From: Aliarcobacter thereius LMG 24486
GTDB lineage: Bacteria > Campylobacterota > Campylobacteria > Campylobacterales > Arcobacteraceae
DNA length: 64,000 nucleotides
NCBI RefSeq assembly: GCF_004214815.1
Contig: NZ_CP035926.1
Coordinates: forward strand, 62,001-126,000
Direction of reading: 5' to 3'
Numbering within the stretch: position 1 is the stretch's first letter; each line of letters starts with the position of its first letter. Positions 1 through 64,000 of the stretch are shown here, in pieces. Both the position numbers and the translations under genes were made by a program. The notes under the pieces are model-generated. The model ran no database searches. It was not told where the DNA came from and was given only the letters and a program-made list of their open reading frames with translations.

Positions 1-2792
1 ATGGATATGATTTATATGATGCAAGAAGTAGAATTCTTGAGCAGTTATCAACTCTTCAAGGAACTTTTCCTAAAAATGCAAAAGTTAAGCTTGGACCAGA
101 TGCTTCAGGAGTTGGATGGGCTTATCAATATGCTTTAAAATCTTCAACAAAAAGTTTAGATGAGCTAAGAACTTTACAAGATTATTTTTATAAATTTGCT
201 CTTTTAGGGGTTGATGGAGTTAGTGAAGTTGCTAGTGTTGGAGGATTTGTTAGAAATTATGAGATAACATTAAATCAAGATAGATTAGTACAATATGATT
301 TAAGTATAGATGATATACAAAATGCAGTTCTAGCGAATAATAATGATAGTGGAGCAAGAATTATATTAGAAAATGGATATGAAAATATAGTTAGTGCAAG
401 AGCATACTTAAAAAATAAGTTTGATATAGAAAATATCACAATAAAAGTTTTAAATAATACTCCTTTAAAAATAAAAGATATAGCAGAAGTAAATATAACT
501 TCAAATGAAAGAAGAGGAGTTGCTGAGCTAAATGGAGAAGGTGAAGTTGTTGGTGGAATTGTAATAACAAGATATGGAGCAGATGTTCATAGTGTTATAA
601 AAAGTGTGAAAACAAAACTTGAAACTCTAAAAGTTGATGGAATTGAAGTTGTTGAGGTTTATGATAGAACTTCATTAATTGATGCTGCAATAGATACTTT
701 AAAAAGAACACTTATTGAAGAATCTATAATAGTTATGCTAATTGTTGCCCTATTCTTATTTCATTTTAGAAGTGCTTTGATTATAATCATAACTCTTCCT
801 TTGACTGTTTTAATTACATTTTTACTTATGAAGCTTTTTGATATTGGCTCAAATATTATGAGTTTGGGTGGAATAGCTATTGCAATTGGAGCTATGGTTG
901 ATGCAACTATTGTAATGGTTGAGAATGCTCATAAACATCTTCAAGGAAAAGAGAATATCTCAAATCAAGATAGAATAGAGATCATTTTATCTTCAGCAAA
1001 ACAAGTAGGAAGACCAATATTTTTTGCACTTTTACTTGTAGTTGTATCATTTTTACCAATTTTTGCACTTAGTGGTCAAGAAGGAAAACTATTCTCTCCT
1101 TTAGCATTTACAAAAACTTTTGCAATGTTAGGTGGTGCAATATTATCAATAACTTTAGTTCCTATTTTGATGATATTCTTTATAAAAGGAAAAATTATAA
1201 GTGAAGATAGAAATATTATAAATAGATTCTTTATAAAAGCATATTCTCCAATGTTAAGATTAACTTTAAGAATAAAATACCTATTTGTTGCCCTATTCTT
1301 TGTAGGTATTATTTTTGGAGTTTATACTTATAGTAAATTAAAATGGGAATTTATGCCATCTTTAAATGAAGCAACATTTATGTATATGCCTGTAACTCCA
1401 TATGGAATTGGAGTTGATTTAGCAAAAGAGTTAGCACAAAAAACAAATATGGTAATAAAATCATTCCCAGAAGTAGAAAGTGCATTTGCAAAGGCTGGAC
1501 GAGCAGATAGTGCAACAGATCCAGCACCTTTAGCAATGCTTGAAACTATTATTACTTTTAAACCACAATCACAGTGGAGAGAAGGAATGACATATAAAAA
1601 ATTAATTTATGAAATGGATAAAAAACTTCAAGTAAAAGGATTAGTAAATTCATGGACTTATCCTATTAAAGGACGAATTGATATGCTTTTAACAGGAATT
1701 AGAACACCACTTGGAATAAAACTATATGGAAATGATTTAAAAATAATACAAGAACAAAGTAGTAATATTGAAGCAATATTAAAAAAATATGAAGGAACAA
1801 TGACAGTAAGTGCTGATAAGATAAATCAAGGTTACTATTTAAATGTAGAAATAGATGATGAACAAATATCAAGATATGGGATTACAAGAGATACAATTTT
1901 ACAAGCTTTATCTTTGGGAGTAGGTGGAGAAACATTAAATCTATTCTTGGATAAGCTTGAGAGATATCCAATTACATTAAGATATGAAGCAAAAAACAGA
2001 GAAGATATATTCTCTTTAGAAAATCTTCAAATTAAAACTGATTTAGGATTTAAACCATTAAAAACTTTTGCAAAGTTAAATTATGAAGAGAGTCCATCAA
2101 TAATACAATCAGAAAAGGCTTTAAAAGTTGCATATGTTTATATTAGTCCAAAAGATAGTGTTAGTATAAAACAGTATAAAGAAGAAGCTTCTAAATTATT
2201 AGAAGATATAGAGCTTCCAAGTGGTTACTATTATGAGTGGTCAGGAGAGAGTGAGTTGTTAGAACATGCAACTCAAAAATTAAGTTATATTATTCCTTTA
2301 GTATTGGTATTTATTTTCATACTCATATATTTAGCTTTGAAGAATTTAAAATACTCTTTAATAATATTTTTAACACTTCCTTTTGCTTTAAGTGGTGGAA
2401 TGTTTTATATTGATTTATTGGGTTATAATGTATCAATAGCAGTTGTTGTAGGTTTCTTAGCACTTCTTGGAGTTGCTGCTGAAACATCTATTGTTATGAT
2501 TTTATATCTTGATGAAGCTGTAAAAAATATGCAAGATAGTGATGACAATAGTTTGAGAAATGCAATATTTTCAGGTGCAGTTTTAAGATTAAGACCAAAA
2601 CTAATGACACTTTTTGCAATTTTAGGAGGACTTATACCTATTATGTATATTGATTCAATAGGAAGTGAAATAATGCAAAAAATTGCAGCACCAATGATTG
2701 GTGGGATGCTTAGTTCTGCAATTTTAACACTATTTATAATACCAGCAATATTTTATATTTTTATGAGAAATAATCAAAACAAAAGAGCATAA
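1..2792 (+). CDS. RND heavy-metal/cation efflux pump, CusA-type inner membrane subunit (5' truncated by window)
   Basis: The frame is open from base 3 to the stop at 2790-2792, so only the C-terminal ~930 residues are visible; a GTG at 606 is internal, not the start. The protein is the trimeric proton-driven transporter of a tripartite RND system. Visible hallmarks are the porter/docking regions and transmembrane blocks, the segment GRADSATDPAPL, the RIDMLLTGIRTPLGIK stretch and the late GVAAETSIVM helix, all typical of the CusA/CzcA (HME) branch. The periplasmic adaptor and outer membrane factor would lie to the left, outside the window. The exact metal or substrate cannot be read from the sequence. 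Confidence 0.9.
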   Translation, partial: GYDLYDARSRILEQLSTLQGTFPKNAKVKLGPDASGVGWAYQYALKSSTKSLDELRTLQDYFYKFALLGVDGVSEVASVGGFVRNYEITLNQDRLVQYDLSIDDIQNAVLANNNDSGARIILENGYENIVSARAYLKNKFDIENITIKVLNNTPLKIKDIAEVNITSNERRGVAELNGEGEVVGGIVITRYGADVHSVIKSVKTKLETLKVDGIEVVEVYDRTSLIDAAIDTLKRTLIEESIIVMLIVALFLFHFRSALIIIITLPLTVLITFLLMKLFDIGSNIMSLGGIAIAIGAMVDATIVMVENAHKHLQGKENISNQDRIEIILSSAKQVGRPIFFALLLVVVSFLPIFALSGQEGKLFSPLAFTKTFAMLGGAILSITLVPILMIFFIKGKIISEDRNIINRFFIKAYSPMLRLTLRIKYLFVALFFVGIIFGVYTYSKLKWEFMPSLNEATFMYMPVTPYGIGVDLAKELAQKTNMVIKSFPEVESAFAKAGRADSATDPAPLAMLETIITFKPQSQWREGMTYKKLIYEMDKKLQVKGLVNSWTYPIKGRIDMLLTGIRTPLGIKLYGNDLKIIQEQSSNIEAILKKYEGTMTVSADKINQGYYLNVEIDDEQISRYGITRDTILQALSLGVGGETLNLFLDKLERYPITLRYEAKNREDIFSLENLQIKTDLGFKPLKTFAKLNYEESPSIIQSEKALKVAYVYISPKDSVSIKQYKEEASKLLEDIELPSGYYYEWSGESELLEHATQKLSYIIPLVLVFIFILIYLALKNLKYSLIIFLTLPFALSGGMFYIDLLGYNVSIAVVVGFLALLGVAAETSIVMILYLDEAVKNMQDSDDNSLRNAIFSGAVLRLRPKLMTLFAILGGLIPIMYIDSIGSEIMQKIAAPMIGGMLSSAILTLFIIPAIFYIFMRNNQNKRA

Positions 2793-2805
2793 TTTATGCT
2801 CTTTT
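2781..2805. terminator. bidirectional hairpin terminator overlapping two stop codons
   Basis: A perfect 11-bp stem (AAAAGAGCATA / TATGCTCTTTT) with a 3-nt loop lies between the convergent CusA-type and ankyrin genes and contains both stop codons. The A/T tracts on both arms allow it to act in both directions. Confidence 0.75.
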
Positions 2806-3267
2806 TAATAAGTTCTTAGGACAATTCCCCATAAAATCTTCATGTTCTTGATTAGCACCTTTTAGAATTAAGAAATTAATAGCTCTCTTTTTATTATATA
2901 AAATTGCATAAATCAAAGGAGTTGAATTTATCTCATCATAACAATCTATATCTAAACCACAATCACAAAGAGTTTTCAGAAGTTTTGGATTATCTAAATA
3001 AACAGCAAAGTTTAGAGCATTTAGATTTTTGCTTACTTTTAAATCTATCTTGTATTTTATAAGAGCTTTTATAAGCTCGTAATCTTCATTTATCATAGCC
3101 CAATAAAGAGCATTTTTCCCACTGCAATCTCTTACATTTATATTTACTCTTCCTAAAATCAGAAGAGTGATAATTTTGTTTGTACTTTTTGAAATTACTA
3201 GATTTAAAAACTCACTTGGACTAATTGTCTCATTTAATTTGCTATTTAATAAAATATTGCTACACAT
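2794..3267 (-). CDS. ankyrin-repeat protein
   Basis: 157-residue protein with about three to four ankyrin repeats (for example NALYWAMINEDYELIKALIKY at about 52-72, LNALNFAVYLDNPKLLKTL at 82-100 and STPLIYAILYNKKRAINFLI at 114-133). There is no signal peptide or membrane segment, so it is probably cytosolic. Ankyrin repeats mediate protein-protein contacts, and the partner is not evident. It is convergent with the pump gene and divergent from the YceI gene. The start ATG at 3267 is preceded by GGAGAT. No specific function can be given. Confidence 0.75.
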   Translation of the reverse strand: MCSNILLNSKLNETISPSEFLNLVISKSTNKIITLLILGRVNINVRDCSGKNALYWAMINEDYELIKALIKYKIDLKVSKNLNALNFAVYLDNPKLLKTLCDCGLDIDCYDEINSTPLIYAILYNKKRAINFLILKGANQEHEDFMGNCPKNLLKRA

Positions 3268-3409
3268 AATAAATCTCCTACTAGATATTGATAATAAGTA
3301 TCATAATATATTTAAGATTAAAATAAATTTAAACCTTATTAACAAAAGTATGAAAACTGTTAATTATTTAGGGATAAAATCTTATTATCTAATAAAAAAG
3401 AGGTATAAA

Positions 3410-3973
3410 ATGAGTAGATTATTAAAACTAATGGTTGTTTCTGCTGTTGCAACATCAGTTCTTACAGCAGCTGAATATAAAGTAGATACTGTTCATTCAA
3501 ATGTTGGATTTAGTGTAAAACATATGATGGTTACAAATGTTAATGGTAAATTTACATCATATAACTCAAATTTTGAAATTGATGAAAAGACAAAGACTTT
3601 TAAAAATTTAAAAGCTAAAATTGATACATTATCAATTGATACAGGAATAAAAGATAGAGATGATCATTTAAAAAGTGATGATTTCTTTTCAGCTTCAACA
3701 TATCCAGAGATGAGTTTTGAGATGACTTCATATAAAGCAGATGGAGATGATGGAAAAATGGAGGGTAAACTTACTTTAAGAGGAGTTACAAAAAATATTA
3801 CTCTTGAAGTTGATGATATAAATATCCATGGAAATAAAATTGGATTTGCACTTGAAGGAAAAATCAAAAGATCTGATTTTGGTTTAAAATGGAACAAAGC
3901 TATTGAACTTGGTGGAGTTGCTGTTGGTGATGAAGTAAAAATAAAAATTGATATTGAAGCAGATAGAAAGTAG
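3410..3973 (+). CDS. YceI family periplasmic lipid-binding-like protein (copy 1)
   Basis: 187-residue secreted protein with an N-terminal signal peptide (MSRLLKLMVVSAVATSVLTAAEY) followed by a YceI beta-barrel (YKVDTVHSNVGFSVKHMMV...). YceI proteins bind polyisoprenoid or other amphiphilic ligands in the periplasm. The frame is open further upstream to 3167, but the ATG at 3410 is the credible start because it follows an AAAGAGG Shine-Dalgarno and begins the signal peptide. A second YceI gene lies at 43614-44165; the two share the VDT.HSN.GFSVKHMMV core. The specific ligand is unknown. Confidence 0.9.
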   Translation: MSRLLKLMVVSAVATSVLTAAEYKVDTVHSNVGFSVKHMMVTNVNGKFTSYNSNFEIDEKTKTFKNLKAKIDTLSIDTGIKDRDDHLKSDDFFSASTYPEMSFEMTSYKADGDDGKMEGKLTLRGVTKNITLEVDDINIHGNKIGFALEGKIKRSDFGLKWNKAIELGGVAVGDEVKIKIDIEADRK

Positions 3974-3985
3974 TTCCAAGATAAT

Positions 3986-4008
3986 AAACTAAGGCAAAAG
4001 CCTTAGTT
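3986..4008. terminator. hairpin terminator between yceI and merR
   Basis: A perfect 9-bp stem AACTAAGGC / GCCTTAGTT with an AAAA loop separates the convergent YceI and MerR genes and covers the merR stop codon. Confidence 0.7.
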
Positions 4009-4311
4009 ATCGTTCTTTTCTTTTAATTTATTAAAAGCATTTTGTAGCTTTTCTACTCTTTCTTCTACTTTTTTAACTGAAGCATCAAGTGTAAAACCTT
4101 CATCTAATAACTCTTTAATTAAAATTATTTTCTTAATATTTAAATAATCATATTTTCTTGTTGTTCCATCTTCTTTTGAAGAAGATTGAATAATTCCCTT
4201 ATCTTCCCAATATCTAAGTTTTCTTTGTGGAATCTTTGTAACTTCTGAAACATCACCAATAGTTACAAGTAGTTTTGATACTAAATTTGGGTCAAATAGA
4301 TCTTCAAACAT
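4003..4311 (-). CDS. MerR family transcriptional regulator
   Basis: 102-residue protein with an N-terminal MerR winged helix-turn-helix at about 16-60 (TIGDVSEVTKIPQRKLRYWEDKGII) and a C-terminal coiled coil at about 70-100 for dimerisation. It has no ligand-binding domain and no conserved cysteines, so it resembles the short HspR/MlrA-like MerR proteins. The ATG is preceded by GGAGATAAA. It is divergent from the isochorismatase-like gene, and two 17-bp dyads lie in the shared promoter region, so autoregulation plus control of the neighbour is a reasonable inference. Confidence 0.85.
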   Translation of the reverse strand: MFEDLFDPNLVSKLLVTIGDVSEVTKIPQRKLRYWEDKGIIQSSSKEDGTTRKYDYLNIKKIILIKELLDEGFTLDASVKKVEERVEKLQNAFNKLKEKNDN

Positions 4312-4346
4312 TTTATCTCCTTAATTTGTATTATATTGTACATATT

Positions 4347-4415
4347 TTGTAATTAATCTACAATTAAGGAAGATTATTTGATAATTCTCTAGCAATTATT
4401 GTAACTAATCTACAA
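4347..4415. promoter_or_regulatory. two TTGTA-N7-TACAA dyads, candidate MerR operators
   Basis: TTGTA-N7-TACAA occurs at 4347-4363 and again at 4399-4415, 52 bp apart (about five helical turns), with a nearly identical spacer (ATTAATC / ACTAATC). Both sit between the divergent merR and isochorismatase-like genes; the second ends 14 bp before the ATG of the latter. Dyads of this length are typical of MerR operators. Binding is inferred. Confidence 0.55.
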
Positions 4416-4429
4416 AAAAGGAAAATAAG

Positions 4430-5503
4430 ATGATAAAAATGTTTATGCTAACACTATTAATGGTGATAAATTTATATTCAAAGGAGAATAAAATGCAAGA
4501 AATAGATACAAAAAGTTCAGCTCTATTATTAATAGAGTATCAAAATGAGTGGTTAGATAAAAAATCTAAATTATATGGTTTTATGAAAGATAAGAAACAG
4601 TTTGAAGCTTCTATAAAAAATTCTAAAGAAGCTTTAGAGTATGCAAGAAATATAGGTATGAAAATAATTCATATACCTTTGGTTTTAAGTGATGATTACA
4701 AAGAGTTTGGAAATGATGCAAAATATGGTTTAAGAGCAGTTATACCTCAAGTTAAGACTTGGCAGGATAAAAACAAAGATTTTCATAAAGATTTTTTACC
4801 AAAAGAAGAAGATTTTGTAGTAAGTGGAAGATTAGGTGCTAGTGGATTTGCTGGATCAAATTTGGATGCAATTTTAAAGAATAATGGAATAAAAACTTTA
4901 TATATGACAGGTTTTGCTACGAATGTTTGTGTAGAATCAACTTTTAGAGAAGCACATGATAAAGGATATAACGCTATTGTAATAGATGATGCTACAAGTA
5001 GTTTTACAAAGGAAGAGAAAGAGTTTTTTATAAAAAATATTGTTCACCATTTTGGGCTTAATATCTCTACAAAAGAGTTCTTAACTTCTAAAGTGAATAT
5101 AGATAAAAAAGAGATTGTAAAAGGTTTTTATAAAGCTTTGGGAGAAAGAAATATACAAAATGCTTTAAGTTTTATAGATGAAGATATAGAGTATTTAGCT
5201 GTAAAAGAAACTAGCCCTACTTTTCCTGAATTATATGGAAAATATAGAAATAAGAAAGAGTTATTAGAGTTCTTTACTCATTTAAATGAATATTATAAAA
5301 CTTTAGATTTTAGGATTGAAAGTATTGCAGAAAATGAAAATAGTGTATTTGTAAAAGGTTACTTAAAATATGAGATATTAAAAAACAAAGAGATTTATGA
5401 AACAGATTTTATGGCTTTTATAGATATTGAAAATAGCTTGATAAAAAAATATAAGTTTTTTAAAGATACTGCATTTTTGGAGTATTTGTATAAAAAAGAG
5501 TAG
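4430..5503 (+). CDS. isochorismatase-like cysteine hydrolase fused to a C-terminal NTF2/SnoaL-like domain
   Basis: 357 residues. Residues ~28-215 form an isochorismatase-fold hydrolase with the nucleophile in GFATNVCVES (Cys167). The usual acidic position is Glu36 (LLLIEYQ), and the usual lysine region reads SGRLGASGF with Arg134. Residues ~224-355 resemble a SnoaL/NTF2-like small-molecule pocket (EIVKGFYKAL...). The substrate is unknown. Two starts are possible. ATG 4430 adds a signal-like leader (MIKMFMLTLLMVINLYS). ATG 4493 has a stronger AAGGAG site and would give a cytosolic protein. Divergent from the MerR regulator, which probably controls it. Confidence 0.8.
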   Translation: MIKMFMLTLLMVINLYSKENKMQEIDTKSSALLLIEYQNEWLDKKSKLYGFMKDKKQFEASIKNSKEALEYARNIGMKIIHIPLVLSDDYKEFGNDAKYGLRAVIPQVKTWQDKNKDFHKDFLPKEEDFVVSGRLGASGFAGSNLDAILKNNGIKTLYMTGFATNVCVESTFREAHDKGYNAIVIDDATSSFTKEEKEFFIKNIVHHFGLNISTKEFLTSKVNIDKKEIVKGFYKALGERNIQNALSFIDEDIEYLAVKETSPTFPELYGKYRNKKELLEFFTHLNEYYKTLDFRIESIAENENSVFVKGYLKYEILKNKEIYETDFMAFIDIENSLIKKYKFFKDTAFLEYLYKKE

Positions 5504-5519
5504 AAGAATTAATCTTCTA
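5501..5519. terminator. short hairpin over the convergent stop codons
   Basis: TAGAAGA / TCTTCTA with a 5-nt loop joins the stop codons of the isochorismatase-like gene and hom. Confidence 0.5.
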
Positions 5520-6771
5520 TTCTTATCATAGCTGGTTTCTTAAGAACTACACCTGAGTTTTCAAGCTCATTTATAGCTTTTAAAATATCTTTTTCTATAC
5601 AAATATGTGTTGTAAGAAGTAAATTTGCTTTTTGCTCTTTTTTCGATTTCTGCATCATATTTTCTATTGAGATATCATTATCTCCAAATATTTTTGCTAC
5701 TTTTGCTAAAGTACCTGATTTATCAGCAACTTCAAGCCTTAAATAATATTTTGTTTTGATTTCATCTTTTGGCATTAAAGTTGGTTGAATACCAATTTGT
5801 TTTTCAAAACCAAGCATAGGAGAGCCTTTACCTTTTCTTGCAATATCAATTATATTTGCAATAACGGCACTAGCTGTTGCATTTCCACCAGCTCCAGCAC
5901 CATAATACATAGTTTCTCCAACTTTATCACCAACTACAGAAACACCATTCATAACTCCATCTACTTTTGCTATCATTTTATCAAGTGGAATTAAAACAGG
6001 ATGAACTCTAAGTTCTATTTGATTATCTACTTTTTTTGCAATTCCTAAAAGTTTTATATTGTATTCAAACTCTTTTGCAAACTCAATATCTGTCTGTTTT
6101 ATATTTTGAATACCTTCAATTAAAATATCTTCTGGTTTTACATCAATTCCATAAGCAATTGAACCCAAAATTAAAAGTTTATGAGCAGTATCAAAGCCAC
6201 CAACATCAAAAGTAGGATTTGCTTCTGCATAACCTAACTCTTGAGCTTCTTTTAGAATTTCATCATAACTTGCACCTTCATTTATCATTTTAGTAAGCAT
6301 AAAGTTACAAGTTCCATTCATAATACCTTGAATAGATTTGATATTATTTGCACTTAAACCATCTCTTAAAGCATTAATTATAGGAATTCCACCTGCAACT
6401 GCTGCTTCAAATTCAAATGGTGAGTCACCAGCTAATTCTTGAAGTTCATATCTATGATAAGCAAGAAGAGCTTTATTTGCTGTAACAACTGCTTTGCCAT
6501 TTTCTAAAGCTTTTTTTACAATTTTATATGGCTCTTCAATTCCACCCATAAGCTCAACAATAATATCAATACTTGGATCGTCTAAAACTTCATCAATATT
6601 ATTTGTAAGTTTTATCTCAACATCTCTTTTTTTATTTAAATTTGAAACTACTCCAATAGTTGGAACAATCTCAATACCTGCTCGTGCTGTAATAATATTT
6701 TTATTATCTCTTAAAATATTTGCAACACTTGTTCCAACTGTACCAACTCCAATAATTCCAACTTTAAGCAT
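5509..6771 (-). CDS. hom: homoserine dehydrogenase
   Basis: 420 residues. It reduces aspartate semialdehyde to homoserine with NAD(P)H in the threonine/methionine branch. The N-terminal Rossmann motif GIIGVGTVG is at 5-13, the catalytic domain has GGIPIINALRDGLSANNI and the GTCNFMLTKM region, and a C-terminal ACT domain at about 340-415 (RLEVADKSGTLAKVAKIFGD) probably senses an amino acid. The length is typical of monofunctional enzymes. It lies 50 bp downstream of the aminotransferase on the same strand and may be co-transcribed with it, although a hairpin lies between the two. Confidence 0.96.
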   Translation of the reverse strand: MLKVGIIGVGTVGTSVANILRDNKNIITARAGIEIVPTIGVVSNLNKKRDVEIKLTNNIDEVLDDPSIDIIVELMGGIEEPYKIVKKALENGKAVVTANKALLAYHRYELQELAGDSPFEFEAAVAGGIPIINALRDGLSANNIKSIQGIMNGTCNFMLTKMINEGASYDEILKEAQELGYAEANPTFDVGGFDTAHKLLILGSIAYGIDVKPEDILIEGIQNIKQTDIEFAKEFEYNIKLLGIAKKVDNQIELRVHPVLIPLDKMIAKVDGVMNGVSVVGDKVGETMYYGAGAGGNATASAVIANIIDIARKGKGSPMLGFEKQIGIQPTLMPKDEIKTKYYLRLEVADKSGTLAKVAKIFGDNDISIENMMQKSKKEQKANLLLTTHICIEKDILKAINELENSGVVLKKPAMIRIED

Positions 6772-6789
6772 ATTAATTTCCTTTTAAAT

Positions 6790-6810
6790 GGTTCCAGTTT
6801 AAAAGGAACC
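6790..6810. terminator. small hairpin between aminotransferase and hom
   Basis: GGTTCC / GGAACC (6 bp, 9-nt loop) lies in the 50-bp gap between two minus-strand genes. It could be a weak terminator or attenuator. Confidence 0.35.
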
Positions 6811-6821
6811 TAATATTCTTT

Positions 6822-8033
6822 CTACTCTAATGATTTTAAATATCTTTTAACATTTTTAGCAGCTTGTCTAATTCTCTTTTCATTCTCAATTAGAGCAATT
6901 CTTACATATTTATCACCATAATGTCCAAAACCAATTCCAGGACTTACTGCAACTTGAGCTTCTCTTAGAAGTTGTTTTGAAAACTCTAAACTTCCTAAGT
7001 GTTGTGCTTTTTCAGGGATTTTTGCCCAAATAAACATTGAAGCATTTGGTTTATCCATTTTCCATCCAGCTTCTTCAAAAGCTTGAAGCATAACATCTCT
7101 TCTTGTTTTATACTTTTCTACAATATCATCAACACAATCTTGTGGACCATCAAGTGCAACAGTAGCAGCAATTTGAATAGGAGCAAACATTCCATAATCA
7201 AGCCAAGATTTAATTCTTTTTAAAGCACCTACAAGCTTTTCATTTCCAACAATAAATCCAACTCTCCACCCAGCCATATTATATGATTTACTTAAAGTAA
7301 AGCACTCAACAGCAACATCTAAAGCACCTTCAGCTTGAAAGATTGAAGGAGTTTTGTATCCATCAAAAGTTATATCAGCATAAGCAATGTCAGAGATAAT
7401 ATAAAATCTCTCTTTTTTAGCCATTGCTACAAGTTTTGTATAAAATTCAGGTGTGATTGTCGCACAAGATGGATTATGTGGAAAGTTTACAACTACATAT
7501 TTCACTTTTGGAATAGATTCATCTATCGTTTTTTGTAAATTTTTAAAAAATAGATCTTCATCTACTTTAAATTCATTATCAAAAACTAATTCAAATTTAT
7601 GAACAGCAGCACCATTTAACATAAAAGCATATGAGTGAATTGGATAAGTAGGATCTGGAACAACAGCAACATCTCCAACATTTACAATTGCTTGAACTAA
7701 ATGAACATATCCTTCTTTTGAGCCCATTGTTGCACAAGCATGTTTATCTGGATCTAAAAAATCAACACCATATTTTCTTTTGTACCAATTACAAATAGCA
7801 ACTCTTAGTTTATAAATACCAATACTAGCACTATATCCATAGTTTTTAGGTTTTGTTGCAGCTTCTTTTAATTTATCAACAATATGTTTTGGTGTCGGTC
7901 CATCAGGATTTCCCATGGAAAAATCTATAACATCAATACCAGCACGTCTAGCTTCCATTTTTATAGCATTTACTTCAGCAAATACATAATTTGGAAGTCT
8001 TTTCATTCTTTCAAATTCTATCTCATCAAACAT
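6822..8033 (-). CDS. class I/II PLP aminotransferase (AlaC / DapL-like)
   Basis: 403 residues, fold-type I PLP enzyme with the Schiff-base lysine in TLSKSYNMAGWRVG (about Lys247), the N-terminal SMGNPDGPTP loop and the PDPTYPIHSY and NFPHNPS motifs. It resembles the alanine aminotransferase AlaC/YfdZ group, whose members are often annotated in Campylobacterota as LL-diaminopimelate or aspartate aminotransferase. Its position before homoserine dehydrogenase fits aspartate/alanine amino-group traffic, but the exact substrate cannot be decided here. Confidence 0.88.
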   Translation of the reverse strand: MFDEIEFERMKRLPNYVFAEVNAIKMEARRAGIDVIDFSMGNPDGPTPKHIVDKLKEAATKPKNYGYSASIGIYKLRVAICNWYKRKYGVDFLDPDKHACATMGSKEGYVHLVQAIVNVGDVAVVPDPTYPIHSYAFMLNGAAVHKFELVFDNEFKVDEDLFFKNLQKTIDESIPKVKYVVVNFPHNPSCATITPEFYTKLVAMAKKERFYIISDIAYADITFDGYKTPSIFQAEGALDVAVECFTLSKSYNMAGWRVGFIVGNEKLVGALKRIKSWLDYGMFAPIQIAATVALDGPQDCVDDIVEKYKTRRDVMLQAFEEAGWKMDKPNASMFIWAKIPEKAQHLGSLEFSKQLLREAQVAVSPGIGFGHYGDKYVRIALIENEKRIRQAAKNVKRYLKSLE

Positions 8034-8037
8034 TTTA

Positions 8038-8847
8038 TTACTCCTTAGTAATATTTAATCCATTTTTTATATTAGTTAAAGCGAAAAAATCATCAATTTT
8101 TACAAATCTAGTCTCACTAGGAACACTAATTTTAATATTTTCTACACTTTTTTCTTTTTTAACAACTTTTACAACATTTAATTCACTATCATAAAAGACT
8201 ACATTAGGATGCCAAACTGTACCTGCTTTTGATTCAATTGTTATCTCTTTTGAATTTGCAAGTTCAATATAGTATGGTCTTGTAGGTTTTCTAAGTGATA
8301 AAGAACTTTGTGTTACTAAATCTTCTACTTTATACAAGGATGAGTTACTTGAATCAATTAAATAACTCCATTTATCTTCTCCCTCTTTTTTTATATTCAA
8401 AACTTTGCAATTTATACTATTTAGTTCTGAAGACAATCTAAGAGGGTTTATGGCGGCTGCAGATGTTAGTTTTATACTCCAAAAAAGTTTTTCATCTTTT
8501 ACTGTTTGTTTAGAACTTATAAAATTTTGGTAACCAATAGCTTTTAAAATATCATTAATATTTTTAAAAGATTTTTTTGGACTACTATTAAATATAAAGA
8601 CTACATCAATTGTTTTTGTAGAATCGTAGTTTAGTTTTAATAATTTATTCTCTTCAAGTTTTGCTAATAGTTTTGTATAATCAAGACTATCTTCACTATA
8701 AAAACTATTTTGGTCTTTAAAAATATGTTTTATTAGATTTGAATGAGTATTATAATCTTCACTACCAATAATATTGTAAACTGCTTGATTGATATCTTCT
8801 GCTTTTATAGATAAAATCATTAATAATATTAAGAGTAGTTTTTTCAA
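8038..8847 (-). CDS. hypothetical exported protein
   Basis: 269 residues with a clear signal peptide (MKKLLLILLMILSIKAED), so probably periplasmic. The rest is mixed alpha/beta without a motif I recognise. The gene sits 4 bp upstream of the aminotransferase and 12 bp downstream of rlmB, so it is likely in the same transcript. The mature N-terminal part (~20-150) is Lys/Ser/Asn-rich; the C-terminal part (~190-265) looks like beta strands. No function assigned. Confidence 0.7.
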   Translation of the reverse strand: MKKLLLILLMILSIKAEDINQAVYNIIGSEDYNTHSNLIKHIFKDQNSFYSEDSLDYTKLLAKLEENKLLKLNYDSTKTIDVVFIFNSSPKKSFKNINDILKAIGYQNFISSKQTVKDEKLFWSIKLTSAAAINPLRLSSELNSINCKVLNIKKEGEDKWSYLIDSSNSSLYKVEDLVTQSSLSLRKPTRPYYIELANSKEITIESKAGTVWHPNVVFYDSELNVVKVVKKEKSVENIKISVPSETRFVKIDDFFALTNIKNGLNITKE

Positions 8848-8859
8848 ATCAAATCCTTT

Positions 8860-9549
8860 TTATTTTTTTAAATTATATATTAAAATAGCTGCAGCAGCTG
8901 AAACATTTAAAGAATCAAACTTTTTTTCCATTTTAATAGATACTTTTAAATCAAGTTTTTTTGTAACTTTTGGGCTAATTCCTTCACCCTCATTTCCTAA
9001 AAAAAGAGCAACTTTATCTGTTTTCTCTATTTTCCCATATTTTTTTAAATCGGTTCCATCCATTGTTGCACCAATAAGTGCAAAACCAGCATCTTTTAAC
9101 TCACTTGCTAAATCAACACTTTTTGGATGAATTGCAAATGGTAAATCAAGAAGCGCTCCAGCACTTGTTCTTATTGTTCCAGAGTTATTTACAGTTTTTA
9201 TATCAGCTGCAATTAAACCATCAATTCCTAAAGAGTAACAAGTTCTAGCAATTGCACCAATATTTCCAACATCAGTTAAACCATCTAAAACAACAATAAA
9301 ATTCATATTTTTTAAATCTTTTATTGCTGTATAACTATAATCACTAAGCTTTAAAATAAGCCCTTGATGATTTCCACCTTTTGCTAAAGCTTGAGCTTTT
9401 TGGTTATCAACTTTATGTATTTTTTTATTTAATCTTGCAAATTGAGTAAATAGTTTTTTATCAATTTCTTTCGATAAAAATACCTCTTCTACTAATTCAG
9501 GGTGCTTTTCTAATACATAAAGTACTATTTGTTTTCCATATACTATCAT
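8860..9549 (-). CDS. rlmB: 23S rRNA 2'-O-ribose methyltransferase, TrmH/SpoU (RlmB) family
   Basis: 229 residues. A short N-terminal substrate-binding domain (1-75) is followed by a SPOUT knot domain with the family signatures LDGLTDVGNIGAIARTCYSLG (about 89-109), FLGNEGEGIS (about 189-198) and the C-terminal SLNVSAAAAILIYNL. It methylates a guanosine ribose in 23S rRNA (G2251 in E. coli RlmB). The start overlaps the stop of rsmI by 4 bp, giving a two-gene rRNA methylation unit. Confidence 0.9.
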   Translation of the reverse strand: MIVYGKQIVLYVLEKHPELVEEVFLSKEIDKKLFTQFARLNKKIHKVDNQKAQALAKGGNHQGLILKLSDYSYTAIKDLKNMNFIVVLDGLTDVGNIGAIARTCYSLGIDGLIAADIKTVNNSGTIRTSAGALLDLPFAIHPKSVDLASELKDAGFALIGATMDGTDLKKYGKIEKTDKVALFLGNEGEGISPKVTKKLDLKVSIKMEKKFDSLNVSAAAAILIYNLKK

Positions 9550-10376
9550 TTTGTGATTTTATCCAATAATTTTTGATAAACCTCTTTTATAGATTCTCCT
9601 GTAAGCTTTGAAATTAACTTTGCTTTTACTTTTGGAGCTATATCAAGTGGTAAAATATCATCTAATTCTAAGTTGAAACCAATTTTCTCTTTTGCTTCAA
9701 CAACAACAACCCATTCACCTTTTATTTCAAGGTTTTTTAACTTTTCATATAAATTTTTAGAACTATCTTTATAAGAAGTTTGATAAACCTTGCTTATCTC
9801 TTTTACTAAAAATATTGTTCTATTTGGCTCTTTTTTATTTAGTTCTTCAAAAAGTTTTAAAATTCTATGAGGTGATTCATAAAGAATTGAAACTCTGTTA
9901 CTATTTAAAACTTCATCAAGTTTTGAAGCTCTACTTGCACCTTTATGGTCTAAAAAGCCAAAAAAAGTGAACTCTGTACTTGAAAATCCGCTCATTGCAT
10001 AAGCAGTTAATATCGCATTTGCTCCAGGTAAAACATCATAAGGAACACTATTTTTTATACACCAATCAACCAAAGATGCACCAGGGTCACTAACACAAGG
10101 CATTCCAGCATCACTACAATAAACAACATTTTTAGTAAAAATATCTTTTGATAAGTTTTTTAAAACCTCTTCTTCATTGTGAGAATGAAAAGATTTGAAT
10201 TCTTTGCTTAAAGTTGATGAAAAGTCAAGTTTATATTTATCTGCTAAGAGATTTAGAAGTTTTTTTGTTACTCTTGTATCTTCACAAAAAATTAGTTCCG
10301 CTTCCAATAAGATATTTAAAGATCTTTGAGAAATATCTTCAAGATTTCCTATTGGAGTTGGAACTAAGCACAACAT
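9546..10376 (-). CDS. rsmI: 16S rRNA (cytidine-1402-2'-O)-methyltransferase
   Basis: 276 residues, tetrapyrrole-methylase-like fold. The N-terminal LVPTPIGNLEDISQRSLNIL and the segment YCSDAGMPCVSDPGASLV are the family signatures, with VLPGANAILTAYAMSGF and SILYESPHRILKLFEEL following. It 2'-O-methylates C1402 in the decoding centre of 16S rRNA. It is immediately downstream of rpmE (9 bp) and overlaps rlmB, so the set rpmE-rsmI-rlmB is ribosome-related. Confidence 0.95.
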   Translation of the reverse strand: MLCLVPTPIGNLEDISQRSLNILLEAELIFCEDTRVTKKLLNLLADKYKLDFSSTLSKEFKSFHSHNEEEVLKNLSKDIFTKNVVYCSDAGMPCVSDPGASLVDWCIKNSVPYDVLPGANAILTAYAMSGFSSTEFTFFGFLDHKGASRASKLDEVLNSNRVSILYESPHRILKLFEELNKKEPNRTIFLVKEISKVYQTSYKDSSKNLYEKLKNLEIKGEWVVVVEAKEKIGFNLELDDILPLDIAPKVKAKLISKLTGESIKEVYQKLLDKITK

Positions 10377-10385
10377 AATGTTGTA

Positions 10386-10589
10386 TTATTTTGCCATATT
10401 ATATTTAGCTTTAAATTTCTCAACTCTTCCAGCAGCATCAACAATTTTTTGCTCTCCTGTGAAGAATGGGTGACAAGCAGAACAAATGTCAATTCTCATT
10501 GCTTCAACATTTGATTTTGTCTCAAAGCTATTTCCACAAGCACAAGATACTTGGCATAGTTTGTAATCTGGATGAATATCTTTTTTCAT
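10386..10589 (-). CDS. rpmE: 50S ribosomal protein L31 (zinc-binding type)
   Basis: 67 residues. The four zinc cysteines of the C+ type are present (Cys16, Cys18, Cys36, Cys39), as is the HPFFTGEQ signature. The N-terminus [10 protein letters not shown] is canonical. The ATG is preceded by AAAAAAGGAAAATGG. The leader between miaA and this gene can fold into a pseudoknot (separate entry), which could mediate autoregulation. Confidence 0.97.
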
Positions 10590-10617
10590 TCCATTTTCCT
10601 TTTTTAAAATAAGCGAA

Positions 10618-10667
10618 TGATAAAAGAGCGAGTCTTTGCAAGTCCTTTATCAAACTTTTGAACTTGC
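10618..10667 (-). promoter_or_regulatory. candidate L31 mRNA leader with H-type pseudoknot
   Basis: Read on the minus strand, GCAAGTTC (10667-10660) pairs with GGACTTGC (10645-10638), 8 bp with one G-U. Its loop contains TGATAAA (10652-10646), which is complementary to TTTATCA at 10624-10618. The crossing stems form an H-type pseudoknot 28 nt before the rpmE start. Ribosomal protein leaders for L31 are known in other phyla; this one is an inference. Confidence 0.4.
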
Positions 10668-10669
10668 GA

Positions 10670-11545
10670 TTATATCTTAAAATACTTAACAATCTCTGAA
10701 TTTAAGCTAGAAATTATACTCTGTTTTTTATCTTTAAATTGACCATTTGAAAAAGTATTTTGTCTTTTTGCTAATTTCATAGTATTTAAAATGATTTTTT
10801 CTTCCAATTGTTTTTTATCTATTTTTCCATCTAAATACTCTAAAACTTCAATTATTCCAATACTCTTCATAGAGTTTGGAGCTCTTGTATATCTCTTTTC
10901 TAGGAAAATTGTTTCATCTATTAAACCATCTTTTAACATCTGTTTTGTTCTTAAAATTACTCTTTTAACTAACTCTTCTTTATCTCTTTGTATCTCAAAT
11001 ATTTTTAGATTTGGAGCTAGAGCTTTTTTAGGATTTTCTATGAAATATTGTGATGGAGTGAGTTTTGTTTGTTTATAAATTGAGTAAGCTTTTTCTACTC
11101 TATATCTATCATTTGATTCAATTTTTTTCATATAGTTTTCATCTAAAGAAAATAAGAGATTATATGCAAGTTCTAAAGGGATATCTAGTTCAATTTTCTT
11201 ATCTAAGCCATCACTTAAACCATCTTTTAAAGCTTTCAAATAAAACCCAGTTCCACCAACTATTATTAAGTTTTTATTATTTTCTTCTGCAAATCTTTTT
11301 GTTTTTTTATAAAGATTTAGAAACTCTATAACATCAAAATTTTCATTTGGAAAAACTTCATCTATTCCAAAATGAATAATATCTCCTCTTTCTTCTTTTG
11401 TTGGTTTTGCACTTGCAATGTCTATCTCTTTATATACACAAAGAGAGTCCAAAGATAAAATTATAGAGTTTGTTTTATTTGCAATATCAAGAGATAGTGC
11501 AGTTTTTCCAGATGCGGTTGTTCCTATAATCGCTGCTTCAATCAT
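10670..11545 (-). CDS. miaA: tRNA dimethylallyltransferase
   Basis: 291 residues. It transfers dimethylallyl to A37 of tRNAs reading UNN codons. The P-loop GTTASGKTALS is at about 8-18, followed by the LSLDSLCVYKEIDIASAKPT motif, the GGTGFYLKAL segment at about 97-106, and the C-terminal TMKLAKRQNTF motif that contacts tRNA. The start overlaps the end of the small lipoprotein gene by 8 bp. Confidence 0.96.
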   Translation of the reverse strand: MIEAAIIGTTASGKTALSLDIANKTNSIILSLDSLCVYKEIDIASAKPTKEERGDIIHFGIDEVFPNENFDVIEFLNLYKKTKRFAEENNKNLIIVGGTGFYLKALKDGLSDGLDKKIELDIPLELAYNLLFSLDENYMKKIESNDRYRVEKAYSIYKQTKLTPSQYFIENPKKALAPNLKIFEIQRDKEELVKRVILRTKQMLKDGLIDETIFLEKRYTRAPNSMKSIGIIEVLEYLDGKIDKKQLEEKIILNTMKLAKRQNTFSNGQFKDKKQSIISSLNSEIVKYFKI

Positions 11546-11747
11546 CTATGTTTTGCTCTTTATAATTTTCTATTTCAAGAGTAAGTCTATTTATTTCTAG
11601 CTCTTTTTTTATGAGAAGTTCAATTAATTCTGTTTTATTCTTCTTATTTAATTCTTCTTGGTCTTTTTCAATTTTTGTAGCACAAGCAGTGAATAAAATA
11701 GCTAAAATAAAAATTATTATAGAGTTTTTAAGAAAAATATTTAACAT
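11538..11747 (-). CDS. small lipoprotein with coiled-coil tail
   Basis: 69 residues with a lipoprotein signal peptide; the lipobox LFTAC places the acylated Cys at position 22. The mature part is a charged helix (KDQEELNKKNKTELIELLIKK) likely to form a coiled coil. It overlaps miaA and is probably the first gene of that transcript. I do not recognise the family. Confidence 0.7.
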   Translation of the reverse strand: MLNIFLKNSIIIFILAILFTACATKIEKDQEELNKKNKTELIELLIKKELEINRLTLEIENYKEQNIDD

Positions 11748-11818
11748 AAGAAGCTTCCTTTTTCATGGATTATAACTAAAAAGCATTAATTTAATCATTA
11801 TTTGATAAACTTCACGCC

Positions 11819-12694
11819 ATGAAAAAACTAATACAAAAAATAAAAGATTTTAGTGAGTTGGTTGTGTTTACTCACTCTGTTTTTGCATTTCCTTTTATAT
11901 TTATTGCGATGATTGTTGCATCAAAAGAACTAAATGGAACTGCTTGGTTTGGTACTGAACTTCTATTTTTAGGGATTTTAGCAGCTGTTACAGCAAGAAA
12001 TTTTGCTATGGGATTTAATCGATATATGGATAGAGATATTGATGCTTTAAATCCAAGAACTTCAAACAGACCAAATGTTGATGGAAGAGTTAGTCCAAAA
12101 GCAATGCTTGTTTTTGTAATTTCAAATGGAATAGCATTTATATTAGTTGCATATTTTATAAATCTTTTGGCACTTGTTTTATCTTTCCCTATTCTTGTAA
12201 TTTTGGCTTCTTATTCATATTTTAAAAGATTTTCATATCTTGCTCATATTATATTAGGATTCTCTTTGGCTTTAGCACCAATTGCAGGAGTTGTTGCTGT
12301 TAGTGAAACTATTCCTTTTTGGGTTATTTTGCTTAGTATAGGAGTTGTTTTTTGGGTTGCTGGTTTTGATTTGTTGTATTCTTTGCAAGATATAGATGTA
12401 GATAAAGAGTTAGGACTTCACTCTATTCCATCAAGATTTGGTGCAGAAAAAACAATGCTTTTTTCGAAAATATTTCACTTTATCACAGTTCTTTTTTGGC
12501 TTTTATTTGTAATTTATTCAAATGGTTCATATTTTGCATATTTTGCTGTATTAGTATCTGCTTTAATGCTCTCTTATGAACACTATTTAGTAAGCAAAGA
12601 TTTCAAAAAAATAGATAGAGCTTTTTTTACTGTAAATGGATATTTAGGAATAATATTTTTTATTTTAGTTCTTTTAGATTGTACAATTTTATAA
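11819..12694 (+). CDS. UbiA-type prenyltransferase of menaquinone biosynthesis (MqnP-like)
   Basis: 291 residues with 8-9 transmembrane helices. Both Asp-rich Mg-diphosphate motifs are present: NRYMDRDID (about 67-75) and the second near LQDIDVDKELG (about 194-204). The UbiA superfamily prenylates aromatic acids at the membrane. Campylobacterota generally make menaquinone by the futalosine route, in which this homologue (MqnP) prenylates 6-amino-6-deoxy- or 1,4-dihydroxy-6-naphthoate-type intermediates; annotation as 4-hydroxybenzoate polyprenyltransferase is also common. The MqnP role is inferred from lineage. Confidence 0.88.
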   Translation: MKKLIQKIKDFSELVVFTHSVFAFPFIFIAMIVASKELNGTAWFGTELLFLGILAAVTARNFAMGFNRYMDRDIDALNPRTSNRPNVDGRVSPKAMLVFVISNGIAFILVAYFINLLALVLSFPILVILASYSYFKRFSYLAHIILGFSLALAPIAGVVAVSETIPFWVILLSIGVVFWVAGFDLLYSLQDIDVDKELGLHSIPSRFGAEKTMLFSKIFHFITVLFWLLFVIYSNGSYFAYFAVLVSALMLSYEHYLVSKDFKKIDRAFFTVNGYLGIIFFILVLLDCTIL

Positions 12695-12737
12695 TTTTAA
12701 GTAAAAAACAGATAGAATCTCAATCTAATTTTTAGGT

Positions 12738-12810
12738 GCGTCCATAGTTCAACTGGATAGAATGACAGGTTTCGACCCGGTAGGTTGTGGGTTCGACTCC
12801 TACTGGGTCA
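12738..12810 (+). tRNA. tRNA-Arg(TCG)-like, possibly degenerate
   Basis: The D arm (GTTC/GAAT with GG in the loop), anticodon loop TTTCGAC (anticodon TCG at 12772-12774) and T arm (GTGGG / CCTAC with loop TTCGACT) are all in place. The acceptor strands GCGTCCA and TGGGTCA fail to pair at 1-72 and 2-71, the anticodon stem has an A-G mismatch, and no CCA is encoded. GACCCGGTAG (12774-12783) can instead pair with CTACTGGGTC (12800-12809). It is either a poorly paired functional tRNA or a decayed copy. Confidence 0.5.
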
Positions 12811-12842
12811 AAAAACTCTATTTTAAAAATTATTTTAATTAA

Positions 12843-12860
12843 GTAATCATTTTGTAACCA
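12843..12860 (+). promoter_or_regulatory. candidate Pho box upstream of pstS
   Basis: GTAATCA (12843-12849) and GTAACCA (12854-12860) are half-sites with an 11-bp period, 60 bp before the pstS ATG. The same element (GTAATCATWTTGTAAYCAA) occurs 60 bp before pstC. OmpR/PhoB-family regulators bind 11-bp-spaced direct repeats, and such a regulator is encoded at 19826-20500. Confidence 0.6.
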
Positions 12861-12902
12861 AGACTTTTTAAACTTTCATTATCTAAATAATAGGAAGAAA
12901 AA

Positions 12903-13955
12903 ATGAATTTAAAAAATATATCTTTGGCTCTTGCTCTATCATCAGCTTTAGCTACAAGTGCAGTTGCAAATGAGCAGTTAAAAATAGTTGGTTCTTCAAC
13001 TGTTTATCCTTTTTCATCTTTAGTTGCTGAGGAGTTTGGTGCTACTACAAAATTCTCAACTCCAGTTGTTGAATCAAATGGAAGTGGTGGAGGAATAAAG
13101 TTATTTTGTGCAGGTGCAGATAAAAATACTCCAAGTATTGCAAATGCTTCAAGACAAATGAAGAAGAGTGAATTTGAAGTTTGTAACTCAAATGGTGTTA
13201 CAAATATTAGTGAAGCTTTAATTGGATTTGATGGAATTGCAGTTGCTCAAAGTTCAAATGTAAAAAGCTTTAATCTAACAAAAACTCAATTAGCACTTGC
13301 ATTAGCAAAAGAAGTTCCTTCAAAAGATGGAAAATCTTTAATTGCTAATCCATATAAAAAATGGTCAGATATTGATGCAAGTTTACCAAATAGAGAGATT
13401 ATTGTTTATGGACCACCAAAATCATCAGGAACAAGAGACTCTTTTGAAGAGATGATTTTACAAAGTGCATTAAAAAAAGTTTCAGCTTATACAGATATGT
13501 ATAAAAAAGATGAAAAAGCAAATAAAAAATATAAAAAATATAGTGAAATTAGAACAGATGGTGCTTATGTTGAATCAGGAGAGAATGATAACTTAATTGT
13601 TCAAAGATTAACAAAAAATGAAGCAGCAGTTGGAATCTTTGGTTACTCATTTTTAATTGAGAACAAAGATAAAGTTGTTGGATTAAGTATTGATAATGTT
13701 TTACCAACAGTTGATGCTATTTCAAGTGGTAAGTATCCAGTTGCAAGATCAATGTATTTTTATATTAAAAATGACCACCAAAAATCAAATTCATCTTTAA
13801 AAGAGTTTACAAAACTATTTATGAGTGAGAAAATGATTGGAGAAGAAGGAATTTTAACAGAAATCGGACTTATTCCTTTAGCAAAAGATACAAGAACAAA
13901 AGCTAGAAATATTGTTTTAAATAGTACAAAATTAAAAGCAAGTGATCTACACTAA
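12903..13955 (+). CDS. pstS: phosphate ABC transporter substrate-binding protein
   Basis: 350 residues with a Sec signal peptide (MNLKNISLALALSSALATSAVA) and a mature periplasmic phosphate-binding protein starting near LKIVGSSTVYPFSSLVAEEFG. The conserved phosphate-contact segments are visible: GSSTVYP, ESNGSGGGIKLFC, and PKSSGTRDSFEEMIL. It delivers Pi to PstCA. It has its own candidate Pho box and is followed by a terminator, so it can be expressed in excess over the membrane parts. Confidence 0.96.
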   Translation: MNLKNISLALALSSALATSAVANEQLKIVGSSTVYPFSSLVAEEFGATTKFSTPVVESNGSGGGIKLFCAGADKNTPSIANASRQMKKSEFEVCNSNGVTNISEALIGFDGIAVAQSSNVKSFNLTKTQLALALAKEVPSKDGKSLIANPYKKWSDIDASLPNREIIVYGPPKSSGTRDSFEEMILQSALKKVSAYTDMYKKDEKANKKYKKYSEIRTDGAYVESGENDNLIVQRLTKNEAAVGIFGYSFLIENKDKVVGLSIDNVLPTVDAISSGKYPVARSMYFYIKNDHQKSNSSLKEFTKLFMSEKMIGEEGILTEIGLIPLAKDTRTKARNIVLNSTKLKASDLH

Positions 13956-13963
13956 AAATAGAT

Positions 13964-13988
13964 AAAAAGAGGAGCCCTCCCTCTTTTT
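13964..13988 (+). terminator. rho-independent terminator after pstS
   Basis: Stem AAAAAGAGG / CCTCTTTTT with a 7-nt loop, then AG, directly downstream of the pstS stop. Confidence 0.75.
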
Positions 13989-14004
13989 AGAATATAGGAA
14001 AAAA

Positions 14005-15735
14005 ATGCGTAATTGGAATGAAATTATTGAGAAGCTTGATTATGCTTTTCAACCAATAATATACTCTCACACAGGTAAAATTTGTGCTGTTGAAGCACTT
14101 CTAAGAAATGTACAAGATATCCCAGGAATTGGAACTATTGATGAACTTTTTGATTTAGCTTTTAGTGATGAATATTTATATGAATTAGATTTAAAACTAA
14201 GAGAAAAAGCTATAAATAAGTTTGCAAAACTAGAACAAAAAAATCTAAAGCTTTTTTACAATTTAGATAATAGAATAATATATAATAAAAATTACTCTCA
14301 GGGAAATACTGAGAAAATTTTAGAAAAATATAATTTAAGTAAGGATACGGTAGTTTTTGAACTTAGTGAAAAAGGTACAGCTATTGAACAAAATGCTCTT
14401 TCTTCAATGCTTCAAAGATACAAAGAAAGTGGTTATAAAATTGCAATAGATGATTTTGGAATAGGGGTTTCTGGATTAAAACTTCTATACTTTAGTGAAG
14501 CAAATGTTATAAAACTTGATAGATTTTTTATATCAAATATTGATCAAGATGCAAAAAAAAGACTTTTTTGTTCTTCAATAATAGATATGGCTCATATTAT
14601 GGGAATATTAGTTGTAGCTGAAGGAATAGAAACAGAACAAGAGTTTTATACTTGTAAAGAGATTGGAGCTGATTATATTCAAGGTTATTTAGTTCAAAAA
14701 CCAACTAAAGATATAAAAGAGATAGAAAAAACTTATGAACATATTGTAAAATTAATAGAGTGTGATAAAAGAGATAATAGTAAGAATTTTATAAATGATG
14801 AGTTTATAGAAGAGATTTATCCACTAAATGTGCATACTTCACTCTATGATCTATTTTTGCATTTTAAAAGAAATACAGAACATAATTTTGTACCAATAGT
14901 TGATGAATTTGGATATTTCTTAGGAGTTATTTATGAAAGTGATATTAAAAAAATATCTTACTCACAATATGGATTGTCTTTGGCACAGAATAAGACATAT
15001 TCATCTACATTATTAAAATATATTAAACCAGCTTTGAGTGTTGAAGTAACTTGGGGAGTTGATAAAATATTAGAGATGTATAATCAAAATATAAGTAGCT
15101 CTTTGGGTATTTTTATAACTTCATCAGATAAGTATAAAGGGTTTATAAATTTAAATTCTCTTTTAACCTTATCATATAGAAGAAATATTGAGATAGCAGC
15201 AAATCAAAATCCCTTAACAAAATTGCCAGGAAATAATCAAATAGAGAAATATATAAATGAAGCATTTAAAGAAAATTTCAAAATAAATACTTGCATAATA
15301 TATTTTGATTTTAATGATTTTAAGCCTTTTAATGACATTTATGGATTTAGGCAAGGAGATAGAGCAATATTAATGTTTGCAGAACTTTTACAAAAAAGAT
15401 ATCAGAAAAATGCTTTTATTGCTCATATTGGTGGAGATGATTTTTTTGTTGGAATTAAAAATAGTTTATCGAATGATATTATTGAATTAACATCACTTGT
15501 ACAAGATGAATTTGAAAATAGTGCAAGAAACTTATACTCAAAAGAGGATAAAGAAAAATCACATATTGTTTCAAAAGATAGATTTGGAACTATAAGAAAA
15601 TTTGATTTATTAACAGTGTCTTCAGCAATAATAGAGATAAATCCAAAATCAAATATTGATAAATTAGATCACATGCTAAACATAGTGAAAACTCAATCAA
15701 AAGGCTCACGAAATCCTATTTTTATAGAGCTTTAA
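14005..15735 (+). CDS. EAL-CBS-GGDEF cyclic-di-GMP signalling protein
   Basis: 576 residues in unusual order. First is an EAL phosphodiesterase domain (1-250) with Glu30 in EALLR, the NLDN asparagine, FELSE, IDDFG (Asp149/150), IKLDR and VAEGIET all intact. A CBS-like pair (~270-390, FVPIVDEFGYFLGVIYESDI) comes next, and then a GGDEF domain (~395-575) with GGDDF at 476-480 and the FDFNDFKPFND substrate region. It has no membrane segment and is probably cytosolic. The EAL half looks catalytically competent; GGDDF is a near-canonical signature. It lies between pstS and pstC, suggesting a link of phosphate status to c-di-GMP. Confidence 0.92.
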   Translation: MRNWNEIIEKLDYAFQPIIYSHTGKICAVEALLRNVQDIPGIGTIDELFDLAFSDEYLYELDLKLREKAINKFAKLEQKNLKLFYNLDNRIIYNKNYSQGNTEKILEKYNLSKDTVVFELSEKGTAIEQNALSSMLQRYKESGYKIAIDDFGIGVSGLKLLYFSEANVIKLDRFFISNIDQDAKKRLFCSSIIDMAHIMGILVVAEGIETEQEFYTCKEIGADYIQGYLVQKPTKDIKEIEKTYEHIVKLIECDKRDNSKNFINDEFIEEIYPLNVHTSLYDLFLHFKRNTEHNFVPIVDEFGYFLGVIYESDIKKISYSQYGLSLAQNKTYSSTLLKYIKPALSVEVTWGVDKILEMYNQNISSSLGIFITSSDKYKGFINLNSLLTLSYRRNIEIAANQNPLTKLPGNNQIEKYINEAFKENFKINTCIIYFDFNDFKPFNDIYGFRQGDRAILMFAELLQKRYQKNAFIAHIGGDDFFVGIKNSLSNDIIELTSLVQDEFENSARNLYSKEDKEKSHIVSKDRFGTIRKFDLLTVSSAIIEINPKSNIDKLDHMLNIVKTQSKGSRNPIFIEL

Positions 15736-15738
15736 TCT

Positions 15739-15756
15739 GTAATCATATTGTAATCA
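15739..15756 (+). promoter_or_regulatory. candidate Pho box upstream of pstC
   Basis: GTAATCA at 15739-15745 and again at 15750-15756 (11-bp period), 60 bp before the pstC start. Sequence, spacing and distance match the element before pstS. It provides an internal promoter region for pstCAB-phoU and the genes that follow. Confidence 0.6.
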
Positions 15757-15798
15757 ATACTTAATAGACTTTTAAAAATAAAAAATAAAGGTAAAGTA

Positions 15799-16728
15799 TT
15801 GAATATCTTTGATACACAAAAAAAACAAAGAGAACTCAGTGAAAAGCTTATAAAAGCAATATTGATTTTTGCAGCTACAATCTCAATCTTAACAACTTTT
15901 GGAATTTTATTCTCAATTTTGTTTGAAGCAATAGAGTTCTTCAAATTAAGAAGCTTCTGGTATTTTCTAACTGGAACAACATGGTCACCAGGTACAGCAA
16001 ATAGCCAGTTTGGAGCATTGCCAATATTTGCTGGAACATTTGTAATCACAGTTATTGCTTTAGCAGTTGCTATTCCTATTGGATTGGGAAGTGCTATATA
16101 TATGAGTGAATATGCAAGTCCAAGATTAAGGGATTATTTAAAACCTATGCTTGAAATCCTTGCAGGTATTCCAACTGTTGTTTATGGATTTTTTGCAGCA
16201 ATTACAGTTGCACCTTTGGTTGTAAAAGCAGCAAACTTTTTTGGTCTTGAAGCAACATTTAATTCAGCACTTGCATCTGGAGTTGTTATGGGAATTATGA
16301 TTATTCCACTTATATCTTCACTTTCAGATGATGTTATAAAAGCAGTACCAGATTCTCAAAGAAAAGCTGCATTTGCTTTAGGTATGACACAAGCTGAAAC
16401 TATTAGAAATATAGTTATCCCATCAGCATTACCAGGAATTATTTCAGCATTTCTTTTAGCACTTTCAAGAGCTTTAGGAGAAACAATGATTGTTGTTATG
16501 GCAGCTGGATTAAGACCAAATTTATCTATAAATCCTCTTGAAGATATGACAACAGTTACAGTTACGATTGTAAACTCTTTAGTTGGAGATTTTGAGTTTA
16601 ATTCACCAGAAACTTTAAGCGCATTTGCACTTGGACTTGCACTATTTATTGTTACATTGATTTTAAATATGATCTCATTATCTTTAATTAGAAAATTTAA
16701 AGAAAAATATAAAGTGAATACATTATGA
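15799..16728 (+). CDS. pstC: phosphate ABC transporter permease PstC
   Basis: 309 residues with six transmembrane helices and the BPD_transp_1 domain; the EAA loop (about residues 198-217) begins RKAAFALGMTQAETIRNIVIP. It pairs with PstA as the membrane channel for Pi. The start is a TTG at 15799 with a GGTAAAG site upstream; the frame has no better start. Its stop overlaps the pstA start by 4 bp. Confidence 0.95.
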   Translation: MNIFDTQKKQRELSEKLIKAILIFAATISILTTFGILFSILFEAIEFFKLRSFWYFLTGTTWSPGTANSQFGALPIFAGTFVITVIALAVAIPIGLGSAIYMSEYASPRLRDYLKPMLEILAGIPTVVYGFFAAITVAPLVVKAANFFGLEATFNSALASGVVMGIMIIPLISSLSDDVIKAVPDSQRKAAFALGMTQAETIRNIVIPSALPGIISAFLLALSRALGETMIVVMAAGLRPNLSINPLEDMTTVTVTIVNSLVGDFEFNSPETLSAFALGLALFIVTLILNMISLSLIRKFKEKYKVNTL

Positions 16729-17912
16729 TAAAACTAAAAAAGAAAAACAAAAAACAAAATATATTTTATGATCCAAGTCTAAAAAGAAGACATGCTAGTT
16801 CTAAAAGATTTAAGAAGTTTACTTTTACTTCTTTAATCTTTTCAATAGCTTTTTTGGCATTTTTCCTTTTTGATATGCTTACAAAAGCTATTCCAGCATT
16901 TAATGTAGCTTATGTAAAAGTTGATATTACATTTAATGAGAAATCTTTAGATGATACAAGATTTGCAGTAGAAAGAGATTTTAGAACAATTGTTTCAAGA
17001 GCTGCTTTAAGAGATCTTCCTAAAATGATAAAAGAGAATCCAGAATATATGAATACGACTCAGAATTTATGGATTTTAGCAAATCATCAAGTTGATCAAT
17101 ATTTAAAAAAACATAATAATAATTTAAAAGAAAAAGAGATTTTACTTGTTGAAGAGTTAAAAGCAAAATCTTTAGTAAAAAATAAGTTTAATACTATTTT
17201 CTTTACAAATGGAGATTCAAAGATACCTGAAAATGCAGGATTCTTATCAAGTATTATAGGATCTATTTTGACTCTATTTATAACTATGATTATTGCATTT
17301 CCAATTGGAGTTATGACAGCAATCTATCTTGAAGAGTTTGCAGGAGATAATAAATTTACAAGACTTATTGAAATAAATATAAATAATCTTGCAGCTATTC
17401 CATCTATTTTATTTGGACTTTTAGGACTTGCAATATTTATAAATTTATTTGGAATGCCAAGAAGTTCTCCTTTGGTTGGTGGATTAACATTAGCACTTAT
17501 GACTTTACCAATTATTATTGTAAGTTCAAGAGCTGCTTTAAGAGCTGTCCCAGATAGTATTAGACAAGCTGGATATGGATTGGGTTTAAATAAAATTCAA
17601 GTAACAAAAGATCATGTTTTGCCTTTAGCATTTCCAGGAATTATGACAGGATCAATTATTGGTTTAGCACAAGCTATGGGAGAAACTGCACCTTTGATTA
17701 TTATAGGAATGATTGCATTTATTCCAGATGCACCAGCTATGGTTACAAGTGCAGCAACAGTTATGCCAGCACAAATCTTTACTTGGGCAGGAATGCCTGA
17801 AGGAATGTATATAGAAAAAACAGCAGCTGGTATTTTAGTATTGTTATCAATCTTAATATCACTAAATGCAGTTGCAATTTATCTTAGAAAAAAACTTGAA
17901 GTAAAATGGTAA
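16725..17912 (+). CDS. pstA: phosphate ABC transporter permease PstA (with N-terminal periplasmic insertion)
   Basis: 395 residues, about 100 longer than E. coli PstA. A basic N-terminus and a first helix (~26-48) are followed by a ~115-residue hydrophilic stretch (~55-170) of the DUF3333 kind seen in many long PstA proteins. Then come five transmembrane segments and the EAA loop (about 279-298) beginning [21 protein letters not shown]. It forms the Pi channel with PstC. Translationally coupled to pstC (4-bp overlap), 10 bp before pstB. Confidence 0.95.
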
Positions 17913-17922
17913 AAGGGAAAAA

Positions 17923-18693
17923 ATGAATAGTAATAATAAAACAAAAATCGATGTAAAAAATTTAAATTTATACTATGGTTCAAATCAAGCACTTTATGAT
18001 ATTAATGTAAATCTATATCAAAATAAAATCACAGCTTTGATTGGACCTTCTGGATGTGGGAAATCTACATTTTTAAGATGTATAAATAGAATGAATGATT
18101 TAATAAATAGTGTAAAAATTGATGGAAAGATTGTAATTGATAAGAAAAATATTTATGATAAAGATGTTGATGAAGTAAGTGTTAGAAAAAGAATAGGAAT
18201 GGTATTTCAACAGCCAAATCCTTTCCCAAAATCTATTTATGATAATGTTTCTTATGCTCCATTAAAACATGGAATGGTAAGAAAAGGTTCACAATGTGAT
18301 GAATTAGTTGAAAGTTCTTTAGTTCAAGCTGGACTTTGGAATGAAGTAAAGGACAAACTTACAACTCCAGGAACTTCACTTTCAGGTGGACAGCAACAAA
18401 GACTTTGTATTGCAAGAACAATTGCAGTAAAACCAGAAGTTATTTTAATGGATGAACCAACTTCTGCACTAGATCCAATTAGTACAGAGAAGATTGAAGC
18501 TTTGATGCTGGAATTAAAACAAAATTATACAATTATAACAGTTACTCACAATATGCAACAAGCAGCTAGAGTTGCTGATTATACAGCATTTTTTCACTTA
18601 GGAAAACTAATAGAGTATGATGAAACAGAAACAATTTTTGTTAATCCTAGCAATAAAAAAACAGAAGATTATATTACAGGGAGATTTGGATAA
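17923..18693 (+). CDS. pstB: phosphate ABC transporter ATPase PstB
   Basis: 256 residues, cytosolic ABC ATPase. Walker [10 protein letters not shown] at 41-49, Q-loop VFQQPNPFP, signature LSGGQQQR, Walker [13 protein letters not shown] and H-loop VTHNM are intact. It powers PstSCA and also takes part in Pi signalling with PhoU and PhoR. Its stop overlaps the phoU start by one base. Confidence 0.97.
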
Positions 18694-19361
18694 TGTTAAA
18701 ACCATATGAAGATAAATTAATTAGAATAAAACAAGAGATAAAACAGATAAGTGTAGAGGTGATTGGTTCTTTAGAGTTTTGTTTAAAAGCTTTAAATGAG
18801 AAAAAGATTGAAGAGTTAAGTAAACTTGAAATAAGTGAGAAGAAAACTTTAATAAGATCAAATGAGATTGATAATATTATTGTTGGAACTTTAGCACTTT
18901 ATTCGCCTGAAGCAAAAGATTTAAGAAGATTAGTATCTTTTTTAAAAATTACAAATGAGTTTGTAAGAACTACTGCAAATACAAAAGATTTTGCAAAAAT
19001 GTTTAGAAAATCATATTCAAATGATTTAGATACAGCTATAATATTGGAGTATGCAATTCCACTTTTGAAATCAGCATTATTATCTTTGCAAACAGCTTGT
19101 TTAATAATAGATGAAAAAGAAGTAAAGCAGATAGAACAAATGTATCAAAGAGTGGCAGTTGAAGAGAGTAAAACGGATGATCTATACTCTATGGTAGAAA
19201 AGAATATTTTAAAACTAATCACAAAAAACTTGGATTTATCAAAAGAGTATTTTGATATTTTAAGTTCTTTAAGAAGATTAGAAAAAATAGCAGATAGATC
19301 TTTAAGTATTGCAAGGTTATTGCAATTTGCACAAATTGGTGGAGATATTGAACAATCATAA
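18693..19361 (+). CDS. phoU: phosphate transport/signalling regulator PhoU
   Basis: 222 residues, all-helical with two PhoU three-helix bundles (about 10-100 and 115-215). It links transporter state to the histidine kinase and dampens Pi uptake when Pi is plentiful. It sits in the standard place after pstB. Confidence 0.93.
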   Translation: MLKPYEDKLIRIKQEIKQISVEVIGSLEFCLKALNEKKIEELSKLEISEKKTLIRSNEIDNIIVGTLALYSPEAKDLRRLVSFLKITNEFVRTTANTKDFAKMFRKSYSNDLDTAIILEYAIPLLKSALLSLQTACLIIDEKEVKQIEQMYQRVAVEESKTDDLYSMVEKNILKLITKNLDLSKEYFDILSSLRRLEKIADRSLSIARLLQFAQIGGDIEQS

Positions 19362-19836
19362 AGAGAGAGAATCTTTTCATATAAGACATTTTAGGAAAGC
19401 ACTAAGACGAATTTCAAAATATTTTAGTACAAATTTTGAAGTCTTAGTTGCTGTAATAGTTTTTGCAACTATAATTATTGCAAAGTATGATTTTTATAAA
19501 GCAATTATTCTGATGTTGGAATTTATTGTTATTATGGAAGTTATAAAGATGATTTCGGATTTTATTAAGAAAGAGACATTAAGGCTTAGATATGTTCTTG
19601 ATATATTTATTATATTTTTAGTAAGAGAAGTAATTATCTTATCAACAAACAAAAACAAAGAGCATTTTGATATATTGTTTATGCTAGTTGTTATATCTGT
19701 ATTTTTTATTTTTAGAATCTTAGCAATAAGATTTTCACCAGAAAATGAGAGAAATAAAGAGATAAAAGATAAAAAGATATCAAAAGAAGAGAAAACAGAA
19801 GAGAAAACAGAAGAGATAATTCAAGATGAAAAATAA
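19348..19836 (+). CDS. PsiE-like phosphate-starvation-inducible membrane protein
   Basis: About 162 residues with four predicted transmembrane segments (near FEVLVAVIVFATIIIA, AIILMLEFIVIMEVIKM, YVLDIFIIFLVREVIIL and ILFMLVVISVFFIF) and a highly charged Lys/Glu tail. It resembles the PsiE family. The frame opens upstream within phoU; I chose TTG 19348 because GGTGGAGA lies just before it, giving a 14-bp overlap with phoU. TTG 19309 is an alternative. It overlaps the response regulator by 11 bp, so it belongs to the pst operon. Biochemical role unknown. Confidence 0.75.
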   Translation: MNNHKERESFHIRHFRKALRRISKYFSTNFEVLVAVIVFATIIIAKYDFYKAIILMLEFIVIMEVIKMISDFIKKETLRLRYVLDIFIIFLVREVIILSTNKNKEHFDILFMLVVISVFFIFRILAIRFSPENERNKEIKDKKISKEEKTEEKTEEIIQDEK

Positions 19837-20500
19837 GTTAATTTTAATTGTTGAAGATGAAGAAGATATGTTGGAACTTTTGGAATATACTCTACAAAAA
19901 GAAGGATATGAAACTATTGGATTCTTATCAATAAATGAAAATGTAAATAAAATATTAGAAGAAGAAAAAATAGATTTGATTTTAATGGATAGAAATCTTC
20001 CAGGAGTTGAGGGAACATCTTTTATAAATAGTATAAAAAAAGATGGTTATCAAATACCTGTTATTTATGTTACAGCAAAAGATAAAGATGAAGATATTTT
20101 AGATGGATTTGAATCTTATGCAGATGATTATATTACTAAACCATTCAATATAAAAGAGCTTTGTGCAAGAGTAAAAGCTGTTATAAAAAGAACTTCAAAT
20201 GAGAGTGAAAATATAAAAATAAGAGATATCTTATATAAATCTTCAAATAAATCTTTTTATATAGATGAAAAAAGAGTAAATTTAAGTCAATTAGAAACAA
20301 AGCTTCTTTTGGAATTTATAAAAAATCAAAACATTCTTTTAAGTAGAGAACACCTACTAGAAAATATCTGGCAAGATGCACTTGATAAACAAGAAAAAAC
20401 TGTAAATGTGGCTATTAAAAGATTGAAAGATAAAATTGATCCAAATGGAAAAAAAGATTATATAAAAGCAGTTCGTGGAGAAGGGTATATTTTTTGTTAA
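19826..20500 (+). CDS. OmpR/PhoB-family response regulator (phosphate)
   Basis: 224 residues. Receiver domain 1-120 with acidic pocket EDEED, phospho-acceptor Asp55 in LILMDRNLP and Lys105 in YITKPF. Winged-helix DNA-binding domain ~128-223 ending AVRGEGYIF. It overlaps psiE-like and the kinase gene. The location at the end of the pst operon and the two matching 11-bp-period elements before pstS and pstC make it the likely PhoB equivalent (called PhosR in Campylobacter). Confidence 0.93.
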   Translation: MKNKLILIVEDEEDMLELLEYTLQKEGYETIGFLSINENVNKILEEEKIDLILMDRNLPGVEGTSFINSIKKDGYQIPVIYVTAKDKDEDILDGFESYADDYITKPFNIKELCARVKAVIKRTSNESENIKIRDILYKSSNKSFYIDEKRVNLSQLETKLLLEFIKNQNILLSREHLLENIWQDALDKQEKTVNVAIKRLKDKIDPNGKKDYIKAVRGEGYIFC

Positions 20501-21885
20501 AGATACATCAACTCTTTTTACGAAGCTATCTTGTAACTTTTTTTGCAATATTTGTGACATTGTCAATAGTGATATATTTTTGGGCAAAAAGTTTTTATAT
20601 AAATGAGATTGAGAAAAATTTAATACAAAATATAAAAGTATTATCAATCTTAATGGAAAAATCAAAAGATATTGAATCTGTATTAAATCTTGTAAATAAT
20701 TTAAGTTCAAAACTTGAAGTAAGAGTATCAATTATTGATAAAAATGGTACGGTAATTGCTGAAAGTCATAAAAAACTCGAAGAGATAAAAGAGAATCATT
20801 TAAATAGAGTTGAAATAATCCAAGCAATAAATTTTGAAATAGGTAAGCAAACAAGAGTTTCACAAACACTTTCAAAAGAGTATTTATATGTTGCAAAAAA
20901 AGTTTTTATAAACAATGAAATGTATATTTTAAGAATTGCAGATGATACAAGCAAAATTTTAGATAATTTTATTCAATTATCTATAGAGATTTTTATATAT
21001 ATGGCACTTTTTTTGACTATTAGTTTTATGATTAGTTATTTTATAAGTCTTAGAATAAAAAAAGAGATAGATTCTATTTTAGACTTTTTAGAAAACCTTG
21101 GAAACTCTAAAGATAATGATCCTTTTCAATCAAATTTTACATATGAATTTAATAGAATTACGAAAATTTTAAATAAAGTATCATCAAAACTTCAAGTAAA
21201 AGCAAAAGAAAAGGCTAAATATACAGCCAAATTGAAATTTGCTAATAGACAAAAAGATGATATTATTTCGGCTATTTCACATGAATTCAAAAATCCAATA
21301 GCAGTAATAAAAGGTTATAGTCAAACTCTTCTAAATGATTCAGAACTTCCAAATGAGATGAGAAATAAGTTTTTAAATAAGATTATTTTTAATTCTGATA
21401 AATTAAGTAAAATTATTGATAAATTAAGACTAAGTATAAAACTAAGAGATAAAGATAGCAGTTTAGATATTAGAGAATTTTATATTAAAAATATTTTAGA
21501 AAATATCTTAGGTGATTTAAAAGTAAAATATAAAGATAGAAAAATATTTTTAAAAGGTGAAAATATCAAAGTAAGAGCAGATGAAACTCTTTTTACAATA
21601 GTTATTTCAAATCTTATGGAAAATGCTTTAAAATACTCATTTGAAGATGTTATTGTAGAGTTTGATGAGAATTCAATATCTATAATTGATAAAGGAGTTG
21701 GGATAGATATAACAGAGCTTGAAAAGGTTAAAAAGAAATATTATAGAGTTTCACACAATAACTGGAACAACTCTTTAGGATTAGGACTTTATATTGTTCA
21801 AACAATTGTAAGCTTACATGGATTTACTTTAGAAATTGAGTCAAAAAAGATGGAAGGTTCTAAGTTTACTATTAGATATATATAA
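20494..21885 (+). CDS. sensor histidine kinase (PhoR-like)
   Basis: 463 residues. Transmembrane helices at about 11-30 and 165-186 flank a ~130-residue periplasmic domain. A HAMP-like linker is followed by DHp with H-box SAISHEFKNPIAVIKGY (His263) and a HATPase domain with the N-box NLMENALKYS and the G-boxes DKGVGI and GLGLYIVQ. It starts with TTG at 20494, overlapping the regulator stop. It is the cognate kinase of the regulator encoded just upstream; the periplasmic domain suggests an extracytoplasmic input, as in Campylobacter PhosS. Confidence 0.92.
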   Translation: MLKIHQLFLRSYLVTFFAIFVTLSIVIYFWAKSFYINEIEKNLIQNIKVLSILMEKSKDIESVLNLVNNLSSKLEVRVSIIDKNGTVIAESHKKLEEIKENHLNRVEIIQAINFEIGKQTRVSQTLSKEYLYVAKKVFINNEMYILRIADDTSKILDNFIQLSIEIFIYMALFLTISFMISYFISLRIKKEIDSILDFLENLGNSKDNDPFQSNFTYEFNRITKILNKVSSKLQVKAKEKAKYTAKLKFANRQKDDIISAISHEFKNPIAVIKGYSQTLLNDSELPNEMRNKFLNKIIFNSDKLSKIIDKLRLSIKLRDKDSSLDIREFYIKNILENILGDLKVKYKDRKIFLKGENIKVRADETLFTIVISNLMENALKYSFEDVIVEFDENSISIIDKGVGIDITELEKVKKKYYRVSHNNWNNSLGLGLYIVQTIVSLHGFTLEIESKKMEGSKFTIRYI

Positions 21886-21891
21886 AATAAA

Positions 21892-21921
21892 AAAGCCTAT
21901 GTTTATAAAAACATAGGCTTT
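21892..21921. terminator. bidirectional terminator between kinase and rpsU
   Basis: A perfect 13-bp stem AAAGCCTATGTTT / AAACATAGGCTTT with a 4-nt loop lies between convergent genes. Confidence 0.85.
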
Positions 21922-21943
21922 AAAATAAAAGCACGAAAAACTA

Positions 21944-22156
21944 TTACAGTCTTGATTCGTATCTTCTAAGCATATATAATTTTTTAAGCATTTTCTTTCT
22001 AGCAGAAATTTTTTGTTTTTTTCTGATTTCCGTCATTGGCTCAAAATATCTTCTTGCTCTAGTTTCAGTAACGATTAGGTTTCTGTCACATTGTTTTTTA
22101 AATCTTCTGTACGCTTCGTCAAAAGATTCAGTTTCTTTAACTTTAATGCCTGGCAC
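21944..22156 (-). CDS. rpsU: 30S ribosomal protein S21
   Basis: 70 residues, [20 protein letters not shown] start and the basic tail [16 protein letters not shown] are canonical for S21. The frame has two GTG codons; I chose GTG at 22156 because it yields the usual MPGIKV N-terminus and has GGGTGATTTTA before it. The upstream GTG (22165) would add three residues. It is monocistronic. Confidence 0.95.
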
Positions 22157-22270
22157 TAAAATCACCCACTTTCTTTTAAAATTTAAGCAATGATTATATA
22201 AAAAATAATCTTAATAACTATTTAACCAAATTTTAAATAGAATTAAATTTTAAAATTAAAGGAAAATATC

Positions 22271-22741
22271 TTGAAATTAACACATTTAGATGAAAATAAT
22301 AGACCAAAAATGGTTGATGTAACAGATAAAAATGATACAAAAAGAGAAGCTATTGCAAGTGGAGTTATAACTATGAGCAAAGAGGCTTTTAATGCAATTA
22401 TAAATAATGAAATAAAAAAAGGTCCAGTATTGCAAACAGCAGTTATTGCAGCTATTATGGGCACAAAAAAAACTCATGAATTAATACCAATGTGTCATCC
22501 TCTTTTACTTACAGGAATAAATTGTGAGATAGAAGAAAATGTACAAAATAATAGTTTTAAACTATTTGTAAAAGCAAAACTAAGTGGACAAACAGGTGTT
22601 GAAATGGAAGCTTTAACAGGTGTTAGTATTGGACTTCTTACTATTTATGATATGGTAAAAGCTATTGATAAAAGTATGGTTATTTCAAATGTACAGCTTG
22701 AAGAAAAAAGTGGTGGGAAAAGTGGAGATTTTAAAAGATGA
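22271..22741 (+). CDS. moaC: cyclic pyranopterin monophosphate synthase MoaC
   Basis: 156 residues. It converts the MoaA product to cyclic pyranopterin monophosphate in molybdenum cofactor synthesis. The signatures [39 protein letters not shown] and the C-terminal [11 protein letters not shown] are intact. The start is TTG at 22271 behind AAAGGAAAATATC. It overlaps the following DUF493 gene by 4 bp. Confidence 0.96.
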
Positions 22742-23001
22742 TAGATTTAAATCAGCATAAATTAGAGCTTGAATACCCTTGCTCTTGGGAATACAAGTTA
22801 GTTGTTCTTGAAAATTGTAATGTAAAACAGATTGTAAAACAGATTATTTTAGAAAGAGAACATAATATAAAAGAGTCAAGAACAAGTTCAAAAGGTAAAT
22901 TTAAAAGTTATACATTGAAAATGCTAGTTCACAGTGATGATGACAGAACAGAGATTTTCAAAATTTTAGGTGAGCATAAAGAGATAAAAATGGTTTTATA
23001 A
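22738..23001 (+). CDS. DUF493 (YbeD/HP0495-like) protein
   Basis: 87 residues, with the DUF493 pattern of a small alpha/beta (ferredoxin-like) fold: [11 protein letters not shown], a [14 protein letters not shown] strand and a C-terminal HKEIKMVL strand. Structures of the family exist but the role is not settled. It is translationally coupled to moaC. Confidence 0.85.
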
Positions 23002-23030
23002 TTATTTTGAAGTTTAACTTCAAAATAATT
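23000..23030. terminator. long AT-rich hairpin terminator
   Basis: AATTATTTTGAAGT and its exact reverse complement form an almost uninterrupted palindrome between the convergent DUF493 gene and the small minus-strand gene, overlapping both ends. Confidence 0.75.
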
Positions 23031-23296
23031 TAATCTCTTTCTATAAGTTCTTTCTTGAAAATCTCTTGATTTAGTTTTTTAATGGCAGTTTTATATACTT
23101 TTTCTATCTCTTCGCTATCATTTTCTTTTAATAATAACTTAATCTCTTCAATAGATTTCCCTTCTTCAAAAGCAACAAATACTTTAAACTCTCTTTTTGT
23201 AAATTTTCTTTTTAAAGCTTTTTGTAGTTCATCTTCTTCAAGTAGAGTTCCTACAAGCTTTGCTATATGTTTTGAGATTGAATTTGTAAAATTCAT
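23030..23296 (-). CDS. small helical hypothetical protein
   Basis: 88 residues, strongly charged and predicted all-helical (EEDELQKALKRKFTKREFKVFVAF, EEIEKVYKTAIKKLNQEIF). The middle part looks like a sigma-4/HTH-type helical layout (TKREFKVFVAFEEGKSIEEI), but no DNA-binding motif is certain. It lies 17 bp after surE on the same strand, so it is probably co-transcribed with surE and dnaE. Confidence 0.65.
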   Translation of the reverse strand: MNFTNSISKHIAKLVGTLLEEDELQKALKRKFTKREFKVFVAFEEGKSIEEIKLLLKENDSEEIEKVYKTAIKKLNQEIFKKELIERD

Positions 23297-23313
23297 AAAT
23301 ATTTTTTCCTTTT

Positions 23314-24102
23314 TTATTTATTTAACCAATTTTCTAATTTTTCTATATCATTATATGAAGTCATATCAAGTTGTATTGGACTTATTGAAACAAAATTGTC
23401 TTTTATTGCTTCAAAATCGCAAGATTTATCAGAACTCTCTTTCCATAAAAGAGGATGAAGTCCAATCCAATAAAACTCTTCACCTCTTGGATTTAAGTGT
23501 CTATCAGAGTCGTTTCCGTATTCCCTATAACCAGCTTTTGTGATTTTAAACCCTTTACAAAGTTCTTCATTTATTGGCGGAATATTAACATTTAAAAACT
23601 TTCTTTCATCTAATGGAAAAGAACCATTTTCAATCTTTTCTATAAGAGTAATAATAGTATTAATAGCTAATTTAAAATCCCAATTATTTGAGATATCCTT
23701 ACATCTATCTTTGCAAACTTGTGATATAGCAATTGCTGGTATACCATGTAAAACAGCTTCCATAGCTCCACCAGCTGTTCCACTATAAGTTATATCTTCT
23801 CCCATATTTGCACCAATATTTATACCACTTATTACTAAATCAGGTCTATAGCCATTTTTAAATATATTTCCTAAAGATAGATATATACAATCTGTTGGAG
23901 TTGCATCATCAACTTTATAGGAATCATCATCAACGCCAATTAATCTTAATGGTCTTTCTAAAGTTAAAGAGTGACCACAAGCTGATTTATTTCTTGCAGG
24001 TGCAACAACCATAACTTTTGCTATTGGTTTTAATGCTTTTATTAAAACTTGTAAACCAATTGCATCATATCCATCATCATTTGTTAATAGAATTTTCAAC
24101 AT
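23314..24102 (-). CDS. surE: 5'/3'-nucleotidase SurE
   Basis: 262 residues. The metal-binding DD (ILLTNDDGYDAIGL) at the N-terminus, the VAPARNKSACGHSLT loop and SGINIGANMGEDITYSGTAG are characteristic. It dephosphorylates nucleoside monophosphates, survival-linked in E. coli. The start overlaps the 3' end of dnaE by 26 bp. Confidence 0.96.
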   Translation of the reverse strand: MLKILLTNDDGYDAIGLQVLIKALKPIAKVMVVAPARNKSACGHSLTLERPLRLIGVDDDSYKVDDATPTDCIYLSLGNIFKNGYRPDLVISGINIGANMGEDITYSGTAGGAMEAVLHGIPAIAISQVCKDRCKDISNNWDFKLAINTIITLIEKIENGSFPLDERKFLNVNIPPINEELCKGFKITKAGYREYGNDSDRHLNPRGEEFYWIGLHPLLWKESSDKSCDFEAIKDNFVSISPIQLDMTSYNDIEKLENWLNK

Positions 24103-27100
24103 CTTCTAAATATGCTCCTTTTATATTGTGAATAAGCTTTTCTACATTATCATTTACTTTAATACCTGATTCTAGCTCTATATCAGCAAGTTTTGATTTT
24201 ATTATAATTCTTAACTCTCTTTTTCCTTGATTATTTACAATTAGTTCAAATAAATCTTGCATAATTCTTCTATCATTATCTAAAGGAAGTGCTATACAAA
24301 CTGGAAGTAAAGGAGCTTCTTTCTGTTTTATTTTTACTTTCTCTTTTTGTGCTTCATAAATTGTCTCTATTTTTAAAACACTCATTCTTGTAAATTGGTC
24401 ATTTTTTGATATTCTTACTTTAAATGCTATTGGTTCATTTAAATCAAAACTTTCTCTTAAATCTTTTAATTTATCTTCAAATAGCATAAATTCAATTGTT
24501 CCATGAAAATCAAGTATTGAAACAATTCCAAATTTACTACCTTTTTTCGATATCCTTTCTGTTATTTCTTCAATTTTACCTACAATTAAAATTTGGCTAC
24601 CATCATCAAGTTCATCAATTTGTGAAGATAAAGTATAGTTTATTTTATCAATTTTATCTTTGTATTCATCAAGTGGATGACCAGAAACATAGAAACCTAG
24701 ACTAGCTTTTTCAAGTTCCAAAATCTCTTTTTTTGAATATTCAGGAAGATGATCAAGCACTACATCTATTGTTGTAAGCTCTTCACTATCTCCAAATAGT
24801 GAACCAAAGGCTAGTTTTTTTGCACTTGATGCTTTGTTTGTAGCATCTAAAATTTTCTCTATTTGACTTAAAATAGAGTTTCTCGAATATGCAAAACTAT
24901 CAAAAACACCAGCTTTTGCTAAAGATTCAATAACTCTTTTATTTACTTTACTTCCATCAATTCTTGAAATAAAATCAGCTAAATTCTCAAAATCTTTCTC
25001 TTCTCTAGCTTTTAAAATAGAGTTAATAGCTACATCACCAGCACCTTTTATAGCACCCATTCCAAACATTACAACTTCTTTTCCATCAATCTTTGTAGCT
25101 GAGAAAACTAAATCAGATTTGTTTATATCAGGAGGAAAAAGATCAAGACCTAATCTTTTTACTTCATCAACATATCTTACAACTTTATCTGTATTATCTT
25201 TTTCCAAAGTTAATAAAGCAGCCATAAAATCAGCTGGATAGTAACATTTTAAATAAGAGGTATAAAAAGTAATTAATGCATAAGCAGCTGAGTGAGATTT
25301 ATTAAAACCATATCCAGCAAACTTTACAATTAGATCAAAAAGTTCTTCTGCATAAGCTCTTGTAAATCCTTTTTTTTGTGCACCATCTGCAAATTCACCT
25401 TTAAGTTTATCCATCTCCTCTTTGATTTTTTTACCCATAGCTCTTCGCACTAAGTCTGCACCACCAAGAGAAAAACCACCAACACTTTGAACAATTTGCA
25501 TAACTTGTTCTTGATAAACAATTACTCCATAAGTGTTTTCTAAAATAGGTTTTAAAACATCTTCAAGTTCATCATGGAAATAGTCAATTTTAGCTCGACC
25601 ATGTTTTCTTTCAATAAAATCATCAAGCATTCCTGATTCCATTGGACCTGGTCTATAAAGAGCAAGTACGGCAATAATATCTTCAAAATTTGATGGTTTT
25701 AATCTTTTACATAAATCTTGCATTCCATCAGATTCAATTTGAAAGAGTCCTAAAGTATCTCCCGTTTGGATTAAGTCATAAACACCTTTATCATTTACAT
25801 CAATAGTATTAAAATCTATTTTTATACCGTGTCTTTGCTCTATTAGTTTTATGGCTTCATTTATAACTGTAAGAGTTTTTAAACCTAAGAAGTCAAATTT
25901 GATTAAATCAACATCTTCAATATATTTTCCATTGTATTGAGTTGCTAAAGTATCAAGTCCACTTGGTTTAAAAAGAGGTGTTTTATTCCATAAAGGTTCA
26001 TTTGATATCACAACTCCAGCTGCGTGTGTTCCAGCATTTCTGTTAAGACCTTCTAAAGCTAAAGCATATTCCCAAACTCTTGCTGCAAGTGGATCAGCTT
26101 CACACAGTTCTTTTATCTTTGGTTCTTTCTCCCAAGATTGTGTAAGATTTATTCCTAATTCATCTGGAATTAGCTTTGCCATAGCATCAGCTTTTGCATA
26201 AGGCATATCTAAAACTCTTGCAACATCTCGTATTACCCCTTTTGCTAGAAGTTTACCAAAAGTTATAATTTGTGCAACATTCGCTCTTCCATATTGCTGT
26301 ACAACATAATCAATAATTTCTCCTCTTCTACTTTGACAAAAGTCCATATCAATATCGGGCATTGATATTCTCTCTGGATTTAAAAATCTCTCAAAAAGTA
26401 ATCCATAAGGAATAGGGTCAATATCTGTAATTTTTAAGCTATATGCAACTAAACTCCCAGCAGCAGATCCTCTTCCTGGTCCAACAGGAATTCCCATATC
26501 TTTTGCAACTTTAACAAAATCCCAAACAATAAGCATATATCCAGGAAATTTCATATTTTTTATAATTTCAATTTCAATATCTAATCTTTTTTTATACTCT
26601 TCGTGATTCTCTTTTGGAATTAGTTTTAATCTCTCTTCTAGACCTTCTTTACACTCAAGTTCAAATAAAATTTTGTCATTTTCTAATGAATATTCATTTT
26701 GTGGCTCAGGAATATCTATATTTTTCTCTTGTAGTTTTTCTCTTGTAAATTTAAAATTTGGAGGAGTTGGGTTTCCTAATTTGATTGTAAGATTACATTT
26801 ATCAGCTATCTCTTGAGTTGCTTCAATTGCTTCTGGAATATCAGCATAAAGTTTGCTTATTTGTTCTTGAGATTTTAGATAAAATTCATGAACACTATGT
26901 CTTAATCTATTTGGATCATCATAAAGTTTATTCATAGCAATACACATAAAAGCTTCGTGAGCATCAGCATCTTTTTGTTCTAGATAGTGAGTATCATTTG
27001 TTGCAACTACTTTTATGTTTGTTTCATTTGATATTTTTAAAATTTGATCATCAATAAAATGCTGGTCACCAATACCATGTCGCATAATTTCAAGATAAAA

Positions 27101-27640
27101 ATCATCTCCAAATATCTCTTTATACTCCAAAGCTATTTTTTTTGCTTCTTCATATCCTTTTGCGCCATTTTTTACATTTCTATCATTTTGTGTATTTAGG
27201 TGCCAGTTTACTTCTCCTTGTAAACAAGCTGCACTACAAATAAGTCCTTCTGAGTGTTTTCTTAAAAGCTCTTTGTTTATTCTTGGATAGTAGTAAAAAC
27301 CATTTATATAGGCTTGAGAGCTAAGGTACATTAAATTTTTATAACCTATTTCATTTTTTGCATATAAACATAGGTGAAACCTTTGTCTATTTGATTTATC
27401 ACTTAAATCTTCACTATTGTGAATATAAGCTTCCATTCCAATAATAGGTTTTATTCCCTCTTTTTTCATAGCATTATAAAAATCAATTGCTCCAAACATA
27501 TTTCCATGGTCAGTCATAGCAACGCTTGTCATTCCAAACTCTTTTAGTTTTTTTGCAAGCTCTTTTATCTTATTTGCTCCATCAAGTAAAGAGTATTCAG
27601 TATGTAAATGTAAATGTGTAAATTGTGGTATTTGTGACAT
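24077..27640 (-). CDS. dnaE: DNA polymerase III alpha subunit
   Basis: 1187 residues, the replicative polymerase. N-terminal PHP domain (HLHLHTEYSLLDGA at 9-22), catalytic palm with PDIDMDFCQ (about 420) and the GPGRGSAAGSLVAY segment, tau-binding and helix-hairpin-helix regions, and a C-terminal OB fold (SSQIDELDDGSQILIVGKIEE). Length and domain order are normal. Its end is nested with surE. Confidence 0.97.
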   Translation of the reverse strand: MSQIPQFTHLHLHTEYSLLDGANKIKELAKKLKEFGMTSVAMTDHGNMFGAIDFYNAMKKEGIKPIIGMEAYIHNSEDLSDKSNRQRFHLCLYAKNEIGYKNLMYLSSQAYINGFYYYPRINKELLRKHSEGLICSAACLQGEVNWHLNTQNDRNVKNGAKGYEEAKKIALEYKEIFGDDFYLEIMRHGIGDQHFIDDQILKISNETNIKVVATNDTHYLEQKDADAHEAFMCIAMNKLYDDPNRLRHSVHEFYLKSQEQISKLYADIPEAIEATQEIADKCNLTIKLGNPTPPNFKFTREKLQEKNIDIPEPQNEYSLENDKILFELECKEGLEERLKLIPKENHEEYKKRLDIEIEIIKNMKFPGYMLIVWDFVKVAKDMGIPVGPGRGSAAGSLVAYSLKITDIDPIPYGLLFERFLNPERISMPDIDMDFCQSRRGEIIDYVVQQYGRANVAQIITFGKLLAKGVIRDVARVLDMPYAKADAMAKLIPDELGINLTQSWEKEPKIKELCEADPLAARVWEYALALEGLNRNAGTHAAGVVISNEPLWNKTPLFKPSGLDTLATQYNGKYIEDVDLIKFDFLGLKTLTVINEAIKLIEQRHGIKIDFNTIDVNDKGVYDLIQTGDTLGLFQIESDGMQDLCKRLKPSNFEDIIAVLALYRPGPMESGMLDDFIERKHGRAKIDYFHDELEDVLKPILENTYGVIVYQEQVMQIVQSVGGFSLGGADLVRRAMGKKIKEEMDKLKGEFADGAQKKGFTRAYAEELFDLIVKFAGYGFNKSHSAAYALITFYTSYLKCYYPADFMAALLTLEKDNTDKVVRYVDEVKRLGLDLFPPDINKSDLVFSATKIDGKEVVMFGMGAIKGAGDVAINSILKAREEKDFENLADFISRIDGSKVNKRVIESLAKAGVFDSFAYSRNSILSQIEKILDATNKASSAKKLAFGSLFGDSEELTTIDVVLDHLPEYSKKEILELEKASLGFYVSGHPLDEYKDKIDKINYTLSSQIDELDDGSQILIVGKIEEITERISKKGSKFGIVSILDFHGTIEFMLFEDKLKDLRESFDLNEPIAFKVRISKNDQFTRMSVLKIETIYEAQKEKVKIKQKEAPLLPVCIALPLDNDRRIMQDLFELIVNNQGKRELRIIIKSKLADIELESGIKVNDNVEKLIHNIKGAYLEDVENSINK

Positions 27641-27725
27641 AATATATAAATCTTTTTAAATTTTTTAATTTATAGTGTAGCGAAAAAATGGTTTTATATT
27701 AGTTAAATTTTAGACAAAGATGAGC

Positions 27726-28268
27726 TTACGCTAAAAGCCCATCTTTTACACTTTTGTAAATTTCTTCTCCTTTTAGAATTTTTACAAGTTCTAATGCAAA
27801 TTTTGTTGCAGTTGCAGGACCTCTTGAAGTTATAATATTTCCATCTATTACTACATCTTCATTGGGTTTGTACCCATCTAATCTTATTTTTGTTTCAAAG
27901 CTAGGATAACAAGTATAGTTTTTTTCTAAAACTTCTGCTTTATGAAGTGCATAAGGAGCTGTACAAATTGCTGCTATTTTTTTATTTTTAACTTTAAACT
28001 CTTTTAAAAGTTTTTGAACACTCTTATCTTCTGCTAAAGTAAAAGCATTTGGTAAACCACCAGGTAAAACAATCATATCAAAATCATCGCTACAAAGTTC
28101 ATCTATTTTTTTATCCATCTCTATTTTTATATTGTGAGCACCTGTTAAAATTTTGTTTTCAACTCCAGCACTTACAACATTAATATCTGCTCGTCTACAA
28201 ATATCAATAATATTAATTGCCTCAATTTCCTCAAAACCATCTGCTATTGCAACCAGAATTTTTGCCAT
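27726..28268 (-). CDS. DJ-1/PfpI family protein (YajL-like)
   Basis: 180 residues. The nucleophile elbow AAICTAPYAL carries Cys102, with the partner Glu14 in ADGFEEIEA, as in DJ-1/YajL. These proteins act as oxidative-stress chaperones; glyoxalase or deglycase activity has been proposed for the family. The gene stands alone between dnaE and the divergent lipoprotein genes. Confidence 0.9.
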   Translation of the reverse strand: MAKILVAIADGFEEIEAINIIDICRRADINVVSAGVENKILTGAHNIKIEMDKKIDELCSDDFDMIVLPGGLPNAFTLAEDKSVQKLLKEFKVKNKKIAAICTAPYALHKAEVLEKNYTCYPSFETKIRLDGYKPNEDVVIDGNIITSRGPATATKFALELVKILKGEEIYKSVKDGLLA

Positions 28269-28393
28269 TTTTAGCTCCTTTTATAAAATTATTTTTTTAA
28301 GATTATATATAAGTTTGATTTATATAAGCTTTTATAAAGTTCTTGTAAGTAATTTTTAACTAAAATCTTAAGAATTTATAAAGAGGATAGCAT

Positions 28394-29032
28394 ATGTTTA
28401 GAAAGTTTCTAAAGTTTTCAATATTTGTAGCGGTTCTTTCTATGTTTACAGCTTGTGGATATAAGAATCAAAATACTCAAACAGAATACGACAAAGTACG
28501 ATCAATGAGTGATGGTATGAATATTTCAAACTATAAACAACAAAAAGTTATTATTCAAGATACACTTGAAGCAACAATTTCATCTCTGGCTACACAAATG
28601 GTTACAAATAAAAAGATTGATACTAAAAAATCAATTGTGGTTACATCATTTGTACAGTTAGACAAGTTTAAACAAACATCAGAATTTGGAAGAGTTGTTG
28701 GAGAAAGCATGATAGATGAGCTTTCTAATAGAGGATTTGGAGTTACGGAATTTAGAGGACAATTAGCAGTTTCTGTAAATGAAAGAGGGGAATACTTTTT
28801 ATCAAGAGATCAAAAAGATTTAAAAAGTGAAGTTCCAAGTAATTATGTAGTTGTAGGAACTTATTCAAGACAAATTGGGAAAGTTATCTTAAATGCAAGA
28901 ATAATTGATAATATAACAGGAAAAGTTCTATCAAGTGCTAGAGCAACTTATAAACATAATTATGCAAATGATTGTGTAATGTTTCAAGATTGTCCACCAT
29001 TAAGAACTATTAAAATTGTTGAAGAGAAATAA
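28394..29032 (+). CDS. FlgO-like outer membrane lipoprotein (copy 1)
   Basis: 212 residues with a lipoprotein signal (lipobox FTAC, Cys21) and a FlgO-type domain: KKSIVVTSFVQLDKFKQTSEFGRVVGESMIDEL at about 76-108, and the SNYVVVGTYSRQIGKVILNARIID strand region. FlgO supports flagellar function at the outer membrane in Vibrio and Campylobacter. The paralogous gene follows after 3 bp. Link to motility is inferred from the domain. Confidence 0.8.
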   Translation: MFRKFLKFSIFVAVLSMFTACGYKNQNTQTEYDKVRSMSDGMNISNYKQQKVIIQDTLEATISSLATQMVTNKKIDTKKSIVVTSFVQLDKFKQTSEFGRVVGESMIDELSNRGFGVTEFRGQLAVSVNERGEYFLSRDQKDLKSEVPSNYVVVGTYSRQIGKVILNARIIDNITGKVLSSARATYKHNYANDCVMFQDCPPLRTIKIVEEK

Positions 29033-29035
29033 AAT

Positions 29036-29650
29036 ATGCATTTCTCATTTTTTAGGTTAGGGCAGTTTTTTGCTCTAGCCTTTTTTTCTTTATTCTTAAT
29101 ATCTTGTTCGTATAAAAACCCTATAACAAGTGCTACTAATTTTCACTCAATGCTTACAACAATGGTTGATAAACAATCATTGAATTTAGAAAAACATATC
29201 TATTTAGATGATGTTGTATTGGTTTCAGATTTTGTAAATGTAGATAATCTGAAAAATAGATCAGAACTTGGATTTTTACTTTCAAGTATGTTAAAAGATA
29301 AATTAGCATCAAAAAGTATTATTACAAGAGAAGTTGAACTTACAAAAGAGTTTGAATTTGGACAAAGTGGATTAAATGTACTTACAAGAGAACATAAAAA
29401 GATTTTATCTGATGAGGTTGATTCAAGATATGCTTTAGTAGGTTCATATTCAATTACAAGTAAAACTTTAAATATATTTATAAAATTAATAGAATTAAGC
29501 AGTGGAAATGTTGTTGGGTCTTCTTATGAAAGAACAGCAATTACAAGTGAAATCTTAGAACTAGAAGGTTTTGTAAATGATGATATAAGAGATGAAAAAG
29601 AGAAAAAAAGAAAATTAAAAGAGAATACAAGAAGACCTTTAGTTTTATAA
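29036..29650 (+). CDS. FlgO-like outer membrane lipoprotein (copy 2)
   Basis: 204 residues, lipobox LISC with Cys24, then a second FlgO-type domain (VVLVSDFVNVDNLKNRSELGF, SRYALVGSYSITSKTLNIFIKL) and a basic tail. It is clearly homologous to its upstream neighbour, so the pair arose by tandem duplication and probably acts together. Ends 1 bp before the convergent recJ stop. Confidence 0.78.
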   Translation: MHFSFFRLGQFFALAFFSLFLISCSYKNPITSATNFHSMLTTMVDKQSLNLEKHIYLDDVVLVSDFVNVDNLKNRSELGFLLSSMLKDKLASKSIITREVELTKEFEFGQSGLNVLTREHKKILSDEVDSRYALVGSYSITSKTLNIFIKLIELSSGNVVGSSYERTAITSEILELEGFVNDDIRDEKEKKRKLKENTRRPLVL

Positions 29651-29651
29651 A

Positions 29652-31220
29652 CTAAATAAACTCTTGTATTAAAAATTGAGGTTTTATTGTACCTCTAAAT
29701 TCATTTTTAGATATTGAAACTATAAAGTTTAGTTCTTTATCTAAATTTAAATTACTATCATTGAACTTTATAGCTTCAAATAAGAAACCATCACTGCTAC
29801 TAAGAGTTAGTTTTAAATGATTTTTGTCTCTTCCTAGAAGTTCGCATTTAACTAAATTTGCTTTTGATACTTTAAAAATAGGTTTTGAGTTTTCTAAACC
29901 ATAAGGTTCAAAACTTTCAATAATTTCTAGAAACTCCAAATCTACACTTGCAATATCTAGTTCTCCTAAGTTTTCTTGTTCTTCATGTAGTTCTAGTTTG
30001 TTATTTTCTAAAGAACTTTGAATAATAGAGTTAAACTCATCAAGTTTTGAACTATCTAAAGATATCCCAGCTGCATTTTTATGTCCGCCAAAACCTAATA
30101 AAATATCTGAAGCATTTTGAATTAAATCATATAAATTTAGTTGAGAGTTTGCTCTAGCACTTCCTTTTGCAATACCATCTTTTATAGAGAATACAAAGGC
30201 TGGTTTTTTATAAGCATTTGAAAGTTTTGAAGCGACAATTCCAATTACACCTTCATGCCAATTCTCTCCCCAAACAATAATAGCTTTATCATCACTACTT
30301 ATAGAGTTTTGAGCCTTTTTTGTAATCTCTTCTTGAAGAGTTTTCCTGTAAGAGTTTAATTCATCTAGAAGAGCTAAAGATTCAAAAGCTCTATCTTTGT
30401 TCTTTGATAATAAAAAATCTAAAGCAATAGTTGCATCATCCATTCTTCCTGCACTATTAAGTTTTGGAGCAATTAAAAATCCAATATCATCAGATACTAA
30501 AATAGATTTTTGAAGGTTTTGATTTAATATTTTAAAAGCTTCTCTATTTGATGTTTTCATCTTTTTTAAACCTTGTTTTACCATTGTATAATTAAGGCTG
30601 GTCATTGGCATTATATCTGCAATAATTGCTAGGCAAAGAAGGTCAAGATAAGAGCTCAAATCAACATTTACACCAAGCTCTTTCTTTATGGCTGCACAAA
30701 AATACCAAGCTACCTGTGCTCCACAAATCTCTTTATATTCAAAAGAACAATCTTTTTGTTTTGGATTTATAATTGCAAATGCTATAGGTACAATATCTCC
30801 TACTGTATGATGGTCTGTTATTATTAAATCAATATTTTTAGATTTTAATATTTTTGATGCTTCAATTGAACTAATTCCATTATCAACAGTGATTACTAAA
30901 CCATCTTTAATTTGCATTGCAATTTTTGGTGATAAACCATAACCATGTTCAAATCTATTAGGAATAATATAATCAATTTTTACTCCAATAGAGTTGAAAA
31001 ATTCAATCATAATTGAAGTAGAAACTACACCATCAACATCATAATCACCTATAATAGTGATTCTTTCATTATTGTTTATGGCTTTTTTTACTCTTTGTGA
31101 TGCTTTTTTGATATCTTTGAAGTTATCAGGAGAAGGAATAGATGCAAGCTTTGAATAAGGATTATTCAAATGCCTTGCATTTAATATAGAAACAAGCCTT
31201 TGCTTTGTAATTTTTTGCAT
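29652..31220 (-). CDS. recJ: single-stranded-DNA exonuclease RecJ
   Basis: 522 residues. DHH-family nuclease motifs: DYDVDGVVST (about 58-67), DNGISS, and DHHTVGD, then DHHA1 region GFGGHKNAAGISL and a C-terminal OB domain. It is the 5'-3' ssDNA exonuclease of recombination and mismatch repair. Its start overlaps pyrG by one base. Confidence 0.95.
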   Translation of the reverse strand: MQKITKQRLVSILNARHLNNPYSKLASIPSPDNFKDIKKASQRVKKAINNNERITIIGDYDVDGVVSTSIMIEFFNSIGVKIDYIIPNRFEHGYGLSPKIAMQIKDGLVITVDNGISSIEASKILKSKNIDLIITDHHTVGDIVPIAFAIINPKQKDCSFEYKEICGAQVAWYFCAAIKKELGVNVDLSSYLDLLCLAIIADIMPMTSLNYTMVKQGLKKMKTSNREAFKILNQNLQKSILVSDDIGFLIAPKLNSAGRMDDATIALDFLLSKNKDRAFESLALLDELNSYRKTLQEEITKKAQNSISSDDKAIIVWGENWHEGVIGIVASKLSNAYKKPAFVFSIKDGIAKGSARANSQLNLYDLIQNASDILLGFGGHKNAAGISLDSSKLDEFNSIIQSSLENNKLELHEEQENLGELDIASVDLEFLEIIESFEPYGLENSKPIFKVSKANLVKCELLGRDKNHLKLTLSSSDGFLFEAIKFNDSNLNLDKELNFIVSISKNEFRGTIKPQFLIQEFI

Positions 31221-32836
31221 TACTTAGCTTTATTTGCTTCTTTTACAAAATCTAAAATTATTGGATTTGGAGTTTCAAGATGAGAAGTAAACTCAGGATG
31301 GAATTGAACTCCTACAAACCAAGGGTGGTCTTTTATTTCAATAGCTTCAATAAGACCATTTGATTCACCACTTACAATCATTCCAGCTTTTTCTAAAACC
31401 TCTTTATATTTTGGGTTTGCTTCGTATCTATGTCTATGTCTTTCAAAGTACTCTTTATTGTTTCCATAAGCTTTTTGAAGTTTAGAACCTTTTAGTGGTT
31501 CAAATGGATACTCTCCTAATCTCATAGTTCCACCAAGTGGAGATTTACTTGTTCTTAATTGTTTATGTCCACTTTGGTCTATAAATTCGTCAATTAAATA
31601 AATTAGAGGATTTGAAGTATTTTCATCAAATTCAATAGAGTTTGCATCTTCAAGTCCAAGAACATTTCTAGCAAATTCAATAATACTTAGTTGCATACCA
31701 AGACAAATTCCTAAAAATGTAATTTTATTTTCTCTTGCATATTTAATTGCATCAAGTTTACCTTTTACTCCTCTTGGACCAAATCCACCAGCAACTAAAA
31801 TTCCATCTACATTTCCAAGAACTTCATAAACACCTAAATCTTCGATTCTTTCGCTATCACACCAATGAATATTCATTTTTGTATTTAAATGAGCTCCTGC
31901 ATGAATTAAAGATTCAACTAAAGATTTATAAGACTCTTTAAGTTCCATATATTTACCAACAATAGCAATAGTAACTTGATCCTGAGGAACTAAGATGTTT
32001 TTAACAAGTCTATCCCATTTTTCCATATTTGGTTTGATTTTTACATTGAAATGGTCAGATAAAGGATTTAAAATTCCTTCTTTTATAAAATGAAGAGGAA
32101 CTTGATAAATAGATTGTGCATCACCAGCTTCAATAACAGCATTTCTATCAATATCACAAGCAAGTGCAAGCTTCTCTTTTAAAGCTTTTGGGAGTTCTTG
32201 TTCTGTTCTACAAACTAACATATGAGGAGTAATCCCAATTCTTCTTAACTCTTGAACAGAGTGTTGAGTTGGTTTTGTTTTTAATTCACCTGCTGCTTTT
32301 ATAAATGGAACTAAACTTACATGAATATTCATAGTATTTGCTTTTGGAAGTTCATGTCTAATTGATCTAATAGCTTCTAGAAAAGGTAAACTTTCGATAT
32401 CTCCAACAGTTCCACCAATTTCAATAATTAAAAATTCATTATCATCAGCTGCTGCAAATATTCTATCTTTAATTTCATCAACAACGTGAGGAATTACTTG
32501 GATTGTTTTACCAAGGTAACCACCTTCTCTTTCTCTTTTTATAACACTTTGATATACTTGTCCTGTTGTAAAACTATTGATTTTTGTTAAAGTTCTATCT
32601 ATAAATCTTTCATAATTTCCTAAGTCAAGGTCAGTTTCAGCACCATCAGCAGTTACAAAAACTTCTCCATGCTCTAGTGGACTCATTGTTCCTGGGTCTA
32701 CATTTAAATATGGATCTATTTTTAACATACTAACTTTGAATCCAGATTGTTTTAATATTGTTGCAATCGAAGCAGAAGTGATACCTTTTCCTAAAGAACT
32801 AAGCACTCCACCAGTTACAAATATAAATTTTGTCAT
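31220..32836 (-). CDS. pyrG: CTP synthase
   Basis: 538 residues. Synthetase domain 1-265 ([17 protein letters not shown] at the start; [11 protein letters not shown]) and class I glutamine amidotransferase domain with the nucleophile in [10 protein letters not shown] and the HPEFTS pair near the C-terminus. It aminates UTP to CTP using glutamine. Intact catalytic triad, unlike the CarA in this window. Confidence 0.97.
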
Positions 32837-32918
32837 TAAAATACTCCATAAAATGATTAAGTTTTGAAAATAAATAAGCTGTGATTTTATCTAAAAATAG
32901 CTAATAAGCAATTTAATC

Positions 32919-32942
32919 AAAAAAGTGCAAAAGCACTTTTTT
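32919..32942. terminator. terminator after ccoG
   Basis: A perfect 10-bp stem AAAAAAGTGC / GCACTTTTTT with a 4-nt loop, just past the ccoG stop; it reads as a U-tract terminator on the minus strand. Confidence 0.85.
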
Positions 32943-32944
32943 GT

Positions 32945-34327
32945 CTATTTAAGTCTATCTGATCTTGGGAAAAAGAATGTAGCGTTTCTAAATACTTTAA
33001 CTTTTTCAGGGTCTTCAATAGCATAAGCTTTAAGTGTAATTTTTACAGGGGTATCTTTTAAATTATTATCAACTAAAAGTTTATCTGTTTGAAGAATTAC
33101 TACTTTTTTAGCCATTTTACCAGGACTTAGAGTAAATGGTTCAAATCTCTTTATAGTAATATTTGGATTATCAACAACTTCAAGATGATAAGTAAGTTGT
33201 TTTGATTCCGTGTTTTGAAATAGTAAAACATAGTTATTTGATACAACATTACCATCTTTTATTTTATAAAGTTCAGTATCTTTATTTACATTTAAAAGCA
33301 TATACTCTTTTTCACCACTCATTACAAACATTAAAGCAATTGTAAGGCTTAGTGCAACAAAATACATAATTGTATTTTTTCTAAATAGTTTTGTTGGAGT
33401 ATTATTTTCAATTTGATTTGTGCTTGACCATTGAACTAAAGACTCTTTACCAAGTTTTCCCATAACAGTTGTACAAGCATCTACACACTCTAAACAGTTA
33501 ATACACTCAAGCTGAAGCCCTTTTCTAATATCAATATGAGTTGGACAAACAGTAACACATGCATCACATGCTGTACACTCATTTTTTGGATCTGGTAAAT
33601 CTTTTGCTTTCCAAACAATTTGCTCTTTGTTTTCATTATAAATATGTCCACCTCTTTTTGTAGAGTAAATTGCTTGATATGTATTATTATCATATAAAAC
33701 AGTTTGAATTCTTGAATAAGGACAGATATAAACACAGAAATCCTCTTTTAAAATAATTACATCATAAACTAAAAAAGCAGTTATTGCCAAAACGAAACCT
33801 ATTAAAAAAAGATGTTCACTAGGATCTTGTAAATATGCAAAGAAATCTTGTGGTGGAACGAAGAACCACATAAAGTTTGAAGCAGCAACTAAAGCTAAAG
33901 CTGACCAGATAACTACTCCAATAGCTTTTTTTATTTTATTATTGTTTTTTGAGAAATCAATATTTTTTTGTTTGTTTTTAATTCTTCTCATTTTAAATAG
34001 AGTTGCTTCAATTAAATCCCTATAAATAACTCTAAAAATAGTTTGAGGACATGACCAACCACACCATGCTCTACCACCAATAGCAGTAATTGCAAAAATA
34101 CCAACAAATAAAAGCATTAGTAAAAATGGCATTAAATATAGTTCTTGCATATCAAATGCTGTTCCAAAGAAGTGAAATTGCATTTTATCAAAAGATAGTA
34201 AGAATATTTGATTCCCATTTATTTGAATAAATGGCAGACTAAGAGAGAAAATAGTTATAAAAAGATACATAAGATATCTTTTTTTTCTAAACGGAGTTTT
34301 TTTTGCTAATTGAGTTTGCTCTTTCAT
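32945..34327 (-). CDS. ccoG: cytochrome c oxidase accessory protein CcoG (RdxA/FixG)
   Basis: 460 residues. About five transmembrane segments, a polyferredoxin-type domain with WCGWSCPQTIFR, CVYICPYSRIQT and a double CxxCxxCxxxCP cluster (CTACDACVTVCP, then CINCLECVDAC), and a C-terminal IgG-like FixG domain. It acts in copper handling for assembly of cbb3-type cytochrome oxidase. The cco structural genes are not in the window. Confidence 0.93.
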   Translation of the reverse strand: MKEQTQLAKKTPFRKKRYLMYLFITIFSLSLPFIQINGNQIFLLSFDKMQFHFFGTAFDMQELYLMPFLLMLLFVGIFAITAIGGRAWCGWSCPQTIFRVIYRDLIEATLFKMRRIKNKQKNIDFSKNNNKIKKAIGVVIWSALALVAASNFMWFFVPPQDFFAYLQDPSEHLFLIGFVLAITAFLVYDVIILKEDFCVYICPYSRIQTVLYDNNTYQAIYSTKRGGHIYNENKEQIVWKAKDLPDPKNECTACDACVTVCPTHIDIRKGLQLECINCLECVDACTTVMGKLGKESLVQWSSTNQIENNTPTKLFRKNTIMYFVALSLTIALMFVMSGEKEYMLLNVNKDTELYKIKDGNVVSNNYVLLFQNTESKQLTYHLEVVDNPNITIKRFEPFTLSPGKMAKKVVILQTDKLLVDNNLKDTPVKITLKAYAIEDPEKVKVFRNATFFFPRSDRLK

Positions 34328-34519
34328 TTAGTGACCTTTTTTAAGAATTGTATGAATTTTATATCATATCTACTTATTTCATATATACCAAATATAATTT
34401 TAGATTCTAGCACTTTCGGGATAAATATTTCTAGATTTAAGTCAAAAGGCTTTTTTTATAGTTAAATTAATTTAATATTTAATAAACTTTTACAAATTCA
34501 ATTTTTAAGGATGAGGTAT

Positions 34520-35542
34520 ATGAATAGTATATTTAAAAAATTAATTATGCTTAGTTTATTGTTTTCTAGTATTTTTATTATAAATTTATTTGCACAAGAA
34601 GGAAAAGTGATTGGTTCTTCAAATCACACAGTACCAAGCTGGTTTAAACAAAGTTTTCTTGATATAGCTGAAGATATAGATGAAGCTAGTGAAGAGGGAA
34701 AACATTTTATGATTTTCTTTGATTTTGAGGCTTGTCCATATTGTTCAAAAATGCTAAAAGAGAGTTTTGAAGATAAAAATGAAACAAGTGATTTTGTAAA
34801 AAAACATTTTGATGTAATTGAACTAAATGTTAAAGGAAGTAAAGAAGTAACTTGGATAGATGGAGAACTTGTAAATGAAAGAGATTTAACAAATAAGTTA
34901 AAAATTCAATATAGTCCAACTATGGTATTTTTTGATGAAGAGAAAAATATTATTGCTAGAGTAAATGGATATAGAAATAGTGAAGATTTTAAAGATATTT
35001 TAGATTATGTTCAAACAAAATCATATTTAAAAATGGATCTTCTTACATATTTAAATAATATAGAGAAAAAAGATATATATAAATTTAAAAGTAATAAAAT
35101 GTTTAAAGAGCTTACAGATTTATCAAAAATAAAAACACCACTTGCAATTATTTTTGAAGACAAATCTTGTATTCCTTGTGGACATTTTCACGATAAAATT
35201 CTTACAAACAAAGATGTACAAGATGAGTTTTCTAAATATACAATAGTAAGATTAGATGCAAATTCAAATAGTTTAATCATTACTCCTAATGGAGAGAAAA
35301 CAAGTGCAAAAGCTTGGGTAGAAAAAATAAAACTAGATTATAGACCAGGAATTCTTTTATATAATGATGGTGAATTAAAATCAACTATTGATGCACTTTT
35401 ATTTCCTTTTCACTTCAAAGAAGTTTTAAGATATGTTAGTGGTAAATTCTATATAGCTTATCCAAATACATATTTGGATTATTTAAAAGATAGACAAGAA
35501 GAACTTATTAAAAGTGGTGTTGATATAAATGTTGCTGAGTAA
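34520..35542 (+). CDS. exported protein with two thioredoxin-like domains
   Basis: 340 residues with a signal peptide (MNSIFKKLIMLSLLFSS). Two thioredoxin folds follow: the first with CPYC (Cys72/75), the second with CIPC (Cys217/220) and further GHFHDKIL. A SoxW-like periplasmic thiol-disulfide role is likely. ATG 34520 is chosen because AAGGATGAGG precedes it at proper distance; the ATG at 34511 sits directly on the AAGG and would have no spacer. Partner unknown. Confidence 0.83.
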   Translation: MNSIFKKLIMLSLLFSSIFIINLFAQEGKVIGSSNHTVPSWFKQSFLDIAEDIDEASEEGKHFMIFFDFEACPYCSKMLKESFEDKNETSDFVKKHFDVIELNVKGSKEVTWIDGELVNERDLTNKLKIQYSPTMVFFDEEKNIIARVNGYRNSEDFKDILDYVQTKSYLKMDLLTYLNNIEKKDIYKFKSNKMFKELTDLSKIKTPLAIIFEDKSCIPCGHFHDKILTNKDVQDEFSKYTIVRLDANSNSLIITPNGEKTSAKAWVEKIKLDYRPGILLYNDGELKSTIDALLFPFHFKEVLRYVSGKFYIAYPNTYLDYLKDRQEELIKSGVDINVAE

Positions 35543-35544
35543 AT

Positions 35545-35563
35545 TTTAGGGCTTTGCCCTAAA
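35545..35563. terminator. bidirectional terminator
   Basis: TTTAGGGC / GCCCTAAA with a TTT loop between the convergent thioredoxin-like gene and coaE. Confidence 0.75.
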
Positions 35564-35565
35564 GT

Positions 35566-36156
35566 TTATAAAATCTTTTCTAATAAGTTTTCAACTTCAT
35601 TTTGAAGATGTTTTAAATCTTTTGAGTTATCAATAACATATTTTGCTAAATCTTTTTTCTTTTCAATATCCATTTGATTTGATATTTTTAAAATAGCTTC
35701 TTTTTCATCAATATTATCTCTTTTTTGTAATCTTTCTACTTGAATAGTTTTTGGTGTATAAACAACTATTGAATCTTTAATAGGATAATTCATCTTCTCA
35801 AAAAACAGAGGGATATCTATTATATATGGTCTGTTTTGATCTTCAAATATCTTTGCTTCTTTTTTTATATCTTCAAATATAAGAGGATGAAGTAGGGCTT
35901 CTAATTTTAATTTATTTTTTTCATTTGAGAAGATGATTTTTCCAAGTTCTTTTCTTATTACTTTTCCATCTTTAACATATTGTTTACCAAACATTTCAGC
36001 AATCTTTTCATGCTCTTTATCTAAAATTTTATGTGCTATTTTATCAGCATCTATTATTAAAAGACCGTGAAGTTTGAAAAGATTACAAACAGTACTTTTT
36101 CCTGTTGCAATTCCACCTGTAAGAGCAATTGCATTTTTGAAACTATTTTCACTCAT
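35566..36156 (-). CDS. coaE: dephospho-CoA kinase
   Basis: 196 residues. P-loop GGIATGKST (14-22), DADKIAHKIL and the lid region VYTPKTIQVERLQKRD are characteristic. It performs the last step of coenzyme A synthesis. Divergent from purM. Confidence 0.95.
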   Translation of the reverse strand: MSENSFKNAIALTGGIATGKSTVCNLFKLHGLLIIDADKIAHKILDKEHEKIAEMFGKQYVKDGKVIRKELGKIIFSNEKNKLKLEALLHPLIFEDIKKEAKIFEDQNRPYIIDIPLFFEKMNYPIKDSIVVYTPKTIQVERLQKRDNIDEKEAILKISNQMDIEKKKDLAKYVIDNSKDLKHLQNEVENLLEKIL

Positions 36157-36250
36157 TTTTGATTTCCTAAGATTTATAAATAGTTGGATATAATACCCAA
36201 AAATTTTTTAAAATTAAAAATTAGCTTAAAAAAATAGTATAGAGGTAAAA

Positions 36251-37246
36251 ATGGCAACAGTTAGTTACAAAGATGCAGGAGTTGATATAGATGCAGGAAA
36301 TCAGTTTGTAGAGAATATTAAACCATATGTAAAATCTACAAGAATTCCAGGAGTTTTAGGAGGTATTGGTTCTTTTGCTGGTGCTTTTGAACTACCAAGT
36401 GGATATAAACAACCTGTTATTTTAGCTGGAACAGATGGAGTTGGAACAAAGTTGAAACTTGCAATTGATGCAAAAAAGTTTGATACAGTTGGTATTGATT
36501 TAGTTGCTATGTGTACAAATGATTTACTTTGTAACTTTGGAGAGCCACTATTTTTTCTTGATTATTATGCAACAGCAAAACTTGAAGTAGAAGAAGCTAC
36601 ACAAGTTGTAAAAGGAATTGCTGAGGGTTGTATTAGAAGTGAATGTGCATTAATTGGTGGTGAAACTGCTGAAATGCCAGGAATGTATAAAGAGGGAGAT
36701 TTTGATTTAGCTGGTTTTTGTGTAGGAATTGCAGAAAAAGATGAGTTAGATAGAGTTTCAAAAGTTGAAGCAGGAGATGTTTTAATAGCACTTCCAAGTT
36801 CAGGAGTTCACTCAAATGGATTTTCACTAGTAAGAAAGCTTCTTTTAGAGAAGTTAGGAATGAGTTTAGAAGATGATTTTCAAGGAAAAAAACTAAAAGA
36901 TGTTTTACTTGAGCCAACAAGAATTTATGTAAAAGAGTTTAAAGCTAACAAAGATAAAATAAATGCATTAGCACACATTACAGGTGGTGGAATTACTGAA
37001 AATCTTCCAAGAGTTTTACCAGAAAATTTAAGAGCTGTTGTAGAAAGAAGTAAAATTAAAGTTTTACCAATATTTGAGTTTATGTCAAATCATGTTGAAC
37101 TTGAAGAGATGTATAGAACATTTAATATGGGTGTAGGAATGATTCTTGTAGTAAACCCAAAAAATGTAGATGTAATTTTATCTTCAACTGATGGATATGT
37201 TATTGGTGAGTTAAAATCTGGTGATAGAAAAGTAGAGTTTATATAG
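36251..37246 (+). CDS. purM: phosphoribosylformylglycinamidine cyclo-ligase (AIR synthetase)
   Basis: 331 residues. N-terminal [16 protein letters not shown]-binding [12 protein letters not shown], and the [11 protein letters not shown] and [16 protein letters not shown] motifs are all present. It closes the imidazole ring in purine synthesis. Monocistronic with its own terminator. Confidence 0.97.
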
Positions 37247-37266
37247 ATAGAATTAAACTCTATCTA
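37244..37266 (+). terminator. hairpin at purM stop
   Basis: TAGATAGA / TCTATCTA, 8 bp with a 7-nt loop, overlapping the purM stop codon and ending 15 bp before the next start. Confidence 0.5.
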
Positions 37267-37280
37267 TCTCTTATATCTTT

Positions 37281-38702
37281 ATGAAACAAGAAAATATTTT
37301 AAAAAACAGTACAAAGTTTTTTATTTTAAAAGTTAAAAAAGATTTAGTTTTAGAAATTTTTGGTAATAAAAAGAGTATAAAAATTGAATCAGGGCAAAAA
37401 CTAAAAGATATTTTTAATAAGAAAAACTACAAAAACCTCAAAAAAGCTAAAAAACAAAATAGAAAAACCTTTAATATAAAATGGAAAAAAAGAAAATATG
37501 AGATATATTTTGAAAAAAATATTTTCTATTTTTACGATATAACACTTTATTGTAAAGTTCAATCAAAGTTAGAAAAATCTTTAAAAGAGTTAAGATCAAA
37601 AAAAGAGGAGCTTCAAGCCGTTTTTGATTTAGCTGCAAATGGGATATCTATTTTAGATAGAAATGGAATGTTTTTATATGCAAATAAATTCTTCCAAAAT
37701 ATGATGGAATATAGTATGGAAGAGCTATATAAAGAATCTTGTATCTCTTTATCTTCTCCTGAATATTCAGCTCCTTCTCAAACGGCTGTTGAAAAAGCTA
37801 TACAATATGGAAGTATTGAAAAGTTTAAGAAAATTTGTATTACAAAATCAGGTCAAAGAATAAATGCAAGTATGTCTTTATCGTATTTGGAAAGTCGTGA
37901 CGAGATAGTTATGATTACTTCAGATATAACGGAAGAGATAGAGTATCAAGATAAATTAGAGAAGCAAATAGAGCTTGAAGTTTCAAAAAGAACAGAACAG
38001 TACGAATTATTGTGCCATCAATCAAGATTAGCAGCAATGGGTGAAATGATAGATTCTATTGCACATCAGTGGAGGCAACCATTAAATAGTTTGGGAATTA
38101 TTGTTCAAGGATTAAGACATATATCTTCACAAAAAAATATAGATAATAAACTTTTAGAAGAGATAGAATCAGATATTATGGATAAAATAAACTATATGTC
38201 ACAAACAATAGATGATTTTAGTACATTTTTTAGAATTAATAAAAATAAAGAGCAATTTGATATTTTAATAAGTATTGAAGATGCAATAAGATTAATTCAA
38301 GTTCAATTAAATAATCATAATATCAAAATAGAGATAGATAAAAAAAATATAACAAATTTTGAAATATATGGTTTTCCAAATGAGTTTAGGCAAGTTATTT
38401 TAAATCTAATTCACAATGCAATGATGCAAATAGTTTCAAAAAATATCTCTAATGGAAAAATAAAGATTGATATAAGAAATATTAATAATAATTTAGAAAT
38501 AGATATTAGTGATAATGGTGAAGGAATTGAAAAAAAACTTATGCCAAAATTATTTGACCCATATTTTTCTACAAAAGAGAAAGGTAGTGGAATAGGACTT
38601 TATATGTCAAAAGTTATAATAGAAAATCATATGAATGGTATATTAAAAGTAAGAAATATTAAAAATGGTGCAAAGTTTACTATTATGTTAGCAAAGGAAT
38701 AA
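37281..38702 (+). CDS. cytosolic PAS sensor histidine kinase
   Basis: 473 residues without transmembrane helices. A Lys-rich N-terminal region (1-95) and a coiled linker lead into a PAS domain (~110-220, AVFDLAANGISILDRNGMF). Next come DHp with the H-box SIAHQWRQPLNSLG (His262) and a HATPase domain (NLIHNAMMQ, DNGEGI, GSGIGLYMSK). Signals in the cytosol, such as redox state, are likely, but no heme or flavin residues can be named. The response regulator follows after 1 bp and the pair precedes SQR. Confidence 0.9.
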   Translation: MKQENILKNSTKFFILKVKKDLVLEIFGNKKSIKIESGQKLKDIFNKKNYKNLKKAKKQNRKTFNIKWKKRKYEIYFEKNIFYFYDITLYCKVQSKLEKSLKELRSKKEELQAVFDLAANGISILDRNGMFLYANKFFQNMMEYSMEELYKESCISLSSPEYSAPSQTAVEKAIQYGSIEKFKKICITKSGQRINASMSLSYLESRDEIVMITSDITEEIEYQDKLEKQIELEVSKRTEQYELLCHQSRLAAMGEMIDSIAHQWRQPLNSLGIIVQGLRHISSQKNIDNKLLEEIESDIMDKINYMSQTIDDFSTFFRINKNKEQFDILISIEDAIRLIQVQLNNHNIKIEIDKKNITNFEIYGFPNEFRQVILNLIHNAMMQIVSKNISNGKIKIDIRNINNNLEIDISDNGEGIEKKLMPKLFDPYFSTKEKGSGIGLYMSKVIIENHMNGILKVRNIKNGAKFTIMLAKE

Positions 38703-38703
38703 T

Positions 38704-39387
38704 ATGCAGAATATTCATAAAAAGCTACAAAATATATCTATTTTAATTGTTGAAGATGATATAAGTACATTAAAATGGTTAAGTAGAATTCTAGCAATAT
38801 ATTTTAAAGAGGTTATAAGTGCTAGTGATGCTATGGAAGCTTTAGAAGTTTTTAATAGTAAAAACTTTGATGTAGTTATTTCCGATATTGAGATGCCTCA
38901 TGTTGATGGATTACATCTTTTACAAAAAATTGCACTAATCAAAAACAGTACAATAAGAGCAGTTATGACAGCATTTAATAGTCCTGAATATATGAATAGA
39001 GTGATTGAATCTGATGTGCATTTTTATTTCAAAAAACCAATAGATATTGATGAATTATTGGTTGCGATATCTTCTAAACTATCAAAACAAAATCTAAAAG
39101 ATAAAAAAATATCTTTAGGGGAAGAGTTTTTATATGACTATAAACAAAAAATTATAAGTAAAGATAATTTAGAAATAAGCCTTACAAAAAAAGAGATACT
39201 TCTTTTAGAATATCTTATAAATAATAAAAATAGTATAGTGAGTATTGAGCAGATAGAGAATAGTGTTTGGCAAGAAACGGTTAGTGCTGATGCTGTTAGA
39301 ATGGTCGTTGTAAACTTAAGAAAAAAAACTTATAGCAAACTTATAAAGAATATAAAAGGCATAGGCTACAAAATAAATAATCTTTAA
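38704..39387 (+). CDS. OmpR-family response regulator
   Basis: 227 residues. Receiver 10-130 with VEDD, phospho-acceptor Asp61 (VVISDIEMP) and Lys111 (YFKKPID). C-terminal winged helix ~140-225 ending IKGIGYKINNL. Such regulators bind 11-bp-spaced direct repeats, and four such repeats begin at its stop codon, upstream of SQR. It is probably the local activator or repressor of the SQR operon. Confidence 0.9.
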   Translation: MQNIHKKLQNISILIVEDDISTLKWLSRILAIYFKEVISASDAMEALEVFNSKNFDVVISDIEMPHVDGLHLLQKIALIKNSTIRAVMTAFNSPEYMNRVIESDVHFYFKKPIDIDELLVAISSKLSKQNLKDKKISLGEEFLYDYKQKIISKDNLEISLTKKEILLLEYLINNKNSIVSIEQIENSVWQETVSADAVRMVVVNLRKKTYSKLIKNIKGIGYKINNL

Positions 39388-39430
39388 AACTTATATAAAA
39401 CTTATAAATAACTTATACAAATCTTACTTA
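39387..39430 (+). promoter_or_regulatory. four 11-bp tandem repeats, candidate response regulator operator of SQR
   Basis: CTTA occurs at 39390, 39401, 39412 and 39423, exactly 11 bp apart. The first three units share the longer ACTTATA. The block lies 46 bp before the SQR start. This phasing matches OmpR/PhoB-type operators. Confidence 0.6.
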
Positions 39431-39475
39431 TATTTGATATTGTTTTCATCTATCTAATATATTAGGAGAAATAAG

Positions 39476-40666
39476 ATGAGAAAAAAAATTCTTATAGTTG
39501 GTGGGGGAACAGCAGGAACAATGACTGCAAATAACCTTGCAAAAAAATTAATGCCCGAAATAGATAAAGATGAGGTAGAAATTACTTTAATATCTAATTC
39601 AAAAAATCACTATTATAGACCAGGAGCTATGTATGTTGCTTTTGGAAAATCAGAAGGTTATGAGTTTGTAAGAGAACAAAGATCTCTTCTAATGAGTGAA
39701 ATCAATTTTGAAGTTGAAGAAGCAGTTGAAATTGATACAAAAAACAATTTTGTAAAAGCAAAAAGTGGTAAAAAATTTAATTATGATTTTTTAGTTTTAG
39801 CAACTGGTTGTGAAGCTGCACCTGAAAGAATCCCTGGATTAGCAGAAGGTGGAGATATTTTCTATACTTATGAAGGTGCTATGAAACTTGCTAAAAAATT
39901 CCATAAATTGGAAAAAGGAAGAGTTTTAATTACTGTAAACTTCCCAAAAACTCCAAATATTCCACATCAATGTGGTATTGCACCTGTTGAAACAACAATT
40001 ATGTTACATGATTTCTTAGTAGAAAGAGGAATTAGAGATAATGTAGAGATTATTTATACATATCCAACAGAAGCACAAGCTGTACAAAATGGACTATTTT
40101 TACAAGAACCAACTTCTAAAGTATTACCTTCAATTTTTGATGGTGCTGGGATTAAACATAAAACAGGATTTACTTTAAATAAAGTTGATGCCGATAAGAA
40201 AATAGCATATTCACAAGAGGGTGAAGAGATTGAATTTGATATTTTAATGTCAACACCACCATTTATTGCTGTTGAGTTTATAAGAAATTCTGGATTATCA
40301 AAAGCTTTAGATAATGAAGGATGGCTACCAACTGATAAAAAAACACTTAAAGTAATAGGTCAAAATAATATTTATACTTTAGGAGATACAGTTGATTTAC
40401 CTGTTTCAAAAGCTGGTGGAACAATTCATAATCAAACAGATGTAGTTGCTGATAATATTGCTTCTGAGTTAAGACATGGTTACCCAACTGAGAGTTATGA
40501 TGGTTTAGTTATTGCTATTGCTCAAATGGGATTATCTTGTGGAATGCCACTTTGGTATGATTACAAGGAAGATGTAAAACCAACTCCTTGTAGTAAATTA
40601 GGAAGTTTTGTAAGAAAAGGTTTCAATAAAGGTATCTACTGGGCTGCTGCTCGTGGAATGATATAG
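39476..40666 (+). CDS. sqr: sulfide:quinone oxidoreductase (FAD)
   Basis: 396 residues, flavoprotein of the disulfide-reductase fold. FAD-binding GGGTAGTMTANNLA at 9-22, the second FAD motif YTLGDTVDLP at about 300-309, and redox cysteines at Cys112 (ATGCEAAPE), Cys166 (PHQCGIAP) and Cys355 (LSCGMPLW), as in SQR. It oxidises sulfide and passes electrons to the quinone pool at the membrane. It is followed by a DUF1641 gene and preceded by a two-component pair. Confidence 0.88.
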   Translation: MRKKILIVGGGTAGTMTANNLAKKLMPEIDKDEVEITLISNSKNHYYRPGAMYVAFGKSEGYEFVREQRSLLMSEINFEVEEAVEIDTKNNFVKAKSGKKFNYDFLVLATGCEAAPERIPGLAEGGDIFYTYEGAMKLAKKFHKLEKGRVLITVNFPKTPNIPHQCGIAPVETTIMLHDFLVERGIRDNVEIIYTYPTEAQAVQNGLFLQEPTSKVLPSIFDGAGIKHKTGFTLNKVDADKKIAYSQEGEEIEFDILMSTPPFIAVEFIRNSGLSKALDNEGWLPTDKKTLKVIGQNNIYTLGDTVDLPVSKAGGTIHNQTDVVADNIASELRHGYPTESYDGLVIAIAQMGLSCGMPLWYDYKEDVKPTPCSKLGSFVRKGFNKGIYWAAARGMI

Positions 40667-40675
40667 GAGAAAAAT

Positions 40676-41029
40676 ATGAGTAATAAAGTAGAAGTTCTAA
40701 AAACAAAAGAGATGCAAGAGTTAGAAGACAAAATGACTATGTTAGTTCAAACAGGAAGAATTGATAATCTTATTGACCTTTTGGCTGTTGTATCTGATAA
40801 TATTGAAATGACAACTCAACCAATGGTTGAAAAAATGATAGGTACAGTTGATAATTTAGCAACAGCTGGATTTATCATGGATAATGCAGTTAGATATGCA
40901 AAAAGAGAAAATGCTAAAAATAGTAAGCAGTCTCTTTTAGGGCTATTAAAACTTATGAGAGATGAAGAGACTTTAAAAGGATTAAGTTTTATGCTTAATC
41001 TTACAAAAGGAATTGGAAAACAACTTTAA
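40676..41029 (+). CDS. DUF1641 protein, SQR partner
   Basis: 117 residues, all-helical, with the DUF1641 core near KNSKQSLLGLLKLMRDEETLKGLSFML. DUF1641 genes are repeatedly found beside SQR-type flavoproteins and formate dehydrogenase genes. Only 9 bp separate it from sqr, so co-expression is certain. Molecular role unknown. Confidence 0.82.
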   Translation: MSNKVEVLKTKEMQELEDKMTMLVQTGRIDNLIDLLAVVSDNIEMTTQPMVEKMIGTVDNLATAGFIMDNAVRYAKRENAKNSKQSLLGLLKLMRDEETLKGLSFMLNLTKGIGKQL

Positions 41030-41038
41030 GTTTTAGTT

Positions 41039-41062
41039 ATTCTCAAGATTTTTCTTGAGAAT
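41039..41062. terminator. bidirectional terminator
   Basis: A perfect 10-bp stem ATTCTCAAGA / TCTTGAGAAT with TTTT loop, then ACTTTTTT, between convergent DUF1641 and GAPDH-like genes. Confidence 0.85.
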
Positions 41063-42080
41063 ACTTTTTTCTATAAAAATCTAAAATATCTACAACTTTA
41101 GAAGCATATCCCCACTCATTATCATACCAAAGTAGAAGTTTTATCATATTTTGTTTAACTTCTAAAAATCTATGATCAACTATTGTTGTAAATTTTTCTT
41201 GTTTAAAATCACTTGAAACTAGAGCTTCAAAATTATTTAAAACTATTGGAAGTTTTTGATTCTTTTCAAACTCCAAAAAAAGATTTTTTATCTCATCTTT
41301 ACTTGAAGATTCTTTTGTAAAAAGAGTTACATTTATTACTCCAACCGTATCTGTTGGAACTCTAAGTGAGTTTGAGCTTATTAAATCTGGATTGAATTTT
41401 TCTACTACATAAGAACAAGCTTTTATAGTAGTTGTTTGACTTGGAATTATATTTTGAGTTGAACTTCTTCCAAATTCAAAGTTCAAATCAACTCCTCTAG
41501 TTGCACTTTGAACAAAGCTTCCATCTAAAACTCTTTGATGATTTAAAAGTGGATGAATAGTTACAATATCACCACAAATTATCTCTTTTTTATCATCAAT
41601 TATTTTTAAAGCAGGAAGTAGTGCAGTTGCATTGCAAGAGCTTGTAGAGATAACTTTATGAGAATTTAAATCAAGTTTATCTTCATTTACTCCTAAAACT
41701 ATATTTATATTTGCATCTTTATTTGGATGAGTTAAAAATATCGCTTTTACTGGAAGAGATTCCAAAAGTTTAATATCCTCTTTTTTCCCACTTGCATCAA
41801 TAATAATATCAACATCACTTAATTCTATTTTGCATAAAGAGTCAAAGTTTGTAACTTTTATTCTAGTATTTGAGTTTTGTATGAAGTTATCTTCAACAAT
41901 TTTAAACTTATCTTCATATTTTCCATAAGTTGAGTCATAGTTTATAGAATAAATGATATTTTCAATATATGGATTAATATCATTTATTCCAACAATTTTA
42001 AAATCTTCACTCTTTAGAAGTTGTTTTAAAACAGCTTTTCCTATTCTTCCAACTCCATTTATTAAAACATTTAAACTCAT
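41043..42080 (-). CDS. divergent glyceraldehyde-3-phosphate dehydrogenase paralogue
   Basis: 345 residues. Rossmann motif NGVGRIGKA (8-16) and catalytic Cys149 in TSSCNATALLP; the catalytic-His region is IVTIHPLLNHQRVLDG, and the C-terminal WYDNEWGY signature is intact. The usual ASCTTNC motif is changed to SSCNATA, so Cys153 is replaced by Ala and Thr150 by Asn. That is unlike a housekeeping GapA and may alter phosphate specificity or redox sensitivity. It is the last gene of the MarR operon (44-bp gap after pirin). An E4P-dehydrogenase-like or other aldehyde substrate is possible. Confidence 0.8.
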   Translation of the reverse strand: MSLNVLINGVGRIGKAVLKQLLKSEDFKIVGINDINPYIENIIYSINYDSTYGKYEDKFKIVEDNFIQNSNTRIKVTNFDSLCKIELSDVDIIIDASGKKEDIKLLESLPVKAIFLTHPNKDANINIVLGVNEDKLDLNSHKVISTSSCNATALLPALKIIDDKKEIICGDIVTIHPLLNHQRVLDGSFVQSATRGVDLNFEFGRSSTQNIIPSQTTTIKACSYVVEKFNPDLISSNSLRVPTDTVGVINVTLFTKESSSKDEIKNLFLEFEKNQKLPIVLNNFEALVSSDFKQEKFTTIVDHRFLEVKQNMIKLLLWYDNEWGYASKVVDILDFYRKKYSQEKS

Positions 42081-42124
42081 AAGCTACTTTCTTGGTTATT
42101 TTATGAATTATAGTTAAAACTTGA

Positions 42125-42820
42125 TTATTTTTTCATTTCTATAAATAAAATATGTGATTTTGTAATAGGATTAACTTTTAGTTTCTCTTCATCTACAAGT
42201 TCCATAGCATCACCAAAATTAAGAGTTTCGCCATTTACTTCTGCACTACCTTCAATTAATACAAAATAAATTTGTCTATCTTTTTTTATATCAAATTCAA
42301 AATCTTTATCAAATTCAGCTACATAAATATTTACATCTTGATAGATTTTTATAGGAGCATCTCCATTTTGTGAAGATACAATATTTAGTAGTTTGTTGTC
42401 TCTTTCATCTTTTGTAAATTTATGGCTTCCATAAAGCCTTGCTAAGCTTTTTTTTGGAGGAATAATCCAAATTTGTAAAAGTCTTAAATCTTCACTTTCA
42501 TGTAAATTATGTTCACTATGATAAATACCATCTCCTGCACTTAAATATTGAACTTCTCCTCTTTTTAGGACTTCACTATTTCCCATAGAATCTTTGTGAG
42601 TAATCTCTCCATCTACGATATAAGATATTATTTCCATATTTGCATGAGGATGAGTATCAAAACCACTTTTTGGATGAATAATATCATCATTTAAAACTCT
42701 TAAAACTCCAAAATTTATATTTTCTGGATTTCTATATTCTGCAAAACTGAAATGAAAACGGCTTTCAAGCCAAGCTAGATTTGATGTTCCCATATTCTCT
42801 TTTTTTAGTTTTCTTATCAT
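42125..42820 (-). CDS. pirin family protein
   Basis: 231 residues, bicupin. The metal site FDTHPHANMEIISYI and HSEHNLHESE supplies His/Glu ligands. Some pirins have quercetinase-like dioxygenase activity; others bind regulators. It overlaps the preceding dioxygenase gene by 4 bp, so the two are translated together, which suggests joint action on an aromatic or quinone compound. Confidence 0.9.
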   Translation of the reverse strand: MIRKLKKENMGTSNLAWLESRFHFSFAEYRNPENINFGVLRVLNDDIIHPKSGFDTHPHANMEIISYIVDGEITHKDSMGNSEVLKRGEVQYLSAGDGIYHSEHNLHESEDLRLLQIWIIPPKKSLARLYGSHKFTKDERDNKLLNIVSSQNGDAPIKIYQDVNIYVAEFDKDFEFDIKKDRQIYFVLIEGSAEVNGETLNFGDAMELVDEEKLKVNPITKSHILFIEMKK

Positions 42821-43593
42821 TTTTTATCCTTTTCATCAAAAATAAAACTCTCCATTGAAATATTTGAATAGAGTATTTCGCTATTAAAAGATTTTCCTTT
42901 TTTATTTAAAGCACTTCCAAAGGCTATTAAAAGAGGTATAAAATGTTCAGTTGTTGGATGATTTTGATAAAAATATCTATTTTTATCTATATTTGATAAT
43001 TCTTTTTCATCACCCAAATTTATAATATTTTTAATTTCATCATTAAATATTTTTGCATAATCTTTTATTTGTGAATTAAAACTCATATCTCTTAGATTAT
43101 GAGTAATTCCACCAGAAAAAATCAATAATGCTTCATCTTTAAACTCTTTTAATTTTTCACCTAAATCAATAAGTTCTGAGATAGAGTAGGAACTAGGAAT
43201 ACTTAATTGAATTATTGGAATATTTAACTCTTCATAAAGAAGATATAAACTGCTCCAAACTCCATGGTCATAACTTATTCTATTTTCATCAATACTTATA
43301 TTAATATTTTGTTTTTTAAGTTTTTCTATTAAATTATTTGTTAATTCTTTATTGCTAGATATTTTATATTTAAAATTATAAAGCTCTTTTTCAAAGCCAT
43401 AAAAATCGTACATAAGTTCATTGGCATTTGGATTGATTACTTTTAAATCAAAACTTAGCCAATGAGCAGATACGATAATTATGTACTTTGGAATATCCAA
43501 ACTACTTGAAAGTTCTCTAGCACTATTTTTAGTTTGAGAATTGTTTAAAACTATATTTGGTGCACCATGAGATATAAATAGAGTAGGATTCAT
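42817..43593 (-). CDS. DODA-type (LigB-like) extradiol ring-cleavage dioxygenase
   Basis: 258 residues with the metal-binding histidines of the YgiD/DODA family: ISHGAPN (His9), SYDHGVW, ITHNLRD and HPTTEHFIPLLIAFG. The family opens catechol-type rings using non-heme Fe or Zn. It follows yceI by 20 bp. The physiological substrate is unknown. Confidence 0.88.
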   Translation of the reverse strand: MNPTLFISHGAPNIVLNNSQTKNSARELSSSLDIPKYIIIVSAHWLSFDLKVINPNANELMYDFYGFEKELYNFKYKISSNKELTNNLIEKLKKQNINISIDENRISYDHGVWSSLYLLYEELNIPIIQLSIPSSYSISELIDLGEKLKEFKDEALLIFSGGITHNLRDMSFNSQIKDYAKIFNDEIKNIINLGDEKELSNIDKNRYFYQNHPTTEHFIPLLIAFGSALNKKGKSFNSEILYSNISMESFIFDEKDKK

Positions 43594-43613
43594 ATTTTAA
43601 AATTTAGTTAAAA

Positions 43614-44165
43614 TTATTTAACTAAATCTCCTTCAATATCAATGATTAACTTTACTTGATCACCAACAGCAACTGCTCCTGCTTCTAAAACTTTATTCCA
43701 AGTGATTCCAAAATCACTTCTATTGATTGATCCTTTTAAAGAGAATCCAGCTTTTCCTGCAAATGTTCCACCATTTTCAAGAGAAAATTTTACATTTTGT
43801 GTTTTACCTTTTATTGTAAGATCACCATAAATTGTATCTTTTTCAACTTTTGTTGATTTAAATGTAATTGTAGGGAAGTTTTTTGCAGCAAAAAAATCAT
43901 CAGCTTTTAAGTGATTATCTCTTTTTTCATTTGCTGTATCGATAGAAGATACACTTAATTCACCATTTAATGAAAGTAAAGTTCCATTCTTTTCATCAAA
44001 TTCAAATGTTCCTTTGAAATCATTGAATTTACCAATAACATTTGAAACCATCATATGTTTAACGCTAAAACCTGCATTTGAGTGTGAAGTATCAACTTTA
44101 TAATTACCTGCAAATAGCGATGAACAAAGTGCTACTGATAATAATCCTAATTTTAAGTTTTTCAT
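43614..44165 (-). CDS. YceI family periplasmic protein (copy 2)
   Basis: 183 residues, signal peptide MKNLKLGLLSVALCSSLFAGN, then the YceI barrel YKVDTSHSNAGFSVKHMMV. It is a paralogue of the protein at 3410-3973. It starts 2 bp after the marR stop, so it belongs to the MarR-controlled operon; YceI here may hold a hydrophobic or quinone-like ligand in the periplasm. Confidence 0.92.
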   Translation of the reverse strand: MKNLKLGLLSVALCSSLFAGNYKVDTSHSNAGFSVKHMMVSNVIGKFNDFKGTFEFDEKNGTLLSLNGELSVSSIDTANEKRDNHLKADDFFAAKNFPTITFKSTKVEKDTIYGDLTIKGKTQNVKFSLENGGTFAGKAGFSLKGSINRSDFGITWNKVLEAGAVAVGDQVKLIIDIEGDLVK

Positions 44166-44167
44166 TT

Positions 44168-44623
44168 TTAATCCTTTTTATTTGTTTTGTAAAGTTTATC
44201 TAATAAATCGTATAAAGTATCAAGCTCTTTATCATCTAGAATATTCATAAAATCATAAAGATTTTCAGCATGTTTTGGAAAAACTTCTTCAATTATCTCT
44301 TCACCACTTTTAGTAATAGATAAAATTGAAGCTCTTGCATCATTTAAATCTTTTTTTGATTCAATAAATCCATCTCTTTTGAGATTTCTTACAACAACAG
44401 TTGTGTTTCCAGGTGTGCTTGATGTAAGTTTTGTAATAGAACCAGTATTTAAATCACCTAAATGATATAAAACTTCCAATACTTTAAATTGATTAAATGT
44501 TAGATTATTTTTTGATAGATGATTTTCTGTAATATTATTTATCCTATTAAAAACTCTATCTAATCTAACAACTGTTTTCATTGATTTACTTACTCTTGTG
44601 TCATATGACTTCATTTTAAACAT
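44168..44623 (-). CDS. MarR family transcriptional regulator
   Basis: 151 residues. Winged helix at about 35-105 (LTFNQFKVLEVLYHLGDLNTGSITKL, NTTVVVRNLKRDGFIESKKDLNDARASILSIT) flanked by dimerisation helices. There is no cysteine in the protein, so a thiol switch like OhrR is unlikely; a ligand-binding mechanism is inferred. It is the first gene of the marR-yceI-dioxygenase-pirin-GAPDH set and faces a perfect 18-bp palindrome. Confidence 0.92.
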   Translation of the reverse strand: MFKMKSYDTRVSKSMKTVVRLDRVFNRINNITENHLSKNNLTFNQFKVLEVLYHLGDLNTGSITKLTSSTPGNTTVVVRNLKRDGFIESKKDLNDARASILSITKSGEEIIEEVFPKHAENLYDFMNILDDKELDTLYDLLDKLYKTNKKD

Positions 44624-44688
44624 AATTAAACCTATTTTTTAAGATAAATATTTATATTTTATAGAAATAAAATACTTGGAGAGAATTA

Positions 44689-44706
44689 TATTACTAATTA
44701 GTAATA
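44689..44706. promoter_or_regulatory. 18-bp perfect palindrome, candidate MarR operator
   Basis: TATTACTAATTAGTAATA is perfectly symmetric, 66 bp before the marR start and 107 bp before the divergent aminotransferase. Length and position are typical of MarR operators. Confidence 0.7.
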
Positions 44707-44812
44707 ATGTCAATAGTAAATTTAATAAATTTTTTACTTACCAAAATTTAATATTTTTTTAGCTAGAATTTACAGCTTTGATTGAAAGATAAAAATTTAT
44801 AAGGATAAGAAT

Positions 44813-45919
44813 ATGTTATTAACTCCAGGTCCTACACCTGTACCAGAATTTGCAAGAAAAGCAATGAGTGATATTACAATACATCATAGAACAAAAGAGT
44901 TTGAAGCTATATTTGAAAAAACTAGAAAACTATTACTTGAAATTTATGATATGAATGAAGTTTTAATTTTGGCTTCAAGTGGTACAGGTGCAATGGAAGC
45001 TTGTATTACAAACTTAACAAGAACAAAAGCACTTACAATAAACTCAGGTAAGTTTGGAGAGAGATTTGGAAAGATTTGTAAAGCATTTAATATTGATTAT
45101 ACAGAGTTAAAACAAGAGTGGGATACTCCAGCTTGTGTTGAAGATGTTATAAATGCTGTTAAAAATGATAAAAATATAGATTCACTTTTTATTCAAATTT
45201 GTGAAAGTGCTGGTGGATTAAGACATCCAGTTGAAGAAATAGCAAAAGAAGTTAAAAAAATAAATCCAAATATTATGATAATTGCTGATGGAATTACAGC
45301 TTTAGGTGTTGAAAAAATTGATACATCAAATATTGATGCATTAATTACAGGAAGCCAAAAAGCATTTATGTTGCCTCCAGGTATTGCTATGATTGGATTA
45401 TCAAATAAAGCAGTTGTTAAAATTGAAGAGAAACCAGCAGGATACTATTTTAATCTTGCAAGTGAAATTAAAAATCAAAAGAAAAATACAACAGCATATA
45501 CAGCTGCTACAACTTTGATTATTGGACTTGGAGCAATTTTAGAAAAATTTAAAGAGATTGGATTTGATAATTTATATAAGCAAACAGATAAAAGAGCAAA
45601 AGCTACTCAAGAAGCATTAAAAGCTATTGGTTTTAGAATTTATCCAAAAGTTCCAGCAAATGCAATGACAACAGCTTATACAGAGCAATCAAATGAGATT
45701 AGAAAACTATTAAAAACAAAATATAATGTTGATATAGCAGGTGGTCAAGATCATTTAGCTGGAAAAATATTTAGAATTAATCATATGGGCTTAGTTGAAG
45801 ATTTTGAAGCTTCATGGGCTGTAAATGCTACTGAACTTGTACTAGATGAACTAGGAATTAGAACTTTTGATGGAACAGCAAATAGAGTTTTTGCAGAGAC
45901 ATTTTATAAAGGAAATTAA
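44813..45919 (+). CDS. class V PLP aminotransferase (alanine/serine-glyoxylate type)
   Basis: 368 residues. N-terminal TPGPTPVP, substrate loop ASSGTGAMEA, and Schiff-base Lys183 in TGSQKAFMLPPG. The family uses alanine, serine or aspartate with glyoxylate or related oxo acids; in Campylobacterota this gene heads the hisZ-purA-carA neighbourhood. Exact amino donor not resolvable. 5 bp before the HisZ-like gene. Confidence 0.9.
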   Translation: MLLTPGPTPVPEFARKAMSDITIHHRTKEFEAIFEKTRKLLLEIYDMNEVLILASSGTGAMEACITNLTRTKALTINSGKFGERFGKICKAFNIDYTELKQEWDTPACVEDVINAVKNDKNIDSLFIQICESAGGLRHPVEEIAKEVKKINPNIMIIADGITALGVEKIDTSNIDALITGSQKAFMLPPGIAMIGLSNKAVVKIEEKPAGYYFNLASEIKNQKKNTTAYTAATTLIIGLGAILEKFKEIGFDNLYKQTDKRAKATQEALKAIGFRIYPKVPANAMTTAYTEQSNEIRKLLKTKYNVDIAGGQDHLAGKIFRINHMGLVEDFEASWAVNATELVLDELGIRTFDGTANRVFAETFYKGN

Positions 45920-45924
45920 TATAA

Positions 45925-46770
45925 ATGGTTTTTGAACACGAGATCCCAAAAGGAAGTAGACTTTATTTCGGAAAGCTTGCTAGAGCTAAAAGAGAGTTAG
46001 AAAATCTTGTATGTAATATTTTGTACAAAAATGGTTTTGAAGAGATTTTAACACCAAACTTCTCTTATTCTCAACATCAAGCAATAGCAAATGAAAGAAA
46101 ATTAATAAAGTTTTCAGATGAAGAGAATGAACAAGTTTCACTAAGAGCTGATTCTACTTTGGATGTTGTGAGAATTATTACAAAAAGATTAGGAAGAGCA
46201 ACAAACCAAAAAAAATGGTTTTATATACAACCAATATTTTCATATCCTTCAAAAGAAGAGTATCAAATTGGTTGTGAATATATAGAGCATAATAATATTT
46301 CAGATATTTTAAATTTGACAGCAGATATTTTAAAAGCTTTAAAAATAGAGCCAATAATGCAAATATCAAATATTATTGTTCCAAAACTAGTAAGTAAAGA
46401 GCTAAATATTGATATTGAGATCTTTAAACAAGCAGATATTTCAAAGCTAATAGATTTAAAAATTGATTGGCTTGAAAAACTTTTAAGAGTTCAAGATATT
46501 AAATCTTTGGAAGAAGTAATACAGATTGTTCCAAGTAGTATAAAAAATGAACTTCTAAAACTTTTAGAAAAGGCTTTAGAAGTGGATTATAATAATATTA
46601 TAATAGCACCACTTTATTATGGAAGTTTGAAATATTATAATGATATATATTATAGAGTAATCAAAGATAACCTTGTACTTTGTAGAGGTGGAATGTATGA
46701 AGCAGAAGGGATTAGCTCTTTAGGTTTTGCACTATATACAGATAATTTATTAAAAATAATTGAAGGGTAA
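45925..46770 (+). CDS. ATP phosphoribosyltransferase regulatory subunit-like (HisZ-like)
   Basis: 281 residues, related to the catalytic core of histidyl-tRNA synthetase but without the anticodon-binding domain. Motif 2-like region [21 protein letters not shown] and a C-terminal [19 protein letters not shown] are visible. HisZ pairs with a short HisG. Located just before purA, a common place in this lineage. A catalytic synthetase role is unlikely because of its size. Confidence 0.85.
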
Positions 46771-46777
46771 GAAAGAA

Positions 46778-48028
46778 ATGAAAGCAGATGTAATTGTAGG
46801 AATCCAATGGGGAGATGAAGGAAAAGGTAAAATCGTAGATATGCTTGCTCAAAAGTATGATATGGTTTGTAGAAGCCAAGGTGGACACAATGCAGGACAT
46901 ACAATTTGGGTTGATGGAGTAAAATATGTACTTCAATTAATTCCATCAGGAATCTTAAATCCAAAATCAGTAAATGTTATTGGAAACGGAGTTGTTGTAT
47001 CTCCTGAGAATATATTAAGAGAGATGAGTCAATTTGGTAGTTTAGTAGGAAGATTATATATATCTGATAAAGCTCATCTAAATTTAGCTTTTCATGCACA
47101 AATTGATCAAGCAAAAGAGAAACTAAAAGGTGATAAAGCTATTGGAACAACTGGAAAAGGGATTGGACCTACATATGCAGAGAAAGTTAGTAGAACAGGA
47201 TTTAGAGTAGGTGAACTTTTAAATCCAGCTAAACTTTGTGAAGATATTATAAGTTACTTTGAGCAAAATAGAGCAATCTTTGATATATTACAAATAGCTA
47301 CACCAGATAAAGAAGCTCTTTTAAATGAATTAAAATCTTATAAAGAAAAACTTTCTTCATATATTGTAAATACAACAAATATGGTTTGGAAAGCACTTGA
47401 AGAGAATAAAAGAGTTTTATTAGAAGGTGCACAAGGAACACTTTTAGATATAGACCATGGAACTTATCCATATGTTACATCTTCAAGTACAGTTACAGGT
47501 GGAGCTTGTACAGGGCTTGGTTTAAATCCAAAAGATATTGGTGAAGTTATTGGAATTGTAAAAGCATATTGTACAAGAGTTGGAAATGGACCATTCCCAA
47601 CAGAAGATTTCACACAAGCTGGAATAACAATGGGTGAAGTTGGAAAAGAGTTTGGAGCAATTACAGGAAGAAAAAGAAGATGTGGTTGGTTTGATGCTGT
47701 TTCTGTAAGATATGCAAGTAGATTAAATGGTTGTGATAAATTAGCACTTATGAAACTTGATGTTCTTGATGGATTTGAAAAAATTAAAGTGTGTGTATCA
47801 TATATTCATAATGGAGAGAAAATCAATTATATGCCATCTGATATGGATAATGTAGAAGCAGTTTATGAAGAGATTGATGGTTGGGACAGCGTTGTTGGTA
47901 TTAGAAAATATGAAGACTTACCAATAAATGCAAAGAAATTTATAGAGAAGATTGAAGAAATTACAAATGTAAAAGTTGGGATAATCTCAACTTCACCTGA
48001 ACGAGATGATACTATTATAAGGGGCTAA
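46778..48028 (+). CDS. purA: adenylosuccinate synthetase
   Basis: 416 residues. GTP-binding N-terminus [23 protein letters not shown], and the [13 protein letters not shown] signature are intact. It makes adenylosuccinate from IMP and aspartate. ATG 46778 gives the canonical [17 protein letters not shown] start; the TTG at 46760 within the preceding stop region is not needed. Confidence 0.97.
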
Positions 48029-48029
48029 A

Positions 48030-48581
48030 ATGAGATTAAGAGTACACCATACATCTTATATTGCAAGAAGGATTACAAGAGATTTAACAGCTTGTAGCTT
48101 TGTTGAAGTAAGAAGAAATAAAGCAAGTATCGAAGAGCAAATAGAGAGAATTTTAGATGAAGATATTGAAAAAGAAGCAGCTTTAAATGAAAAAGTTGAA
48201 GAGATTTTAGATAATCAAGAAGATGAAATTGAGTATTTAAATGCTGATAGAAGGCAACTTTTTTGGATGACTAAAAAAAGGCTTGCAAATGATTTTGGAG
48301 TAATTCTGAATAATGAAGATAGATTTTCAGATATTGCTCACAAAATTATTGATTTTTTATGGGAGGAGGACTATATTCACTTTACATGTTCGGACAACCA
48401 AGTAAAAAATGTTATATTTGGTTCGATGGATGATTTTATAAAAGGGTTTGAAAGAGCAGATAGTGAGGTTTTAAGTAAACTTAAAAACTACAAAAGAAAA
48501 TTAATTCCTGGGACTGATGACTATGATATGGTTTATCATAGGCTTTACGAAGAGGAGCTAATTAAAAGAGGATTAATCTAA
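48030..48581 (+). CDS. DUF507 protein
   Basis: 183 residues, acidic and helical, with two DUF507-like segments (MRLRVHHTSYIARRITRDL at the N-terminus; DFGVILNNEDRFSDIAHKIIDFLW in the second half). Function unknown. It is one base after purA and overlaps carA by one base; the DUF507-carA pair is kept in Campylobacter relatives. Confidence 0.85.
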   Translation: MRLRVHHTSYIARRITRDLTACSFVEVRRNKASIEEQIERILDEDIEKEAALNEKVEEILDNQEDEIEYLNADRRQLFWMTKKRLANDFGVILNNEDRFSDIAHKIIDFLWEEDYIHFTCSDNQVKNVIFGSMDDFIKGFERADSEVLSKLKNYKRKLIPGTDDYDMVYHRLYEEELIKRGLI

Positions 48582-49675
48582 TGCAAAAAATTTATATATA
48601 TTTAGAAAATGGTATTTTTTTAGAAGCGAAATCATTTGGTGCAAGTAAAACTGCTATTGGTAAATTAGTTTATAATAATACAACATTTGGATATGAAGAT
48701 ACAATAACTGATCCATCAAATTCAGGTCTTTTTGTAAACTTTACAACAGTAGAGATAGGAAATAGTGGTATAAATGATGCAGATATGGAAAGTTCAAAAG
48801 CACAAGTTGCTGGAGTTATTGCAAGAACATATCATGATAGCTATTCAAATTATAGAGCAGATAAAAGTTTAGCACAATTTTTAAAAGAACAAAATATCCT
48901 TGGAATCTGCGAAATTGATACAAGATTTTTAACAAAAGTAGTAAGAGAAGAAGGTTCAATGATGATGATAGCTTCAACAGAAGTTTCATCTAAAGATGAA
49001 CTGAAAGAACTTTTACAAGAATCAAAAAGTTATAATGAAATTAATTTTATAAGAGAATTATCTACAAAAGAGGCTTATATTCATAAAACAGGGGCTTGGA
49101 ATAGTCAAACTCAAGAGTATAATAAAGCAAGTATGAGCGATAAAAAAGTTTTAGTAGTAGATTTTGGAGTTAAAAAATCATTTTTAAATGAACTAGTAGA
49201 GTCTGGTCTTGAAGTTGAAGTTGTACCATATAATATAAAAAGTGAAGAGATAGTAAAAAGATTTAATGATAAAAATATTGGTGGTGTTGTTTTAAGTTCA
49301 GGTGCAGGTAATCCAAATATTTATAAAGAAGAAATAAGTGGAGTTAAGTCATTAATTAGTGCAAATATTCCAATGTTTGCAGTTGGTTTAGGACATTTTA
49401 TTTTAGCATTAGCAAATGATTTAAAAGTTGAAGAGCTAAAAACAGTGAAATCTGGAAGTCATCCAGTTTTATCAGACAAAAATGTAGATATTTTTTCTAT
49501 GAATACAGCTTATAAAGTAGAAGTAAATAACAATATTTTTGAAGCTACACATAGTAAGCTATTTAATGATGAAGTAGTTGCATTTAAATATAAAAATAAA
49601 AATATTTTAAGTTGTGAATTTACACCTATTTCAGGTTCTAAAATTTATAAAGATTTTTTATCTTTAGTAAAATAA
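48581..49675 (+). CDS. carA: carbamoyl-phosphate synthase small subunit, glutaminase active site lost
   Basis: 364 residues aligning with CarA throughout: N-terminal CPSase_sm_chain domain (1-130, with GICEIDTRFLTKVVREEGSM) and a GATase I domain (~160-360). The elbow normally reading GICLGHQ is FAVGLGHF here, putting Gly269 where E. coli has the nucleophile Cys269 and Phe273 where it has Gln. The C-terminal HPEAS is replaced by CEFTPIS (Phe347/Pro349). Ammonia release from glutamine is therefore not expected. It may be a scaffold for CarB using free ammonia, or a second intact CarA exists. Confidence 0.85.
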   Translation: MQKIYIYLENGIFLEAKSFGASKTAIGKLVYNNTTFGYEDTITDPSNSGLFVNFTTVEIGNSGINDADMESSKAQVAGVIARTYHDSYSNYRADKSLAQFLKEQNILGICEIDTRFLTKVVREEGSMMMIASTEVSSKDELKELLQESKSYNEINFIRELSTKEAYIHKTGAWNSQTQEYNKASMSDKKVLVVDFGVKKSFLNELVESGLEVEVVPYNIKSEEIVKRFNDKNIGGVVLSSGAGNPNIYKEEISGVKSLISANIPMFAVGLGHFILALANDLKVEELKTVKSGSHPVLSDKNVDIFSMNTAYKVEVNNNIFEATHSKLFNDEVVAFKYKNKNILSCEFTPISGSKIYKDFLSLVK

Positions 49676-49681
49676 GATAAA

Positions 49682-49711
49682 TTAGTTACTATACAAATGT
49701 ATAGTAACTAA
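49682..49711. terminator. hairpin between carA and pgpA
   Basis: A perfect 13-bp stem TTAGTTACTATAC / GTATAGTAACTAA with AAAT loop between convergent genes. Confidence 0.7.
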
Positions 49712-49714
49712 GGA

Positions 49715-50191
49715 TTAAAGTAAGAATTTATCTATTAATTGCCAAGAACCAGCTGTACAAATACCAGCGAAAACTCCAGCAAGAATATCATCTCCCATTA
49801 CACCCAATCCACCTTTTACATCTCTGTCGATTTTACCAATAATAGAGGGTTTCCAAATATCAAATAATCTAAAAAATATAAAAGCAAGAGAAGCAGTTAT
49901 AAGTATATTTTCATTATTTATTCCAGATAGTGAAAGAGCAATCCACATACCAGCTAATTCATCTATAACAATCTCACTACTATCATGAATACCAACTTCT
50001 TTTTCATAAATATTAATCTGTTTTACTGCAATAATTGAAATAAGAATTGCCAATAATAATAGAGTTGAAGAGTGTAAAAACTCAAGTAGAGCAAGAGCTA
50101 AAATTAAAGATACAAAACTTCCAGCTGTACCAGGAGCTTTTGGACTTAAACCACTAAATCCAACTGTTAAAAAAAATTTTCTAAAATTCAT
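49715..50191 (-). CDS. pgpA: phosphatidylglycerophosphatase A
   Basis: 158 residues, integral membrane phosphatase. GFSGLSPKAPGTAGSFVSL and DELAGMWIAL and GVMGDDILAGVFAG carry the conserved acidic residues. It makes phosphatidylglycerol from PGP. ATG 50191 is chosen since AAAAAGG lies 5 bp before it; the TTG at 50218 would place nine extra basic residues inside the upstream gene. Confidence 0.93.
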   Translation of the reverse strand: MNFRKFFLTVGFSGLSPKAPGTAGSFVSLILALALLEFLHSSTLLLLAILISIIAVKQINIYEKEVGIHDSSEIVIDELAGMWIALSLSGINNENILITASLAFIFFRLFDIWKPSIIGKIDRDVKGGLGVMGDDILAGVFAGICTAGSWQLIDKFLL

Positions 50192-50201
50192 AATTACCTT
50201 T

Positions 50202-51092
50202 TTATTTCTTTTTTTCAATATCTAGTTTTTTTCTTTTTTCCCAAAGAGATTTTCTTGATATTCCTAGCTTTTTAGAAAGCTCTGTATCTGGATATTTATT
50301 TTGATAAGTGCTTACTACCATTTTTACATAATCATTTATAGATAAAATTGTATTTGCATCATTTGATACATTTTCATTATTTAAAACTATTTTCTTATAA
50401 ATAAACTCTTCACTATCTTCAAAAGAAGATATTATTACATTTTTATCTTCAATTTGTTTATTTAGTTGCTCTTTTGAACTCTTTTTTAATAGATGATAAT
50501 CTGATATATAAAGAATTGTTTTATTATTTAAGTTAGTTATCTTTTTTTGCCATGAGTTTGATGAAAAACTATCAAATTCAATACTCATAGCTAATTTTTT
50601 TGCTGTTTCAAATACAATTTTATCAGAAAGTTTTTGGTGATTTGTTTCAATCATAAGTGGAAAAGAGAGTGGCAGAATTATATTATTTGTATCAATATTA
50701 TTCATAGTAAAATCATAATACTCTTTTAAAACACTAAGCTCTCTTCTCATTGATCTACAATCTTTGTAGTGATAAATTTTTCTTACAAGTTCATCCATTA
50801 AAAATGGTTTCATAATATAATCTTTTGCACCATCTTTTATCGGATTTGTTACGGTTTCATCAGATATATAAGATACCATTAGTAAAATTATTGAATTTTG
50901 TGCATATTTTTTGATAATTGCTTTACAAATATTACTAGGAATTGTAGTTGATAAAAGAATAATATCGTAATCTTTTGTAATGTTTTCAAGATGAACACTT
51001 TCAACAAAATCACAATTATGACCATCATCAAGAAGTCTTGAAACAATTTTCTGGGCTAAATAAACTTCATTTTCTACTATTAATATATTCAT
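50202..51092 (-). CDS. atypical response regulator with Fis-type HTH
   Basis: 296 residues. A receiver-like domain (1-115) has Ser48 where the phospho-acceptor Asp should be (DIILLSTTIP), an incomplete acidic pocket (VENE) but the Lys95 of YIMKPF. The middle part (~140-225) retains a fragment like the Walker B/sensor area of NtrC-type AAA domains (KTILYISDYHLLKKSSKEQL) with no P-loop and no GAFTGA. The C-terminus (~245-296) is a Fis-type helix-turn-helix (ELSKKLGISRKSLWEKRKKL). It is coupled to ispDF by a 4-bp overlap. Sigma-54 activation is not expected. Confidence 0.8.
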   Translation of the reverse strand: MNILIVENEVYLAQKIVSRLLDDGHNCDFVESVHLENITKDYDIILLSTTIPSNICKAIIKKYAQNSIILLMVSYISDETVTNPIKDGAKDYIMKPFLMDELVRKIYHYKDCRSMRRELSVLKEYYDFTMNNIDTNNIILPLSFPLMIETNHQKLSDKIVFETAKKLAMSIEFDSFSSNSWQKKITNLNNKTILYISDYHLLKKSSKEQLNKQIEDKNVIISSFEDSEEFIYKKIVLNNENVSNDANTILSINDYVKMVVSTYQNKYPDTELSKKLGISRKSLWEKRKKLDIEKKK

Positions 51093-52219
51093 TTCTTATT
51101 CCATTCATAATATTTTAAATTTACTACACTTTGTACAACAACACCTTCAGCTCTACCAATACTTCCAAGTTTCTCAGAAGTTGAAGCCTTTACATTTATA
51201 AATTGTTTAGAAAGTTCTAAAAGATTTGATAAGCTTGATTTTATATCTTGTTTATGTGGAGTTATTTTTGGTTTTTCTGCAATAATTGTGATATCAACAT
51301 TTACAATTTCATATCCAACATTTTTTATAAATCTTAAAATATATTTTAAAAGTTCTTTTGAGTCAATATTTTTATATTTTGGGTCATTGTCAGGAAAAAA
51401 CTCTCCAATATCTCCAGCCCCAACAGCTCCTAAAAGAGCATCAATTAAGGAATGTAAAAGTACATCTCCATCACTATGAGCTTTAAATCCATAATCATAA
51501 GGTAATTTTACACCACCTAAAAACATATCTTTGCCTTCTTCAAAACTATGAATATCAAAACCAAAACCTACAAAAAAGTTTTTTGAAGGAGGAGTTAAGC
51601 AAGGTATTTCATTTAAATCATCAATAAAAGTTAGTTTTTTTGCTCTTATATCACCTTTTACATAAGTGATTTCATAACCTTTGTTTTTTATAGCACTACT
51701 TTCATCTGTAAATTCAATATTGCTATTTAATGCATCTTTTAAAATAGAAGTTTGTGATAATTGAGGAGTTTGAATAAGTTTAACTTCATCTCTATTTATA
51801 CAATTTTTTTCATAAATTACTGTATCGCTTACATCTAAAATAGGAACTACACAAAATGCTTCAGATTTTTTATCTAAAACTCTAAGAAACATATCTTTTG
51901 GAATACAAGATCTTGCAACATCGCTTATTAAAACATATTTTGTATCTACAAACTCTAAAGCATTCTTTATAGATTCTTGTCTTGTATCTCCACCTTTAAC
52001 AAAAATAAAATCATCACTAAAATTTTGCATATATTTTAGCTCATCTTCTTTTGAGACAACAATTGTTTCTGAGAAATCAGAATAAGAACTTAATCTTGAA
52101 GTAACATCTAGCCATAAAGGAATATTACCAACTCTTAGCCACTGTTTTTTACAAGAATTATCAAATCTTGTTGAATTTCCTGCACATAAAACGACTAATG
52201 TAATCTCTTTCAAGTTCAT
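51089..52219 (-). CDS. ispDF: bifunctional IspD/IspF isoprenoid enzyme
   Basis: 376 residues. IspD half (1-210) with LCAGNSTRFDNSCKKQWLRVG, and IspF half (~215-370) with GFGFDIHSFEEG, HSDGDVLLHSLIDALLGA, the metal His/Asp set and KASTSEKLGSIGRAEGV. It does the third and fifth MEP-pathway steps; the fusion is typical of Campylobacterota. Confidence 0.96.
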   Translation of the reverse strand: MNLKEITLVVLCAGNSTRFDNSCKKQWLRVGNIPLWLDVTSRLSSYSDFSETIVVSKEDELKYMQNFSDDFIFVKGGDTRQESIKNALEFVDTKYVLISDVARSCIPKDMFLRVLDKKSEAFCVVPILDVSDTVIYEKNCINRDEVKLIQTPQLSQTSILKDALNSNIEFTDESSAIKNKGYEITYVKGDIRAKKLTFIDDLNEIPCLTPPSKNFFVGFGFDIHSFEEGKDMFLGGVKLPYDYGFKAHSDGDVLLHSLIDALLGAVGAGDIGEFFPDNDPKYKNIDSKELLKYILRFIKNVGYEIVNVDITIIAEKPKITPHKQDIKSSLSNLLELSKQFINVKASTSEKLGSIGRAEGVVVQSVVNLKYYEWNKK

Positions 52220-52268
52220 TTCCTTTGAGTAAAAAAGTTACAAACTGTATCGAAATGTTACTTATAAA

Positions 52269-53090
52269 TTAGTTAATATATCTACTTATGCTACTTTTTA
52301 TCTCATTTATAGCTTCTAAAAACTGTTCAGTTTCAAAATTGATACTTTTTAATACTTCTACACTTTTTAAAATATCTTCTTCATTTAAAAGTTTTTTAGG
52401 ATTAGAAATATTATCAATTGCATATAAAACAGTTGAAGGAGTTAAGAATAATGAAGGAGCTTCTTCTAAATTATTTGAGTAAGAAATAGGTAAAATAAGA
52501 TTATGACTTAATTCAAAAGATTTTAAAATATTAGAAGAGAGAATAGAACTTTTAAATCCTATAAATTTCTCTTCAGCATTTTCAATATTTGTATTAATAG
52601 CTTCTTCGAGAAATTGTTCTATCGATCTATTCTTGCTAATAGTCAAAGATATTATTGGTTTTGAGATATTTTTCAAAAAAGCTGGAAGTAAAACTTTACT
52701 TCTTAACTTTTTATCAATTTTACTTAACCAATAGTTTGCAAAATAGATAGAAAAAACATTTGAATATAGAAACTCATCTTTTGTAATAGCATAAGCAAAA
52801 AGGTTTTTAGGAAATATACTTGAAATTTGAATTGCTGTACATAAAGATGTAATAAACTCCAAGTTTGTTATTTTTATAAGATTTACAATATTTCTTTTAT
52901 TCTCTTTAAAATCAATAAAATCAAACTTTACAATTTTTAAAAGTTCTTCTTTTAAAGCTAAATCATCATTTATAATATTTAGTAGTTTTTTTGGTTCTTT
53001 ATATGATGATTTTCTGAAATTATCTAAATCTACAATATTTCTTGGCAATTTTTTACTTTTATCAATAAAATTATTGAAATCTTTAATCAT
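52269..53090 (-). CDS. HDOD-like signalling protein
   Basis: 273 residues, helical, with an HDOD-type beginning (LPRNIVDLDNFRKSSYKEPKKLLNIINDD at about 15-43) and NLIKITNLEFITSLCTAIQ. HDOD proteins are often found with signalling proteins and have no known enzymatic activity; the HD metal residues are absent here. Stands alone, opposite to mrp. Confidence 0.68.
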   Translation of the reverse strand: MIKDFNNFIDKSKKLPRNIVDLDNFRKSSYKEPKKLLNIINDDLALKEELLKIVKFDFIDFKENKRNIVNLIKITNLEFITSLCTAIQISSIFPKNLFAYAITKDEFLYSNVFSIYFANYWLSKIDKKLRSKVLLPAFLKNISKPIISLTISKNRSIEQFLEEAINTNIENAEEKFIGFKSSILSSNILKSFELSHNLILPISYSNNLEEAPSLFLTPSTVLYAIDNISNPKKLLNEEDILKSVEVLKSINFETEQFLEAINEIKSSISRYIN

Positions 53091-53217
53091 TTTATACTAT
53101 CCTTTAAATTGAACAAAATTATATGAAATAGTAACTTATAGCTTGTGTAGTTTGATTTAAGACAAAGATTATCCTATTTGAACTATAATTGCAATTACAA
53201 TTTTAAAAGGATTTAAA

Positions 53218-54384
53218 ATGAGTATAGAAAATATAAAAGAAGCTTTAAAAAGTGTTAAATATCCAGGCTTCTCAAAATCAATTATTGATTTTGGATTTGT
53301 AAAAGATATCAAACTTGAAGCAAATGCCTGTAATATTTTATTAGATATTACTTCAACAGCAAAAGAGGTTGAAGATGAATTAAGAAGAGAGATTCCAAAA
53401 GTATTATCAGATTTAAATGTAACTTTGACTTTTAATAAACCAAAAGTTGAAGCACAAAAAAGCAATAGTGTAAGTGGAAAAAATATGACTCCACAAATTA
53501 AGCATATTGTGATGGTTAGTTCAGGAAAAGGTGGAGTTGGTAAATCAACAACAACTGTAAACTTAGCAATTGCAAGTGCAATGCAAGGTAAAAAAGTAGG
53601 TATTCTAGATGCTGATATTTATGGACCAAATATTCCTAGAATGATGGGAGTAAATGGAGTAGAAGTTGAAGTTGTAGGAAATAGAGCAAAACCTTTAAAT
53701 GCTTATGGTGTGGATATTATGTCTATGGGTATTTTGATGAAAGAGGGCGAAGCTGTTATTTGGAGAGGTGCAATGGTTATGAAAGCTATTCAACAACTAT
53801 TAACAGATATTTTGTGGGAAGAGTTAGATATATTATATATTGATATGCCACCAGGAACAGGAGATGCACAATTGACTTTAGCACAAAGTGTACCTGTAAG
53901 TGCTGGAATAAATGTAACAACTCCACAACATGTAGCTCTTGATGACAGTAGAAGATCTTTAGATATGTTTACAAAACTTCATATTCCAGTAGCTGGAATT
54001 GTTGAAAATATGAGTGGATTTATATGTCCATCATGTAATACAGAATCAGATATCTTTGGAAGAGGTACTTGTGATGATTTGGCAAAAGAGTACAATACTC
54101 AAGTTTTAGCTCATCTACCAATAGAACCAGCAATTAGACTTGGTGGAGATAGTGGAAAACCAATAGTATATTTTGAACCTGAATCAATAAGTGCAAAAAG
54201 ATATATGATGGCTGCTGATAAAATAATTTCAATGCTTGATAATCAAGGTGAAATTTCAAATGAGTCTATTCAACCAATTATGCCAGCTGGAGTAAGTGCT
54301 TGTTCAACTGAAGGACAAAAAATAAAAGCTGAACATCAAGCAAAACAATCAGGTGGTTGTGGTTCAGGATGTGGTTGCCATTAA
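53218..54384 (+). CDS. Mrp/ApbC/NBP35-type Fe-S cluster carrier ATPase
   Basis: 388 residues. N-terminal MIP18-like DUF59 domain (1-75), deviant Walker A SSGKGGVGKST at 101-111, the switch DADIYGPNIPRMMG, and the bridging CPSC motif near 268 (GFICPSCNTE). The C-terminus has an unusual Cys/Gly tail (GGCGSGCGCH). It carries and delivers Fe-S clusters in the cytosol. Confidence 0.94.
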   Translation: MSIENIKEALKSVKYPGFSKSIIDFGFVKDIKLEANACNILLDITSTAKEVEDELRREIPKVLSDLNVTLTFNKPKVEAQKSNSVSGKNMTPQIKHIVMVSSGKGGVGKSTTTVNLAIASAMQGKKVGILDADIYGPNIPRMMGVNGVEVEVVGNRAKPLNAYGVDIMSMGILMKEGEAVIWRGAMVMKAIQQLLTDILWEELDILYIDMPPGTGDAQLTLAQSVPVSAGINVTTPQHVALDDSRRSLDMFTKLHIPVAGIVENMSGFICPSCNTESDIFGRGTCDDLAKEYNTQVLAHLPIEPAIRLGGDSGKPIVYFEPESISAKRYMMAADKIISMLDNQGEISNESIQPIMPAGVSACSTEGQKIKAEHQAKQSGGCGSGCGCH

Positions 54385-54394
54385 ATTAATTTAA

Positions 54395-54430
54395 ATAAAA
54401 GAGATACTAGATAGTTTCTCTTTTATTATT
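54395..54430. terminator. terminator after mrp
   Basis: AATAAAAGAGA pairs with TCTCTTTTATT across a 12-nt loop, with A/T tracts on both sides, between convergent mrp and lipoprotein genes. Confidence 0.7.
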
Positions 54431-54983
54431 TATCAAAATTTGAACTCTCTTTTGAAAAATATGATTTAAAAAAATTAAATTTTACTAAACTATTAAAATA
54501 CTTTTTATTAAGTCTATCTTTATCTAAATAGATATTTACATAATCTTTTTCATAGTTTTGTATTAAAAATGTAGAGTAAATTCCATTATAATCTATCATT
54601 AGTTTATCTTCAAAAACAGAGTAAGAATTGATAATATTTACATAATACTTTTCATCTACAATATAAGTAAGAACTTCAAGATTTTTAAACTCTTTTTGTT
54701 CAATAAGTTTATAAGAGTTTGCTTTAATTGTATCCATAAATAGTGCTACAAAATATCCTCTAGCAAGACCATTCCATTTACAAGAAGAATCAAGATTTAT
54801 ATATTCTGTAAATATTTTTCCATATTCCTCATCATTACTCAAACTAATAAATGAGAAATTTGCACAAGTATCATAAGTATTTTGTTTTTTAGAAACTGTA
54901 AATTCATCTTGCATTAAATTTGATTTTGTTGTACAAGAAATAAACAATAAAGCAAATAATGAAATAATTAATAATCTAAGCAT
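54426..54983 (-). CDS. hypothetical lipoprotein
   Basis: 185 residues with lipobox FISC (Cys17). The mature part contains SNDEEYGKIFTEYINLDSSCKWNGLARGYF and is otherwise unrecognised. It lies 37 bp downstream of ectC on the same strand. No function assigned. Confidence 0.68.
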   Translation of the reverse strand: MLRLLIISLFALLFISCTTKSNLMQDEFTVSKKQNTYDTCANFSFISLSNDEEYGKIFTEYINLDSSCKWNGLARGYFVALFMDTIKANSYKLIEQKEFKNLEVLTYIVDEKYYVNIINSYSVFEDKLMIDYNGIYSTFLIQNYEKDYVNIYLDKDRLNKKYFNSLVKFNFFKSYFSKESSNFDK

Positions 54984-55020
54984 ATAAAACTCCTTTTATG
55001 AATCCAAATTGTACTATTTA

Positions 55021-55413
55021 TTAATCAACAAGTGGATAAACACCGTTTTCATCATGGTTTTCAGTTCCTTTAATGGGAGGATTAAATACACAAATAAGTC
55101 TCATATCTTCACTTCCACCATATAAATTATGTTCATCATTTTTATTTAAAGCATACATAATTCCATCATAAATTTTGTGAATTTTTCCTGTTTTTAAATC
55201 TTCTATTTTCCCATTTCCAGCTACACAATAAACAGCTTCAAGATGATTTTTATAGTGAATATGTGTTTTAGTATTTGCTTTAATTATTGTTTCATGAAAA
55301 GAAAATCCCATATTATCACTTTTTAAAAGCATTCTTCTGCTTGACCATTGTCCATCTTTTGCAAAAACTTCTTTATCTGTTCCAATAATATCTTTAATAT
55401 TCCTAACTATCAT
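55021..55413 (-). CDS. ectC: L-ectoine synthase
   Basis: 130 residues, cupin. N-terminal MIVRNIKDIIGTDKEVFAKDG, the metal-site region THIHYKNHLEAVYCVAGNGKIED and the C-terminal CVFNPPIKGTENHDENGVYP are typical. It cyclises N-gamma-acetyl-diaminobutyrate to ectoine. It abuts ectB (1-bp overlap). Confidence 0.96.
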   Translation of the reverse strand: MIVRNIKDIIGTDKEVFAKDGQWSSRRMLLKSDNMGFSFHETIIKANTKTHIHYKNHLEAVYCVAGNGKIEDLKTGKIHKIYDGIMYALNKNDEHNLYGGSEDMRLICVFNPPIKGTENHDENGVYPLVD

Positions 55414-56693
55414 TAAAACTCCCCTTTAAGATTATTTTCTCTACAAACTATCAATTTATCCACAGCTTTTTCAAATCTAGCTAAGCCCTCTTTTAAAAGT
55501 TCTTCTTCAATTAGAAGTGGAGGTAAAAATTTTACAACTTGACTTTCACTTCCACAAGTTTCAATAATAAGTTTTTCTTCAAAAGCATATTTTGAGATAT
55601 CACTAGCCATTGATTTATCATTTTTTATCTCAAAACCATAAACTAAGCCTCTTCCTCTAACTTCAATATCATAAGAGTTTTTATATTTATTCGCAATTTT
55701 TTCTAAACTATCTTTTAGTATTTTCTCTTTATATTTTACTGCTTTGGAGATATTGTCGTTTTTCCAGTAAGTCTCAATTAAAACTTTAGAAGCAACAAAA
55801 GCTAAGTTATTTCCTCTAAATGTTCCAGTATGTTCACCTGGTTTCCATTGATCTAAATCAGGTCTAAAAAGTAAAAGAGCCATAGGAAGTCCACCTCCAA
55901 TTGATTTAGAAAGAGTAATCATATCTGGTTTTATTCCAGCAAATTCAAAAGAAAAGAACTCTCCACTTCTTCCATTTCCTACTTGAATATCATCAATTAT
56001 TAATAAAATATCAAACTCTTTACAAATAGAATCTAACTCTTGAAGCCACTTTTTTGAAGCTACATTAATTCCACCTTCTCCTTGAATAGTCTCAACTATA
56101 ACAGCTGCTGGTAAATCAACCCCACTACTACTATCTTCAATGAATTTTCTAAAATATTTTAAAGTATTAGAATCATCAAAATATCCATCAAATGGCATAA
56201 AAGTTGCATTTATTCTACTTATATAGCTCTCATCTCTATATTGATTATTTCCTGTAACTGCTAAACTTCCCTGACTAAGCCCGTGGTAACCATTTGTAAA
56301 AGCAACTACATTGCTTCTTTTTTTTACTAATCTTGCAAGTTTTAAAGCAGTTTCAACAGCATTTGTTCCTGTTGGTCCTGTAAATTGAACTTTATATTCT
56401 AAATTTCTCGTTTTTAATATAGTTGATTCAAAAGATTGCAAGAACTCTTTTTTTGCTTTTGTTGCCATATCAAGACCATGAATAATTCCATCATTTTGTA
56501 TATATTTTAGCAAAGCATCTGAAACATGTTGGTTATTGTGTCCATAATTTAGTGTACCTGCTCCTGCAAAAAAATCAATATAATCAACTCCTTGTTCATC
56601 TGTTAGAATTGAACCTTTTGCTTTTTCAAAAACTGTTGGGAAATTTCTTATATAACCTCTTACCTCGGATTCTAGTTTTTCAAATATTCTCAT
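55413..56693 (-). CDS. ectB: diaminobutyrate-2-oxoglutarate aminotransferase
   Basis: 426 residues, class III PLP aminotransferase. The PLP lysine lies in TLSKSIGGGLPMALL (about Lys262); the DIQVGNGRSGEFFSFEFAGI and GPTGTNAVETALKLAR motifs are intact. It converts aspartate semialdehyde to 2,4-diaminobutyrate, the first ectoine step. Its start overlaps ectA by 14 bp. Confidence 0.96.
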   Translation of the reverse strand: MRIFEKLESEVRGYIRNFPTVFEKAKGSILTDEQGVDYIDFFAGAGTLNYGHNNQHVSDALLKYIQNDGIIHGLDMATKAKKEFLQSFESTILKTRNLEYKVQFTGPTGTNAVETALKLARLVKKRSNVVAFTNGYHGLSQGSLAVTGNNQYRDESYISRINATFMPFDGYFDDSNTLKYFRKFIEDSSSGVDLPAAVIVETIQGEGGINVASKKWLQELDSICKEFDILLIIDDIQVGNGRSGEFFSFEFAGIKPDMITLSKSIGGGLPMALLLFRPDLDQWKPGEHTGTFRGNNLAFVASKVLIETYWKNDNISKAVKYKEKILKDSLEKIANKYKNSYDIEVRGRGLVYGFEIKNDKSMASDISKYAFEEKLIIETCGSESQVVKFLPPLLIEEELLKEGLARFEKAVDKLIVCRENNLKGEF

Positions 56694-57174
56694 TTTTTTC
56701 TCCTTTTAAATGTATTGTGAATAAAACTTCATCTTCATGTGAATTTAGAAAATCATCTTTTGAAAAGAGTATAGATTTTGTAAGTTCAGAATTATTATTT
56801 TTTGCAAATTTCTCAAATATCTTGCTTGAAGCAATATTGTTTGGACTTACAGTTGTGATTAGTTTATTTATTTCTTTTCTAGAAACAATATCTTCTAATA
56901 GTTTTAGAGTTAGATTATTCCCTCTAAATTCTTTTTTTGTTGCTATTTGCCAAATAAATAGAGTTTTAGATTCATTTGGAAGATAGTAAGCTAAAACAAG
57001 TGATGCTAATTCATCTTTAATAAAAGCAAGACTACAAGAGTCTTGAAAGTGAGTAGATAAAAGTAAATATAGATATTCAGAGTTCAAATCCAAAGTTCTT
57101 GACTCTTTTATAATTTTAAATATCTCCTTGGAGTTACTTTTGTCTGGTTTTTTTAAAGTTATATTTACACTCAT
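56680..57174 (-). CDS. ectA: diaminobutyrate N-gamma-acetyltransferase
   Basis: 164 residues, GNAT fold. The acetyl-CoA region IATKKEFRGNNLTLKLLEDI fits the GNAT A-motif, and LDLNSEYLYLLLSTHF is typical of EctA. It acetylates 2,4-diaminobutyrate with acetyl-CoA. First gene of ectABC; no aspartokinase gene (ask) follows. A 13-bp dyad lies just upstream. Confidence 0.95.
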   Translation of the reverse strand: MSVNITLKKPDKSNSKEIFKIIKESRTLDLNSEYLYLLLSTHFQDSCSLAFIKDELASLVLAYYLPNESKTLFIWQIATKKEFRGNNLTLKLLEDIVSRKEINKLITTVSPNNIASSKIFEKFAKNNNSELTKSILFSKDDFLNSHEDEVLFTIHLKGEKNENI

Positions 57175-57198
57175 GATGTTCCTTTTTCACATAAAATA

Positions 57199-57235
57199 TG
57201 TAAAAATATTACATAATATATATAATATTTTTACA
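57199..57235. promoter_or_regulatory. 13-bp inverted repeat upstream of ectA
   Basis: TGTAAAAATATTA (57199-57211) and its exact complement TAATATTTTTACA (57223-57235) with an 11-nt spacer lie 24 bp before the ectA start. This can be an operator or part of an osmo-responsive promoter region. The rest of the 176-bp gap is plain AT-rich sequence. Confidence 0.5.
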
Positions 57236-57350
57236 AGAAGTGTGATTGCTTATAACATTAATAAATAAAAATGAGCTTATATAATTTTATTATTATCTAT
57301 TTTTAAGATATAGTAATTATGTAAAAGAGAGTTAAATGTATTGTGTTTTT

Positions 57351-57695
57351 TTAGAAATGTTGAGGAGTTTCAGAATCTTTACTTGAAAGAGTTTCAAACT
57401 TTTCATCAATTCGTTTTAAAAATGCAAGTTTATGTTTTTCATCCATATTATCTTCTATCATAGATAAAATATATAAAATTCCATTTGAGTTTATTCTTTT
57501 TATTGAGGCTAAATAGTGAACAAAAGCTATCATTTTTATATCATCAATAGAGTATAATCTTTTTACTTTTCTATCTTCATCAAGTGGTAATAGCATTTTT
57601 TCTTCATACATTTTTAAAGTTCTTGTTTTGCTATCTAAAAGTTCTGCTATTGAGCTAAGTGGTAAAATATTTTTTTGATTATCTAAAAGTGCCAT
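57351..57695 (-). CDS. MerR-like transcriptional regulator upstream of ectABC
   Basis: 114 residues. MerR-type winged helix at about 12-58 (LSSIAELLDSKTRTLKMYEEKMLLPLDEDRKVKRLYS) and a helical C-terminal part for dimerisation. No sensor domain. It is on the same strand and directly upstream of the ectoine genes, separated by 176 bp, and downstream of a small zinc-finger-like gene. Control of ect is possible but only inferred. Confidence 0.78.
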   Translation of the reverse strand: MALLDNQKNILPLSSIAELLDSKTRTLKMYEEKMLLPLDEDRKVKRLYSIDDIKMIAFVHYLASIKRINSNGILYILSMIEDNMDEKHKLAFLKRIDEKFETLSSKDSETPQHF

Positions 57696-57719
57696 ATTTG
57701 TTAAGTAGAAGTGTGGAAA

Positions 57720-57977
57720 TTAACCACACTTATAATATTCTTGAAATAGTTCTTCAACTTTTTCAAGTACAAGCTCTTCATGCCAATTATGTCTTTTGGC
57801 AAAAGTTTTAATCTCATAATCTTTCTCTTCTTCTGTACAGAAAAAATATAATTTCTTTACAAATGGCTTTGGAACCGATATTGCAATTTTTTGAAAGAAA
57901 TTCTCTTTGCAAATAGGTGAGCAAAAAACCTTTGAGATTGGTATTTTTTTAGAGCAGTGCTGACAACTATTCGTCAT
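57720..57977 (-). CDS. small zinc-ribbon-like protein
   Basis: 85 residues. The N-terminus has four cysteines in a zinc-finger-like array, CQHCSKKI and FCSPICKENF (Cys5, Cys8, Cys18, Cys22). The rest is helical. Family not recognised beyond a short treble-clef/ribbon. It sits 24 bp before the MerR-like gene. Confidence 0.65.
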   Translation of the reverse strand: MTNSCQHCSKKIPISKVFCSPICKENFFQKIAISVPKPFVKKLYFFCTEEEKDYEIKTFAKRHNWHEELVLEKVEELFQEYYKCG

Positions 57978-58067
57978 TAATAACTCCTTATACTAGTTTT
58001 GATTTTGTGCATTATAACGAGCAATTATTAAATGCAACTTAGTTGTATAAGAAGTTTTAATCTTTTT

Positions 58068-58742
58068 TTAAACTTTTCTAGAATTTTTCTCTTCTATTCC
58101 TGAAATATTAAATCTTCTTTTTAGCTCTTGTTTTACTCTGTCAGGATCTATATTTAAACTAGCAAGTGCTACTAAAACATGGTAAACAATATCGGCAGCT
58201 TCGTAGATTGATTCATTTTCATTTTTATCTTTTATCGCAAAACAAAACTCTCCAGATTCTTCAACTATTTTCTTAAGCATAGAGTTAGTGTCTCCCTTTA
58301 AAAGCTTTGCTGTATAAGACTTAGTGCTATCTTCATTTTTCCTATTTTGGATAGTATGGTAAAGAGAATCAATAACTCCATAATTTGTATCAACTTTTAT
58401 TTCAGAAATAACTTTATCTGTTTTAATATTTTGGAAAAAGCAAGATTCTCTTCCTGTATGACAAGCAACACCTTTTTGATTAACTTTAAATAATAAAGTA
58501 TCATTATCACAATCTAAAAAAATATCTACAATCTCTTGAGTATGATTTGAGCTTTCACCTTTTTTCCAAATTCTTTGTTTACTTCTACTAAAATAGTGTG
58601 CAAAACCAGTTTCCAAACTTAATTTTAAAGCATCTTTGTTTGTGTATGCAAGCATTAAAACTTCATTTGATTTATTGTCTTGAGTTATAACAGGGATTAA
58701 ATTATTCATCTTTTCCCAGTCGATTCTTTCTAAAATTTCCAT
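58068..58742 (-). CDS. hisIE: bifunctional phosphoribosyl-AMP cyclohydrolase / phosphoribosyl-ATP pyrophosphatase
   Basis: 224 residues. HisI part with VLMLAYTNKDAL, the CDNDTLLFKVNQKGVACHTGRESCF zinc/Mg region, and HisE part (~125-210) with LLKGDTNSMLKKIVEESGEFCFA and YEAADIVYHVLVAL. It catalyses steps two and three of histidine synthesis. Its start overlaps the stop of the small exported protein gene. Confidence 0.96.
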   Translation of the reverse strand: MEILERIDWEKMNNLIPVITQDNKSNEVLMLAYTNKDALKLSLETGFAHYFSRSKQRIWKKGESSNHTQEIVDIFLDCDNDTLLFKVNQKGVACHTGRESCFFQNIKTDKVISEIKVDTNYGVIDSLYHTIQNRKNEDSTKSYTAKLLKGDTNSMLKKIVEESGEFCFAIKDKNENESIYEAADIVYHVLVALASLNIDPDRVKQELKRRFNISGIEEKNSRKV

Positions 58743-59002
58743 TAGTTTATACCTTTAAATTCTGTTTGTACATCAAATTTAAACTTATCAATAGTTTGTT
58801 CTTCTTTATTTACATCAACATCAACACTTAAATCAAAAGCACTTTTCTTTTCTTCTCTTTTTTTTACTGGTTTTGATGGAAAGTCTTTTTCATATCTTTG
58901 AGCATCAGAGTAGTCAATATGAGGAGTTAGATCAATAATTGTATTTTCTGTACAAAGAGAAAAAGAGGCTAGTGTTAAAAAACATATAAGCACTCTTTTC
59001 AT
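58742..59002 (-). CDS. small exported hypothetical protein
   Basis: 86 residues with a signal peptide (MKRVLICFLTLASFSLCTEN; a Cys at 17 but no clear lipobox) and a charged tail. It lies between the SPFH gene (14 bp) and hisIE (1-bp overlap), so it may work with the SPFH protein. No family recognised. Confidence 0.62.
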   Translation of the reverse strand: MKRVLICFLTLASFSLCTENTIIDLTPHIDYSDAQRYEKDFPSKPVKKREEKKSAFDLSVDVDVNKEEQTIDKFKFDVQTEFKGIN

Positions 59003-59016
59003 TTATTCCTCTTTTA

Positions 59017-60096
59017 TTATTTATTATTTAAAACAGTATCTCTATTTTTATCTTTTGTATCTACCCAAATATTTGGTGTAGAACCACCAGGAGTTAAGAA
59101 TATTTTTGCATCTTTATTTTCTCTTAGAGCATCGTTAAATCTTCCTTGAACTTCAATTTGTTGCATTTGAAGTAAATGAGGAGTTAAGCTTTGAGAAATT
59201 AATTTATTTGCTTTAGCTTGAGCTTGAGCTTCAATAGTTACAGCATCAGCTTTACCTTGAGCTTCAATTCTTTTTGCTTCAGCTTCTCCACTTGCAAGTG
59301 CTGCTCTTTTTTCAGCTTCTTGTTTTGCTCTTAAAACTTCATATCTTACTCTTTCAGATTCTTGATTTGCAATTTGAACTTTCTCAATTTGCTCTTTAAT
59401 CTTTTCTGGTAAAACAATCTCTTTTAATTGAACAGACTCAACAATAACTGCATTTTTTGATCTTTCTGTTACTTTTTCTTTGATTAGTCTATCAAGACTT
59501 TCAGCTACATCATTTCTTTTCATTGGTAAAACTTCTGCATTATATCCACCAAGAACACTTCTTGAAACTTCTCCAACAACTTGATTTACAATCTTATCTT
59601 CCCAAGAAGGTCCCCAAGTTGCTATTGTTTCAGGTACACCATTTGCAATAATATTATACTGAACAGTTAATTCAATAGAAATTGGTAATCCTCTTGAATC
59701 TAGAACATTTATTGCTGGATTATTTTTAATACTTTGATCAAAAGAACCTATGTTTTGTGTACTCATATATGTAAGTAATCTTACTTTTGTATCAACTACA
59801 ATTACTTTTTGAATAACTGGAATATAGAAATGGAAACCTGGATTTAAAGGCTCTTTATCGTATTTACCAGTTGTTGCTTTAATACCAACTTGTCCAGATT
59901 CAATAATAACAAATGGTTTAAATAAGAATAAAGCACCAATTATGATAATTACAAGATATAGTAATCCTGCTTTTTTTCCTAAATTCTTAAAAAACTCAGG
60001 AGTTTCAAATGGTGGTTGAAAGTTTCCTCCATTTGAATTTTTATTGTTATTATTCCCTTGCTGTCGGTTTTTAAAATAGTCGTTATCTATTGGCAT
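59017..60096 (-). CDS. SPFH/prohibitin-domain membrane protein
   Basis: 359 residues. Hydrophilic Asn/Gln-rich N-terminus (1-40, with a GNNNNKN run), one transmembrane helix at about 45-65 (LLYLVIIIIGALFLF), SPFH domain ~65-235 (SGQVGIKATTGKYDKEPLNPG, VDTKVRLLTYMS), then a long Ala/Glu/Lys coiled coil (~235-310) and a short tail. It likely forms oligomeric membrane scaffolds like HflK/C or prohibitins. Confidence 0.88.
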   Translation of the reverse strand: MPIDNDYFKNRQQGNNNNKNSNGGNFQPPFETPEFFKNLGKKAGLLYLVIIIIGALFLFKPFVIIESGQVGIKATTGKYDKEPLNPGFHFYIPVIQKVIVVDTKVRLLTYMSTQNIGSFDQSIKNNPAINVLDSRGLPISIELTVQYNIIANGVPETIATWGPSWEDKIVNQVVGEVSRSVLGGYNAEVLPMKRNDVAESLDRLIKEKVTERSKNAVIVESVQLKEIVLPEKIKEQIEKVQIANQESERVRYEVLRAKQEAEKRAALASGEAEAKRIEAQGKADAVTIEAQAQAKANKLISQSLTPHLLQMQQIEVQGRFNDALRENKDAKIFLTPGGSTPNIWVDTKDKNRDTVLNNK

Positions 60097-60135
60097 ATCT
60101 TTCCTTAATAAATTTTTTAATTATACTAATAAAAA

Positions 60136-61056
60136 TTAGTTAATATATGTTAAATACTTTATGTATTTTGGGTTTTTACCACATACAGCATCAAAATATG
60201 CATTTTGAATCTTTTCTGTAATAGGACCTCTACTTCCAGACCCAATAACTCTTGCATCAACTTCTCTAATCGGAGTAATTTCAGCAGCTGTTCCTGTGAA
60301 AAATGCTTCATCTGCTACATAGATCTCTTCTCTAGTTATTCTTCTTCTAATAACTTCAATTCCCATATCAAGTGCTAAATCAATAGCAGTTGCTTGAGTA
60401 ATTGATTCTAAAGAGTTATCATTTGGTGGAGAGATTAACTTTCCATTTTTAACAATGAAAAAACAAGCACCACTTGCTTCAGCGATATATCCTTGGTCAT
60501 CTCTTAATAAAGCTTCATCATATCCAGCTTCAACAGCTTCAAACTTTGCCATTTGAGAATTCATATAGTTTGCAACAGATTTTGCTTTTCCCATTCCTGA
60601 AGTATTTGGAGTTCTTGTAAATGAAGAAATTTTAACTCTTACACCTTTTTTTAAACCTTCCTCTCCAAGATATGCTCCCCATTCCCAAGCAGAAATTGAT
60701 ACTTTTACAGGAGCATCTTTATGATAAAGACCCATCACACCATAACCTAAATAAACAAGTGGTCTTATATATGCACCGTTTGTAAGTTCATTTTTTTGTA
60801 ATAATTCTACTTGTGCTTTGTTTAATTCTTCAAGAGAAAATGGAACATCCATTAAAGTCATTTTTGAAGAGTTTAAAAGCCTTTGTGTGTGCTCGTTTAA
60901 TTTAAATATTGCACATCTTCCATCAACAGTTTTATAAGCTTTTGTTCCTTCAATAGCTCCATTTCCATAATGTAAAGTATGAGATAGTACATGTACTTTT
61001 GCTTCATGCCAAGGAGTAAATTCTCCATCCATCCATATATATTTAGCTTCGTTCAT
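60136..61056 (-). CDS. ilvE: branched-chain amino acid aminotransferase
   Basis: 306 residues, fold-type IV PLP enzyme. The N-terminal IWMDGEFTPWHEAKVHVLSH, the PLP Lys region SGMGKAKSVANYMNSQMAK, YDEALLRDDQGYIAEASGAC and FFTGTAAEITPIREVD are typical. It makes or degrades Leu, Ile and Val. Confidence 0.96.
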   Translation of the reverse strand: MNEAKYIWMDGEFTPWHEAKVHVLSHTLHYGNGAIEGTKAYKTVDGRCAIFKLNEHTQRLLNSSKMTLMDVPFSLEELNKAQVELLQKNELTNGAYIRPLVYLGYGVMGLYHKDAPVKVSISAWEWGAYLGEEGLKKGVRVKISSFTRTPNTSGMGKAKSVANYMNSQMAKFEAVEAGYDEALLRDDQGYIAEASGACFFIVKNGKLISPPNDNSLESITQATAIDLALDMGIEVIRRRITREEIYVADEAFFTGTAAEITPIREVDARVIGSGSRGPITEKIQNAYFDAVCGKNPKYIKYLTYIN

Positions 61057-61170
61057 TTTCTTTTCCTAAAGATTTGAATTTTTTAAGTCTATAATCTTAG
61101 CTAAAAGCAAATTAAACTAAGTTCTAAGAAGAAACAATGTAATATTAATTTTTAAAAAACATATGGGAAA

Positions 61171-61725
61171 ATGATGATAAAAAATTGTATTTTTATTCTT
61201 TTTGTACTTTTCTTTTCAGCTTGTTCATTAAAATTTGATGGTTCTTTTTGGAAAAGTCCAAATGATGATATGAAAAATGAAATTAATCATATTATTAAAC
61301 TTATGAAAGAGAATGATTTAGAGAACTTAAATAAGAGATATCTAAATAAAGATTTTGGATTTTATCAAGTAAGATATAATAAAGAAAAAAGTCTTATTAT
61401 AGAAAAAAGTGATTTCTTAGATGAGATTGATAGATTTGTAAAACCTTTTGATATACAAAGTAAAGAGGTACAATTTAATTGTAGTTATGATTTAGATTTA
61501 AATTATGGCTGGAATGAAGAGGGAGTTTTTGTACTAAGAAAAGATATTAAATATCTAAAAAACTATGAAGTAAATAAAAAAGAAGAACAAAAGTTCATAA
61601 AACATATTATAAATAACTCTTATGAAGTTGTTACTCTTTCACAAATGATTTTTTATATCACAAAATATGAAGATAAAATATATATAGTTTTAATAGACAA
61701 TGCAAGAACAGATTGTAGAAAGTAG
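61171..61725 (+). CDS. hypothetical lipoprotein
   Basis: 184 residues with a lipobox FSAC (Cys18) after the ILFVLFF hydrophobic stretch. The mature part has KFIKHIINNSYEVVTLSQMIFYITKYEDKIYIV. It resembles small NTF2-like periplasmic domains but no family is certain. Start could be the second ATG (61174). It precedes metH by 27 bp, so co-transcription is possible. Confidence 0.65.
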   Translation: MMIKNCIFILFVLFFSACSLKFDGSFWKSPNDDMKNEINHIIKLMKENDLENLNKRYLNKDFGFYQVRYNKEKSLIIEKSDFLDEIDRFVKPFDIQSKEVQFNCSYDLDLNYGWNEEGVFVLRKDIKYLKNYEVNKKEEQKFIKHIINNSYEVVTLSQMIFYITKYEDKIYIVLIDNARTDCRK

Positions 61726-61752
61726 ATTTTAAGATAGATAAAAAGAGAAAAG

Positions 61753-64000
61753 ATGTTAAAAAAAATTGAAGAGTTAATAAAAAAACAAGTCTTAATTATT
61801 GATGGAGCAATGGGAACACAGCTTCAAGCAAGAGAGATAAAAAATGAATATTGGCAATTTGAAGGCAATGATTTAGAAGGCTGTAATGAACTACTAAATC
61901 TAACAGCTCCACATATTTTGGAAGAGATTTATGAAAATTATGCAAAAGCAGGTGCAAATTTTATATCTACAAACACTTTTGGAAGTATGCCTTGGGTTTT
62001 AGATGAGTATGAAATTGGTCATATGTCTTATGAATTATCAAAATTAGCAGCTATTCAAGCAAAAAAAGCTATTTCAAAATATGATACAAAAGAGAGTCCA
62101 AAATTTGTATTAGCTTCTGTTGGACCAGGTACAAAACTTCCATCACTTGGACATATTACTTATGATTATATGTATGATGGTTATAAAATAATGGCTCAAG
62201 GTTTAGCTGATGGTGGAACAGATGTTTTTTTACTTGAAACTTGTCAAGATCCACTTCAAATAAAAGCAGCTTTACATGCATTAAATGATGTTGCACCACA
62301 AATTCCTATTATGGTTTCAGTAACTATTGAATTAAATGGAACAATGCTAATAGGAACAGATGCACAAGCAATAGCTGCTATCTTAAAACCTTTTAATATT
62401 TTATCTTTAGGATTTAACTGTGGAACAGGACCTGTTCAAGTTGAGAAGCATATAAAAGCACTTAGTGAAGTTTCAAGATTTCCTATTTCAGTTCATGCAA
62501 ATGCAGGGCTTCCACAAAATAGAGGTGGAAAAAGTTTTTATCCAATGGGACCTGAAGAGTTTACAAGTTTACAAAAAAGTTTTTTAGAGATAAATGGAGT
62601 TGCATTTTTAGGTGGATGTTGTGGAACAACACCTGAGCATATAAAGCAATTAAGTGAAGCTGTAAATGATATTGTTCCAAAATCTCCTAATGGATTTTTA
62701 AAAGCATCATTGGCATCTTTATTTAATATTGTTCCATTAAAACAAGAACCAGCACCACTTTTAATTGGTGAAAGAAGTAATGCAACAGGAAGTAAAGCTT
62801 TTAGAGAACTTTTAAAGGCAAACGATTATGAAGGAACCTTAAGTGTTGCACAGCAACAAGTACGAGCTGGAGCTCATGTTATTGATGTGAGTGTTGGATT
62901 TGCTGGGCGTGATGAAAGAGAAGATATGGATAAAGTTGTTGCTTTATATTCTCAAAAAATTTCACTTCCACTGATGCCTGATTCAACTCAAATAAAAGCT
63001 CTAGAATCTGCTTTAAAACAAATTGGTGGAAGATGTATTATAAACTCAGTAAATCTTGAAGATGGTGAAGAGAAGTTTGATGAGGTTTGTAAACTAGCAA
63101 AGAAATTTGGTGCAGCTCTTGTATGTTTGGTTATTGATGAAATTGGAATGGCAAAATCAAAAGAGAGAAAACTTGAAGTTGCAGAGAGAATTTTTGATTT
63201 ATGTGTAAATAGACATGGTTTTGATCCTGCTGATTTAGTATTTGATATGCTTACATTTACTATTGGTAGTGGAGATGAAGAGTACAGAACAGCTGGAATA
63301 GAAACAATGGAAGCAATAAGAGAGTTTCAAATAAGACATCCAGAAGCTGGAACAACACTTGGATTATCAAATATATCTTTTGGACTTGCTCAAAATGCAA
63401 GAATTTATCTAAACTCTATCTATCTTGATCATTGTGTAAAAGCAGGACTTACAAGTGCTATTGTAAATGTAAAACATATTATTCCTCTAAATAAAATAAG
63501 CGATGAAGATAAAAAAGCTTGTGATGATTTAATATTTAATAATCAAAAAGATGGTGATCCACTATTTAAATTTATTGAGCATTTTTCAAATGTTGAAGAT
63601 AAAGCAGAGCAAAGTGATGAAGAGTATCAAAATTTAAGTCCAGAAGAAAAAGTAAAGAAATTACTTTTAGATGGAGACAAAGAAAGAATGATACCTTTAG
63701 TTCTTGAACTAAAAGATTTGATGGCTCCTGAAATTATTGTAAATGAGTGGTTGATTGATGGAATGAAAGTAATAGGAGAGCTATTTGGAAGTGGACAGAT
63801 GCAACTTCCATTTGTTCTTCAAAGTGCAGAAACTATGAAAACAACTGTTGATGCTTTAAATCCATATTTGCCAAAACAAGAAAAAGCAAGTGAAACAACT
63901 ATGGTGATTGGTACAGTTAAAGGAGATGTTCATGATGTTGGTAAAAACTTAGTTGATATTATTTTAAGTAATAATGGATTTAAGATTATAAACATAGGAA
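61753..64000 (+). CDS. metH: cobalamin-dependent methionine synthase (3' truncated by window)
   Basis: About 749 residues are visible before the window edge. Homocysteine-binding domain (1-310) has the zinc cysteines Cys223 (GFNCGTG) and Cys289/290 (GGCCGTTPEH). The methyltetrahydrofolate (pterin) domain (~330-590) begins LLIGERSNATGSKAF. The helical cap and start of the B12 domain include DVHDVGKNLVDIIL (about 725-738, base-off His). It transfers the methyl group of methyltetrahydrofolate to homocysteine. ATG at 61753 follows AAAAAGAGAAAAG. The SAM-reactivation domain is beyond the window. Confidence 0.96.
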   Translation, partial: MLKKIEELIKKQVLIIDGAMGTQLQAREIKNEYWQFEGNDLEGCNELLNLTAPHILEEIYENYAKAGANFISTNTFGSMPWVLDEYEIGHMSYELSKLAAIQAKKAISKYDTKESPKFVLASVGPGTKLPSLGHITYDYMYDGYKIMAQGLADGGTDVFLLETCQDPLQIKAALHALNDVAPQIPIMVSVTIELNGTMLIGTDAQAIAAILKPFNILSLGFNCGTGPVQVEKHIKALSEVSRFPISVHANAGLPQNRGGKSFYPMGPEEFTSLQKSFLEINGVAFLGGCCGTTPEHIKQLSEAVNDIVPKSPNGFLKASLASLFNIVPLKQEPAPLLIGERSNATGSKAFRELLKANDYEGTLSVAQQQVRAGAHVIDVSVGFAGRDEREDMDKVVALYSQKISLPLMPDSTQIKALESALKQIGGRCIINSVNLEDGEEKFDEVCKLAKKFGAALVCLVIDEIGMAKSKERKLEVAERIFDLCVNRHGFDPADLVFDMLTFTIGSGDEEYRTAGIETMEAIREFQIRHPEAGTTLGLSNISFGLAQNARIYLNSIYLDHCVKAGLTSAIVNVKHIIPLNKISDEDKKACDDLIFNNQKDGDPLFKFIEHFSNVEDKAEQSDEEYQNLSPEEKVKKLLLDGDKERMIPLVLELKDLMAPEIIVNEWLIDGMKVIGELFGSGQMQLPFVLQSAETMKTTVDALNPYLPKQEKASETTMVIGTVKGDVHDVGKNLVDIILSNNGFKIINIG

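Follow-up and report, generated by a model that had tools for sequence, protein, structure and literature searches.

A carbamoyl-phosphate synthetase small subunit without its glutaminase residues, and a probable ammonia-dependent enzyme, in Aliarcobacter-type species

What does a carbamoyl-phosphate synthetase (CPS) small subunit do for the cell when it no longer has the residues that hydrolyse glutamine? The question is raised by the carA gene in a 64,000-nt stretch of the Aliarcobacter thereius genome (hereafter the window; a contig coordinate minus 62000 gives the window coordinate, and G000 denotes the genome of the window). An initial annotation of this DNA described a CarA along its full length, in the position next to a DUF507 gene, with the whole glutaminase triad lost in a domain that is not frameshifted. 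The features concerned are listed in Table 1.

Table 1. Positions of carA, its neighbours and its altered residues in the window, with the intact glutaminase domain of PyrG
Feature	Coordinates	Strand	Remarks
PyrG glutaminase domain, GICLGMQ and FHPE intact	about 31244..31942	-	G000:C1:93244-93942
purA (adenylosuccinate synthetase), upstream of DUF507	46778..48028	+	start provisional
DUF507 gene (PF04368), upstream of carA	48030..48581	+	profile match
carA CDS, catalytically dead CPS small subunit, 364 aa	48581..49675	+	ATG start, no internal stop; Pfam and residue alignment
CPSase_sm_chain N-terminal domain (PF00988, residues 7-129, 130 bits)	48599..48967	+	
Pseudo-glutaminase domain (PF00117, residues 191-347, 69.5 bits)	49151..49621	+	
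SGAGNP (residues 240-245) in place of the NGPGDP loop	49298..49315	+	N240 and P242 in 82/82 other CarA
GGT, Gly269 replacing nucleophile Cys269	49385..49387	+	Gly in 13/13 of clade, Cys in 82/82 others
TTT, Phe273 replacing Gln273	49397..49399	+	clade: Tyr 10, Phe 2, Gln 1 (n=13)
HGGNHP shortened by one residue to S-GSHP, at E. coli G292/G293	49451..49456	+	
Thr348-Pro349-Ile350-Ser351 replacing His353-Pro-Glu355-Ala	49622..49633	+	Pro349 aligned to Pro of HPE
Deletion junction: residues equivalent to E. coli 357-362 (including G359-P360) gone	49633..49634	+	

The identity and the neighbourhood of the gene are as first described. Both Pfam domains are matched in the open reading frame, in the order PF00988 then PF00117 that is expected of CarA, and the PF00988 part would be the one that docks onto CarB. 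The DUF507 stop codon and the carA ATG share one base, the last of the former and the first of the latter, and a DUF507-like gene likewise ends on carA base 1 in all 13 loci of the clade described below, the PF04368 profile having been run on the window only. The genome, a single contig of 1.915 Mb, encodes one CarA only. A search for a second copy, which the initial annotation had proposed as a check, found none with Cys or otherwise in the genome at E<=10, and the sole other match is a 29% stretch inside GuaA. The carA and carB genes are separate and far apart on the contig (C1:110581 and C1:1217827).

Positions C269, Q273, H353 and E355, in the numbering of E. coli CarA, were scored. Residues were read in 91 of 97 CarA matches; G045, G050 and G061 (all three partial), G046, G083 and G096 were left out. 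All 82 CarA inspected in the rest of the phylum, which include G145, G143, G212 and G113 from outside the 97 matches, have C, Q, H and E at the four positions. The catalytic Cys, His and Glu are replaced in the CarA of the window by Gly269, Thr348 and Ile350. The reported loss of the C-terminal His-x-Glu thus stands, since neither register has a His or a Glu, but the residues originally named, Phe347 and Pro349, are off by one. The Gly269 and Phe273 codons read as reported, and the PyrG encoded in the same window has its motifs intact, as was also noted.

The same losses are found in relatives. Among 31 genomes of the genus, 13, that of the window included, have a single dead CarA, 17 have an intact one, and one, a genome that is 54% complete, has no match; residues were read in all 30 CarA of the genus. 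Members of the dead-CarA clade include Arcobacter vandammei (G013), Aliarcobacter vitoriensis (G027), A. cryaerophilus gv. crypticus (G023) and an uncultured Aliarcobacter MAG (G005), and each clade genome encodes one CarA and one CarB. The position of H353 is occupied in the clade by T, S or N (11, 1 and 1 of 13) and that of E355 by I, V, T or P (6, 3, 3 and 1 of 13). Phe273 is the state of the window species, Tyr273 that of most clade members, and Gln is kept by the earliest-branching G005, in which the NGPGDP loop reads DGAGNP. A sequencing error or a pseudogene is ruled out, since these losses recur in the genomes of 13 species, all with an open frame.

In a phylum-wide sample of 200 genomes, the cut-off of TIGR01368, the model of the glutamine-hydrolysing subunit, is exceeded in 188. 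Six of the 12 genomes below the cut-off belong to the dead-CarA clade (best E about 1e-80). The other six, G068, G142, G158, G222, G245 and G253, have best E values of 1e-44 to 1e-15, and a full CarA was not found in them. In a CarA tree of 51 rows the 13 clade members group together with support of 100/100 and are nested within their own family (98/85). The stem of the clade, at 0.93 changes per site, is the longest inner branch save that to E. coli. The gene tree does not join the clade to the rest of the genus, and its point of attachment within the family is uncertain. A horizontal replacement of carA is unsupported, the clade lying inside the CarA of its family and behind the same upstream gene.

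In addition to the catalytic residues, one short segment and one single residue are gone. The equivalents of E. coli residues 357-362 are deleted in all 13 clade CarA, and this segment includes G359-P360, which we take to line the ammonia tunnel of the E. coli enzyme. The structure of the G359F mutant, 1m6v, appears among the structure matches of the predicted CarA model. The second deletion, in HGGNHP, alters the old route at the same place as in human CPS1, where the position of E. coli Gly293 is replaced and the old tunnel is blocked (PMC4655335). The deletion is therefore suggestive with regard to the ammonia route, as the blocked CPS1 site adjoins it.

The predicted structure, which is weak in the region of residues 289-331 (means over ten residues of 45, 38, 61 and 57), matches E. 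coli CarA with a Z of 35.8 (rmsd 3.4, 341 aligned), the C269S mutant structure 1c30 with a Z of 35.4 and human CPS1 with a Z of 30.2 (rmsd 3.2, 316 aligned). Thus, as modelled, the dead domain keeps the glutaminase fold.

Judged from sequence, the 13 Aliarcobacter-type species probably run an ammonia-dependent CPS in which CarA is a structural pseudo-glutaminase. CarB, with both ATP-grasp sites kept, would use bicarbonate, free NH3 and two ATP to make carbamoyl phosphate, and the product would feed the pyrimidine and arginine pathways. CarA would no longer hydrolyse glutamine. It would remain attached to CarB by way of the N-terminal domain and may be retained for a structural role, possibly that of a gate. 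The path that once led from the glutaminase site appears to be dismantled, and NH3 may enter elsewhere, as has been proposed for human CPS I. An ammonia-run CPS is probable because CarA is under selection without the glutamine-splitting machinery. The initial annotation had offered three options, an ammonia-dependent CarB, an allosteric or structural role for CarA, and a different glutaminase partner; the first, combined with the second, appears best supported, and the third is weakened. The clade-wide loss, the deleted loop near the ammonia route and the change in CarB, outside the window, go beyond what was described there.

This reading calls for a complete partner enzyme and for a use of its product. 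CarB is full length with all of its Pfam domains and intact synthase sites. Nineteen of its catalytic or gate positions are unchanged in all 13 clade members (129, 169, 208, 215, 232, 243, 251, 285, 299, 301, 303, 306, 314, 715, 761, 829, 841, 843 and 845), and five other listed positions, 210, 262, 263, 266 and 352, differ in the clade. The gate positions among the 19 follow PMC4655335, and the others are presumed to be catalytic. Two PF02729 proteins are present in each of the 13 clade genomes, and carbamoyl phosphate is therefore still needed; by family the pair would be aspartate and ornithine carbamoyltransferase, the two not being distinguished from each other. No carbamate kinase scored above the curated cut-off in 60 genomes, among them all 13 of the clade.

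As to the source of ammonia, a functional urease and nitrate reduction to ammonia are reported for A. butzleri (PMC2147049), so that members of the genus could plausibly generate ammonia internally. One ammonium transporter (PF00909) is found in 10 of the 13 clade genomes and none in the other three, which include the window genome; the 16 sister-group genomes counted have 1-4 each (G017, the seventeenth, was left out). The smaller number in the clade is suggestive only as a niche marker, and a constant excess of ammonia is not evident, because 10 clade genomes keep a transporter. According to PMC5438104, insertions in carA of Campylobacter jejuni strongly impair growth in defined medium, and colonisation of mice is attenuated by insertions in carAB.

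Relatives were aligned and dN/dS calculated, both of which had been suggested as checks, and the loss proves to be clade-wide and under purifying selection. The pooled dN/dS of the dead GATase domain is 0.184 (bootstrap 0.141-0.235; five close pairs with separate branches, 888 codons), in agreement with the view that the domain is selected for something other than hydrolysis. In the pair G000-G009 the GATase domain has a value of 0.145, the N-terminal domain 0.108 and CarB 0.071, while four close pairs with an intact CarA range from 0 to 0.086 in the GATase domain. Thus the constraint on the dead domain is real but looser than that on the live enzyme. The most distant clade pair tried, G005-G000, gives 0.48 with dS near saturation. 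Mean identity within the clade is 77% for the N-terminal domain, 66% for the GATase domain and 92% for CarB, versus 94%, 93% and 93% in the congeneric sister group, from which it follows that CarA, and not CarB, changed pace. The long stem and the later constraint fit a burst of change after the loss of catalysis, followed by renewed constraint.

A rapid pace and a loosened domain would also be expected if CarB alone sufficed on NH3 and the dead subunit were on its way out, and in other lineages CarA has indeed been lost or broken beside an intact CarB. Three genomes of family f10, each with a full-length CarB and two PF02729 proteins, display different degrees of loss. G158 (2 contigs) encodes a clean 148-aa CarA that consists of the N-terminal domain alone (L186, 1486-1932); it follows a DUF507-like gene, and an unrelated gene starts six bases past its stop. 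G245 (1 contig) has a carA pseudogene after an intact DUF507-like gene, with the full-length CarB elsewhere; the remnant (L188, L228) is an N-terminal domain with several stops, and the GATase part was not found nearby. In G222 (2 contigs) there is no PF00988 match. Therefore the glutaminase arm was lost here independently of Aliarcobacter, and G222 and G245 may share one CarA loss. As an account of the Aliarcobacter clade, decay of the kind seen in G222 and G245 is nevertheless unlikely. The frame is open, with no stop, in 13 of 13 species whose CarA differ by up to 39% from that of the window, the upper bound of the dead-domain dN/dS is 0.235, and 50 of 178 columns of the domain are invariant within the clade.

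A full-length CarB without a detected CarA also occurs in G062, G068 and G142. These assemblies consist of about 70, 70 and 30 contigs, and their CarB sequences have none of the changes described below, so that an assembly gap is possible.

The constraint on the domain might instead reflect a sensor that binds glutamine or another ligand uncleaved and thereby tunes an NH3-dependent CarB. CarA residues S47, G241, G243, L270 and N311, which we assume to be positions of the glutamine pocket, are kept in all 13 clade members, so the pocket may still bind something, and the stretches GAGNP, GLGH and GSHP are invariant in the clade. However, Gln273 and positions 312-313 of the pocket region are replaced and variable, no ligand is indicated, and a plain structural role explains the constraint equally well. 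A sensor is thus rather improbable, although it and the slow relic are the chief rivals of the ammonia-dependent reading.

Supply of CarB by another glutaminase, through CarA or in its stead, is more improbable still. The genome encodes six PF00117 proteins, CarA included, and the other five, all class-I amidotransferases, keep the nucleophile and HPE motifs; one is a stand-alone protein of the TrpG/PabA type. By eye, however, these five resemble enzymes of their own pathways, namely TrpG/PabA, GuaA, PyrG, HisH and PurQ. The number of PF00117 proteins, a count of class-I enzymes only, is 6-7 in nine clade genomes versus 7-9 in six sister genomes, which argues against a gain of a class-I glutaminase, and the loop beside the old site is deleted. 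Cleavage of glutamine by CarA itself with another nucleophile has the kept fold in its favour and nothing beyond, and can practically be dismissed, given that nucleophile, His and Glu are all replaced, the last two by varying residues and the first by Gly in all 13 species.

The sequence of CarB was compared between the clade and 72 other Campylobacterota, in 71 of which CarA is intact by residue, G045 having a partial match. Left out of the count were G048 and G059 (broken frames of 681 and 614 aa), G011, G061, G063, G064, G067, G074, G078, G083 and G096 (partial or split CarB matches) and G050. Among the 72, 398 positions of E. coli CarB are invariant, and at eight of these (118, 220, 230, 262, 278, 279, 323 and 540) twelve or more of the 13 clade members depart from the invariant residue. 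Each of the eight is also changed in G222, G245 or both (six sites per genome), and at five, 220, 230, 278, 279 and 323, the residue there matches that of the clade. The expected overlap is 1.0 and the observed is 8 (hypergeometric p 3.7e-8). In a leave-one-out analysis over the 72 CarB, one of 54 departures falls at a site of this kind. In a control with 17 groups, 7 of 23 group-specific CarB changes overlap, versus 8 of 8 in the clade (Fisher p 8e-4). Five of the seven control overlaps come from a single family, f14, which has an intact CarA, and part of the overlap is thus due to looseness of the sites. G158, with its truncated CarA, has none of the eight changes, and the same holds for G062, G068 and G142. 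G222 and G245 lie far from the clade and nearest to G143, a member of the genus to which both belong and one that has CarA; a transfer is therefore unlikely.

Seven of the eight sites lie within E. coli residues 118-323, a stretch that also holds what we take to be the gate residues of E. coli CarB, C232, A251 and A314. The gate is named, in CPS1 numbering, in PMC4655335. At the eight sites human CPS1, compared by eye and with no glutamine-using animal CPS alongside, differs at some and is the same at others. It may be, and we offer this tentatively as something short of an even chance, that an ammonia-only enzyme arose from CPS II on more than one occasion in bacteria, that the Aliarcobacter pseudo-enzyme, kept by selection, seals or gates CarB, and that the loss of a glutaminase can be recognised in CarB by the eight-site mark. 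If so, the pattern could be used to find other ammonia-only bacterial CPSs from sequence.

In G073 and G090, both of family f14, ten otherwise invariant CarB positions are changed in both genomes, and the catalytic residues of CarA are all present. Five of these ten changes are also found in CarA-less genomes.

Several known systems bear a likeness to the clade enzyme. It shares with E. coli CarA the two full-length domains, the predicted fold, a separate CarB and the use of one CPS for two pathways; unlike that CPS II, it has no Cys-His-Glu triad, no Gln273 in most members and no residues 357-362. Cys269 mutants of E. coli CarA, and E. coli CarB on its own, represent a loss of glutamine use engineered in the laboratory, of which the clade would be the natural counterpart; a Gly269 mutant of E. 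coli CarA has reportedly been made and used NH3. CPS III of Oreochromis Alcolapia, an enzyme of the fish ornithine-urea cycle, is likewise said to have shifted to ammonia (PMC7657897), a convergent move away from glutamine.

The likeness to vertebrate CPS I is that an inactive glutaminase-like domain is kept, as indicated in the clade by sequence and predicted fold; human CPS1 works with such a domain (PMC4655335). The differences are that the subunits of the clade are separate and do not form one chain, that their role is biosynthetic, and that the clade CarA falls among those of the bacterial family to which it belongs. Also, in human CPS1 a Ser in the nucleophile position accounts for the inactivity, whereas nucleophile, His and Glu are all lost in the clade. 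The best reading, by analogy, is that the clade CPS may have reached the ammonia mode in parallel to vertebrate CPS I. In reviews (PMC6022934 and PMC4655335) the CPS of bacteria is presented as dependent on glutamine, and dependence on ammonia is ascribed to CPS I of mitochondria. In the open-licence PMC literature no account of a bacterial CarA that has lost its catalytic residues was found. The combination in a bacterial group would thus be new, the parts (CarA and CarB) and the mode (CPS I) being already known. Intact, truncated, decayed and absent CarA among relatives form a natural series in which to ask how a glutamine enzyme turns into an ammonia enzyme and which purpose the dead domain serves.

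The CarA of the window scores 272.5 bits against TIGR01368, below the cut-off of 307.35, and 254 bits against NF009475, which it passes (cut-off 221). Automatic annotation probably names it a CPS small subunit with no mention of the lost triad. A core enzyme of the genus is thus probably mis-described, because CarA passes an NCBIfam model of the CPS small subunit.

Two further observations concern other members of the phylum. In G253, which is 99% complete, no CarA, CarB or PF02729 protein was found and there is apparently no carbamoyl-phosphate pathway; since CarB and PF02729 are absent too, this genome is uninformative on the loss of CarA. The carB genes of G048 (C25:43958-47194) and G059 (C6:2821-6054), two genomes of the same family, each contain one in-frame TAA.
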